Origin: Verrucomicrobiota bacterium
Lineage (GTDB): Bacteria; Verrucomicrobiota; Verrucomicrobiia; Opitutales; Opitutaceae
DNA: 44,070 nt
Reading direction: 5' to 3'
Assembly (NCBI GenBank): GCA_030604905.1
Contig: JAUVVA010000019.1
Span: forward strand, 1 to 44,070
The notes under the pieces are model-generated. The model was not told where the DNA came from. It worked only from the letters and a program-made list of their open reading frames with translations, and made no database searches. This document shows, piece by piece, positions 1-44,070 of the stretch. Positions within the stretch are counted from its first letter, which is position 1, and each line of letters starts with the position of its first letter. The position numbers were made by a program, and so were the translations under genes.

Positions 1-743
<743 letters not shown>

Positions 744-1026
744 AACTTGACGGGATGCGTTTCGCCGCCGCCCCGCTCCGGAGATGACGTCGAACCGCGA
801 CGCGCCTTGCGACGCGTTTGGGTTGAAGGTTACTGACGATAAAGGGCCGATGGGAGCGACGCGGCGTCACCGGCCTGACCAAAGAAAATGCCGCGAAGGG
901 TCAGACTCGCGCGCCGCGCCAGCCGCGGGCAAGGGCAAAGTGGGCGGGAGCGAAACGCGAGCCAGCGGGCACAAAGGCGGGGCGGCGCGCCCCCCTGCCC
1001 CGCCGGAGATCCCCCGCTCCGTCAGC
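744..1026. other. rpsA upstream region, no gene seen
   Basis: This GC-rich stretch between rpsA and the cysK terminators has open frames in several phases, but their products are low-complexity Arg/Ala/Pro/Gly-rich with no recognisable domain. It presumably holds the rpsA promoter and leader (minus strand). I could not pick a convincing -35/-10 pair. Confidence 0.5.
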
Positions 1027-1060
1027 AAAAAGCCCGGAGCCACCAAAGGGTGGTCCGGGC
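1027..1060 (-). terminator. Intrinsic terminator (second of a tandem pair) after cysK
   Basis: On the minus strand GCCCGGA-CCACC pairs with GGTGG-(c)-TCCGGGC around a CTTT loop, followed directly by five Ts (1031-1027). This is a 12-bp stem with one bulged base. Confidence 0.8.
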
Positions 1061-1063
1061 GGT

Positions 1064-1108
1064 AAAAAGGCTGCGCCGGGGGGGACGATGACACCGCCCC
1101 CGGCAGCC
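1064..1108 (-). terminator. Intrinsic terminator immediately after cysK
   Basis: Six bases past the cysK stop, the minus strand forms GGCTG-CCGGGGG paired with CCCCCGG-(cg)-CAGCC, then TTTTT (1068-1064). The second terminator follows 4 bp later, so readthrough from cysK into rpsA should be tightly blocked. Confidence 0.82.
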
Positions 1109-1113
1109 GGAGC

Positions 1114-2088
1114 TTACTTGGCGAACAACGACTCGACGTTGTCGCTCTCGACCTCGACGTCGGCGAAGAGCCACGAGGAGAGGTAGCGCTCGGCGCAGGA
1201 GGGAATGATGGCCACGATGGTCTTGCCCTTGTTTTCCGGGCGCTTCGCCAGCTCCAGCGCCGCCCAGACGGCCGCGCCGGAAGAGATGCCCACCGGGATG
1301 CCTTCGAGGGTGCTCACCTGCTTCGAGATCGGGCCCGAATCGGCCTCCTTCACTTGGATGATCTCGTCGATGATCTTGGTGTTGAGCACGCCAGGCACGA
1401 AGCCGGCGCCGATGCCCTGCAGCTTGTGCGGGCCGGGCTGGCCGCCCGAGAGCACGGGCGAGCCGGCGGGCTCGATGGCCACCATCTTCACGTCCGGCTT
1501 CTTCGCCTTCAGCACTTCGCCGACACCGGTGATGGTGCCGCCGGTGCCGACGCCCGAGACCACGATGTCGACCTTGCCGTCGGTATCGCGCCAGATCTCC
1601 TCCGCCGTCGTCTTGCGATGCACGGCAGGGTTATCCGGGTTGGCAAATTGCTGCAGGATGACGCTGTTGGGGATCTTCGCATTCAGCTCCTCGGCCTTGG
1701 CGATCGCGCCCTTCATGCCCTTGGTGCCCTCGGTGAGCACCAGCTTGGCGCCGAGGATCTTGAGCAGCTTGCGACGCTCCAAGGACATGGTCTCCGGCAT
1801 CGTCAGAATCAGCTTGAGCCCCTTCGCCGCGGCCACGAAGGCCAGCGCGATGCCGGTGTTTCCGGAGGTCGGCTCGATCAGGATCGTGTCTTGGTTGATG
1901 CGGCCGGTCTTCAGGGCCTCTTCCACCATCGCGTTGCCGATACGGTCCTTCACGCTCGAGAGCGGGTTGAAGAACTCCAGCTTCAACAAAATCTCGGCCT
2001 GCGCGCCGTGCGCGGCGGCGGTGCGGTTCAGACGCACGAGCGGCGTGTTCCCAATCGTCTCGGTGATGTTGTTATAGATGCGAGCCAT
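1114..2088 (-). CDS. cysK: Cysteine synthase A (O-acetylserine sulfhydrylase)
   Basis: A 324-residue PLP enzyme that converts O-acetyl-L-serine and sulfide to L-cysteine, the last step of cysteine biosynthesis, in the cytoplasm. The start [18 protein letters not shown] is typical of CysK. The PLP-binding lysine lies in [13 protein letters not shown], the substrate-binding loop is PTSGNTG, the phosphate-binding loop is [10 protein letters not shown], and GISSGAA near the C-terminus is the usual PLP-ring contact. An in-frame start 19 codons upstream would add an unrelated N-terminus, so the ATG at 2086-2088 is preferred. Length matches the family (~310-325 aa). It is monocistronic, closed by two tandem terminators. 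CysM is the alternative family member, but the overall sequence reads as CysK. Confidence 0.96.
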
Positions 2089-2116
2089 GTTAGGTATGTG
2101 GGTTAACTTATCTATG

Positions 2117-2145
2117 ATTAAACGCCATCGCATATCGCGAGGCAA
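2117..2145 (-). promoter_or_regulatory. Candidate sigma70-type promoter of cysK
   Basis: On the minus strand TTGCCT (2145-2140) is followed after 17 bp by TTTAAT (2122-2117), about 30 bp upstream of the cysK ATG, in an unusually AT-rich pocket. A plus-strand TTAGGT-17-TATGAT pair (2090-2118) overlaps it, so the orientation is not certain. Confidence 0.35.
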
Positions 2146-2230
2146 ACGCGAAGTGCGAAAGCGGCGCCGATTTTTGTCACGCAGCAGAAGGCCAAATCCA
2201 GCTCATCAGCCCGCCTCATCGGCACGGCTA

Positions 2231-2256
2231 GAAAAGTTAGTTGACCCTAATTTTTC
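2231..2256 (+). promoter_or_regulatory. Inverted repeat, probable metalloregulator operator for the Mn/Fe importer
   Basis: The left arm GAAAAGTTAG (2231-2240) and right arm CTAATTTTTC (2247-2256) match at 9 of 10 positions around a 6-bp centre TTGACC, which itself resembles a -35 box. It ends 20 bp before the start codon of the binding-protein gene. The TTAG-N6-CTAA core resembles DtxR/MntR-class half-sites, but the regulator is not identified here. Confidence 0.6.
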
Positions 2257-2276
2257 CTGGTCTAGTTCTGGTTCTC

Positions 2277-3188
2277 ATGCGCCGACACCAGATCCTTTCC
2301 GCTTTGTTGCTGCTCGTCGCTTTCCTGCTGCCATGGCGTCTCGTGGCCGAGCCCTCGGCTCAACCGCGCCTGCGGGTCCTCGCCACTTTCACCATCCTCG
2401 CCGACATGGCGCGCAATGTCGCCGGTGAGCACGCCGACGTCGACTCGCTCACGCCGCCCGGGGCCGAGATCCATGGCTACGAACCCACCCCGCAGGACCT
2501 CGTGCGAGCCTCCCGCGCCCAACTCATCCTCTGGAACGGCCTCAACCTGGAGGTCTGGTTCGAAAAGTTCTTCGCCGACCTCCGTGGCGTGCCCTCCGTC
2601 GCGCTCACCGAAGGCATCGAGCCCATCCTGATCGGCTCCGGCTCCTACGCCGGCAAACCCGATCCCCACGCGTGGATGTCGCCGCGCAACGCCCTCGTCT
2701 ACGTGGAGAACATCCGCGCCGCCCTCGCCCGCCACGATCCCCGCAACGCCGAGGCCTACGCCGCCAACGCCGCCGCCTACTCCGAAAAAATCCGCGCCGT
2801 CGACGCCCGCCTGCGCGAGCAGCTCGCGCGCATCCCCGAGGACCGGCGCTTCCTGGTCACCAGCGAGGGCGCCTTCGCGTATCTGTGCCGCGACTACGAC
2901 CTGCGCCCGCTCTACCTCTGGCCGATCAACGCCGACTCGCAGGGCACGCCCCGCCAGGTGCGCGCGGTGATCGACGCCGTGCGCGCCCACCGCGTGCCGG
3001 TCGTCTTCAGCGAGAGCACCGTCAGCCCGCGCCCGATGCGCCAGGTGGCGCGCGAGACCGGCGCGCGCTACGGCGGCGTGCTCCACGTCGACTCGCTCAC
3101 CAATGCCCGCGGCCCGGCGCCCACCTACCTCGCCCTGCTCGAGTCCAACGCCCGCACCATCCTGAACGGCTTCCTCGGAACGAATTGA
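2277..3188 (+). CDS. Metal ABC transporter substrate-binding protein (SitA/MntA-like, Mn/Fe type)
   Basis: A 303-residue periplasmic metal-binding protein of the cluster A-I (ZnuA/PsaA/SitA) family that captures Mn(II)/Fe(II) for the importer encoded downstream. The N-terminus MRRHQILSALLLLVAFLLPW is a signal peptide, cleaved around residue 24-25. The four expected ligands are visible: His66 in EIHGYEPTPQDL, His131 in DPHAWMSP, Glu197 in TSEGAF and Asp272 in HVDSL. Glu rather than His at the third position is the hallmark of Mn/Fe-type rather than Zn-type proteins. An upstream in-frame TTG (2241) falls inside the inverted repeat, so the ATG at 2277, giving a clean signal peptide, is preferred. 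The ATPase gene starts 42 bp downstream. Mn versus Fe preference cannot be settled from sequence. Confidence 0.92.
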   Translation: MRRHQILSALLLLVAFLLPWRLVAEPSAQPRLRVLATFTILADMARNVAGEHADVDSLTPPGAEIHGYEPTPQDLVRASRAQLILWNGLNLEVWFEKFFADLRGVPSVALTEGIEPILIGSGSYAGKPDPHAWMSPRNALVYVENIRAALARHDPRNAEAYAANAAAYSEKIRAVDARLREQLARIPEDRRFLVTSEGAFAYLCRDYDLRPLYLWPINADSQGTPRQVRAVIDAVRAHRVPVVFSESTVSPRPMRQVARETGARYGGVLHVDSLTNARGPAPTYLALLESNARTILNGFLGTN

Positions 3189-3230
3189 CCGGCGCCCTCC
3201 GCGGCTCCCTCGGAAGATCATAGATCACCA

Positions 3231-4154
3231 ATGATAAACGCCTCCGAGCCTCCCCTTGTTCTCGCCGCCGAGGGCGTCGCCGTCACCTACCCCAACGGCC
3301 ACACCGCGCTCAGCGACGCCAGTTTCACGCTCGCCGGCGGCGCCATCGCCGCCCTCGTGGGCGTCAACGGCTCGGGCAAGTCCACCCTCTTCAAGGCCCT
3401 CATGGGCTTTGTCACCCCCAGCGCCGGCCGCGTCACCCTCGGCGGCGCGCCGGTGCGCGAGGCCCAGCGCCGCGGCTGGGTGGCCTATGTGCCGCAGACC
3501 GAGGAGGTCGACTGGAGCTTCCCGGTCAGCGTGCACGATGTCGTGATGATGGGCCGCTACGGCCGCATGAACTTCCTCCGCATCCCGCGCGCCGCCGACC
3601 GCGCCGCCGTCGCCGAGGCCCTGCAACGCGTGGGGCTTTGGGACCTACGAGGACGCCAGATCGGCGAGCTCTCGGGCGGGCAGAAGAAACGCGTCTTCGT
3701 GGCCCGCGCCCTCGCGCAGCAAAGCCGCGTCATCCTGCTCGACGAGCCCTTCACCGGCGTCGACGTGAAGACCGAGGAGGCGATCATCGCGCTCCTGCGC
3801 GAGCTCCGCGCCGAGGGCCGCCTCATCCTCGTCTCCACCCACAATCTCGGCTCCGTGCCCGAATACTGCGACCAGGTGGTGCTGATCAACCGCACCGTGC
3901 TCGCCTGCGGCCCCACCGCCGAGGTCTTCACGCCCTCCAACCTCTCCCGCGCCTTTGGCGGCGCGCTCCGCCTCTTCGACCTCTCGCGCTCCACGGTGGA
4001 GGCGCACGACGGCCGGCAGGTCACCGTGCTCACCGACGACGAGCGCCCCCTCGTGCTGGGCCAGGGCGGCCACCTGGAATACCTCGATCGCGCCGCCCAC
4101 GCCAAACTCGTCGCCGAGCGGGAGGCCGCCAAAGACGGAGGGGCTAAAACATAG
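3231..4154 (+). CDS. Metal ABC transporter ATP-binding protein (SitB/MntB-like)
   Basis: A 307-residue cytoplasmic ATPase that drives the Mn/Fe importer. Walker A is GVNGSGKST (about residues 44-52), the Q-loop is [20 protein letters not shown], the ABC signature is LSGGQKKR, Walker B is VILLDEP, and the switch His lies in STHNL. The stretch [21 protein letters not shown] is highly characteristic of the Mn/Fe (Sit/Yfe/Mnt) subfamily. The protein carries ~60 residues beyond the ATPase core (ending [19 protein letters not shown]), longer than most family members. The stop codon TAG lies inside a short tandem repeat that fills the gap to the permease gene. Confidence 0.94.
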
Positions 4155-4186
4155 GTCCTATAAGTCCCATAAGTCCTAAGGTCCCA
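4151..4186 (+). repeat. Short tandem repeat, ~9-bp unit, at the ATPase/permease junction
   Basis: Four degenerate units follow each other: ATAGGTCCT, ATAAGTCCC, ATAAGTCCT, then AAGGTCCCAT. The first contains the stop codon of the ATPase gene. The array occupies most of the 51-bp space before the permease start. Confidence 0.7.
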
Positions 4187-4205
4187 TGCCTCCTTCCTCC
4201 ACGCG

Positions 4206-5072
4206 GTGAGCCTCCTCCTCGAACCCTTCGCCTACGACTACATGCGCACCGCCCTCTGGGTCTGCGCGCTGGTCGGGGCCGTCTGCGGCCTGCTCTCCGG
4301 CTTCGTGATCCTGAAGGGTTGGTCGCTCCTCGGCGACGCGCTCTCGCACGCGGTCGTGCCGGGCGTGGCGATCGCCTACGTGCTCGGGCTGCCCTTCGCG
4401 CTCGGCGCCTTCACCAGCGGCCTGCTCGCCGCCGGCGCGATGTCCTTCGTCAAACTCAAGACCCCCGTGCGCGAAGACGCCGTCATCGGCGTGGTGTTCA
4501 CCGCCTTCTTCGCCCTCGGCCTCCTCCTCATCTCGCTCTTTCCCGCCGGGCTCGACCTAAAGACCATCATCTTCGGCAACATCCTCGCCATCGCGCCCGA
4601 GGACGTCGCGCAACTGGTCGCCATCTCGGTCGCCTGTCTCGGCGTCGTCGCGCTGAAGTGGCGCGATCTGCTCCTCTTCAGCTTCGATCCCCACCAGGCC
4701 CGCATGCTCGGCCTGCGCGTGCGCCTGCTCCACCTCACGCTGCTGCTGCTCCTCTCCGCGACCACCGTCGCCGCCCTCCAGACCGTCGGCGCCCTGCTCG
4801 TCGTGGCGATGCTCATCACGCCCGGCGCCACCGCCTACCTGCTCACCGACCGCTTCGGCCGCATGCTGCTCCTCGGCTCCGCCATCGGCGCCCTCACCGC
4901 CTTCATCGGCGCCTACGCGAGCTACCACCTCGATGGCGCCACCGGCGGCTGCATCGTGGTCCTCCAGACCCTCGTCTTCCTCGCCGCCTTCGTCTTCGCC
5001 CCGAAACACGGCCTGCTCGCCGGCCGCCGCGCTCGCCTGGGCACCTGCCTGCTCCCCGCCGGCAAAACCTGA
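4206..5072 (+). CDS. Metal ABC transporter permease, first subunit (SitC-like)
   Basis: A 288-residue inner-membrane permease of the ABC-3 (Mn/Zn/Fe) family. The N-terminal region MSLLLEPFAYDYMRTALWV is followed by the diagnostic GLLSGFVILKGWSLLGDALSHAVVPGV segment, and later LVVAMLITPGATAYLL; seven to nine hydrophobic helices are apparent. The start is a GTG at 4206, because an ATG 20 bp upstream runs into a stop after seven codons. A later in-frame ATG (codon 13) would remove the conserved LLEP segment shared with the second permease. It forms a heterodimeric channel with the product of the next gene. Confidence 0.92.
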   Translation: MSLLLEPFAYDYMRTALWVCALVGAVCGLLSGFVILKGWSLLGDALSHAVVPGVAIAYVLGLPFALGAFTSGLLAAGAMSFVKLKTPVREDAVIGVVFTAFFALGLLLISLFPAGLDLKTIIFGNILAIAPEDVAQLVAISVACLGVVALKWRDLLLFSFDPHQARMLGLRVRLLHLTLLLLLSATTVAALQTVGALLVVAMLITPGATAYLLTDRFGRMLLLGSAIGALTAFIGAYASYHLDGATGGCIVVLQTLVFLAAFVFAPKHGLLAGRRARLGTCLLPAGKT

Positions 5073-5090
5073 GTTCACCGACCACCACGC

Positions 5091-5981
5091 ATGCTCTGCT
5101 CATTGGTCATTGGACATTGGTCATTGGTCATTCCCGAGGCTCTTCTGGAGCCTCTGGGCCACGCCTTCATGCTCCGCGCCTTCGCGCTTGGCTCGCTCGT
5201 CGCCGCCGTCTGCGCCGTGCTTTCTTGCTTCCTCGTGCTGCGGGGCTGGTCGCTCATGGGCGACGCCATCGCCCACGCCGTGCTGCCGGGCGTGGTTCTC
5301 GCCTACATCTTCGGCTTTCCTCTCGCCCTCGGCGCCTTCGCCAGCGGCCTGCTCTGCTCGACCGCCACCGGCTGGATCAAGCGCCACACCCGCGTCAAGG
5401 AGGACGCCGTCCTCGGAGTCGTCTTCACCGGCCTCTTCGCCCTCGGGCTCGTCCTCCACGTCGCGACGCCGAGCAACCTTCACCTCGACCACATCCTCTT
5501 CGGCAGCCTGCTCGGCATCGAGCCCGCCCAGCTCCGCCAGACCACGCTCCTCTCCGCGCTGGTGCTGCTCGTGGTCCTGCTTTTGCGCCGCACGCTCCTG
5601 CTCGCCGCCTTCGATCCCGCCCAGGCCCGCGCCCTCGGCTTTCGCACCCGAGCCCTCGACACCCTTCTGCTCGCGCTCCTCGCCCTCGCCATCGTCGCCG
5701 CCCTCCAGGCGGTGGGCATCATCCTGGTGATCGCCATGCTCGTCACCCCGGGGGCCACCGCCTTCCTCCTCGCCCGTCGCTTCGACGCCATGCTCGCCAT
5801 CGCCGTCGCCGTCGCGGTCGGCTCCACGCTCGTCGGCATCTACGTGAGCTTCTTCGCCGGCGCCCACACCGCCGCCTGCATCGTTCTCGTGCAAGCGCTG
5901 GTCTTCGGGGGAGCCCTGCTCTTCGCCCCCGGCCGCGGGCTGCTGCGCCGACTGCACGCCACGCCACGCCCGATCCAGTAG
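5091..5981 (+). CDS. Metal ABC transporter permease, second subunit (SitD-like)
   Basis: A 296-residue paralogue of the preceding permease: LLEPLGHAFMLRAF, FLVLRGWSLMGDAIAHAVLPGV, EDAVLGVVFTGLFALG and LVIAMLVTPGATAFLL-like segments mirror it. Two different permeases in one operon are typical of SitABCD/YfeABCD systems. The start is uncertain: from the ATG at 5091 the frame runs through a heptanucleotide repeat (5100-5132) and encodes an odd N-terminus containing LVIGHWSLVI. A TTG within the repeat (about 5124) would give MVIPEALLEPLGH, which fits the first permease better. The ATG at 5169 would drop the conserved LLEP. The gene ends 18 bp from the convergent epimerase gene. Confidence 0.9.
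   Translation: MLCSLVIGHWSLVIPEALLEPLGHAFMLRAFALGSLVAAVCAVLSCFLVLRGWSLMGDAIAHAVLPGVVLAYIFGFPLALGAFASGLLCSTATGWIKRHTRVKEDAVLGVVFTGLFALGLVLHVATPSNLHLDHILFGSLLGIEPAQLRQTTLLSALVLLVVLLLRRTLLLAAFDPAQARALGFRTRALDTLLLALLALAIVAALQAVGIILVIAMLVTPGATAFLLARRFDAMLAIAVAVAVGSTLVGIYVSFFAGAHTAACIVLVQALVFGGALLFAPGRGLLRRLHATPRPIQ
5100..5132 (+). repeat. Heptanucleotide tandem repeat (TCATTGG) at the 5' end of the second permease gene
   Basis: 4.7 copies of TCATTGG (one with T to A) lie just after the ATG at 5091. The same heptamer in the same orientation relative to the gene recurs at 21508-21542 upstream of the GAF histidine kinase. Confidence 0.85.
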
Positions 5982-5999
5982 GCCAAGCGAGGCGCCCGC

Positions 6000-6947
6000 C
6001 TACACCTCCCAATCCGCCGGGCCGAAGCGCGGAGTCCACTCCAACTGCTCCCGCGTCTTGCGATCGTCGATCTCCAGCGAACCCGTGAGCCGCTCCACCG
6101 CCGCGCCGCGCCCGAGCAAGCGCCCCGCCAGCCGCAGCAGGCCCGGAGGCACGGGCACCAGGCGCGGCTCGCGCCCGACCGCGCGCCCGATTCGTCGCGC
6201 CAAATCCGCCGTCGAAACCGGCACCCCGTCGCTCACCAAAAAGCGCTCCCCGGCCGCGCCCCCGTGCCACGCACAACGCTCCAGCAACTCCGCCAGATTT
6301 CGCACGTCGAGCAGACTGCGCCGGTTGCCGGTGATGCCACCCAGGGGCAGGGGCCGCCCGCGCCGGATCGCCCCGGCCAGCGCCGCCAGATTCCCCTTTA
6401 CCCCGCGCCCCACCATCAGCGGCGGGCGCAAGATCACGGTCTCCAGCCCGCGCGCCTCGCCCACCGCGCGCAACGCCTCCTCCGCCTCGAGCTTGGACAG
6501 CCCGTAAGGGTCCTCCGGCGCGGGCGCATCCTCGGCGCGAAAGGACCGGCCGGGCGGGGTCCCCTCGCCGTTCACCTTGATCGAGCTCACCAAAAGCATG
6601 CGCCGCACGCCCGCCGCCGCCGCCTGCTCGGCCAAGCGCCGCGTGCCGCCGACATTCACCCGACGAAACTCGGCGAGCGGGTCCGCCGACCGATCGTCCA
6701 TCTGGTGCACCCGCGCGGCCAAGTGCACCACCACCTCCACGCCGCGCAGGGCCGCCGTCCAATCCGTGTCCGGGCCGAGCTCGCCCACGGCCACTTCCCG
6801 ACATGCGCTCGCCGCCGCCGCCGCGGCCGCCGCGCCCCGGCAAGCCGCCACCACGTCCCAGCCGGCCTGACGAAAGGCCGCGACCGTGGGCACGCCGACA
6901 AAGCCGCGCGCGCCGGTGATGAGGACTCGTCTGCTCGTTTCGCCCAT
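6000..6947 (-). CDS. NAD-dependent epimerase/dehydratase family protein (extended SDR)
   Basis: A 315-residue extended short-chain dehydrogenase, probably acting on a nucleotide-sugar (UDP-glucose/GalNAc 4-epimerase-like) in surface polysaccharide synthesis. The NAD-binding motif is TGARGFVG (Gly12, 15, 18), followed by VVHLAARVH, the Asn in RRVNVGGT, the catalytic serine region LVSSIKVNGEGT, and the YxxxK pair Tyr148/Lys152 in DPYGLSK. The N-terminal half is close to the WbpK/galE-like family that carries HLAARVHVM. No polysaccharide cluster surrounds it, so the substrate is unknown. It lies ~100 bp downstream of the DNA polymerase gene on the same strand and may be cotranscribed. Confidence 0.85.
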   Translation of the reverse strand: MGETSRRVLITGARGFVGVPTVAAFRQAGWDVVAACRGAAAAAAAASACREVAVGELGPDTDWTAALRGVEVVVHLAARVHQMDDRSADPLAEFRRVNVGGTRRLAEQAAAAGVRRMLLVSSIKVNGEGTPPGRSFRAEDAPAPEDPYGLSKLEAEEALRAVGEARGLETVILRPPLMVGRGVKGNLAALAGAIRRGRPLPLGGITGNRRSLLDVRNLAELLERCAWHGGAAGERFLVSDGVPVSTADLARRIGRAVGREPRLVPVPPGLLRLAGRLLGRGAAVERLTGSLEIDDRKTREQLEWTPRFGPADWEV

Positions 6948-7050
6948 AAAACCTAGCGCCTAAGCGAGCCGCCGGCTCGCGACCAAGCGGAAAACAGCAG
7001 TCGGTGCGCACGCTTCATTTTGTTGGCGGGGCCGATCCACGGTTCGCGGC

Positions 7051-9234
7051 TCAAAACAATTCCCCCTGCATCCCGGCCGGCGGAGACAGGCCGAAGAGCG
7101 CGCCGTGCCGCTCCACCCACTCGTCCAGTTTCTCCAGGTAGGCCTCGGGATCGTAGGCCGTTTCCGGCCGCGCGGGGTCCCACTCCGTCACCGGGCGGGC
7201 CCGGGCCCAGTCGGCCGTCCGGCCCTTGGACTTCGGCACCAGATAGTAGCTCACCCGCTCCCCCATCCGCGGCCGTCGCGCGAGGCGCAGGGCCGCCTCC
7301 GCCGCCGCGCGACGCGGCTTGCCTCCCTCGGCGATCAGGCGCTCGTAGGCGTCGGGGTTCATGCTCAGCGTCTCCGTCTTCGCGAGCTCCGTGACCGGCA
7401 GCTCGCGCGCCGCGATTTGTCGGCGCAGCTCCTCCAGACGCGACCGCGGCGACTCCGCCTCCAGGCCGAGCAGGTGGCGGATCAGGTGCCCGGTGAGCTT
7501 CTTCAGAAACGGCTCGATGCCGCGCGAGCGCAGGGCGCTGCCCTTCAGCACCACGCGCTCGCCGTCGCGCAGCGCGTAGTTCTTCGCCTTGTAGCACCAC
7601 ATCGCCTCGTAGCTGCCGTCGTGCTCGAGCTCGATGCCGGCGGGCAGGATCGCCGCCACCTTCGCGAGCAGGGCCTCGGGCGCGGCGTAGTGCTTTTCCG
7701 AGGACAGGTAGATGCCGTCCGTGTCGGCCTCAAGGATCGTGCAGCCCTCGGCGGCGAAGGCCTCGATCAGGCCTTGCAACAACTCGCGCCCGCGCCGCGT
7801 CACCTCCGCCGCGAGCTCGCCGTCGCCGAAACGCGCGCCCGAAAACCCGAGGTAACCGTAGAAGGAATTGATCAGGATCTTGAAGCTCGCCTGCCGCGCC
7901 TGCGCCTCGGCGCGCTCCTCGGCCGCCGGCGCCGAGCGGGCGAGCTGTTTGTAGCGCAGCCGATACTCGCGCAGGCTGCGTAGCAGAGGGATGAATACGC
8001 CCAGCGAGTCGTTGCGCGGATTGCGCCCGAGCAGCAGGAGCAGGCTCGGGTAGAGCGAGGCGACGTCGAAATGCAGCACGTGGCGATACACGCCCTCCTG
8101 AAAACTCCGCGTGTAGCCGCCCTCGAAGGGCGCCACCTCCGGCGGCACGGGACAGGCCTGCCGCGCGTGGTAGTAGTGCTCGAGAAAGAGCAGGTCGATC
8201 TTGCCGGTGTTGCCCCGCAGCGTCGCCTCCTGGAGCAGGATCGGGAAACTTTTCACCTGCTCGAAGTAGGTCGGCAGCAGCAGGTCGGCCACGCCCGCCG
8301 TCTCCCGCAGGTCGTCGCCCAGGTAGGCGAGGAAACGTTCGCGGTCGCTGCGGAAGGCCGTGGCGATCCCGTCGCCGGCCAGGTAGGTGCGGGCGTCCTC
8401 CTCCGAGGTCACGCCGAAGTAGAGGGCGACCTCCTTCAGCCCGTAGCCCGTGAGCTCGCGCGCCGTGATGTCGTGCAACTGGACCAGCAGGTAGGTGTCG
8501 ATCACCGTCCGCCCGGGCAGGTCGCAGCGGGGAAAATCCACCCAACGCTCGGCGACCTTGAGGCGGCTGTTGCGAAACTTGGCCCGCTGCCCGAAGCGCC
8601 CCCACGCGCAGGGCAGCTTGTGGCGCTTCGCGCGCTGCCGCAGGTAATCGAGGTCGAATTTGAAGAGGTTGTGCCCCTCGAGGGTGTCGGGATCGAGCTC
8701 GGCGAGCGTCGCGTTGAAACGCTCGAGCAGCGCCTTCTCCGCCGCGTCGTCCTCGGCCTCCAGCACCAGGAACCGATTCTCCCCGCCGCAGCGGAGGCCG
8801 ATGGCCAGCACGCGATCCTCGGGCCGGGCGGCGTCGCTGAAGCCGCCGTCGGCGGAGCCCGTCTCGATGTCGATCTGGCAGCGCCGCAGGCGGGCGAAGG
8901 GCAGGTCCGCGAACAGCCGCCGACGCGTTTGCAGGAGGAACTGGCTCTCCAGCGGGCGAATGACGTCGAGCGCCTTGGCGCCCGCGGCCTTCGCCGCCGC
9001 GAGCCAGGCCTCGAAGCACGGCAGATCCTCCGCCTGCGCCAGCTCGCCAAAAAAGCCCTCGCCCGCGAGCGCGTCGACGCGCACGCCCTCGCCCGCGGGA
9101 AACTCACCGGCGCGCAGCCACGCGAAGGGACGCAAGGTCTCGATCCGGGTCTCGCGCCCGCCGTCGAGCGACTCGAGCGCGGTGTGCACGCGCCCGGCCT
9201 CGTCCACCCAAAGGCCGCAGAGCGCGCCGCTCAT
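7051..9234 (-). CDS. Family B DNA polymerase (Pol II-like) with 3'-5' exonuclease
   Basis: A 727-residue family B polymerase. Exonuclease motifs are intact: Exo I Asp122-x-Glu124 in CQIDIETGS, Exo II Asn189/Asp194 in EGHNLFKFDLDYL, and Exo III Tyr304/Asp308 in AYLGDDLRE. Polymerase motif A is HFDVASLYPS (Asp390), motif B is KILINSFYGYLGF, and motif C is EADTDGIYL (Asp504/Asp506). It is slightly shorter than E. coli Pol II (783 aa), so a repair or translesion role is likely, but sequence alone does not prove that. A small membrane-protein gene lies 7 bp upstream, suggesting one transcript. An archaeal-type or phage polymerase is less likely, because no phage genes surround it. Confidence 0.9.
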   Translation of the reverse strand: MSGALCGLWVDEAGRVHTALESLDGGRETRIETLRPFAWLRAGEFPAGEGVRVDALAGEGFFGELAQAEDLPCFEAWLAAAKAAGAKALDVIRPLESQFLLQTRRRLFADLPFARLRRCQIDIETGSADGGFSDAARPEDRVLAIGLRCGGENRFLVLEAEDDAAEKALLERFNATLAELDPDTLEGHNLFKFDLDYLRQRAKRHKLPCAWGRFGQRAKFRNSRLKVAERWVDFPRCDLPGRTVIDTYLLVQLHDITARELTGYGLKEVALYFGVTSEEDARTYLAGDGIATAFRSDRERFLAYLGDDLRETAGVADLLLPTYFEQVKSFPILLQEATLRGNTGKIDLLFLEHYYHARQACPVPPEVAPFEGGYTRSFQEGVYRHVLHFDVASLYPSLLLLLGRNPRNDSLGVFIPLLRSLREYRLRYKQLARSAPAAEERAEAQARQASFKILINSFYGYLGFSGARFGDGELAAEVTRRGRELLQGLIEAFAAEGCTILEADTDGIYLSSEKHYAAPEALLAKVAAILPAGIELEHDGSYEAMWCYKAKNYALRDGERVVLKGSALRSRGIEPFLKKLTGHLIRHLLGLEAESPRSRLEELRRQIAARELPVTELAKTETLSMNPDAYERLIAEGGKPRRAAAEAALRLARRPRMGERVSYYLVPKSKGRTADWARARPVTEWDPARPETAYDPEAYLEKLDEWVERHGALFGLSPPAGMQGELF

Positions 9235-9241
9235 GGCCGGA

Positions 9242-9607
9242 TCAGCCGCGAGCGTTGTAGGGATTCATGAAATACACCGCGTAGAGCGCGACGAAGAGCA
9301 GCACGAGCAGCACGAGCATCAGGGTCGTGGCGGCCGAGCGGCGGCGGAAGGCGATGCCGGCCATGGCGGAGACGCCGAGCCAGGCGACCAGTTTCACCCA
9401 AACCCAGGCCGGCCACAGGCCCTGGCCGGTGCCGATCAGCTTGGTGATCAACCCAAAGCCGCTGATGAACATCAGCAGCGAAGCGACGCCCGTGATGATG
9501 AGCACCTTTTTGCGCGCTTCGGCCGGAGCCGCGAAGGCGTGGAACGTGAAGCCGGTGAGGACCAGCAGGGAAAAGACGTGCAGGACGTGGTAGAAGGAGA
9601 GGCTCAT
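9242..9607 (-). CDS. Small integral membrane protein, function unknown
   Basis: A 121-residue protein with four predicted hydrophobic helices: around residues 5-27 (HVLHVFSLLVLTGFTFHAF), 33-55 (KKVLIITGVASLLMFISGFG), 65-85 and 92-113. A conserved-looking charged or polar ending MNPYNARG follows. I do not recognise the family. The layout and the His/Phe-rich first helix vaguely resemble small membrane proteins annotated near cytochrome or copper functions, but no haem or metal motif is complete. It is only 7 bp upstream of the family B polymerase gene on the same strand, so the two are probably cotranscribed. The shared job, if any, is not evident. Confidence 0.8.
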   Translation of the reverse strand: MSLSFYHVLHVFSLLVLTGFTFHAFAAPAEARKKVLIITGVASLLMFISGFGLITKLIGTGQGLWPAWVWVKLVAWLGVSAMAGIAFRRRSAATTLMLVLLVLLFVALYAVYFMNPYNARG

Positions 9608-9700
9608 GCGGAGGTTGGGTAATGCGGAGCGCCTACCAAAGCGAGGCGGACCGGCTCCGCCAGCCGCATTTTTGCACGGCTGGGTCGGCGAGGGGGCCGA

Positions 9701-11023
9701 TTACTCGCGCGACGGCGCGGGAAGCTCGCGTCCAAAAAGCGTCTCCCACATCGGCACGTAGAGCTCGGTGTTGTCGAGGTTCACCGGAATGCGCTCACGG
9801 TTGAGGCCCTCGGCGCGCACCACCACGCCGCCGACCAGATCGCCCGGGCTCGAGAAGGTGACGCCAAACCAAAAGCGCCGCCCTTCGCGGTCGGGTCCGC
9901 TCAAGAAGGCCTCGGTCCCCTGCCCCGCCACGCCGTCGACCGGATTGCCCAGGCGCGTGGTCGCGGGCACGCGCGGCGCGGGTTGATCGGGCGAGGTCTG
10001 CCGGCCGAGGCCGATGATTTGCAGGCCGCTCGCGTCGCTGTCGGCCGCGGTGAGGAGCAGGGTGTCGGGATGGGCGGCCACGAAGGCGCGGGCGATGCCG
10101 ATGGCCTCGTCGGCGCGGCGAAAGGACTCGAAGGTGCCGGCGGCGTTTTGGTTGTTCGCGAAATCATCGGTGCCCTCCTCCTCGACCACGAGCGCGAAGC
10201 GCTTGCCCGTGCGCGCGAGCACGCGCAGCGCGGCGTCGGTCATCTCGGCCACGCTCGGCGCCTCGGGCTCGAAAAGCGGCAGCCCGAGTTTGGCCAAGAC
10301 CTCCTCGGGCTTCGCGTGGTAGGTGGCATCGTGGGCGAAGACGCCGAAGAGCTTGCGCACGCCCTCGTCGGCCGCGGCCGCGGCGAGCTCCGCCCGGTCA
10401 AACACCACGGTGTAGCCCGCGGCGCGCGCCTCGGCGATCAGGTCGCGACCATCCTCGCGCGCACCCTCGCCGTGACGGCCGCGCACGCCCTTCGGCAGCA
10501 AGTGCATCTCCCCGCCGCCAAGCATCACGTCCGCGCCGCTGGCCACGATGGCCGCGGCGATGCCGGCATAGTCGGAGCGCTTCGCGCTGCTCACCAGAAA
10601 GACGCCCGTGCCGGGCTCGGCTATCTGGCCGCTTTGCACGATGCCGACCGCGTGGCCGGCGCGCATCGCCTCGACGAGGATCGGCACGTCCGCGCCGGAG
10701 CGGGCGGTGATCGGACGGCCGCCATCGGTGCCGTAGGAGTCGGCCACCACCTTGACGCCCCAGGCGTGCACGGTGCCGCCCCCATGCGAGGTGGGCGAGA
10801 GACCGTCGGCGAAGTGGGAGCGATAGAGCGCCACGCCGGGCAGGCGGTCCCAGTGGGTGTGGCCGTCGGGCCCGACGCTGAAGATGCGGTAGGCGTTCCA
10901 AGCGTTGAGCGAAGCGCCGTCGGGGTGAATGAGGATCACGTTGCCCGGCCGCGGCGCGGCGAGGGCGGAGCAGACGGCGACGAAGGCGAGAACCAGCAAG
11001 GTGGCGAGGGGGCGCGGCATCAT
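9701..11023 (-). CDS. Alkaline phosphatase-like protein with substituted metal-site residues
   Basis: A 440-residue exported member of the alkaline phosphatase superfamily; residues 1-23 (LATLLVLAFVAVCSALAA) are a signal peptide. The PhoA layout is visible: GNVILIHPDGAS corresponds to the usual NVIxxIGDGMG (Asp35 kept), SPTSHGGGTVHAWGVK aligns with the DSAA(A)GTAxATGxK nucleophile segment (Ser79 kept, preceding Asp changed to Thr), EEEGTDDFANNQNA aligns with the ExxxIDxAxHxND metal segment, and TAADSDASG aligns with TADHETGG. The His ligands of the latter two motifs are replaced by Asn290 and Ser329. The C-terminal His position (near GVAGQGTEAFLSGP) also looks absent. It could be a phosphatase using different metals, or a pseudoenzyme. 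It is divergent from the phosphate transporter gene (268 bp apart), which hints at a phosphate role. Confidence 0.8.
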   Translation of the reverse strand: MMPRPLATLLVLAFVAVCSALAAPRPGNVILIHPDGASLNAWNAYRIFSVGPDGHTHWDRLPGVALYRSHFADGLSPTSHGGGTVHAWGVKVVADSYGTDGGRPITARSGADVPILVEAMRAGHAVGIVQSGQIAEPGTGVFLVSSAKRSDYAGIAAAIVASGADVMLGGGEMHLLPKGVRGRHGEGAREDGRDLIAEARAAGYTVVFDRAELAAAAADEGVRKLFGVFAHDATYHAKPEEVLAKLGLPLFEPEAPSVAEMTDAALRVLARTGKRFALVVEEEGTDDFANNQNAAGTFESFRRADEAIGIARAFVAAHPDTLLLTAADSDASGLQIIGLGRQTSPDQPAPRVPATTRLGNPVDGVAGQGTEAFLSGPDREGRRFWFGVTFSSPGDLVGGVVVRAEGLNRERIPVNLDNTELYVPMWETLFGRELPAPSRE

Positions 11024-11291
11024 GATCGCGCCACCGTGCGCTGCCCGCCCCGGCGAGCAAACGCAAAGCCCCTCCGTTACCGACGAGTCACCGGCGGGGA
11101 TTATGCGGCCCGTCCTTTATTCGCTCCCCCGTGCGCGGCCTCATGGCGCCCACGACTGGCAAAAACGCCCCGATGCGATCCGCCCGGGCCTCCGCCACCG
11201 CCATCGACGCACTGCTTGGCTTTTTCCGCGCCGGACCAAGCCCTGCCTTGCCGTGCCGCCGCCCGACACCTAGCCGTAACCGTTTCGTCAC

Positions 11292-12971
11292 ATGATCGGC
11301 AACATCGGCAACATCCTCACCCTGCTCGGAAGCCTTGGCATGTTCCTCTTCGGCATGAAGATCATGTCGGAGGCGCTCCAGAAGCTCTCGGGCGAGCGGA
11401 TGCGCGCCATCATGCGCACCATGACGGGCAACCGCTTCGCCGGCGTCGGCACCGGCTGCCTCGTCACCTGCCTCGTGCAGTCCTCCTCCGCCTCCACGGT
11501 GATGATCGTGAGCTTCGTCAACGCCGGCCTGCTCACCCTCGTCGAATCGATCGGCATGATCATGGGCGCCAACATCGGCACGACCACGACCTTCTGGCTC
11601 GTTTCCCTCTTCGGCTTCAAATTCAGCATCTCCTCCATCGCCCTGCCGGTGATGGGCTTCGCCCTCCCGCTGCTCTTCATGCGCAAGCCCCGCCTGCGCG
11701 ACACCGGCGAGTTTTTCATGGGCTTCGGTCTGCTCTTCCTCGGCCTCATGTTCCTCAAGGACTCGGTGCCCGACATTCGCAGCCGGCCCGAGATTCTCGA
11801 ATTTATCACCAGCTTCACCGGCCACGGCATCTGGTCGACCCTCGTCTTCTTCGTCTTCGGCATCGTGCTGACCATCGTGGTGCAGAGCTCCTCGGTCGCC
11901 GGCGCCATCACCCTCACCATGGCGTTCAAGGGCTGGATCGATTTTCCCTCCGCCTGCGCCATCACGCTGGGCGAAAACGTCGGCACCACCATCACCGCCA
12001 ACCTCGCCGCGCTCGGCGGCAACGTGCAGGCCAAACGCGCCGCCCGCGTGCACCTGATCTTCAACCTCATCGGCGTGCTCTGGGCGATCATCCTCTTCAA
12101 GCCCTTCATCGCCTTCATCGAGTGGTTGGTGCCGGGCGATGCCACCAGCCCGACCGGCATGCCGATCCACATGGCGGCCTTTCACTCGATCTTCAACCTC
12201 ACCAACACCGCGCTCCTGATCGGCTTCGTGCCCCAGCTGGCCCGCCTCGCCGAGCGTATCGTGAAGGACCGTCCCGCGGCGACCGCCCGCGACCACGTCG
12301 ACTACGAGTCGCCCCTCCTCCCCCACACCGGCGAGCTCAACCTCGCCGAGGCCGAGCGCGACGTGCAGCGCATGGGCGCCATCACCCGCGAGATGTTGAA
12401 CGGCTTCACCGACCTCTTCGTCCAGCCCCCGACCGATCCCGTGGCGCTCGAGGCCCGCGTAAAGGCGCTCAAGGAGCTCGAAAAGGAGAGCGACCGCCGC
12501 GCCATCGAGACCACCAACTACCTGCTGCGCTGCACCGCCGGCGGCGTGAGCGACGCCACCATGACGCGCGTCACCGCCATGCTGCGCGTCGTCGCCGAGC
12601 TCGAGGACATCTGCGACTGCGGCTACCGCCTGGTGCTCCTCGCCGAGCGCAAGCAGCGCAAACAGCGCGAATTCCCGCCCGAGGTCGGCAAACAGGTCGC
12701 CCACTTCGCCAGCCTCGTGCTCCAGTTCATGGACTTCTACTCCGGCCGCCTCTCGACCGGCGTGCCCGCCGCCGACATGGAGACCGCCTACCAGCTGGAG
12801 AACCAGATCGACGATTTCCGCAAGAACCTGCGCAAGGCCTCCATGCAGCGCATGCGCGCCAGCGGCGACACGATCAAGGCCGAGATGCTCTACATCGACG
12901 TGCTCAACAACATGGAGAGCATCGGCAACCACTCGCTCAACGTCCTCCAGGCCCTGCGCCACGGCAGCTGA
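11292..12971 (+). CDS. Na/phosphate symporter with PhoU-like C-terminal domain (NptA/YjbB type)
   Basis: A 559-residue inner-membrane phosphate transporter of the Na/Pi-cotransporter II family. The two inverted transport repeats are marked by LVQSSSASTVMIVSFVNAG with GANIGTTTT, and VVQSSSVAGAITLTMAF with ENVGTTITANLAALGG. Eight or so hydrophobic helices fill residues 1-310. The remaining ~240 residues are a soluble helical PhoU-like domain (about 340-555), which is the standard bacterial architecture. Such proteins either import phosphate or, as with E. coli YjbB, export it. The start MIGNIGNILTLLGSLGMFLFGM is typical. It is divergently transcribed from the alkaline phosphatase-like gene. I found no clear Pho box in the shared 268-bp region. 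Confidence 0.93.
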   Translation: MIGNIGNILTLLGSLGMFLFGMKIMSEALQKLSGERMRAIMRTMTGNRFAGVGTGCLVTCLVQSSSASTVMIVSFVNAGLLTLVESIGMIMGANIGTTTTFWLVSLFGFKFSISSIALPVMGFALPLLFMRKPRLRDTGEFFMGFGLLFLGLMFLKDSVPDIRSRPEILEFITSFTGHGIWSTLVFFVFGIVLTIVVQSSSVAGAITLTMAFKGWIDFPSACAITLGENVGTTITANLAALGGNVQAKRAARVHLIFNLIGVLWAIILFKPFIAFIEWLVPGDATSPTGMPIHMAAFHSIFNLTNTALLIGFVPQLARLAERIVKDRPAATARDHVDYESPLLPHTGELNLAEAERDVQRMGAITREMLNGFTDLFVQPPTDPVALEARVKALKELEKESDRRAIETTNYLLRCTAGGVSDATMTRVTAMLRVVAELEDICDCGYRLVLLAERKQRKQREFPPEVGKQVAHFASLVLQFMDFYSGRLSTGVPAADMETAYQLENQIDDFRKNLRKASMQRMRASGDTIKAEMLYIDVLNNMESIGNHSLNVLQALRHGS

Positions 12972-13038
12972 GCCCGGCCGCGCCGCCCGCGAACAGCCCG
13001 CGCGCCCGGCGCCATCCCGGCGCCGTCGGCACCCCGAA

Positions 13039-13068
13039 GGTCGCGCCACCGCCGTCCCTGGCGCGACC
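13039..13068. terminator. Hairpin between convergent genes, possible bidirectional terminator
   Basis: Perfect 10-bp stem: GGTCGCGCCA (13039-13048) pairs with TGGCGCGACC (13059-13068) around a 10-nt loop, midway between the convergent transporter and GGT stops. No T-tract follows on either strand, so termination is inferred from position only. Confidence 0.45.
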
Positions 13069-13086
13069 GGGCGCGTCTCCGCCACC

Positions 13087-14769
13087 TCAGAATCCCATCG
13101 CGGTGTTCGAGCGCCGCTGGTCCGCGTAGCCGCGCAGACGCCCGTCCGGCAGGAGCTCCACCGCGGTCATGCCGCCGAAGGACTCCGTCTCCGCGTCCGT
13201 GCCGTCGCGCCAGCCCATCCGGCGCAGCGCGTCCGCCACGCGATGATCGGTCTCGCGCTCCGTCTCGAACCGCACCTCGGCCTGCCCCGGCCGACGCGTC
13301 ACCGGGTGAAACCGCGGCGCGCCGATCGCCTCCTCCAGCGGGCGGCCAAACATCAGGTAGTCGGTCGTCACCTGCACCATCGCGCTCGGGATGCGGCTGC
13401 CGCCCGGCAGGCCGATGCCCGCCACCAGGCGCCCCTCCCGCACGATCACCGCCGGGGTGATCGTGGTGCGCGGCCGGCGACCCGCCGCGACTTCGTTGGG
13501 ATTGTTCGGGATGCGGTTAAAATTGCTCAGGCTGTTGTTCATCACGACGCCCGTGCCCGGGGGCACGATGCCCGAGCCGAAGTGGTTGCTCTGCGATTGC
13601 GTGGCGCTCACCACGTTGCCCTCGCGGTCCACCACCACGAAGTGCGTCGTCTCGGCCGCGAGAGCCTCTTGCTCGTCCGCGCTCCAAGACGCCGAGACCA
13701 CGCTCGCCGCGCCCTCGCTCGCCCGCCGCCGGAGCTCCGCCAAACGGGCCTCCCCCATCAAGCGTTCCCACTCGCGGCGCGAGCCCTCGCGATCGCCCAG
13801 CACTTCGCGGCACACCGCGTCCGCCTCGATGAAGACCCGCATCCACCGGTCCATCGCCTCCGGCTTCAGCGCCGATTCGCCCGGCAGCCGCTCGGCCTCA
13901 AGCGCCGCCAGCGCCATCAAGAACACTCCGCCTCCCGAGACCGGCGGCGGCGCCGAGTAGACCACCGTGCCCCGGAAATTCGTGCGCAGCGGCTCGTCGA
14001 TCCGCGCCCGATAAGCGGCAAAGTCCTCCGCGCGCAGCGGGCTGCCCGCCTCGCGCAAGGCCCGCAGCATCGCCTCCGCCACCGGCCCCTCATAAAAACC
14101 CGGCGCGCCCTGCGCCGCCACCGCGCGCAGCGTGCGCCCGAGGTCGGCGTTGACCAGGCGCTGCCCGGCCTCGGGCATGCGCCCGTCCGGCAGATAAATC
14201 CGCGACAACTCCTCGTTCGACCGGAGCTTCGCCGCCTGCGAACGGAAAAACCGCACCTGCAGGGGCCGCACCTCGAAGCCCTCCTCGGCCAACCGGATCG
14301 CGGGCGCGAGCACGTCGGCGCGAGGCAGCACGCCCCAGCGCTCGTGCGCCTCCATCATGCCCGCCACGAAGCCCGGCACCGCCACGGAGTGCACCCCGTT
14401 GTTGCGCTCGGCCGCCGGCAGGCGGCGAAACTCCGCCTCGTCGAGATGCGCCGAGGCCGCGTCGAGCGCCTCCACCACCGTGACCGTCCCCGTCCGCGCG
14501 TCCCGATAGAGCAGCGACAACTTGCCGCCCACGCCCGAGCCGTAGGGCTCGGTGACGCCGAGCGCGAAACCCACCGCCACCGCGGCGTCGACCGCGTTGC
14601 CCCCGGCCTGCAACACCGCCACGCCCGCCGCGGTCGCGTCCGGATGCCCCGCCGCCACCATGCCGTTGCGCGCCTCGGCCACCTGCACCGGCATCGGGGC
14701 CGCGCGGCCGAGCACCACACCGATCAGACACAGGACCACGGCACCGCGGCGCAGATTCACCAAATTCAT
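13087..14769 (-). CDS. ggt: Gamma-glutamyltranspeptidase family protein
   Basis: A 560-residue exported N-terminal nucleophile hydrolase of the GGT family, expected to self-cleave into large and small subunits. Residues 1-23 form a signal peptide (GAVVLCLIGVVLGRAA). The region GMVAAGHPDATAAGVAVLQAGGNAVDAAVA and GVTEPYGSGVGG are classic for the large subunit. The processing and catalytic Thr374 begins the small subunit at ETTHFVVVDREGNVVSATQS, and LPGGSRIPSAM is the oxyanion-hole loop. The Arg that holds the gamma-glutamyl carboxylate in E. coli GGT (in FREMAP) aligns with EALDAAS here, so it appears missing. Substrate preference may therefore differ from glutathione. It is convergent with the phosphate transporter and divergent from the TPR kinase. 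Confidence 0.9.
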   Translation of the reverse strand: MNLVNLRRGAVVLCLIGVVLGRAAPMPVQVAEARNGMVAAGHPDATAAGVAVLQAGGNAVDAAVAVGFALGVTEPYGSGVGGKLSLLYRDARTGTVTVVEALDAASAHLDEAEFRRLPAAERNNGVHSVAVPGFVAGMMEAHERWGVLPRADVLAPAIRLAEEGFEVRPLQVRFFRSQAAKLRSNEELSRIYLPDGRMPEAGQRLVNADLGRTLRAVAAQGAPGFYEGPVAEAMLRALREAGSPLRAEDFAAYRARIDEPLRTNFRGTVVYSAPPPVSGGGVFLMALAALEAERLPGESALKPEAMDRWMRVFIEADAVCREVLGDREGSRREWERLMGEARLAELRRRASEGAASVVSASWSADEQEALAAETTHFVVVDREGNVVSATQSQSNHFGSGIVPPGTGVVMNNSLSNFNRIPNNPNEVAAGRRPRTTITPAVIVREGRLVAGIGLPGGSRIPSAMVQVTTDYLMFGRPLEEAIGAPRFHPVTRRPGQAEVRFETERETDHRVADALRRMGWRDGTDAETESFGGMTAVELLPDGRLRGYADQRRSNTAMGF

Positions 14770-14885
14770 GGCGGAAGCTCTAGCCGCGCGCCTCGACCTG
14801 CCGCAAACTCCCGGCGTGGCGTATCTCTACGCCACGTCCCCTCGGCAATTGCCACCGGAAACTCCCCCGCCCACCCTGCCCGACC

Positions 14886-16856
<1,971 letters not shown>

Positions 16857-16976
16857 GCCGACATCATGCGAACGTTCGGGCCGCTTCGCGGGGCCCGCCG
16901 CCGGCCCGGGCCGCACCGGGCTCCGCTCCCGCCCTCGCGGCGCCGCGCCGGCCGTTCGTCCACGTGCCCCGATCTG

Positions 16977-16997
16977 GCGATTGGAGGTCCCAATCGC
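16977..16997. repeat. Short perfect inverted repeat upstream of tadA
   Basis: GCGATTGG and CCAATCGC (8-bp arms) flank AGGTC, about 60 bp before the tadA start. No T-tract follows on either strand, so it is more like a small operator or leader hairpin than a terminator. Confidence 0.4.
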
Positions 16998-17057
16998 GGA
17001 AGAAAATGCTAGGAACAGCTCGCAAATTTCCCGCCCTTCCTCCGCCTCAGCCCCGCA

Positions 17058-17630
17058 ATGGTCTCGCCCGCGTCCACTCCCCCGCCCTGTCCCTTCGAGA
17101 AGCGTTTCCCCTCCCAGCTCGTCCGCGACGACCTCTTCTTCATGTCGCTCGCCTACAACCAGGCCATCGACGCCTGGCGCCGCGACGAGGTGCCCATCGG
17201 CTGCGTGATCGAGCGCGATGGCGAGGTCATCGCCATGGCGCACAACACCGTGGAGTCGGCGCAGGATCCCACCGCCCACGCCGAGATGCTGGCCATCACC
17301 CAGGCCGCCGCCGCCATCGGCGACTGGCGCCTCGAGGACTGCACGCTCTACGTCACCAAGGAGCCCTGCCCCATGTGCAGCGGCGCCACGCTCATGTCGC
17401 GGCTCAAGCGCGTCTGCTACGCCGTGCCCGACCCGAAAATGGGCTGCCTCGGCGGCGCCACCAACCTCAACGAGCTCGCTCGCGTCAACCACCGCGTCGA
17501 GCTCGCCGCCGGGGGCCCGCTCGAAGACGAATGCCGTGAGCTCCTCCAGGCCTTCTTCCGCCTCAAGCGCGCCAGCCCCGAGCCCCCGCCCCGCGATGCC
17601 GCCGGCGACGCGGCCTCCCCCTCCCCCTGA
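17058..17630 (+). CDS. tadA: tRNA adenosine(34) deaminase
   Basis: A 190-residue zinc deaminase that converts A34 to inosine in tRNA-Arg(ACG), letting one tRNA read CGU, CGC and CGA. The zinc site is complete: His74 and catalytic Glu76 in DPTAHAEM, and Cys104/Cys107 in EPCPMCSGA. The N-terminal half has the expected EVPIGCVI and the C-terminal half GCLGGATNLNEL; the family's usual length is ~150-170, with a ~20-residue low-complexity Pro/Ala tail added here (SPEPPPRDAAGDAASPSP). A short N-terminal extension precedes the core. The window also encodes its expected substrate, tRNA-Arg(ACG), at 21682. Confidence 0.93.
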   Translation: MVSPASTPPPCPFEKRFPSQLVRDDLFFMSLAYNQAIDAWRRDEVPIGCVIERDGEVIAMAHNTVESAQDPTAHAEMLAITQAAAAIGDWRLEDCTLYVTKEPCPMCSGATLMSRLKRVCYAVPDPKMGCLGGATNLNELARVNHRVELAAGGPLEDECRELLQAFFRLKRASPEPPPRDAAGDAASPSP

Positions 17631-17738
17631 ACCGGAACTTTCTTGGGCCGCCGTGGTTGACGGCACCGGCGCCCCCGCGCACCTTGCGCCGCGTTTCTCA
17701 ACTTGCAAAACCTTCAACCCGACAAACCCGTCATCACC

Positions 17739-18371
17739 ATGGCCTACGAACTCCCGAAACTTCCTTACGCCTACGACGCGCTCGTCCCGCACATCGACGC
17801 GAAGACGATGGAGATTCACCACTCCAAGCACCACCAGACCTACATCACCAACGCGAACAACCTCCTCAAGGACCACGCCGAGCTCGCCGCGCTCTCCGCC
17901 GAGCAGTTGATCGCCGACCTTTCCAAGGTTCCCGAAGCCATCCGCGGCGGCCTCCGCAACAACGCCGGCGGCCACGTCAACCATGCCTTCTTCTGGAAGA
18001 CCATCGGGCCCGGCAAAGGCGGAGCGCCCAAGGGCAAGCTCGCCGAGGCGATCAACGCCACCTTCGGCGGCTTCGACAAGTTCAAGGAAGAGTTCGCCAA
18101 GGCCGGCGCCACCCGCTTCGGCTCCGGCTGGGCCTGGCTCGTCGTCACCGCCGACAAGAAACTCGCCGTCGGCTCCACCGCCAACCAGGACAGCCCCCTC
18201 ATGGGCAAGGCCGTGGCCGGCCTCGAAGGCAAACCCGTCATCGGTCTCGATGTCTGGGAGCACGCCTACTACCTCAACTACCAAAACCGCCGCCCCGACT
18301 ACATCGCCGCCTACTGGAACGTCGTCGACTGGGACGCCGCCGAGGCCAACTACAGCGCCGCCCTCGCCTGA
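17739..18371 (+). CDS. sodA: Superoxide dismutase, Mn-type (Fe/Mn family)
   Basis: A 210-residue cytoplasmic superoxide dismutase that disproportionates superoxide to O2 and H2O2. The four metal ligands are His27 (EIHHSKHH), His82 ([10 protein letters not shown]), Asp171 and His175 ([11 protein letters not shown]). The active-site Gln comes from the C-terminal domain (Gln150 in NQDSPL), a feature of Mn-type rather than Fe-type enzymes. GSGWAWL is the usual interdomain motif. The ATG at 17739 starts [15 protein letters not shown], the standard SOD N-terminus; a longer frame starting 36 bp earlier adds an unlikely leader. A strong terminator follows. Together with the Mn importer at 2277-5981 it suggests manganese-based oxidative defence. 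Confidence 0.95.
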
Positions 18372-18401
18372 TCCGGGGCGCCAAGCCCCTTCAGTGGCCC
18401 C

Positions 18402-18438
18402 GCGCCGATCCACGGACAAACCCGGGATCGGCGCTTTT
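18402..18438 (+). terminator. Intrinsic terminator after sodA
   Basis: GCGCCGATCC (18402-18411) pairs perfectly with GGATCGGCGC (18425-18434), followed by TTTT. It lies 30 bp past the sodA stop. Confidence 0.85.
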
Positions 18439-18560
18439 GCGCGCGGAGACGCACCTCGCGGCGCCACCCGGCGACCGCCGATTCCACGCGCGGTGAAAAT
18501 CTTCGCCCCTCGGGTTTGGGGCGTGACGCCAGGCGCTGGCGCTTTAGTGCTCAGGGCTTT

Positions 18561-19214
18561 ATGAAAGTCCCTTCTTGGTGCCTGCGACGGGTGGCGATTT
18601 TGTCGGTGGTGGCGCTGGCCGCGTCCTGCACCCGGCCGGTCGCGACGCGAGACCCGAACGTGTCGGAGTCCGAACGCGCGCCCGAGGTGGTGACGCCCGC
18701 ACCGCAGACGGAAGGTTTTCGCGGAGCCCTGCTCAGCTTGATGGATACGCAGGCCCGTGTCCTCGAATGCCGCGGCGTGGCCAAGGTCGACGGGCGCGTG
18801 TTGGTGGAGCGAGTCGCCGACGGCCGGCGTTTTCTGTTGGAGTCGGCCCAGCTCTCGCCGGAGAGCCTCGCGATCCTGGCGCGCTACGCGGAGACCGGAG
18901 CGGAGGAGCTGCGAGCCTTTGCGGACGAACGCGACTGGGATGAGGCGCGGCGCCTGGTAAAGGTGGAGATGATCTCCGCCACCTGGTGTGGTTGGTGCAC
19001 GAAAGCGCGGGAGTGGTTCGCGCAGCAGCGCATTCCCTGCCAGTCCTTCGACCATGAGTCGATGGGCGGCAAGGCGCGGCAGCGCGATTGGGGCTCGACC
19101 GGGCTGCCCACCGTCAAGATCGGCGAGCAGGTGATCCGCGGATACAACGAGGAGCTCTATCGCCAGACCCTGCTCTCCGAGTATCGGCGCATGCGGGCGG
19201 CGAGCGGCTCGTGA
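18561..19214 (+). CDS. Lipoprotein with C-terminal glutaredoxin-like CxxC domain
   Basis: A 217-residue predicted lipoprotein: MKVPSWCLRRVAILSVVALA leads to the lipobox LAASC with Cys23. A linker and an N-terminal domain (about 50-130) of unclear family follow, including LECRGVAKVDGRVLVERV. The C-terminal ~80 residues look like a glutaredoxin/thioredoxin fold: Cys143-Gly-Trp-Cys146 in SATWCGWCTKAREWF, then the cis-Pro segment TGLPTVKIG. A periplasmic thiol-redox role is plausible. Use of the ATG at 18561 gives the lipoprotein signal; an upstream TTG would bury it. Two small hairpins (18504-18523 and 18527-18541) sit just before the start. It converges with the small membrane protein gene. Confidence 0.82.
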   Translation: MKVPSWCLRRVAILSVVALAASCTRPVATRDPNVSESERAPEVVTPAPQTEGFRGALLSLMDTQARVLECRGVAKVDGRVLVERVADGRRFLLESAQLSPESLAILARYAETGAEELRAFADERDWDEARRLVKVEMISATWCGWCTKAREWFAQQRIPCQSFDHESMGGKARQRDWGSTGLPTVKIGEQVIRGYNEELYRQTLLSEYRRMRAASGS

Positions 19215-19227
19215 GCGGCGCGCGAAG

Positions 19228-19413
19228 CTAGCCCCCGGCGCGCTGGCGGAGGGCGAGCCAGACGACCGCGGCGGCGATGAGGTCCACGCACGCCACCGCG
19301 ATGCGCACCGGGTAAGGCACGGGCAGGGGCAGCACGAGAACCAGGAGGGCCGCCGTGAGGAGAAACCAAAACGCGAAACGCAGGTAGATGAGCTTGGGAA
19401 TCGGGGCGGACAT
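19228..19413 (-). CDS. Small two-helix membrane protein, function unknown
   Basis: A 61-residue protein with two hydrophobic helices (FAFWFLLTAALLVLVLPLPV and VRIAVACVDLIAAAVVWLAL) joined by a short Pro-rich turn, ending in a basic tail RQRAGG. I do not recognise it; small hypothetical membrane proteins of this form are common in such genomes. It converges on the glutaredoxin-lipoprotein gene with 13 bp between the stops. The open frame, clean stop, plausible N-terminus MSAPIPKLIY and lack of a competing frame support it being real. Confidence 0.7.
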   Translation of the reverse strand: MSAPIPKLIYLRFAFWFLLTAALLVLVLPLPVPYPVRIAVACVDLIAAAVVWLALRQRAGG

Positions 19414-19473
19414 GTCGTGGAAAGGAGGGGGCGCGGCGGGTGATCAGGTGGGCTCGCGGATCAACGATCAACC

Positions 19474-19644
19474 TAGGGTTTGTCTGGTAAATAGACTCAT
19501 CATGCGCGCAAACCAGAGGGGAAACTCGCTGGGCCGGCGTTGCCCTCGGCGGCATGGACCGCTGGTCCACCTCCGCCTCGGTCGCCTTGGCCGAGCGAGT
19601 TTCTCCTCTGGCGCACGACGAGTCTATTTCCCAGACACACCCTA
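19474..19644. mobile_element. MITE-like palindromic element with TA ends
   Basis: A 171-bp nearly self-complementary block between the small membrane gene and the GAF kinase. Its ends read TAGGGTTTGTCTGG and, on the other strand, TAGGGTGTGTCTGG; ~60-bp arms are ~85-90 percent identical with one 6-bp insertion (GCAAAC) in the left arm. The centre is a perfect TGGACC-GCT-GGTCCA hairpin (19555-19569). The outer TA on both sides would fit a TA target duplication, as made by IS630/Tc1-type transposases. No transposase is encoded. A large structured RNA or protein-binding cruciform is the alternative. Confidence 0.62.
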
Positions 19645-19670
19645 AGCGAAGACGACGGTTAAGGCTAAGG

Positions 19671-21425
19671 CTAAGGCGCGAGCGGGAGGCGGAGACGCAT
19701 GGTGGTGCCGCCGGGTCCGGTGGCGTGGAGGGCGATGTCGCCGTGGTGGGAGAGCAGGATGCGTTTGGCGATGGCCAGGCCGAGGCCGGTGCCGTCCGCC
19801 CGGCCGGAGAGGAAACTGTCGAAGATGTGATCGGCGATCTCCGGCGGCACGCCGCCGCCGGTGTCGATCACATCGATCACGGCCTGGCGGGAGCCCTCAT
19901 GCTCCTCGACAAAGGCGCGCACCGTGATGGAGCCGCCTTGGGGCATCGCGTGGGTGGAGTTGAGAAGGAGGTTGAGCAGCACCTGCTGGAGCTGGCCCTT
20001 GTGCACGTCGACGTGGAGGGTTTTGGCCGGCGGCTCGAAGCGGAGCTGAATCTTGCTCTGCGCGAGCTTGAGGCGGATGAGCACCAGCGTGTCGCCGATG
20101 ATGTCGGCGAGCGACCAGCGCGAGTGCAGCGAGGAGGGCGCCTTGGCAAACTGGAGGACGCGCGAGACGATGGCCTCGAGCTGGTCGAGCTTCTCGCCAA
20201 TCACCCGCACGTCGGTGCGGCGAGGGTCGTCCTCGGGGAAGTCGAGCCCGAGGTAGCCGTAGAGGAGCTTGATGACCGTGAGCGGATTGCGGATCTCGTG
20301 GGCGATCTCGGCCGCGAGCAGTCCGAGCGTGGTGAGTTGCTCGTTTTTGCGCAGCTGGTCCTCGCTCTGGAAAACGCGGGTGTAGAGGCGCGAGTTTTGC
20401 AGGGTGACGGCGGCGAGGGAGGCGAAGGCGGCGAGCAGGCGTTTCTCGTCGTTGTTGAAGCGGTGGGGGTGATCGGTGAAGACGCAGAGGACGCCGACCG
20501 CCTCGTTTTCCCAGAGCATGGGCACGGCGAGCAGGGAGCGCAGGGCGGGGTGGCGGGGCAGATCGACGACGTCGATGTATTCCGGCGACTGCACGTTGAT
20601 GAACTCCAGATGCCGGCGGGTGTGCAGGGTGGCGCCGACGAGACAGGAATCGAGCGGCAGGTCGCCCTCCGGCGGCGCCGCCCCGGGCACTCCGGCGAGC
20701 GAGACGGCGCGGAGGCAACGGCGGGCGGGAGTGTATTCAAAAAGCAAGGACGCGCGGGCCGAGAGCAGGCCGAGGGTGTCGCGCGTGATGGCGTCGTGCA
20801 GCTCCTGGCGCTCGAGCTTGGTGACGAGGGTGAGGCCGGCGGAGACGAGGCTCTCGAGCTGGAGGGCCTTGCCGCGCAGGTGTTGGAGCTGCCAGAGGCG
20901 AAGGAGCACCTGCGTGCTCTCCTCCGCGAGGGCGATGAGGCCGTCGAGGTGGGCGGGGGTGAAGCCGTGGACGGTGTCGCTGTCCAGGTTGATGACGCCG
21001 ATGATCTGGCCGTTGGCGGGGATGAGCGGGGCCGCCATCTCGGCGCGCACCTCGGGGCGCACCGGGATGTAGCGGGGATCCGCGCGCACGTCGGGCACGA
21101 GCTGGGGGCGCCCGTGGAAGGCGACCCAGCCCGTGATGCCCTGCCCCGGGCGCAGCGCCACCTCGTCGATGTCGGGCGGCATGCCTTGGTGGACCTCGAT
21201 CTCGAGTTTGCCGGTATCGGGGTTGAGAAGGGAGATCGTTCCCGAGGAGGCCTTAAAATGAGCGATGGCCAGACTGAGGATCTCGACGAGGACGTCGCGG
21301 GGGTTGTCCGCCGTGGCGGCGAGCCGGCTGATGGAGTGGAGCAGCGCGTAGTCCGTGGCCGAGGGGCGGGCGGAGGGCTCGGGAGCGGTCGACGGGGCGG
21401 AGGCGGGAGGTGTCGGAGAATCCAC
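19671..21425 (-). CDS. Cytoplasmic histidine kinase with two GAF domains
   Basis: About 584 residues from a GTG start (21425, reads MDSPTPPASAP). It has no membrane helix. Two GAF domains cover about 26-180 (SSGTISLLNPDTGKLEIEV; MAAPLIPANGQIIGVINLDS) and 190-350 (LLFEYTPARRCLRAVSLAG; LLAVPMLWENEAVGVLCVF). Next come HisKA with His376 in AAEIAHEIRNPLTVIKLL, and HATPase (N-box LLNLLLNSTHAMPQGG, DTGGGVP, GTGLGLAIAKRILLSHHG). The HEIRNPL type is typical of NtrB-like kinases. The ligand is unknown. An upstream in-frame ATG at 21530 would place the product of the heptanucleotide repeat (21508-21542) at the N-terminus; the GTG is more economical, but the true start is uncertain. No response regulator is adjacent. 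Confidence 0.9.
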   Translation of the reverse strand: MDSPTPPASAPSTAPEPSARPSATDYALLHSISRLAATADNPRDVLVEILSLAIAHFKASSGTISLLNPDTGKLEIEVHQGMPPDIDEVALRPGQGITGWVAFHGRPQLVPDVRADPRYIPVRPEVRAEMAAPLIPANGQIIGVINLDSDTVHGFTPAHLDGLIALAEESTQVLLRLWQLQHLRGKALQLESLVSAGLTLVTKLERQELHDAITRDTLGLLSARASLLFEYTPARRCLRAVSLAGVPGAAPPEGDLPLDSCLVGATLHTRRHLEFINVQSPEYIDVVDLPRHPALRSLLAVPMLWENEAVGVLCVFTDHPHRFNNDEKRLLAAFASLAAVTLQNSRLYTRVFQSEDQLRKNEQLTTLGLLAAEIAHEIRNPLTVIKLLYGYLGLDFPEDDPRRTDVRVIGEKLDQLEAIVSRVLQFAKAPSSLHSRWSLADIIGDTLVLIRLKLAQSKIQLRFEPPAKTLHVDVHKGQLQQVLLNLLLNSTHAMPQGGSITVRAFVEEHEGSRQAVIDVIDTGGGVPPEIADHIFDSFLSGRADGTGLGLAIAKRILLSHHGDIALHATGPGGTTMRLRLPLAP

Positions 21426-21507
21426 GGGGCCGGAGTGTGGAAAGAAGACGAGGCGGGGCAACCGCGCCGCGCGAGGCGCGATGAACGACGAATGGCCGCT
21501 GGCGCGG

Positions 21508-21542
21508 AATGACCAATGACCAATGACCAATGACCAATGACC
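21508..21542 (-). repeat. Perfect heptanucleotide tandem repeat upstream of the GAF kinase
   Basis: Five perfect copies of AATGACC on the plus strand (GGTCATT on the minus strand), 84-117 bp upstream of the GTG start of the kinase. It is the same heptamer family, in the same orientation relative to the gene, as the repeat at 5100-5132. Confidence 0.88.
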
Positions 21543-21681
21543 TCTGCCGCACGACGGCTCGCCAAACGCCAGCCACCCCAGCTCCGGGCGCGGGGGCGTG
21601 CTCGCTCCGGGTTTTTCTTTTTGCGCGAAAAAAGCGCTTGCGCTGCTTTTCGAGACATTGCTTCCTCTCGCCTCCCATCAC

Positions 21682-21758
21682 GCAGCTGTAGCTCAATTGG
21701 ATAGAGCATCTGACTACGGATCAGAAGGTTTGGGGTTCGACTCCCTACAGCTGCGCCA
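21682..21758 (+). tRNA. tRNA-Arg (anticodon ACG), CCA encoded
   Basis: A 77-nt cloverleaf: acceptor GCAGCTG / CAGCTGC, D-arm GCTC...GAGC, anticodon stem TCTGA/TCAGA around loop CTACGGA (anticodon ACG at positions 34-36), T-arm TGGGG-TTCGACT-CCCTA, discriminator G then encoded CCA. A34 would be converted to inosine by TadA, encoded at 17058. An intrinsic terminator follows 5 bp later. Confidence 0.96.
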
Positions 21759-21762
21759 CTTC

Positions 21763-21799
21763 GAAAGCCCCGCGATCTGAACAGGTTGCGGGGCTTTTC
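21763..21799 (+). terminator. Intrinsic terminator after tRNA-Arg
   Basis: GAAA-GCCCCGC (21763-21773) pairs with GCGGGGC-TTTTC (21788-21799) around a 14-nt loop. The stem is GC-rich and ends in four Ts. Confidence 0.85.
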
Positions 21800-21842
21800 G
21801 TATCCCCCCACAGCGCACCGTGGAGGCGAGACGCGGGAAATG

Positions 21843-21877
21843 AAAAACCCGCCGTGGCCAAGGTGGGGCGGCGGGTT
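21843..21877 (-). terminator. Intrinsic terminator downstream of hpf
   Basis: On the minus strand AACCCGCCG (21877-21869) pairs with CGGCGGGTT (21854-21846), followed by more Ts, giving TTTTT at 21847-21843. It lies ~90 bp past the hpf stop. Confidence 0.75.
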
Positions 21878-21970
21878 CTTCGGGTGGTGTCCTGACCCCG
21901 ACACCGGAGGGGAGAAGGCTAAGCGCCGGTCAGGCCGGCGGCGCGGTAAAAAATGCCCGTCGGCGCAGGC

Positions 21971-22324
21971 TCAGGCGGCTTCGTCGACCATCTGCACGGA
22001 GGTGCGATGGCGACGGGCCTTGAAGAGCTGGGCGCGCTTGGCGAGCATGCGATCTAGCTTGTCGACGAGGAGGGAGACGGCCTTGTGGCATTCGTCGGTC
22101 GAGACGGAGGCGTTCATGTCGGGGCCGTTGATCGAGATGTGGCCCTTGGCGGTGAAGCGGTGGGCGACGTCCTGTTTCGGGTCGCACTCGAGCTCCACCC
22201 GGAGGCGGATGATTCGTTCCTCATGGCGGAAGAGCCGCTCGGTCTTGTCCTTCACGAACTGCTTCAGCGAGGGGGTAAGTTCGAGGTGGATGCCGGATAC
22301 GATGAGGTCGTGGGTGTGATTCAT
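21971..22324 (-). CDS. hpf: Ribosome hibernation promoting factor (short HPF/YfiA family)
   Basis: A 117-residue ribosome-binding protein of the HPF/RaiA family that occupies the 30S A/P-site region and silences ribosomes in stationary phase. The start MNHTHDLIVSGIHLELTPSL, the second strand set with RLRVELECDPKQ, and HRFTAKGHISINGPDMNASVSTDECHKAVSLLVDKLDRML are typical; the DE..K..aS..D...L pattern of the alpha helix is clear. It is a short form lacking the dimerising C-terminal domain of long HPF. The ATG at 22322-22324 gives the family N-terminus; a longer open frame upstream overlaps the divergent SDR gene and lacks homology-like character. The intergenic gap to that gene is only 54 bp. 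Confidence 0.92.
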   Translation of the reverse strand: MNHTHDLIVSGIHLELTPSLKQFVKDKTERLFRHEERIIRLRVELECDPKQDVAHRFTAKGHISINGPDMNASVSTDECHKAVSLLVDKLDRMLAKRAQLFKARRHRTSVQMVDEAA

Positions 22325-22378
22325 GTTTTCGTTGGGATCTGGGTTTACCTTGGCCAGAAGGGCTGCGAAGGCTGCTGT

Positions 22379-23281
22379 ATGCATGCGCTTCGAAAGATGC
22401 TGTCCGAGTATGCCGTCATCATCGTGACGGGGGGCTCCTCCGGAATCGGGAAGGCGTTCATCGAACACGCATGGAGGCTGAATCCTGAGGTGGTCATTTG
22501 CAACCTTTCCCGGCGCGAGCCGGTCGAATTTTTGGGCAAGCTTAACGCGCGCCAAGTCACGGTGGATCTCGCCGACGAGGCGGCGCTGGCGCGGGCCGCC
22601 TACGAGGTATTAGCCCACGTGCGGATGACGGGGCCGAAGGGTAAGGTGATGTTGATCAACAACAGCGGCTTTGGCGGCTACGGGCGCGTCGACGAACTGG
22701 GGAGAAAACACCAGCTGGAGATGGTGGACGTCAACGTGCGCGCGGTGGTCGACCTCACCTCGCGGATCCTGCCCGCCCTGCGCGAGCGCGGGGGCGCGGT
22801 GATCAACATCGCCTCGACGGCGGCCTTTCAACCGACGGCTCACATGGCGACCTACGGAGCGACCAAGGCTTTTCTGCTGCACTGGAGCCTGGCGCTGCGC
22901 GAGGAGCTGCGGGGTAGCGGCGTGCATGCGCTCGCCGTCTGCCCGGGCCCGACCTCGACGGAGTTTTTCAAACGCGCCGGGCTGCGGCAGGGCGCCGTGA
23001 CCGAGCGCTGGGGCCAGACCGCCGACCAGGTGGTGCTGGAGTCGCTGCGCGCTCTGGCCCGGGAGCGGACCCAGACGGTCTGCGGCTGGGGCAACTGGGC
23101 CCTGGCCAGCTTCGCCTCCCGGCTCCCCAAGCCGCTCGCGGCGCGGGTGGGCGCGGCGCTCTTGATGAAGTTTCGCGCCAGCCGGGTCGGCGCGGGCGAG
23201 GACACGGCGGGCGGCGGCGGCGACGGGGTCAAAGGCGGCGGCGCCGGCGGCACGAGCCCCGTGGAGGTGGGCAAGGGATGA
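22379..23281 (+). CDS. Short-chain dehydrogenase/reductase
   Basis: A 300-residue classical SDR (DltE/YdfG-like group). NAD(P) motif: TGGSSGIG (residues 17-24). NNSGFG replaces the usual NNAG. The catalytic triad is Ser in INIASTAAF, and Tyr/Lys in YGATKAF, so it should be active. CPGPTSTEFF follows. A ~40-residue Gly-rich C-terminal tail (GAGEDTAGGGGDGVKGGGAGG) is unusual and may be an artefact of drift. The ATG at 22379 has GAAGG 10 bases before it; the second ATG (22397) is an alternative. The stop overlaps the start of the pseudouridine synthase gene by 4 bp (ATGA), indicating translational coupling. Its substrate is unknown. Confidence 0.88.
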   Translation: MHALRKMLSEYAVIIVTGGSSGIGKAFIEHAWRLNPEVVICNLSRREPVEFLGKLNARQVTVDLADEAALARAAYEVLAHVRMTGPKGKVMLINNSGFGGYGRVDELGRKHQLEMVDVNVRAVVDLTSRILPALRERGGAVINIASTAAFQPTAHMATYGATKAFLLHWSLALREELRGSGVHALAVCPGPTSTEFFKRAGLRQGAVTERWGQTADQVVLESLRALARERTQTVCGWGNWALASFASRLPKPLAARVGAALLMKFRASRVGAGEDTAGGGGDGVKGGGAGGTSPVEVGKG

Positions 23282-24120
23282 GCGACGCCGCGGCCGGCGA
23301 CGATGGCACCTACGGCGGGCGCCTGCGTGTCTGCGCCTGGCCGCGGCGCGAGCAGGACATCTCGCGGGTGCGCCTGATCTCGGCCGAGGAGCTGCGCGCG
23401 TGGACGCTGGCCGAGGACGAGGAGGTGCTCGCGCTCCACAAGCCCGGCGACGTGGTCTGCCACCCCTCCAAGGCCGGGCCTTGGTCGAGCCTCGCCGGGG
23501 CGGTCAAGGCCGGCCTCGGCTTGGAGAAGGCGCACCTGGTCTTCCGGCTCGACCGCGAGACGAGCGGCGTCGTGCTGTTCGCCAAGACCGAGCGGGCGGC
23601 GAGCCGCTTGCAGCGGGCCATGCAGGATCGGCGGATTCGCAAGACCTACCTCGCCGTATTGGTCGGGGAACTACCCGCCGAGGTGACGGTGGACCAGCCG
23701 CTGGGCGACGACGAGGCGAGCCCGGTCTTCGTCATGACGCGGGTGCGGCCCGACGGGCGGGCCGCCCGCTCCCATTTCCGCCCCCTCGCGGCGCGCGGGG
23801 GCTTCACACTCGCGGAGGTGCGGATCGAGACCGGGCGCAAACATCAGATCCGGGCGCACGCGCAGTGGCTGGGTCACCCGGTGGTGGGGGACAAGATCTA
23901 CGGACCGGACGCGCGCTGCTACCTGGAGTTCATCGACCACGGCTGGACGCCCTCCCTGGCCGAGCGGCTTCTTTTGCCGCGGCAGGCGCTGCACTGCGCG
24001 CGGATCGAGCTGGAGGGCAACGCCGCCGGACTCGGCGCGCAGCGCTGGGAGGCGCCCCTCGCGGAAGACCTGCGTCGCTTCTGCGTGGAGCGCCTTGGAA
24101 TGCAGCCGGAGGACCTGTGA
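23278..24120 (+). CDS. RluA family pseudouridine synthase
   Basis: A 280-residue RNA-modifying enzyme that isomerises uridine to pseudouridine in rRNA or tRNA. The catalytic Asp sits in VFRLDRETSGVVLFAKT (HRLDxxTSG-type with Phe for His), KTYLAVLVGELP is the next conserved block, and IETGRKHQIRAHAQWLGHPVVGDKIYG holds the HQIRxH motif. There is no S4 domain at the N-terminus, unlike RluC/RluD. The target (23S U746/U955, tRNA U32 or U65) cannot be assigned. It is translationally coupled to the SDR gene by a 4-bp ATGA overlap, which may be only an arrangement of convenience. Confidence 0.92.
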   Translation: MSDAAAGDDGTYGGRLRVCAWPRREQDISRVRLISAEELRAWTLAEDEEVLALHKPGDVVCHPSKAGPWSSLAGAVKAGLGLEKAHLVFRLDRETSGVVLFAKTERAASRLQRAMQDRRIRKTYLAVLVGELPAEVTVDQPLGDDEASPVFVMTRVRPDGRAARSHFRPLAARGGFTLAEVRIETGRKHQIRAHAQWLGHPVVGDKIYGPDARCYLEFIDHGWTPSLAERLLLPRQALHCARIELEGNAAGLGAQRWEAPLAEDLRRFCVERLGMQPEDL

Positions 24121-24213
24121 CCCGGGCCCCGGGGGAGCGCCCGATATCGGCCGACGAAGCCCGCTTGCCACGATGGAGTTGCGGGACGGCCGCGCGTGCT
24201 CATCGTGCCCCAC

Positions 24214-25080
24214 ATGAAACGACTCCTCGCCCTGCTTGGTGCCGCCCTCGCCCTCATGAGCATGCCCGCCTGCACGACGGTGCAGGAGACCGGGCGACGA
24301 CAGGTGATACTGATGTCGGCCGCCGAGGAGGCCTCGCTCGGCGCGCAAGCTTTTGCCCAAATCAAGCAGGAGGAGCGGGTGTCGACCGATCCCGCGGTCA
24401 ACGCACGCATCCAGCGCATCGGCAAACGCGTGGCCGCCGCGGTCGGCCGCGATCTTCCCAACGCCCAGTGGGAGTTCGTGGTGTTCGACTCGGACCAGAT
24501 CAACGCCTTCGCGCTCCCCGGCGGGAAGATCGGCTTCTACACCGGCTTGATCAACCTGGCCGACAGTGACGACGAGATCGCGGTGGTGATGGGCCACGAG
24601 ATCGCGCACGTGACCAGCCGCCACGGCGCGGAGCGTCAGTCGCAGGCCATGTTGCTCGGCCTCGGTGGCGTGGCCCTCGGCATGAGCATGCGAAACAACG
24701 AGTATCGCGACCTGTTCATGACCGCCTACGGCGTCGGCGGCACCTTGGGCGTGCTCGCCTATTCCCGCGAACACGAGACCGAAGCCGACGAAGTGGGTCT
24801 GCGTTTCGCGGCCCGCGCCGGCTACGATCCCCGCGCCGCCGTGACCTTCTGGACCAAGATGGCCGAGCGCGAAAGCGGCGGCCGCCCCCCGCGCTTCCTC
24901 TCGACCCACCCGCCCTCCCAGGAGCGCATCGCGAACCTGCGCCGCCTCGCGGCCGAGCTCATGCCGGTCTACGAGCAGGCAAAGGCCAATCTGGCGATGG
25001 GCGGCGCGCCGGCCCGGGCGCCCGCTCCGGCTGCGACCGCCAACGAGCAGCAGGAGCTCAACCGTTTTCTTGGTCGCTGA
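24214..25080 (+). CDS. M48 family metalloprotease lipoprotein (BepA/YfgC/LoiP-like)
   Basis: A 288-residue zinc protease with a lipoprotein signal: MKRLLALLGAALALMSMPAC, Cys20. The zinc motif is His128-Glu129-x-x-His132 in GHEIAHVTSRH, with a downstream acidic zinc-binding motif EHETEAD (about 187-192), and FLSTHPPSQERIANLR near the C-terminus. These are typical of periplasmic M48 proteins that monitor outer-membrane proteins and quality control. The ATG at 24214 gives the lipobox; the start 18 bp earlier is less likely. The last codons (FLGR stop) form the first copy of a 15-bp tandem repeat continuing downstream. Confidence 0.93.
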   Translation: MKRLLALLGAALALMSMPACTTVQETGRRQVILMSAAEEASLGAQAFAQIKQEERVSTDPAVNARIQRIGKRVAAAVGRDLPNAQWEFVVFDSDQINAFALPGGKIGFYTGLINLADSDDEIAVVMGHEIAHVTSRHGAERQSQAMLLGLGGVALGMSMRNNEYRDLFMTAYGVGGTLGVLAYSREHETEADEVGLRFAARAGYDPRAAVTFWTKMAERESGGRPPRFLSTHPPSQERIANLRRLAAELMPVYEQAKANLAMGGAPARAPAPAATANEQQELNRFLGR

Positions 25081-25111
25081 GTTCTTGGTCGCTGAGTTCT
25101 TGGTCGCTGAG
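25067..25111 (+). repeat. 15-bp tandem repeat overlapping the M48 stop
   Basis: Three perfect copies of TTCTTGGTCGCTGAG: 25067-25081, 25082-25096, 25097-25111. The first encodes the terminal FLGR-stop of the protease gene; the others repeat the same C-terminal codons and stop in frame. Confidence 0.9.
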
Positions 25112-25235
25112 CCTCGGCCGCTGAATCCGACGCCGCACCACCGGGCCCGCGCGGATGCGCGGGAACGGCAGCCGACCAACGAGCGACGGCTGCTCGGCGC
25201 GGTATAGCCGAGCCACACGTGGGCCCGGGCCCAAG

Positions 25236-25457
25236 CTACGCCGGGGGCGTGCGCTTGGCGGCGTTTTGCTGCTGACGCTGCGAGGCGGTGACCGATTTGG
25301 CCGGGTTGACCTCATCGGCCGCCGGCTCTGTTCGGGAGACCGGATGGTCGGAGGCAAGGGTGCCGCCGCTGGGGTGAGGCGCCCGGCGCCGCGCAAGCAC
25401 GGGGACGAGAAGCACGCCGATCAGGACGATGAGGAGAAATGCAAGGAAGTAGCCCAT
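25236..25457 (-). CDS. Small single-helix membrane protein, function unknown
   Basis: A 73-residue protein: MGYFLAFLLIVLIGVLLVPVLA is one long hydrophobic helix at the N-terminus, followed by a basic stop-transfer RRR and a ~50-residue soluble tail rich in Ser/Gln/Lys/Pro. The ATG at 25457 gives the cleanest start; the longer frame to 25532 adds a Pro/Cys-rich leader with no features. I do not recognise the family. It points toward the M48 gene (convergent). Confidence 0.6.
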   Translation of the reverse strand: MGYFLAFLLIVLIGVLLVPVLARRRAPHPSGGTLASDHPVSRTEPAADEVNPAKSVTASQRQQQNAAKRTPPA

Positions 25458-25570
25458 AATGCCCCGAGAGTAGCCCATCCCGACCGGGCGCGAAAGCGGC
25501 GTAAATTCCCACGCGCACGGCGGAGGACGCACGGATGGCCGGCGGGGCGATGCCGTGGCATCCTGCGGGC

Positions 25571-25723
25571 ATGGGCTTCGACGAAAATCCCCCCAGTCCC
25601 GACAAGTTGGTCGATACCACCAAACGCACGACCAAGGTGAACCTCGGCGTCGCCATCGGCGTCGCGATCTTCCTGACCATCGGCGTCATCGTGCTCGTGC
25701 GAATCGCCCTGCGCGCCGATTGA
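25571..25723 (+). CDS. Tiny membrane protein (50 aa), function unknown
   Basis: Starting at the ATG 25571, MGFDENPPSPDKLVDTTKR leads into one hydrophobic helix (VNLGVAIGVAIFLTIGVIVLVRIAL) and a 3-residue tail RAD. Its amphipathic Asp/Glu/Lys-rich N-terminus looks designed rather than random. It converges with the SDR gene at 25745, with 21 bp between the stops. Unrecognised; it is too short for confident assignment. Confidence 0.6.
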   Translation: MGFDENPPSPDKLVDTTKRTTKVNLGVAIGVAIFLTIGVIVLVRIALRAD

Positions 25724-25744
25724 GCCTTGGCGCCGCGCCTCGCG

Positions 25745-26494
25745 CTACGCCTTCGGGCGCGGGCGCACGGTCGCCATCCCGCCGTCGACGTGCCAGACCT
25801 GGCCCGTGATCCACTCCGCCTCCGGCGAGAGGAGAAAAGCGATCGTCGCGGCGATCTCCTCCGGGCGTCCCACCCGACCGAGCGGGTGAAGCTTCTCCGA
25901 GACGGCTCGCGCCTGCGGGCTGCCGAGCAGGCCGGCGGCGAGCGGCGTATCGACCAGCCCGGGCGCCACCGCGTTCACCCGCACGCCGCGGGTGGCGTAG
26001 CTTGCGGCGGCCGCCCGCACCAGGCCCTCCACCCCGGCCTTCGCGGCGGCGATCGCCTCGTGGCCCGGCAAGCCGGCGCTCGCGGCGACGGAGCTGAGCA
26101 ACACGATGGCGCCCGTGCCTCGGGCCTGCATCGGGCCCGCGGCGGCGCGCAGTCCGTAAAACGCGGAGTCGAGGTTGAGCGCGCGGGTCGCCCGCCACTC
26201 CTCCAGCGAAGTGAGGTGGGCGGGTTTGAGCAGAATGGAGCCCACGCAGTGCACATAGGCGTCGGGCGGGCCGCCGGCGCGGGCGCCAAGATCCTGCAAG
26301 GCCGACTCGAGCGCGGCGCTGTCGGTGGCGTCGGCCGCGGTGATCAAGAGTCCCGGGAGCTCGGCGGCGAGCGCCTCGAGCCGGGCGGTGTCGCGGGCGA
26401 GGCCGCCCACGCGCCAGCCCGCGGCGTGGAGGCGGCGGGCGAGTTGCGAACCGATGCCGCCGGTGATGCCGGCGATGATTGCGAAGCGAGACAT
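25745..26494 (-). CDS. SDR family protein with catalytic Tyr replaced
   Basis: A 249-residue short-chain dehydrogenase fold: cofactor motif [12 protein letters not shown] (TGxxGIG-type), the Asp/Asn region ADATDSAA, the Asn in [12 protein letters not shown], Ser135 in VLLSSVAAS, and the usual C-terminal [16 protein letters not shown] and [10 protein letters not shown]. The YxxxK motif is not intact: [14 protein letters not shown] keeps Lys152, but Ile148 occupies the Tyr position. His145 lies just before it. This [10 protein letters not shown] variant recurs, as I recall, in some SDR subfamilies, so it may be a group with altered chemistry or a cofactor-binding protein. No substrate can be assigned. 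It stands between a tiny membrane gene and the divergent helicase gene. Confidence 0.85.
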
Positions 26495-26623
26495 GCGGCA
26501 CGCTATGCAGACCGCCCGAAACGCAAGCGCGCCGCGGCGGCTTCCCGCTTCCCGCGGGGGCCGCGCGGCCGCCGCGGAATCCGGGTTGAAACCCGACCGC
26601 CTTTGCGCCTTGTGGGCGGGTTC

Positions 26624-29464
26624 ATGTCACTCGATCACGTCGGCCAACGTTGTGTCAGCGAACGCGAACCCGAGCTGGGCCTCGGCCTCGTCGCGGAGCT
26701 GGATCGCGCGCGAATCACGGTGGAGTTTCCCGCCACCCGGGAGCGGCGCATCTACGCGCGCGGCACGCCCGTGCTCAAGCGCGTGCGCTTCGGCGTGGGC
26801 GAGACGGTCGCCGACCGCGCGGGGACGAGTTTCGCCATCGAGGAGATCGTCGAGGAGGCCGGCCTGCTCGTCTATGTCGGCGGCGGCAAACGCGTGCCGG
26901 AGGACCGCATCTCCGACATCACCAGCGTCGGCTCGCCGACCGAGCGCCTGCTCTCCGGCCAGGCCGATCCCTCGGAGGTCTTCGAGCTGCGCCTGCGCAC
27001 GCTGCGCGCGCAGGCCCGCATCCGCCAGTCCGAGCTGCGCGGCTTTCTCGGCGGGCGCCTCGAGCTCATCCCGCACCAGTTCTACATCCTGCACGAGGTC
27101 TCCAACCGTCAGATTCCCCGCGTGCTGCTCGCCGACGAGGTGGGCCTCGGCAAGACCATCGAGGCCTGCCTCATCGTGCAGCGCCTCCTGGTCACCGGGC
27201 GCGCGGCGCGCGTGCTCGTGCTCGTGCCCGAGCCGCTGATGCACCAGTGGTTCGTCGAGCTGCTGCGCCGCTTCAACCTCTGGTTCACCCTCTTCGACGC
27301 GCAACGCTGCCTCGATCAGGAGGCGGCGGAGCCGGAGAAAAACCCCTTCCTCTCCGCACAGCTCGGCCTCGCGGCGGTCGGCTTCCTCGCTCACGACGAG
27401 AAGCGCGCCGAGCAGGTGGTCGCCGCCGGGTGGGATCTCGTGGTGGTCGACGAGGCGCACCACCTCGCCTGGTCGCCGGAGGGCGCCAGCCCGGAATACG
27501 CGCTCGTGGAGAAACTCGCCGCGAAATCGCCCGGCTTGATGCTGCTCACCGCCACGCCCACGCAGCTCGGCCAGGCCGGCCACTTCGCGCGGCTGCGCCT
27601 GCTCGATCCGGCGCGTTACGACGATCTCGAACGTTTCCTCGCCGACGCCGAGCGCTTCGGCGCCGTGGCGGGCGTGGCCGAGAAACTCGCCGAGGGCAAA
27701 AAGCTGCTCGCGCGCGACCAGGCCACCTTGCGCGAGATCTTCGACCGCGATCCGGAGCGCCTCGCCGAGCACCTCGCCGCGCTCGAGGCCGGCAAGCCCG
27801 GCGCGCGCGAGGCCTTGCTCCGCACGCTGCTCGACCAGCACGGCACCGGCCGCGTGGTCTTCCGCAACACCCGCGCCGCGATGAGCGGTTTCCCCAGGCG
27901 CAAATACCTGCCCGCGCCGGTGGAGGGCGCCACACCCGCGCTGTTGGAGCGCGTCGCGCGCGAGCTGGCGGCCGAGGAGGGCGGCGACATCTCGGCCATC
28001 CGCTACGCCTTCAAGGACGACCCGCGGATCGACTGGCTGGTGGACTTCCTCAAGAAGGTCTCACCGGCCAAGGTCCTGCTCATCTGCCGCTCCGAGCGCA
28101 AGGCGCTCGCGATCGAGGCCGCGGTGAAGGACCGCGTGAACTTCAAGATCGGGCTCTTCCACGAAGGCCTGCCACTCGTGCAACGCGACCGGCAGGCGGC
28201 CTGGTTTGCCGAGCCGGAGGGCGCGCAGCTCCTGCTCTGCTCGGAGATCGGCAGCGAGGGGCGCAATTTCCAGTTCGCGCACCATCTCGTGCTCTTCGAC
28301 CTGCCGCTCAACCCGGGCGTGGTGGAGCAGCGCATCGGGCGCCTCGACCGCATCGGCCAGACCGAGACCATCCGCGTGCACGTGCCCTACCTGGTCGGCG
28401 CCGCCGACGAGTGCGTGGCCGAGTGGTATCACCGCGGCCTCGGCGCGCTCGAGACCCCGCTGCAGGCGGGCGACGATTACCACGCGGCTTTTCGCGAGCG
28501 CCTGCTCGAACTCGCGGTCAACTGCGTCGACAAGCGCTCGCGCACCACGCCGGAGCAACTCGACGCGCTCGTGGCCGACACCCGGGCCTTCCACGCCAAG
28601 CTCACGGAAAAGTTGCGCAAGGGCCGCGACCGCCTGCTCGAGCTGAACTCCTTCGACCGCCCCGTCGCCGAGCGGGTGATCGAGAAGGTGCGCGCGGCCG
28701 ACGCCGACCCGTTTTTGCGCCGCTTCCTGCACGACCTGCTCGACCACTTCGGCGTGCGGGTGAAGGAGCACGAGGAGGGCGACGTGACGCTCGACGCGGC
28801 CCAGGCCTACGTGGAGGGCTTCCCCGCCATCCCCCGCGACGGTCTGCTCGCCACCTACGACCGGCGGCGCGCGATCGCCCGCGAGGACATCGCCTTCCTC
28901 TCCGCGGATCATCCGCTCGTGCAGGACAGCATCGACCTGCTGGTCGACTCGCCCGCCGGCACCACGGCCTTCTGCACCCTGGCGTCGGCCAAGCCGAACC
29001 TGCTGCTCGAGGCGGTCTTCGTGCTCGAGACCGTCGCGGACGCGCGCTGGCAGGTGGACCGCTTCCTCGCGCCCACGCCGGTGCGCGTGTTGCTCGACAT
29101 CCACGGTCGCGACCTGAGCGACGACGAGGACACGGACGCGGCGCTGGAGGAGATCGAGGACGCGCCCCTGCCGCGCTTCCTGGAGAAACCGGGCTTCAAC
29201 GCGCACCTCCTCAAGAACCTCGTGGAGGCGGCGACGGAGAAGGCTCAGGAACGCACCAAGGGGCTCAAGCAAGCGGCGCGCGAAGCCGCGGCGGCGGCCC
29301 TGACGGCGGAGCTGCAACGCCTGGTCGATCTGGCCAAGGTCAACGACCACGTGAGCCCGAGGGAGATCGAGCTCGCGAAACGCCAGGTGCTGCAAACGCG
29401 GACCGCCATCGAGCAGGCGCGGCTCCGGCTCGACTCGCTGCGGATGATCGTCGCGGGAAATTAG
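26624..29464 (+). CDS. rapA: RapA-like SNF2-family ATPase (RNA polymerase recycling helicase)
   Basis: A 946-residue SNF2/Swi2 ATPase close in length to E. coli RapA (968 aa), which recycles stalled RNA polymerase. N-terminal SH3-like segments (about 1-120) precede helicase lobe 1: motif I DEVGLGKT (171-178), [25 protein letters not shown] (about 276-280), LLTATP. Lobe 2 holds [16 protein letters not shown] and the arginine-finger motif [10 protein letters not shown] (about 570). A long helical C-terminal part with RapA-like spacing follows. DEAHH rather than DEAH is normal in RapA. I placed the start at the ATG 26624, directly before the recognisable [21 protein letters not shown]; a frame open for a further 900 bp upstream overlaps the divergent SDR gene and is rejected. 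Confidence 0.9.
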
Positions 29465-29534
29465 CCCGCGTGTTTCGCCCTAAATTCGGCCATGCCCGAG
29501 GCGTCGACGCGGGCGGCATCCGCAAGCGGACGCC

Positions 29535-30749
29535 CTACCGCGAGCCTGCGCTTGCCGGCGCGGGCTCAAGGCGCAGGAGGCGACCGGCCTGCTCGTCGGT
29601 GAGCACGTAGAGGTGGCCGTCCGGGCCCTGGCGCACGTCGCGGACGCGTTGTCCGATGGGCAGGGATTCCTGCCCGAGCACGCGCCCCTCGGCGTCGAGG
29701 CGGATGCGACGCACCTCCTTGCCCACCAGACCGCCGGAGAAGAGGTCGCCGCGCCACTCGGGGAAGGCCTCGCCGGTGTAGAAGGCGAGGCCGCTCGGCG
29801 CCTGCGCGGGCGTCCAGACCACGAGCGGGTCGACCATGCCAGGCCGGCTGGTTTCGCGGCTGATGGTGCCGAAGGTGTATTCGATGCTGTAGGTGACGAG
29901 CGGCCAGCCGAAGTTGGCCCCGGGCGCGAGCAGGTTGAGCTCGTCGCCACCCCGTGCGCCGTGCTCGTTGGCCCAGATGCGTCCGCTGACGGGATCGCGC
30001 GCGATGCCCTGGATGTTGCGATGACCGTAGGACCAGACGAGCGGGTCGGCGCCGGCGCGGCCGACAAAAGGATTGTCCGGCGGAGCGGAACCATCGTCGC
30101 GCAGGCGAAGCACCTTGCCGAGCTGGCTGCCGAGCATCTGGGCCTGTTCGCGGACGAGCGCGCCGTCGAGGCGCGTGGGCGGGTTGCCGCCGTCGCCGAG
30201 GGCGAGGAGCAGGGTGCCGTCGGGCAGCCAGAGCATGCGCGAGCCGAAATGCTGGAAGCGCGGCTTCAGGGGCGTGACGGCATGCACGAGCTCGATGTCG
30301 CGGAGCGCGGTGGCGTCTTCGGAGAGGCGGCCGCGCACGAGGCGCGTGCCGTTGGCCTCGCGCGTGCCGGCGGCATAGGTGAGGTAGACGAAACGGTTTT
30401 GGGCGAAATCCGGGTGCAGGCTCACGTCCATCAGGCCGCCTTGGTTGATGGCGACGAGATCGGCGAGGCCGTCGAGGGGCTTGGCGACCAGGGCTCCGTC
30501 GCGCAGGAGCCGGAGACGGCCGGGCCGCTCGGTGATCAAGGCCTCGCCGGAGGGCAGCCAGACGATGGCCCAAGGATGCTCGAGGCCGCCGACCACGGGC
30601 ACGGCGCGCCAGCCGGTGGCGACGGGCGCGGAGCCCGTGGGGACGATGGGCCCGGAGGGGGTGCGCATCATCCAGGCGGCGGTGCCGGCGAGGAGGAAAA
30701 GCGCGAGGACCAAAACCCAGGCAAGTCGGCGGCGGGCGGCGGTTTTCAT
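29535..30749 (-). CDS. PQQ-dependent sugar dehydrogenase-like beta-propeller protein
   Basis: A 404-residue secreted or membrane-anchored protein of the soluble glucose/sorbosone dehydrogenase (GSDH/YliI) family. Residues 1-28 (RRRLAWVLVLALFLLAGTAAWMM) form a signal anchor. The six-blade propeller begins VVGGLEHPWAIVWLPSGEALITERPGRLRLL; downstream come GGLMDVSLHPDF, FGSRMLWLPDGTLLLALGDGGN, GKVLRLRDDGS, VWSYGHRNIQGIARDP and WANEHGARGGDELNLLAPGANFGWP, all family landmarks. These bind PQQ and Ca2+ in the family. The substrate is a free sugar but not identified. The ATG at 30749 gives a good signal; a longer frame upstream is rejected. It is divergent from polX. Confidence 0.9.
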   Translation of the reverse strand: MKTAARRRLAWVLVLALFLLAGTAAWMMRTPSGPIVPTGSAPVATGWRAVPVVGGLEHPWAIVWLPSGEALITERPGRLRLLRDGALVAKPLDGLADLVAINQGGLMDVSLHPDFAQNRFVYLTYAAGTREANGTRLVRGRLSEDATALRDIELVHAVTPLKPRFQHFGSRMLWLPDGTLLLALGDGGNPPTRLDGALVREQAQMLGSQLGKVLRLRDDGSAPPDNPFVGRAGADPLVWSYGHRNIQGIARDPVSGRIWANEHGARGGDELNLLAPGANFGWPLVTYSIEYTFGTISRETSRPGMVDPLVVWTPAQAPSGLAFYTGEAFPEWRGDLFSGGLVGKEVRRIRLDAEGRVLGQESLPIGQRVRDVRQGPDGHLYVLTDEQAGRLLRLEPAPASAGSR

Positions 30750-30864
30750 GCGGGAGGCTAGGCGCTTGCCCCGGTGCGTCAAGGGGGCCGACTCCGGATG
30801 AGGGGCCGACAAGGGAGGCGCGGCCGGGGATTGACGCCGCCCGCGCGGTGCATGCGCTGCCCGC

Positions 30865-32697
30865 ATGACCAAGAACGAGATCGCCGCGGTGCTGGAGGAG
30901 ATCGGGCTCCTGCTCGAGCTGGAGGGGGAGAATCCTTTCAAGACCCGCGCCTACCAAAACGGTGCGCGGGCGCTGGAGGCGATGGAGGGCGACGAGTTTT
31001 CCGCGCGCGTGGCGGCGGGCACGCTCGGCGAGTTGAAGGGCTTCGGCGAGGCGCTGGTCGACAAGATCACCAAGCTGCATGCGGCGAGCGAGCCGGCCGG
31101 GCTGGAGTTTTACGCCAAGCTGCGCGCGCGCATCCCGGACGGCGTGATCGCGCTGCTCGAGGTGCCGGGACTGGGGCCGAAGAAGATCAAGGCGCTGCGC
31201 GAGCAGCTCGGCGTGGAGTCGCCGGAGCAGCTGGAGGCGGCGTGCAAGGCCGGGCGCGTGGCCGGTCTCGCGGGCTTCGGCGAGAAGACGCAGGCGAAGC
31301 TGCTCGAGGGTCTGGCCAACCGCGCCGCCTACGGGAAGCGCCACCTCTGGTGGGACGCGGCCGCGGTGGCCGGGCCCATCGTCGCGGGGCTGCGCGCGCT
31401 GCCGCAGGTGCGGCGCGCGGAGGCCGCGGGCTCCTTGCGGCGCGGCGTGGAGACCGTGGGAGATCTCGATTTCATCGTGGCGGCGGACGTGGGCGAGGCG
31501 GGCGCGGTGACGGCGATCACCGAGTGGTTTTGCACGCAGGCCGGAGTGAAGGAGGTGACGGCGCGCGGGGAGACGAAGGCCAGCGTGCGCTTCGCGAGCG
31601 GTCTTCAGGCGGACCTGCGCATCGTGCCGGAGGAGCAGTTCGCCTTCGCGCTGCACCACTTCACGGGCTCGAAGGATCACAACGTGGCGATGCGGCAGCG
31701 GGCGCTCGCGCGCGGACTCTCGCTCTCGGAGTGGGGCCTCGTGCCGGAGGCCGGCGAGGGCACGGCGAAGGAAAAGGCGGAGCGCGGGCTGAGCCTGCGC
31801 GCCGAGACGGAGGCGGAATTGTTCGCGCACCTCGGGATGGATTTCGTGCCGCCGGAGCTGCGCGAGGCGATGGGGGAGATCGAGGCGGCCGCGCTGGCGC
31901 GCGAGACGACCAAGGACCAGGCCCGCGGGCCGGGCGCGCGCGCCCTGCTGCCGCGCTTGATCGAGCCCGGCGACCTGCGCGGGGCCTTTCACAACCACAC
32001 GACCGAGTCGGACGGGCGCAACACGCTCTCGGAGATGGTCGCGGCGGCGAGCGCGCTGGGCTGGGCTTACCTCGGGATCGCGGACCACTCGAAGGCTTCG
32101 TTTCAGGCGCGGGGCCTGGACGAGGCGCGGCTTGCGGCGCAGGTGGCGGCGGTGCGAAAGCTAAACGCCAGCGGTCAGGCGGGTCTGCGGGTGTTTGCCG
32201 GCGTGGAGTGCGACATCCTGCCGGACGGACGGCTCGACTACGACGACGCCACCTTCGCCGCGCTCGGGCTCGACTACGTGGTGGTCTCGGTCCACAGCGC
32301 GATGACCCAGGGCGAGGAGGAGATGACGCGGCGCATCATCCGCGCGATCGAGCACCCGCGGGCGACGATGCTGGGCCACGCCACCGGGCGTATCCTGTTG
32401 CGGCGGGAGGGCTACAAGGTCGATCTCGCGAAGGTCATCGACGCGGCGATCGCGAATCGGGTTATCATCGAGCTCAACGCGCACCCCAACCGGCTCGACC
32501 TCGACTGGCGTTGGTGGCGGCGCGCGGCGGAGCGCGGCCTGATGTGCGCGATCAACCCCGACGCCCACGACGCCGAGGGCCTGGCGCACGTGGCCGAGGG
32601 CGTGCGCGTGGCGCGCAAGGGCTGGCTGGAGCCCGAGCAAGTGCTCAACACCCGCGACGTGGCGGGCGTGGAGCGCTGGTTCGCCGAGCGCAGGTGA
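30865..32697 (+). CDS. polX: DNA polymerase X with PHP domain
   Basis: A 610-residue bacterial family X polymerase for base-excision and gap-filling repair. The N-terminal HhH/8-kDa region has [16 protein letters not shown] and two helix-hairpin-helix segments ([24 protein letters not shown]). The nucleotidyltransferase centre is [15 protein letters not shown] (around residue 190-205) with the third Asp in DLRIV. The C-terminal PHP phosphoesterase domain (from ~370) shows [50 protein letters not shown] and [13 protein letters not shown], so its metal site looks complete. Start ATG 30865 is certain from [25 protein letters not shown]. Confidence 0.95.
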
Positions 32698-33004
32698 ACG
32701 ATGCGGCCGCTTGACCGTTGCCTCCCAAGCGCACCGGTCGGGGAAGGGTCGGAGTTGGCGGCGGGGGGCCGTGGTGTCGGCCCGGGGGACTTGGTCTGTG
32801 CCGCGACGCGGGGAGAGAGCTTGGGCGAACGGGGCGCCGGCACGACGGAGCGCGTGGGGTGCATTCGGAGGGACGCGGGGGCCGAACCCCATTGCCACGC
32901 GGAGCCCGGGCCCGGTTGGGCGGCGGACCAAGCGAGGTTATGCTGGAGGGTCAACGGGACCCCCGGGGTCCTGCATCCCTAAAACCCTAAAACACCACCT
33001 ACAC
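32698..33004 (+). other. Intergenic region upstream of the YsnF-type gene
   Basis: 307 bp without a supportable gene; open frames here are low-complexity. It holds a possible promoter (TTGGGC, 17 bp, TATGCT at 32916-32944) and a small palindrome GGACCCC-C-GGGGTCC (about 32951-32965) in the leader. Confidence 0.5.
32916..32944 (+). promoter_or_regulatory. Candidate promoter of the YsnF-like gene
   Basis: TTGGGC (32916-32921), 17-bp spacer, TATGCT (32939-32944), about 60 bp before the start codon. Only the -10 is a good match; stress genes of this kind may instead use an alternative sigma factor. Confidence 0.35.
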
Positions 33005-34048
33005 ATGAGTGCGAAAGACAATCAGCAGCAGGACGCGAATCGCGATCCCATGACCGGCGAACCCCGCTCGCATCCCGTCGGCACGGGCTTGGGCGCGGCG
33101 GCGGGCGGAGCGGCCGCGGGCGCGGCCACCGGCACCGTGGCCGGTCCGGTCGGCACCACCATCGGAGCCGCGGCCGGCGCCGTGGTCGGCGGCCTCGCGG
33201 GCAAGGCCACCGCCGAGAAGTTTAATCCCACCGAAGCCGGCGAGATGCGCCGCTTCCTCGACTACACCGTCGTCGACCGCGAGGACTCCCGGATCGGCAC
33301 CATCGACGCCGTCTGGCAGGACCACAGCAACCAGCCCGCCTATGTGGCCGTGCGCACCGGTTGGCTCGGCTTTGGCAAGGCGCACGTCGTGCCGGCCCAG
33401 CGCGCCGAGGTGAACGAGTCCAAGAAAACCGTCCGCCTCCCCTACCTGGCCGACGAGATCAAGAGCGCGCCGAGCTTCGACTCCCAGGAGGACATCACCG
33501 AGGAGGCCGAATACACCATTTCGTCCCACTACGGGATCGGCCGCGATTGGAACCAGCCGATGCGCGGCTCCGAGGGCTACGAGGGCCGCGAGCGGGAAGA
33601 CCTGCGCGAGATCGACACCACGACCACGGCCGAGCCGACCATGCAAGCCGGCGAGCGCGACGAGGCCCGGATGCGCTTGAACCAGGAGCAGGTGGAGGTG
33701 GGTAAGCGCGAGGTGCAGTATGGCGGCGTGCGCCTGCGCAAGGTCGTGCGCACCGAGACGGTCAACGTGCCCGTCGAGCTGCAGCGCGAGGAGATCCACC
33801 TCGAGCGCACGCCGGTGAGCGGCGAAGTGACGGCCGATTCCGACATCGGCATGACGCGCGACGGCGAGGACATCTTCATTCCCCTCCGCCGCGAGGAGGC
33901 CGTGATCGAGAAGTCGATCGCCGCCAGCGAGGAAGTGCGCGTGTCGAAACGTCGCGAGACCGAGCGCGAGAACGTGCGCGAGGAGGTGCGCCGCGAGGAC
34001 GTGCAGATCGAGCACGAGACCGGCGCCGGCGGCGAGCGTCGCCTCTAA
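33005..34048 (+). CDS. YsnF/AvaK-type stress protein (PRC-barrel + DUF2382)
   Basis: A 347-residue protein built of three parts. Residues ~25-72 are a glycine-zipper (GTGLGAAAGGAAAGAATGTVAG and GTTIGAAAGAVVGGLAGK) of the kind that can insert in membranes. Residues ~79-150 are a PRC-barrel (LDYTVVDREDSRIGTIDAVWQD; YVAVRTGWLGFGKAHVVPA). Residues ~223-338 are a DUF2382/YsnF domain, with two antiparallel repeats of the sort LNQEQVEVGKREVQYGGVRLRKVVRTETVNVPVEL and IFIPLRREEAVIEKSIAASEEVRVSKRRE. These proteins are stress-linked in Bacillus and cyanobacteria, but their job is unknown. The ATG at 33005 is preferred over a longer frame. A strong terminator follows. Confidence 0.88.
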   Translation: MSAKDNQQQDANRDPMTGEPRSHPVGTGLGAAAGGAAAGAATGTVAGPVGTTIGAAAGAVVGGLAGKATAEKFNPTEAGEMRRFLDYTVVDREDSRIGTIDAVWQDHSNQPAYVAVRTGWLGFGKAHVVPAQRAEVNESKKTVRLPYLADEIKSAPSFDSQEDITEEAEYTISSHYGIGRDWNQPMRGSEGYEGREREDLREIDTTTTAEPTMQAGERDEARMRLNQEQVEVGKREVQYGGVRLRKVVRTETVNVPVELQREEIHLERTPVSGEVTADSDIGMTRDGEDIFIPLRREEAVIEKSIAASEEVRVSKRRETERENVREEVRREDVQIEHETGAGGERRL

Positions 34049-34091
34049 GCCGCGCCCCTTCGGTCGGCATCTCCCCTTCGGTTTTCGGAAC

Positions 34092-34126
34092 AGCGCGCCG
34101 CAGACGCTTCGGCGCGCTTTTTCTTT
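34092..34126 (+). terminator. Intrinsic terminator after the YsnF-type gene
   Basis: AGCGCGCCG (34092-34100) pairs with CGGCGCGCT (34110-34118), followed by TTTTTCTTTT. The 9-bp stem is perfect. Confidence 0.88.
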
Positions 34127-34164
34127 TGCGGCTTTCCGCGCTCCTCAGCCGCCTGGAGTCACCG

Positions 34165-34602
34165 CTAGGCCGAGGCCTCGCGGGAGCCTTTGCGCTGCGT
34201 CGCGCCGGCGCCTTTGGCCACCCGGCCGGCGAAAGGTGCGGTGGTCTGATCTTCGCCATCCGCGGACGAAGCCATCTCCGGGTGGAGCGTGTTCCTCACC
34301 ATCCGTCGCAGCGCGCGCGACGACACCCGCACATTCGCCGAGAGACGCCAGAAACCCCGGTTCGCCGGGTGATGGGCAAACTCCTCGACCTCGTAGGAGA
34401 ACTCGCGAAAGCGCCGCAAGCGTCCCACGCTCCGCACAAAATCCAGATCCGCCGCGAAATAATTCGGCCAGAGGAAACGCACCAAGGGAGCCACCAGACG
34501 CGCGTGAGGATAAAGGCAGCGACTCAGGACCACATCCGTATAACGCTCCGGCGCGATGCCCTGTGTTTCGCAATAGAGTTCGGCAAAGGTCTTTTCGGTC
34601 AT
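34165..34602 (-). CDS. Hypothetical protein, 145 aa
   Basis: A soluble 145-residue protein of no family I recognise. It begins MTEKTFAELYCETQGIAPERY with a non-random, helix-favouring composition, contains LYPHARLVAPLVRFLWPNYFAADLDFVRSVGRLRRFREF (aromatic, Arg-rich, hydrophobic), then EVEEFAHHPANRGFWRLSANVRVSSRALRRMVRNTL. The C-terminal ~35 residues are low-complexity. The WPNYFAADLDFV segment looks like a conserved core rather than chance. A start at 34602 is preceded by a purine-rich CTCCC-type complement only, so the RBS is unclear. It sits between the YsnF-type gene (convergent) and the light-sensing operon (same strand, ~200 bp upstream). Confidence 0.7.
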   Translation of the reverse strand: MTEKTFAELYCETQGIAPERYTDVVLSRCLYPHARLVAPLVRFLWPNYFAADLDFVRSVGRLRRFREFSYEVEEFAHHPANRGFWRLSANVRVSSRALRRMVRNTLHPEMASSADGEDQTTAPFAGRVAKGAGATQRKGSREASA

Positions 34603-34808
34603 GACGGAGGGGGAGGTTTTTTGGGCCGGGGTGAGGAAGAAACCGAAGTCGCTAAACCGGAGCCTGCCAAATCAGGCCCTTAGCTCAACCGTCAACCGAC
34701 CGGGCCGCCTAGGCAAGTGTGTCTGGTGAAACTTTCCCATGACGCCATAGGCCGATTCTCCCTCTTCTAGGTATTAAACCCTAACCGCCCCTGCGCCACC
34801 GGGACACC

Positions 34809-35276
34809 TCACTCGCCCACTCCGCTCCCCGCGTCGCTCAGCCAGCGCTCCCGCCAGCCCTGCACCGTTTCCACGAAACCCAGCAGCCCCACCGGCTTCA
34901 CAAAGTATCCGTCCGCCCCCAGTCGCTCCGCTTCCGAGCGGTCCTTTTCCTGGTTCGACATGCTCACGATCAGCACCGGCAACCCGACGAACTCCGGCCG
35001 CGCCCGCACCCAGGCCAATACCTCCAGCCCCGAACAACGCGGCATGGACAGATCGAGCAACACCAGCGCCGGCAGGGGAAAGCGCCCTCGATCCGCGAAT
35101 TCGCCTTCGCCCGAAAGATACCGGATCGCCTCCTCCCCGTCCTGCACCACGTTCAAACGCTGCGCCATCTTCGCGCGGCGCCAGCAGAGATTCATCAGCA
35201 CGGCGTCATTCTCGTCGTTCTCGGCGTAAAGCACCACCTGAGCGACCGGCGCGCCTGATTGAAAAGCTTGGTTCAT
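34809..35276 (-). CDS. Single-domain response regulator (second of the phytochrome cluster)
   Basis: A 155-residue CheY/Rcp1-like receiver with no output domain. The acidic pocket is AENDEND, the phospho-acceptor is Asp75 in LVLLDLSMP, the signal Ser/Thr is in LIVSMSNQ, and the conserved Lys is in YFVKPVG. The start ATG overlaps the stop of the upstream kinase gene by 4 bp (ATGA, 35273-35276), so it should be translated with it and is its most likely phosphotransfer partner. The 12-residue N-terminal extension (MNQAFQSGAPVA) is variable. Such free receivers relay phosphoryl groups or dock on other proteins. Confidence 0.93.
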   Translation of the reverse strand: MNQAFQSGAPVAQVVLYAENDENDAVLMNLCWRRAKMAQRLNVVQDGEEAIRYLSGEGEFADRGRFPLPALVLLDLSMPRCSGLEVLAWVRARPEFVGLPVLIVSMSNQEKDRSEAERLGADGYFVKPVGLLGFVETVQGWRERWLSDAGSGVGE

Positions 35277-38062
35277 TGGGCGGAGGGAAGTTCCAGAATG
35301 AAGCGGCTGCCTTGGCCGGGCATCGAGGTGAAGCTCACCCCGCCGCCCATGCGTTCGGCCGCCCGGCGCACCACCGCAAGCCCGATGCCGGTGCCCTCGT
35401 ATTCGGTGTGGAAGCGCTCGAACATGCCAAAAATCTTCCCGCGGGCGGACTCCGCCACGCCGATGCCGTTGTCCTGCACATGCAGGCGCGCACGCCCCTC
35501 GATCGTCTCCCCCTCCACGACCACGCGGGGCCGCACGCCGGGCGCGACAAATTTGACCGCGTTGCCCAGCAGGTTTGACACGCACTGCACCAGCGCGGCC
35601 TCGTTGCCGAGCACGCGCGGCAGGCGCCCCCGCACCACGATGTCGGCCCGCGAGACGTGGAACTGCGGGTAGCTCTCCACCACGCCCTCCACCAGCGCCT
35701 GCATGTCGACCGGCAAGAGCGGCAACTCCATCCGCGAGGCGCGACTGTAGACCAGCACGTCCTGCGTCAGCCGGTCCATGCGCCGCGCCGCGCCGATGAT
35801 GCGCCGGAGGTAATCGTGTCCCTCCGGCCCGAGCCGCTCGCCGCACTCCTCCGCAAGCAACTCGCCAAAGCTCGTCATCGCCCGCAGCGGCGCCCGCAGA
35901 TCGTGCGAGATGCTGTAGGAAAAGCCTTCCAGCTCGGCGACCGTCTCGCGCAACCGCGCCGTGCGCTCCGCCACCTGCCGCTCCAGCTCGGCCCGGCGCT
36001 CCGCCAGGGTCTCGCGCGCCTTCACCAGCTCGGTGATGTCGACGATCGTGCCGAGAAACCGCCGCGGCCGCGCATCCTCGAAATACACCCGACCGCTCGC
36101 GCGCAGCCAGCGGTCTCCCTCGCCCACGCGATACTCCTCGTCGTAGGCGCCGCCCTCGCCCGCCCGCAGCGCGCGCCGCACCGCCTCGTCCACCCTCGCC
36201 CTGTCCTCCGCGTGCACCCGGTTGAGAAAGCTTTGATAGTCGTCTCGCCCGCCCTCGGGCACGCCGAGCAGGTCGCGCCCGCGCTGGTTCCAGATCACGC
36301 GGTCCCCGGCGAGATCGTAGTCGAAGGTGCCCAGCCGGGCCGCGTCGATCGTCGCGCGCAGGCGCTCCTCGCTCTCGTGGATCTTCCGCTCGGCCTCCGC
36401 CACCGCCATCTCGCTGCGGGCCCGCTCCACCAGCGGCCACACCCGCGCCATCACCGTCTCCACCAGGACGAGCTCCGCCGCATTCCAGCTGCGCGCGCCG
36501 ACGGCCCGCAGCCGCAGCGAAGCGATCCAGCGACCGTCCCGGCCGAAGGGCGCGATCACCCACGCTCCCTCGCCGTCCCGTCGCGTCACCCGCTGCGAAT
36601 CCGCGCTCTCCCTCTCCACCTCCGTCCACTCCGCATCCGGATCCGTCGGCGCGGTCTCCACCCCGGAGCATCGCCAGCGCAACTCGCACCCGGCCCGCCT
36701 CAGGCCCTCGCCCATGCGGAAAAAGCCGCACTCGGCGAGGCCCAGATGGGCGCCGAGGCCGGAGGCCGCGGCGGCCAGGATCTGCATCGGGTCGGACACC
36801 GTGGACAGCGCCTCGTTCAACCCGTTGAGAAACCGCAGATCGAGGTCGGCGCGTTTGCGCTCGTCGATGTCGATCTGGATGCCCGCCATCCGGCGCGGCC
36901 GCCCGCGCGGCGAGTAGGTGCAGCGCCACTTGCCTTCAAACCAGCGCCGCTCGCCGCTCGGCAGCACCACGCGAAACTCGTGGGAAAACTCCTCCGCCCG
37001 GCGCAGGAAACAAGCCCGCAAGCGCGCCTCCAGCTCCGCCGCGTCCTCCCCTTCCAGACGCAGCAGCCAGGCGCGATAGGTTTTGCGAAACTCGCCCGGC
37101 TCCAGCCCGTAGAGCACCTCCAGCTCCGGCGAACACTGCACCTGGCCGGAGGGGATGTCCCACTCGAAGGTCCCGATCCGCCCGGCGCGCAAGGCCATCT
37201 CCAGGTGGCGCCGCCCGCGCTCCAGGCTCTCGCGCTCCTCGCGTTCGTCGGTGATGTCGATCACCGAGCCCACGGAGCCGACATAGGCTCCGTGCAGCAT
37301 GCGCGGGGACACGGTGTCGAGCATCCAGCGGTGGACCCCGTCGTGGCGCCGTAGACGGTAGTCGAGCCGGCCCCCGGCGCGCGAGGCCACCATCGCGGCA
37401 AACTCGATCCTCACCCGCTCGCGGTCCTCCGGGTGCACGGCGTCGATCCAGCCGTGGCCCATCGCCTGCCCGCGGGCCTGGCCGGTGAATTCGAACCAGC
37501 GCTCGTTCAGGTAGGAACAGGCGCCGTCCTCCTCGCAGAACCAGAAGATGAAGGGCGAATGCTCCGCCACGTGCCGGAAGCGCTCCTCGCTCTCGCGCAG
37601 GCGCGCCGCCGCCTCGCTGCGTTCGCTCGCGCGGCCGAGATGGATGCGCAGGCGCGCCCGCAGCTCGCGCGGCGTGAGCGGCTTTTCACAGTAGTCGTCG
37701 GCCGCTTCGATCTCCGCCTCGTCGCCGCCCGGACCGACCAAGACCACCGGCGGGCAACGAAGGCCCAGCTCGGCGCGCAGCCGCGCCGTCCAGGCACCGC
37801 CCTCGCGCCCGCCTTCGCCGCCCGGCAATCCGGCCGCCGCAAAAATCACCCGCGGGCTCCCGCCTCGCAAGGCCTCGAGCGCCGCCGCCGGATCGGCAAA
37901 CACCGCCACGTCGCAATGCGCCGACAAAGCCCCCCGCACGAGATCGCCAAACGCCGGATCCCCGTCGACCACGCACACCCCCGCCCGCCGCGCCTGCTCG
38001 CCGGCCGCCGAAGGCGGCGGCACGGAAGAACGCAGGACGAGCGACTCGATGGGGAGCTTCAC
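35273..38062 (-). CDS. Multi-PAS/GAF histidine kinase with degenerate N-terminal receiver
   Basis: A 929-residue cytoplasmic kinase. Domains: receiver-like 28-143; PAS 155-275 (ESEERFRHVAEHSPFIFWFCEEDGACSYLN); PAS 285-402; GAF 415-548 (GLGAHLGLAECGFFRM); PAS 565-678; coiled coil 680-712; HisKA with His720 in FSYSISHDLRAPLRAMTSF; HATPase about 820-928 (NLLGNAVKF, QDNGIGV, GTGIGLAVVRR). In the receiver, VVDGDPAFGDL lacks the second acidic residue, and the acceptor position reads FAAAGLPG (Ala76), so it cannot be phosphorylated in the usual way; Lys127 (EKPL) remains. The start is a GTG (38060-38062). It lies between two stand-alone receivers in the phytochrome operon, 66 bp after the first. Confidence 0.93.
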   Translation of the reverse strand: MKLPIESLVLRSSVPPPSAAGEQARRAGVCVVDGDPAFGDLVRGALSAHCDVAVFADPAAALEALRGGSPRVIFAAAGLPGGEGGREGGAWTARLRAELGLRCPPVVLVGPGGDEAEIEAADDYCEKPLTPRELRARLRIHLGRASERSEAAARLRESEERFRHVAEHSPFIFWFCEEDGACSYLNERWFEFTGQARGQAMGHGWIDAVHPEDRERVRIEFAAMVASRAGGRLDYRLRRHDGVHRWMLDTVSPRMLHGAYVGSVGSVIDITDEREERESLERGRRHLEMALRAGRIGTFEWDIPSGQVQCSPELEVLYGLEPGEFRKTYRAWLLRLEGEDAAELEARLRACFLRRAEEFSHEFRVVLPSGERRWFEGKWRCTYSPRGRPRRMAGIQIDIDERKRADLDLRFLNGLNEALSTVSDPMQILAAAASGLGAHLGLAECGFFRMGEGLRRAGCELRWRCSGVETAPTDPDAEWTEVERESADSQRVTRRDGEGAWVIAPFGRDGRWIASLRLRAVGARSWNAAELVLVETVMARVWPLVERARSEMAVAEAERKIHESEERLRATIDAARLGTFDYDLAGDRVIWNQRGRDLLGVPEGGRDDYQSFLNRVHAEDRARVDEAVRRALRAGEGGAYDEEYRVGEGDRWLRASGRVYFEDARPRRFLGTIVDITELVKARETLAERRAELERQVAERTARLRETVAELEGFSYSISHDLRAPLRAMTSFGELLAEECGERLGPEGHDYLRRIIGAARRMDRLTQDVLVYSRASRMELPLLPVDMQALVEGVVESYPQFHVSRADIVVRGRLPRVLGNEAALVQCVSNLLGNAVKFVAPGVRPRVVVEGETIEGRARLHVQDNGIGVAESARGKIFGMFERFHTEYEGTGIGLAVVRRAAERMGGGVSFTSMPGQGSRFILELPSAQ

Positions 38063-38128
38063 GATCGGGGCGGAGGATTTTTTTCGGGAAAAGGCGAGGA
38101 GGACGGGGGCGCGGGGGACACGCGGGCA

Positions 38129-38578
38129 TCAACCCTTCAGGCGCACCGAGCCCGGGGGCGGCTCGTTGATCACCGCCCAGAAGACGCCGAGGTCGCGGAT
38201 CGCCTCGAGAAAATCGACGAACTCGATCGGCTTCACCACGTAGGCGTTGACCCCGAGCGCATAGCTGCGCGCCACGTCGGTCTGCTCGCGCGAGGCGGTG
38301 AGCATCACCACCGGCAGGTTCTCCAGCTCGGGCTCCTTGCGGATCAGGTCGAGCAGCTCCACCCCGTCGATCTTGGGCAGCTTGAGGTCGAGCAACACGA
38401 CCGCGGGATTGCCCTTGGGACGATCGGCGTAGACGCCCTGGCGCGTCAGGTAGTGCCAGGCCTCCTCGCCGTTTCGCGTCACCACGACCTCGTTGGCGAG
38501 GCGGGTGCGGGCGAGCGCGCGCAGCGAGAGGTCGAGATCGCGCGGGTTGTCTTCTACGAGCAGGATCGGTTTAAGCAT
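38129..38578 (-). CDS. Rcp1-like response regulator (first of the phytochrome cluster)
   Basis: A 149-residue stand-alone receiver closely resembling cyanobacterial Rcp1, the partner of phytochrome Cph1. ILLVEDNPRDLDLSLRALAR contains the acidic pocket; Asp64 in VVLLDLKLPKIDG is the acceptor; VVMLTASREQTD carries the Thr, and YVVKPIEF the Lys. DLGVFWAVINEPPP at the end is typical of the Rcp1 family. Its start overlaps the bphP stop by 8 bp (38571-38578), so translation is coupled. It has no output domain. It is the expected phosphoacceptor of the bacteriophytochrome. Confidence 0.94.
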   Translation of the reverse strand: MLKPILLVEDNPRDLDLSLRALARTRLANEVVVTRNGEEAWHYLTRQGVYADRPKGNPAVVLLDLKLPKIDGVELLDLIRKEPELENLPVVMLTASREQTDVARSYALGVNAYVVKPIEFVDFLEAIRDLGVFWAVINEPPPGSVRLKG

Positions 38579-40850
38579 ACAAGGGATTGGATGGAGAGGG
38601 TGTCTTGGGAAGGGAGAAGGAGAAGGTGGCGCCCGCGCCCGGACGGCCCTCGGCCCACACGCGCCCGCCGTGGCGCATGATCACACGACGCACGCTGGCC
38701 AGCCCGATGCCCGCGCCCTCGAACTCGTCCCAGTCGTGCAAACGCTGGAACATGCCGAAAAGCTTCTCCGTGTAGCGCGGATCGAAGCCCACGCCGTTGT
38801 CGCTCACGTGCACCACATGCTCCGCGGCGGTCTCCTCGGACCGCAGCCCGATGATCGCGAGCTCGCGCGGACGGGTGAACTTGACCGCGTTTTCCAGCAG
38901 GTTTTGCAGCGCCCGGCGCAGCATGGACTGGTCGCCGTGCACGCTCGGCAGCGGCTCGACGCGCCACTCGACCCGGCGCGTCTCCGGCTCGATCTTGAGC
39001 AGGCGGATCACCTCGGCCGCGAGTCCGTCCAGGGCCACCTCGCTGATCACCATCTCCACCCGCCCCATGCGGGAGAAGCCGAGGATGTTGTCCACCAGCT
39101 GCCCCGCGTAGCGCGAGCCGTCGAGCACATGCCCGAGGAACTCCAGCCCCTCCGCGTCGAGCAGGTGGCCCTTGTCGGCCTTGAGCAGCTCGGCGTAGCC
39201 GCGGATATGGCGGAAGGGCGCGCGCAAATCGTGCGAGACGGTGTAGGAAAAGTTCTCCAGCTCGCGGTTGGTGCGCGTGAGCTCCTCGCTCAGCCGCGCC
39301 AGGCGCTCCGCCCCGCGCAGCACGATGTCGACCACCGCGACGCGAAACTCGCGGGCGGTCTCGATCTCGGCCGCCGACCAGGGCCGCGAACGCCCGCGCA
39401 CCAGCTCGCGCCAGCTCTCGAAGCTCTTGCGCGGGTGCAGGCGCTCCGTCGGCGTCGTCCCGGGCGCCACCGACTTGGTGGGATCTCCGCCCCAGGTCAC
39501 CGTCTGCACCAACTCGGGGCGAAACCAGAGCACCCAGCTGCGCCGCAGGCGCGAGATCGAGAGCGCGAGCAGGCCGCTCGCCTCCACGGCGTGCGCCCCC
39601 GCGGCGGGAAAATCCCGTGCCAGCGAATCGCTCGCCACCACATCCTCCTCACCCCGCGCATCCAGCCATTCGACGAGCGCGAGCAGCTGCGGCGCCGCGG
39701 GCCTGCGTCCATAGCCCGCCACCCGGCCGTCCTCCACCACCGCCGCGCCCTCGGCGCCGACCAGACGCAGCAGATCCTCGCGCACCGAGTCGATACCCTC
39801 GAGCAGCCGCTCATGCCGCGCCAGACCCGCCACCACCGGAGTCAGGATCGCCTGCAACCGGGTGCGCTGCGCGAGCCCCTCGGCCTGCTCCCGCGCCGCG
39901 AGCTGGAGCGAGAGCGCCTGCGCGAAAAGCGCGCAGGCCCAGCGCGCCGCGAAGGGCACGCGCCGCGGCTCGGCGTTGTGACAGGAAACGAGGCCCCAAA
40001 GCCGACCCTCGCGCATCAGCGAGATCGAAAACGAGGCGCCCGTGCCCATGTTGCGCATGTATTCGCGGTGCACGGGCGAAACGCTCCGCAACGTCGCCAG
40101 GCTCAGATCGAGCGGCGGCTCGTCGCGACCGGCCAGGGCGCGCAGGGGCACCGGCTCGTAGGCCGCGTCCGCGATCAGGCGCAGACGGTTCAACTCGTAG
40201 AGAGCGCGCGCCTGGCGCGGAATGTCCGAGGCGGGAAAATGCAGGCCGAGATAGGAGGGCAGCCGGTCGTTGAGATCCTCCGCCACCACCCGGCCGTTCC
40301 AGTCCGCGTCGAAGCGATACACCCGCGCGCGATCAAAGCCCGTCAACGCGCGCACCTCCCGTGCCGCGAAACCGAGCAACGCCTCCACGTCGCCCAAGGT
40401 CTCCATCTGCCCAAGCAGAGCCTCCAGGTGCCCGTGCGCATCGAGCGGCGCATCGGCCTCGGCCTGGGAAAGCTCCTCGCCCTCCACGATGATTCGCCCC
40501 CCGCGGCGGTGCGCGAGCACCGCGTAGATCGGAGCGCCGGCCCCGCCCGCGCCCGCCCAACGATCGACCAGGGTGGCGCCGCGTTCGAAGCGGACCTCTT
40601 CGGAGGCGAGGCGCACGCGACCGGCCAGATCTCCGCCGATCAACTCGTCCAGCGTCGCGCCCAGCACGCCGCGCAGCTCGCGCGAAAAGACCGCGCCGCA
40701 GTTCTCGCTCGCCTGCACCACCCGGCCGCCGGCTTCGTCGACCGCGAGCAGAAAGCCCTGGGGCTGGATGCTCCCCGCGAGGTGGATCGGCTCGCGATCA
40801 CAGGCGGAAAAATCCTCCGGGCTCGCGTGACTGTCCGCGCCGGGCCTCAC
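38571..40850 (-). CDS. bphP: Bacteriophytochrome histidine kinase
   Basis: A 759-residue red/far-red light sensor kinase. Biliverdin attaches at Cys17 in FSACDREPIHLAGSIQPQGFL (PAS), the chromophore pocket shows PASDIPRQARALY (206-211), SPVHREYMRNMG (His261) and WGLVSCHN (His291) in the GAF domain, and the PHY tongue has WFRPE and PRKSFESW (473-480). HisKA: His540 in FSYTVSHDLRAPFRHIR. HATPase: NLLENAVKFTRP, DNGVGF, EGAGIGLASVRR. The GTG start at 40850 (4-bp overlap with the heme oxygenase stop, GTGA) fits better than an in-frame upstream start at 40883, and places Cys17 near its usual position (~24 in Deinococcus). The stop overlaps the following response regulator gene by 8 bp. Confidence 0.95.
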   Translation of the reverse strand: MRPGADSHASPEDFSACDREPIHLAGSIQPQGFLLAVDEAGGRVVQASENCGAVFSRELRGVLGATLDELIGGDLAGRVRLASEEVRFERGATLVDRWAGAGGAGAPIYAVLAHRRGGRIIVEGEELSQAEADAPLDAHGHLEALLGQMETLGDVEALLGFAAREVRALTGFDRARVYRFDADWNGRVVAEDLNDRLPSYLGLHFPASDIPRQARALYELNRLRLIADAAYEPVPLRALAGRDEPPLDLSLATLRSVSPVHREYMRNMGTGASFSISLMREGRLWGLVSCHNAEPRRVPFAARWACALFAQALSLQLAAREQAEGLAQRTRLQAILTPVVAGLARHERLLEGIDSVREDLLRLVGAEGAAVVEDGRVAGYGRRPAAPQLLALVEWLDARGEEDVVASDSLARDFPAAGAHAVEASGLLALSISRLRRSWVLWFRPELVQTVTWGGDPTKSVAPGTTPTERLHPRKSFESWRELVRGRSRPWSAAEIETAREFRVAVVDIVLRGAERLARLSEELTRTNRELENFSYTVSHDLRAPFRHIRGYAELLKADKGHLLDAEGLEFLGHVLDGSRYAGQLVDNILGFSRMGRVEMVISEVALDGLAAEVIRLLKIEPETRRVEWRVEPLPSVHGDQSMLRRALQNLLENAVKFTRPRELAIIGLRSEETAAEHVVHVSDNGVGFDPRYTEKLFGMFQRLHDWDEFEGAGIGLASVRRVIMRHGGRVWAEGRPGAGATFSFSLPKTPSPSNPLYA

Positions 40851-41425
40851 ACCGCGCGCGCCTCCCGCCGCGCGACAAACCAATCGGCCAGCTTGTCGAA
40901 AGTCTCCGCGGCCGAGCGCAGGATCAGCTCATCGTTCTCCGGCGAGGAATGCCGGCTCAGCTCCACACCAAACTCGCGCCAGCGCGCGCCCACGTCCCCC
41001 TCGTAGCTCCGGAAATAACGGTCGCCCTCGCCCTCGGGCACGCCGAGCCGCTCGCGCAGATGCCGGGTGATGAACTGGCCCCCCAAGGTCGAGCCCTCGA
41101 GCACGTAGCACACGCCAAGCAGCTCCGCGCGCGTCGCGCCGGCGGGCAGTTGCGCCTCGGTGCAACGGGGCAACGCGGCGCGCGCCTCGGCGTCCAGCCC
41201 GAGACACTCCAGGTCCTTCGCCAGCCAGGGCGTTTTCTCGCGCCCCGCCCGCAGCGGATCGGCCGCCGGGAGCAACTTCGCCAGCCGCTCCTCCCAGGCC
41301 GACACGAAACCATAGAGCCCTTCAAGAAGCGCTCGGTGCTGGGCGCGACTCGCCGGCAGACCGGCAAGGGCCTCCAGTCGATCGTGGCGGGCACGGGTTT
41401 CTCTTTTCAGACGTTCGAGGAGCAT
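40847..41425 (-). CDS. bphO: Bacterial heme oxygenase (biliverdin-forming)
   Basis: A 192-residue heme oxygenase that opens haem to biliverdin, the chromophore of the phytochrome encoded next. The start MLLERLKRETRARHDRLEAL carries the proximal haem ligand, His14, in RARHDRLE; the distal helix is YVLEGSTLGGQFI. An in-frame GTG at 41452 would add nine residues. Its stop overlaps the bphP start by 4 bp (GTGA), indicating coupled translation. As first gene of the operon, it is followed by bphP, two response regulators and a second kinase. The BphO type found with phytochromes is distinct from haem-iron acquisition HemO, and the context settles it. Confidence 0.93.
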   Translation of the reverse strand: MLLERLKRETRARHDRLEALAGLPASRAQHRALLEGLYGFVSAWEERLAKLLPAADPLRAGREKTPWLAKDLECLGLDAEARAALPRCTEAQLPAGATRAELLGVCYVLEGSTLGGQFITRHLRERLGVPEGEGDRYFRSYEGDVGARWREFGVELSRHSSPENDELILRSAAETFDKLADWFVARREARAV

Positions 41426-41748
41426 GGGCGGACCGACGCCAGCAAAGCTCACGACGGAAAAAAAAGGGCGGTCGTTTCAGGAGCCCGGAGCGGCTTTGTC
41501 TATCCCGAATTCAGGTCAAATTTTAACCCCCGATCCGCCAGCCATTAGAAGGCAAAAAAAACCCGGCGCCACGACGTAAAATCGCGCTCAAATTTTGCCG
41601 GTAGTCGCTCTAAATCGACGATTTCCGTAAGGAAGCATCGGGGAGATTCCCTAAGGAATCGCTCCCCTAGGTAGAAGCCGTTCGCCCCGGCCTTGGCACC
41701 CGCTCTCGCCACCGTGGTCCAAGCCGCCATATCCTCCCCCGACTCCGA
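41426..41748. other. Divergent intergenic region between bphO and the DUF3108 gene
   Basis: 323 bp with unusually AT-rich parts (41453-41620). It contains a plausible minus-strand -10 box (TAAAAT, 41525-41520), an A8 run near 41555, a hairpin GTCG...CGAC (41604-41619), and the paired dyads at 41619-41667. A 61-codon open frame on the minus strand (41545-41730) overlaps these dyads and has no recognisable content. Confidence 0.55.
41619..41667. promoter_or_regulatory. Two near-identical 12-bp palindromes, probable operator or tandem hairpins
   Basis: TTCCGTAAGGAA (41623-41634) and TTCCCTAAGGAA (41647-41658) differ at one base and are centred 24 bp apart. Each dyad is extended by a further arm with a 2-nt 3' offset: CGAT/ATCG around the first, GGGGAG/CTCCCC around the second. 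So as RNA both fold to the same shape (lower stem, 2-nt bulge, upper stem TTCC/GGAA, NTAA loop). Confidence 0.6.
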
Positions 41749-42597
41749 ATGCGCTCCTCGCTCTTTTTAGCCGTGCTCTCCGCCTTCGCCACCTGCCTTC
41801 TCGGCGCATCGGCAAGTTACGCACAGCCCCTCGCCCTCCAACCCGGCGAGCGGCTCGACTACCGCGTGACCTGGGGCCCCCTCGGCCGCGCCGGCGATCT
41901 CTCGATCCTCGCGACCCGTGCCGGCGATTCGGCCCAGCCGCTCACCGAGGTCGTCGTGCGCACCTCCTCCGCCGGCCTCGTGCGCATGCTCTACTCCTTC
42001 GACGGCGAGGCCCGCTCCCTCTTCGACCCCGAGGACGGCCGCCTGCTCTCCGCCACCGCGACCACCCGCGCCAAACGCAAAAACACCCGCGCCACCATCA
42101 CCCTCGACCACGAGAGCGCCAGCGCCCGCTACGTCGACCACCTCGACGCCTCGCGCAACACCGAGGTCGCCCTGCCCGAGGGCCGCGCCATGGACCTCGT
42201 CACCAGCCTCGTCGAGGCCCGCGCCTGGGATCTGCGCCCCGGCGACGTGCGCGAGGTCTCCATCCTTTTCGACGACGAGTTCTACGACCTCAGCCTCCAC
42301 GCGCTCCGCTACGAGACCGTGCGCACCGAGCGAGGTCGCCGCGAGGCCCTGCTCGTAACCCCGCGCATGGACGAGAAACCCCGCGGCATCTTCAAGCGTG
42401 GCGGCGAGGTCCGCGTCTGGCTCGACCGCGCACCGCCCCACCTGCCCCTGCGCTTCGAGGTGCAGACCCGCGCCGGCACCGCCGTCGCGCTGCTCACCGA
42501 CTACCGCCCGCCCGCGGCGCCCCTCGTCGCCGCCCCCCGCGCCACCTCGCATGCTTCCTACGCGATTTCCCCTCCGGAAACGGTGAAGCAGCTTTGA
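41749..42597 (+). CDS. DUF3108-like exported protein
   Basis: A 282-residue exported protein: MRSSLFLAVLSAFATCLLGASASYAQ is a signal peptide. The body resembles DUF3108 (a beta-rich family of secreted proteins in Gram-negative bacteria): LQPGERLDYRVTWGPLGRAGDLSILA, YSFDGEARSLFDPEDGRLLSATATTR, then LVTSLVEARAWDLRPGDVREVSILFDDEFYDL, and VWLDRAPPHLPLRFEVQTRAGTAVALLTDYRP. Its function is unknown; the family may be linked to lipid or glycan export, but that is not shown here. The proline-rich C-terminal tail is low-complexity. The start fits the signal sequence. Confidence 0.78.
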   Translation: MRSSLFLAVLSAFATCLLGASASYAQPLALQPGERLDYRVTWGPLGRAGDLSILATRAGDSAQPLTEVVVRTSSAGLVRMLYSFDGEARSLFDPEDGRLLSATATTRAKRKNTRATITLDHESASARYVDHLDASRNTEVALPEGRAMDLVTSLVEARAWDLRPGDVREVSILFDDEFYDLSLHALRYETVRTERGRREALLVTPRMDEKPRGIFKRGGEVRVWLDRAPPHLPLRFEVQTRAGTAVALLTDYRPPAAPLVAAPRATSHASYAISPPETVKQL

Positions 42598-42682
42598 AAA
42601 GCGGCGGCTCAGGCGGATTTTCGGCGCCACCATCGGGGGGATTCCCTTGCGTGGTCCGCGCTCGCCCCGCCCCGCCCGCCGC

Positions 42683-44070
42683 ATGCTCGCCTCCTTTCGC
42701 CTTCGCGCCCTTCCGGCGCTTGCGCTGCTCGTCTTGCTCGCCGTCTCCCCGGCCGCTTACGCCTTCATCGACCGCGACGGCGACGGAGTGAACGACCTCT
42801 GGGCCGCGCGTCACGGCGGCAAGCTCCCGCCCCACGAGGACGCCGACGGCGACGGCGTCTCCAACCTCGCCGAATCCATCGCCGGCACCGATCCTCGCGA
42901 CCCCGCCTCGCGCCTCCACCTCCGTTCCCTCGAGCACCCGGCGCCCGGCCGCGCCCGCCTGCGCTGGCCCTCCGTCCCGGCCAAGCTCTACCGCATCCAG
43001 GCCTCCACCGACCTCGCCACTTGGATCACGCTCGCCCCCACCGCGCTCGGCGACGGCTCGGAACTCTCGCTCGAGCTCGACCTCACGCGCACCTACCAGG
43101 GCGGCGACTTCGCCGTCTCCCGCTGGGAGAACCTCGGCTCCTCCACCTGGATGTGGCAGCTCAAGAACGATCTGGTCGCGAAAAACATCCCGCCCACTCG
43201 CATCCTCTCCCGCCCCACCCTCGCGACCTCGCCGACCTCGCCCAACCTCGACCGTTACGGCCAGCATACCCGCGGCTGGATCGTGCCGCCCGCGGACGGC
43301 CAGTATCGCTTCTTTATCGCTGGCGACGATTCCTGCGAATTCTGGCTCTCCACCAGCGCCAACCACTCGGCCGCCACGCGCGTCGCCTTTGTCGAGGGCT
43401 GGACCGCCGTCGGCGAGTGGACCAAGTATCCGTCGCAAAGCTCGGCGCTCATCACCCTCCAAGGCGGCCGCCCCTACGCCTTTGAACTCTTCCACATCGA
43501 GGGCGAAGGGGGCGACCACGTCGCCGTCGCCTGGACCGGCCCCGGCCTCGACCCCGACAAGGAGCCCATCGCCGCCCGCTACCACGCCACCGATCCGCGG
43601 TCGCTTTCCGAACGCATCGCCGCCGCCGGCGGCCGCGTCTTCTACCGCGTCACCGTCGAGGATATCGACAGCGACGGCGACGGCCTGAGCGACCACGACG
43701 AGCTCTTCCTCGGCACCGATCCGCACGATCCCACCACCCAGCCCCGCGTGCCCGACCTCGAGGCCGCCCTCGCCCGCCTCAACTCCCGCGACCGCCTCAC
43801 CCTCGGCAGCTCCTCGCCCCGCGCCTACGAGACCGGCGCGCTGCCGGCCACCGCCACGATCTTCCGCTCCGGCAACCTCGGCCCCGTCACCGTGCGCTAC
43901 ACCGTCTCCGGCACCGCCACGCCCGGCGTCGACTACGTCGCGTTGCCCGGCCAGATCACCGTGCCCGCCGGCGCCTCGCGTATCGATTTTTCCCTTACAC
44001 CGCTGCCCGACGCGCTCGTCGAGCCGCCCGAGACCGTCGTCATCACCCTGCTGCCCGATCCCGCCTTCGA
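42683..44070 (+). CDS. Giant secreted protein, N-terminal part (Ca-binding repeats, PA14-like, Calx-beta)
   Basis: Reading from the ATG at 42683 gives an open frame to the window end (462 residues and continuing). Residues 1-28 (RLRALPALALLVLLAVSPAAYA) are a signal peptide. Immediately after come two thrombospondin-3/dockerin-like calcium motifs (FIDRDGDGVNDLW and EDADGDGVSNLAE), another later (DIDSDGDGLSDHDELFLGTDP). Between them is a PA14/GLEYA-type beta-sandwich (about 150-290: GQYRFFIAGDDSCEFWLS and YAFELFHIEGEGGDHVAVAWTGPG are typical). The last ~90 residues are a Calx-beta domain (TVRYTVSGTATPGVDYV). Such proteins are common in Verrucomicrobia and Planctomycetes; a DUF1800 domain often follows, but this is beyond the window. 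Confidence 0.82.
   Translation, partial: MLASFRLRALPALALLVLLAVSPAAYAFIDRDGDGVNDLWAARHGGKLPPHEDADGDGVSNLAESIAGTDPRDPASRLHLRSLEHPAPGRARLRWPSVPAKLYRIQASTDLATWITLAPTALGDGSELSLELDLTRTYQGGDFAVSRWENLGSSTWMWQLKNDLVAKNIPPTRILSRPTLATSPTSPNLDRYGQHTRGWIVPPADGQYRFFIAGDDSCEFWLSTSANHSAATRVAFVEGWTAVGEWTKYPSQSSALITLQGGRPYAFELFHIEGEGGDHVAVAWTGPGLDPDKEPIAARYHATDPRSLSERIAAAGGRVFYRVTVEDIDSDGDGLSDHDELFLGTDPHDPTTQPRVPDLEAALARLNSRDRLTLGSSSPRAYETGALPATATIFRSGNLGPVTVRYTVSGTATPGVDYVALPGQITVPAGASRIDFSLTPLPDALVEPPETVVITLLPDPAF

Follow-up and report, generated by a model that had tools for sequence, protein, structure and literature searches.

A conserved five-gene bacteriophytochrome unit in Opitutaceae whose second kinase carries a predicted pseudo-receiver

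Results

Gene content and distribution of the unit

The window, the whole 44,070-nucleotide stretch of Opitutaceae DNA that was analysed, carries on its minus strand a block of exactly five genes, bphO, bphP, rec1, hk2 and rec2, which was also found as exactly five genes in two other Opitutaceae genomes (G013 and L055). The heme oxygenase gene bphO (40847..41425, minus strand; Pfam Heme_oxygenase, 54.4 bits), predicted to supply biliverdin, adjoins bphP in all three genomes; an alternative GTG start of bphO lies at 41452. It is followed by bphP (38571..40850, minus strand, GTG start), encoding a PAS_2-GAF-PHY-HisKA-HATPase protein, and by rec1 (38129..38578, minus strand), the sensor kinase gene hk2 (35273..38062, minus strand, GTG start) and rec2 (34809..35276, minus strand; Response_reg, 53.2 bits). 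Response_reg was the only Pfam domain in the products of rec1 and rec2. With start codons picked from position and homology, bphO and bphP overlap by 4 bp, bphP and rec1 by 8 bp, and hk2 and rec2 by 4 bp, and a 66-bp gap separates rec1 from hk2. The coordinates and Pfam matches bore out the original prediction of five genes on one strand with these junctions, comprising two kinases and two receivers devoid of output domains. The 8-bp overlap at rec1 and the 4-bp overlap at rec2 were seen again in both relatives, and the junction pattern is thus more than chance; the rec1-hk2 gap measured 66, 53 and 34 bp across the three genomes. The promoter scan found no sigma-70-like promoter in the region, and the terminator scan gave nine terminator-like sites versus 4.6 expected, none of them in the 66-bp gap; neither result is informative. 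No membrane parts were predicted in any of the five proteins by the Pfam scan.

The five-gene unit was present in three of the 252 family genomes, all three of them drafts, and in three of the five genomes with this type of bphP-receiver pair. The claim that the genes form a single conserved unit, which had been made subject to the cluster recurring in a relative, therefore stood up to the neighbourhood comparison. In the 20-kb L055 locus, no other match to the window above 90 bits was obtained (tblastn, window frames of at least 100 aa), and only the right flank was common to G013 and the window besides the unit at the same thresholds. The genomes G055 and G629 carry a bphO-bphP-REC1 triad lacking a third kinase. 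No description of the unit was found in the open-access literature that was searched, where papers touching on both bacteriophytochromes and pseudo-receivers dealt, by title and opening abstract lines, with clocks and cyanobacteria.

The phytochrome and its near-invariant receiver

The product of bphP gave a PHY match of 180.4 bits, the sole PHY match in this 81%-complete genome, and its closest solved relative was a bacteriophytochrome (residues 22-762 of the longer frame, E 7e-136). Cys17, the DIP motif (D209-I210-P211), His261 and His540 were kept across the three sequences. With its PAS-GAF-PHY core, N-terminal cysteine and DIP motif, followed by HisKA-HATPase, BphP is classed by sequence as a bacteriophytochrome histidine kinase, with predicted biliverdin binding and red/far-red photoconversion. 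In the bphP tree, the three units and G055 grouped together (100/99) within the Planctomycetota/alphaproteobacterial clade and apart from further members of their family; with three long branches and 10 open forks out of 43, the tree does not single out a donor or a direction of transfer.

REC1 keeps all five active-site residues (E9, D10, D64, T94 and K116). Its best PDB matches were 5ic5 (E 2e-58) and 5brj (E 4e-54), which we take to be RtBRR and AtBRR (the Agrobacterium regulator), respectively, with Rcp1 reaching only 4e-24. The C-terminus of REC1 in the window, VFWAVI, fits an arm pattern, hFWAh plus a hydrophobic residue, that was reportedly described by Baker et al. in 2016. The arm pattern was present in 64 of 79 named-locus regulators, the other 15 being 14 near variants and one truncated read. 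The single receiver, intact site and arm motif place REC1 among the single-domain response regulators of the bacteriophytochrome response regulator (BRR/AgR) type.

The identity of REC1 among the units was 92.6-98.7%, versus 66.7-73.5% for bphP, and exceeded the maximum of 54 and of 276 comparable pairs, which are not independent of each other. The dN/dS values were 0.017 and 0.064, and a constraint of this kind suggests an extra partner of REC1. The idea that rec1 had recently been exchanged by transfer or gene conversion was mostly rejected. The window and G013 copies (98.7% identity, versus 74% for bphP) differed by 31 synonymous and 2 non-synonymous codon changes, and the fourfold-site divergence from L055 was 41.7%, near the 44-54% of the neighbouring genes. 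Since synonymous changes dominate and the divergence from L055 is ordinary, the near-invariance would be explained by selection on the protein. The fourfold divergence of rec1 from G013 was 23.6%, below that of the other four genes (34.5-51.1%), and given this lower value some exchange between the window and G013 lineages may have occurred.

The second kinase and its receiver-like domain

HK2 (77% identical to its ortholog in G013 and 62% to that in L055) gave Pfam matches to three PAS_3 stretches, HisKA and HATPase, and a weak N-terminal Response_reg match (20.7 bits versus a cut-off of 30.2). The three PAS domains of the original prediction were thus recovered; the single GAF domain exceeded the cut-off only in the L055 ortholog (30.4 bits, residues 423-558), with no GAF match in the window protein at E<=1 and none among the G013 matches at E<=0.01. 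Taking the GAF from L055, the order is pseudo-receiver-PAS-PAS-GAF-PAS-HisKA-HATPase. The core consists of HisKA and HATPase_c; no Pfam match to HWE_HK or HisKA_2 was obtained in HK2, and the core is therefore not assigned to the HWE type. It is 38% identical to the core of BphP, and REC1 and REC2 are 34% identical.

The N-terminal domain (approximately residues 28-139; 37646..37981, minus strand) has lost the phospho-acceptor aspartate, the second acidic residue and the Thr/Ser in all three units and has kept the lysine. At the five active-site positions (E/D-D-D-T/S-K) the orthologs read D-G-A-gap-K, D-P-S-G-K and D-S-A-G-K, the gap appearing as Gly in another alignment; Ala, Ser and Ala thus occupy the position of the phosphorylatable aspartate of ExsG-type receivers. 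AlphaFold2, run on two sequences, returned five models; the top-ranked one (pLDDT 78.9, the rest scoring 51-72) contained five strands and five helices. All of the best 50 Foldseek matches listed for this model, led by one at E 2.4e-7, were receivers or contained one. The available text of PMC12632262 defines a pseudo-receiver as a receiver fold in which at least one of five conserved residues is missing, and with its D site gone the HK2 domain falls into the aspartate-less class of that source. The alignment and the predicted fold bear out the earlier claim of a dead receiver in the second kinase. Among the folded domains of HK2, the pseudo-receiver had the lowest identity (66% to G013, 47% to L055) and the highest dN; its dN/dS values of 0.28 and 0.63 indicate that some constraint persists. 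With such low identity and high dN, the domain may be a relic and no longer a functional module. The nearest receiver outside the unit has an intact site; it belongs to a kinase of 1370 aa that is encoded in the same genome and shares the HK2 core at 54%. An origin of the HK2 domain as a worn copy of the alphaproteobacterial third-gene receiver was rejected as the less simple reading, because the closest receivers found lie inside kinases of the same family and the core resembles local paralogs.

Kinases in the third-gene position of other loci

HK2 occupies the slot of ExsG-type kinases: it is encoded immediately after bphP and rec1, with a receiver fold at its N-terminus. Of 80 loci collected, L055 itself was set aside and two were cut by contig ends; in 77 of the 77 readable loci, a kinase with an N-terminal receiver directly followed bphP and its receiver, a count that draws largely on a receiver HMM containing some of the sequences on which it was tested. 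Pfam independently found an N-terminal receiver in all ten third genes examined. The slot is therefore regularly filled, and the second kinase is not the unusual insertion that had been proposed. The phospho-acceptor aspartate was kept in every one of the 77 receivers. The EDDSK motif was present in 70 of 74 in the first alignment, and re-reading of the remaining four and of three further loci gave the same motif; the third genes of L061, L092, L064, L079 and L129 all start with an intact receiver. Verrucomicrobiota kinases encoded after a phytochrome or its receiver likewise kept the aspartate (12/12), the site being complete in 11 and reading D-T-K in one front-cut sequence.

REC2 and local kinase-receiver pairs

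REC2 keeps the phospho-acceptor aspartate, Ser and Lys, but in all three species the second acidic residue is replaced by Asn, a change that the original prediction does not mention. The motif reads YAENDEND in the three orthologs, and Asp occupies the Asn position in nine of nine aligned paralogs. Lacking one of the five residues, REC2 also falls under the pseudo-receiver definition. It may still be phosphorylatable, and with one metal-binding residue missing, phosphotransfer to REC2 would not be assured.

Twenty Opitutaceae paralog loci were fetched, chosen for containing an HK2-type core or a REC2-type receiver. An HK2-type core stood beside a REC2-type (Rcp-like) receiver in eight of them, with frames that often overlapped. 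Core identity to HK2 was 46-58% in 14 of the 20 loci and in seven of the eight pairs (38% in the eighth, L177), and the paired receivers were 39-43% identical to rec2. To the third-gene kinases of other loci, the HK2 core was only 23-29% identical where tblastn detected them. HK2 and REC2 thus resemble local Opitutaceae pairs in sequence, not ExsG. The receiver preceded the kinase in three pairs and followed it in five, so an origin of HK2-REC2 as a pair rests on likeness and not on fixed order. The local pairs had no phytochrome within the fetched 5-9 kb, and their receivers keep the second acidic residue, which REC2 does not.

Discussion

The unit resembles the Agrobacterium BphP1-AgR-ExsG-ExsF system, which, in the available text of its reports, is a branched pathway of two kinases and two stand-alone receivers that was characterized in vitro (PMC3899027, PMC1552090); the layout regarded as unusual by the original prediction had thus already been published. 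A phytochrome kinase, a stand-alone receiver, a second soluble receiver-kinase and a second stand-alone receiver are encoded by adjacent genes in both, and AgR is of the same receiver type as REC1. According to the accessible part of PMC3899027, BphP1 phosphorylates AgR and Asp62 of the ExsG receiver, phosphorylation of this receiver inhibits ExsG, and ExsG phosphorylates ExsF, not AgR. ExsG has its live receiver directly before an HWE core, whereas HK2 has a dead receiver, and a HisKA-type core behind three PAS domains and one GAF domain. The exsF gene lies on the other strand, whereas all five Opitutaceae genes, bphO included, share one. The putative Ramlibacter tataouinensis operon hmuO-RtBphP1-RtBRR-RtBHK similarly combines a heme oxygenase, a phytochrome, a response regulator called arm-in-arm and an atypical hybrid kinase, the mutant of which resembles phytochrome mutants; neither a fifth gene nor a lost receiver site is described in the available text of that report (PMC6848086). 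Other Verrucomicrobiota loci place a REC-(PAS)-HK-REC kinase after the phytochrome, in the slot of HK2, with receivers before and after the kinase; both are fused to it, and the N-terminal one keeps its aspartate. The bphP and stand-alone receiver of these loci belong to another lineage, and some of the loci have no stand-alone receiver.

CikA and a second kinase, which we take to be the one named ShkA, carry pseudo-receivers at a different place in the protein than HK2. Like HK2, both are histidine kinases containing a receiver fold devoid of phospho-chemistry, and ligands or partners of these domains are known according to the available text (PMC12632262). What distinguishes the Opitutaceae unit from the known layout is the dead receiver of the second kinase, the Opitutaceae-like kinase-receiver pair and the near-invariant REC1.

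We read the locus, with a probability of roughly two in three, as a red/far-red two-component operon of Agrobacterium-like layout in which the linking receiver of the second kinase has turned into a pseudo-receiver, with BphP acting on REC1 and HK2 on REC2. This builds on the genes and their order, the conservation of the block, the catalytic motifs of both kinases and REC1, and the acceptor loss in HK2, all read in the sequences. BphO would make biliverdin, BphP would autophosphorylate in a light-dependent manner and phosphorylate REC1, and HK2 would autophosphorylate according to signals at its three PAS domains and one GAF domain and phosphorylate REC2. Local Opitutaceae genes would have supplied the HK2-REC2 pair, which probably joined an acquired bphO-bphP-REC1 triad with no third kinase of its own, the state still found in G055 and G629.

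HK2 stands in the same slot and has the same domain order as ExsG-type kinases, as would suit a strict relay from BphP to HK2's own receiver; yet the loss of three active-site residues in every ortholog contradicts such a relay, which is hardly credible. Any phosphoryl link through this domain, including the relay through HK2 originally proposed, is very unlikely with a receiver that has no phospho-acceptor in any of the three species. The ExsG-type switch, in which a phosphorylated receiver shuts the kinase, would be unavailable to HK2 because its receiver offers no acceptor aspartate; light coupling would therefore proceed by binding or cross-talk, or be absent. HK2 would then be either free of light control or reached by light via binding of REC1 or BphP, or via cross-talk at the receivers. 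Shared substrates (BphP to REC2 or HK2 to REC1), with the signals meeting at the receivers, are conceivable for co-encoded HisKA kinases with cores 38% and receivers 34% identical; this is quite unlikely, given that ExsG spares AgR (PMC3899027, available text) and that the closest relatives of REC1 differ from those of REC2 and have kinases of their own.

That BphP-REC1 and HK2-REC2 are parallel pairs, linked by co-expression alone and making no contact, is possible at somewhat less than even odds. The pseudo-receiver would be a leftover, in keeping with its low identity, with the HK2-REC2-like pairs that occur alone elsewhere in the genome and with the two triads without HK2. Yet the block is intact in L055 although nothing else detected around it is common, the domain is predicted to retain a receiver fold and shows residual constraint, and, in the accessible text of PMC3899027 and PMC6848086, the kinases tested from the position after REC1 are linked in function to the phytochrome (ExsG in vitro; the phenotype of the Ramlibacter BHK mutant). 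Docking, in which BphP would set the state of REC1 and REC1 would in turn bind the pseudo-receiver or transmitter of HK2 and control HK2 activity with no phosphotransfer, is somewhat unlikely. The exceptional constraint on REC1 and the kept fold are consistent with such docking, for which the single-domain regulator Osp, acting on the kinase CckA, and the CikA pseudo-receiver are precedents in the available parts of PMC9430884 and PMC12632262. A contact face on the pseudo-receiver should be conserved, however, yet this domain, taken whole, is less conserved than any other folded domain of HK2, and the comparison behind the REC1 invariance draws on non-independent pairs.

The five co-encoded proteins form one small set. 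ExsG is a biochemically worked-out counterpart with a live receiver, so phospho-linked and phospho-blind versions of one layout are comparable. A binding link may have replaced the phosphoryl link, the non-phosphorylatable receiver of HK2 reading the light state by docking the invariant REC1 (or BphP); we consider this unlikely. If true, a relay step would have turned allosteric, yielding an input-driven pseudo-receiver with its natural regulator encoded next door.

Organization and conservation of the phytochrome unit

The coordinates and Pfam matches bore out the original prediction of five same-strand genes joined by three overlaps and one gap. On the minus strand of the window, bphO (40847-41425, heme oxygenase) is followed by bphP (38571-40850, complete phytochrome kinase), rec1 (38129-38578, lone receiver), hk2 (35273-38062, weak N-terminal receiver, three PAS stretches, HisKA and HATPase) and rec2 (34809-35276, lone receiver). 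Neighbouring genes overlap by 4 bp (bphO-bphP), 8 bp (bphP-rec1) and 4 bp (hk2-rec2), and 66 bp separate rec1 from hk2. The GAF domain also predicted for hk2 exceeded the Pfam cut-off only in the ortholog from L055, a locus of Opitutaceae bacterium UBA4094 that shares its contig with G602. Also on the minus strand, 206 bp past rec2, a 145-aa frame (34165-34602) had no significant Pfam or NCBIfam match and no match above 90 bits in the loci of L055 or of G013, a genome of the same genus as the window.

The five-gene unit is real and conserved. Conservation in relatives had been set beforehand as a test, and the identical gene order was found in G013 and L055, with the 8-bp rec1 and 4-bp rec2 overlaps kept in both and rec1-hk2 gaps of 53 and 34 bp, respectively. 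A PHY match was present in 20 of the 252 family genomes, 18 of them above the cut-off, and the bphP neighbourhoods of all 18 were inspected; the window's own genome, an 81% complete draft whose 234 contigs total 4.19 Mb, holds a single PHY match. A rec1-type receiver (at least 66% identical to rec1) stands beside the phytochrome in five of the 18 (window, G013, L055/G602, G055 and G629), three of which carry the full five genes, while G055 and G629 have bphO-bphP-rec1 alone with no kinase after it. The G629 locus (L202, 6712-8903) has a bphP of the same type split into two open frames between the bphO and rec1 frames; it holds unknown bases elsewhere, and the split may represent decay or an assembly error. 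When window frames of at least 100 aa were compared with the G013 and L055 loci (matches above 90 bits), likeness to G013 beyond the unit lay in the right flank; in the 20-kb L055 locus, extending about 8 and 5 kb past the unit, only the unit matched the window.

The kinase in the third position

Phytochromes of the window, G013 and G055 were used as queries, and the best 80 of 560 confirmed loci, mostly from alphaproteobacteria, were named. A receiver follows bphP in 79 of these 80 (L057 stops too early, and L072 is truncated in part). Once L055 (where hk2 is itself the third gene) and L057 and L072 (truncated at contig ends) are left out, the third gene starts with a receiver in 77 of 77 loci. 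Pfam found a receiver in all 10 third-gene kinases searched, and two receivers in 5; two receivers were also present in 8/8 scanned Verrucomicrobiota kinases located after a phytochrome or its receiver. No such kinase adjoined the phytochrome in other Verrucomicrobiota phytochrome loci such as L143 to L148. The insertion of a second kinase with its own receiver had been called unusual; a kinase in third position is ordinary, but a separate receiver immediately behind it is uncommon. Sequence sufficed for this comparison in 72 of the named loci: three had a short receiver frame 400 to 6000 bp past the first receiver, and only in L055 did it lie directly behind the kinase. L195 (11-4638, genome G524) contains a tandem pair of phytochrome kinase genes, then one receiver and a kinase.

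The branched relay of two kinases and two receivers proposed for this unit is a known design and not a new one, because comparable layouts in Agrobacterium and Ramlibacter are already in print. In Agrobacterium, agp1, agR and exsG are described as an operon, with exsF adjoining on the opposite strand (PMC1552090). In vitro, BphP1 is reported to phosphorylate AgR and Asp62 of the ExsG N-terminal receiver, ExsG to phosphorylate ExsF and not AgR, and phosphorylation of its receiver to inhibit ExsG, a cascade its authors term intrinsically branched (PMC3899027). The putative Ramlibacter operon comprises a heme oxygenase, RtBphP1, RtBRR and the hybrid kinase RtBHK, whose mutant is described as resembling phytochrome mutants in behaviour (PMC6848086). 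CheA3-CheS3-CheY3 of R. centenum is presented as a kinase cascade running via the second kinase's receiver to a single-domain regulator (PMC3868531).

The hk2 pseudo-receiver

Unlike the ExsG receiver with its phosphorylatable Asp62, the hk2 receiver lacks the phospho-Asp. Aligned to rec1 E9, D10, D64, T94 and K116, it reads D-G-A-gap-K in the window (the gap position is Gly in another alignment), D-P-S-G-K in G013 and D-S-A-G-K in L055. In 70 of the 74 third genes aligned from other loci the site reads EDDSK, and the 4 others and 3 more match that motif too; the five-residue site is complete in 11 of 12 Verrucomicrobiota relatives, the remaining one being cut at the front and keeping D-T-K. 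The phospho-Asp is therefore kept in 77/77 third genes and 12/12 Verrucomicrobiota relatives and lost in all three five-gene units, in agreement with the dead receiver originally predicted. Judged from sequence, the domain is an aspartate-less pseudo-receiver as PMC12632262 defines the term. The best of five models, built from two sequences, reached a pLDDT of 78.9 and showed five strands with five helices, and the 50 best structure matches listed were receivers or receiver-containing proteins; on this predicted structure, the receiver fold seems to survive. No other folded domain of hk2 is as diverged: the pseudo-receiver ranks last in identity, at 66% with G013 and 47% with L055, and first in dN. 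Its dN/dS was about 0.28 (G013) and 0.63 (L055), compared with 0.14 and 0.19 for the coil plus HisKA and 0.41 and 0.51 for GAF, so that against G013 the pseudo-receiver is not the loosest by ratio.

Constraint on rec1 and an altered residue in rec2

In the three Opitutaceae pairs, rec1 identity was 92.6, 92.6 and 98.7% (the last for the window versus G013), and bphP identity was 66.7, 67.8 and 73.5%. Within the same bphP bands, further pairs, which are not independent of one another, reached rec1-type maxima of 90.8% (54 pairs) and 96.5% (276 pairs). The fourfold divergence of rec1 from L055 (41.7%) resembled that of its neighbours (44-54%) and therefore indicates selection on the protein; from G013 it was 23.6%, less than the neighbours' 34.5-51.1%. 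rec1 is a conservation outlier, well above expectation, mainly through purifying selection on the protein. In rec2, the second acidic (metal-binding) residue is replaced by Asn (YAENDEND) in all three carriers; all nine aligned paralogs have Asp there. Asn is described as a common substitute at this position in pseudo-receivers (PMC12632262).

Origins of the two halves

The bphP tree was built from 28 of the 80 named loci plus 18 further sequences, 46 rows in all. Window, G013, L055 and G055 grouped together (100/99), nested in a clade (100/99) shared by Planctomycetota and alphaproteobacteria and apart from the other five same-family members included. This placement suggests that the bphO-bphP-rec1 triad was acquired. 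In 14 of 20 paralog loci fetched from the same genome and family, a kinase shares 46-58% identity with the hk2 core; identity is lower in L177, L179, L180 and L181, and L174 and L188 are without the core. An hk2-like kinase adjoins a rec2-like receiver in 8 of the 20, with the receiver ahead of the kinase in three and behind it in five. In a search of 141 relatives, the closest non-unit relative of the hk2 receiver is itself intact and lies, in a 1370-aa protein from the same genome, between a pair of kinase modules. This protein (L169, 3396-7508, contig C226) reads GAF-HisKA-HATPase-REC-PAS-PAS-PAS-HisKA-HATPase, its second half being hk2-like. In the simplest story, a local kinase-receiver pair would have filled an empty third slot, rebuilding an ExsG-like layout from other parts.

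Proposed working of the unit

From established families, BphO would supply biliverdin and BphP would act as a light-dependent kinase whose phosphoryl group is taken by a single-domain regulator. REC1 would be served by BphP and REC2 by HK2, and HK2 would operate without ExsG-style inhibition through receiver phosphorylation. It is possible that REC1 binds HK2. Precedents are the CckA kinase, reported to be directly inhibited by a single-domain regulator (PMC9430884), and the CikA pseudo-receiver, described as inhibiting its own kinase and binding KaiB (PMC12632262), and the strong constraint on rec1 is in favour of an additional partner; against a tight docking site on the pseudo-receiver, however, stands the poor conservation of that domain. 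The unit is valuable for comparison: its phospho-linked counterpart is already dissected biochemically, and the Opitutaceae version appears phospho-blind.
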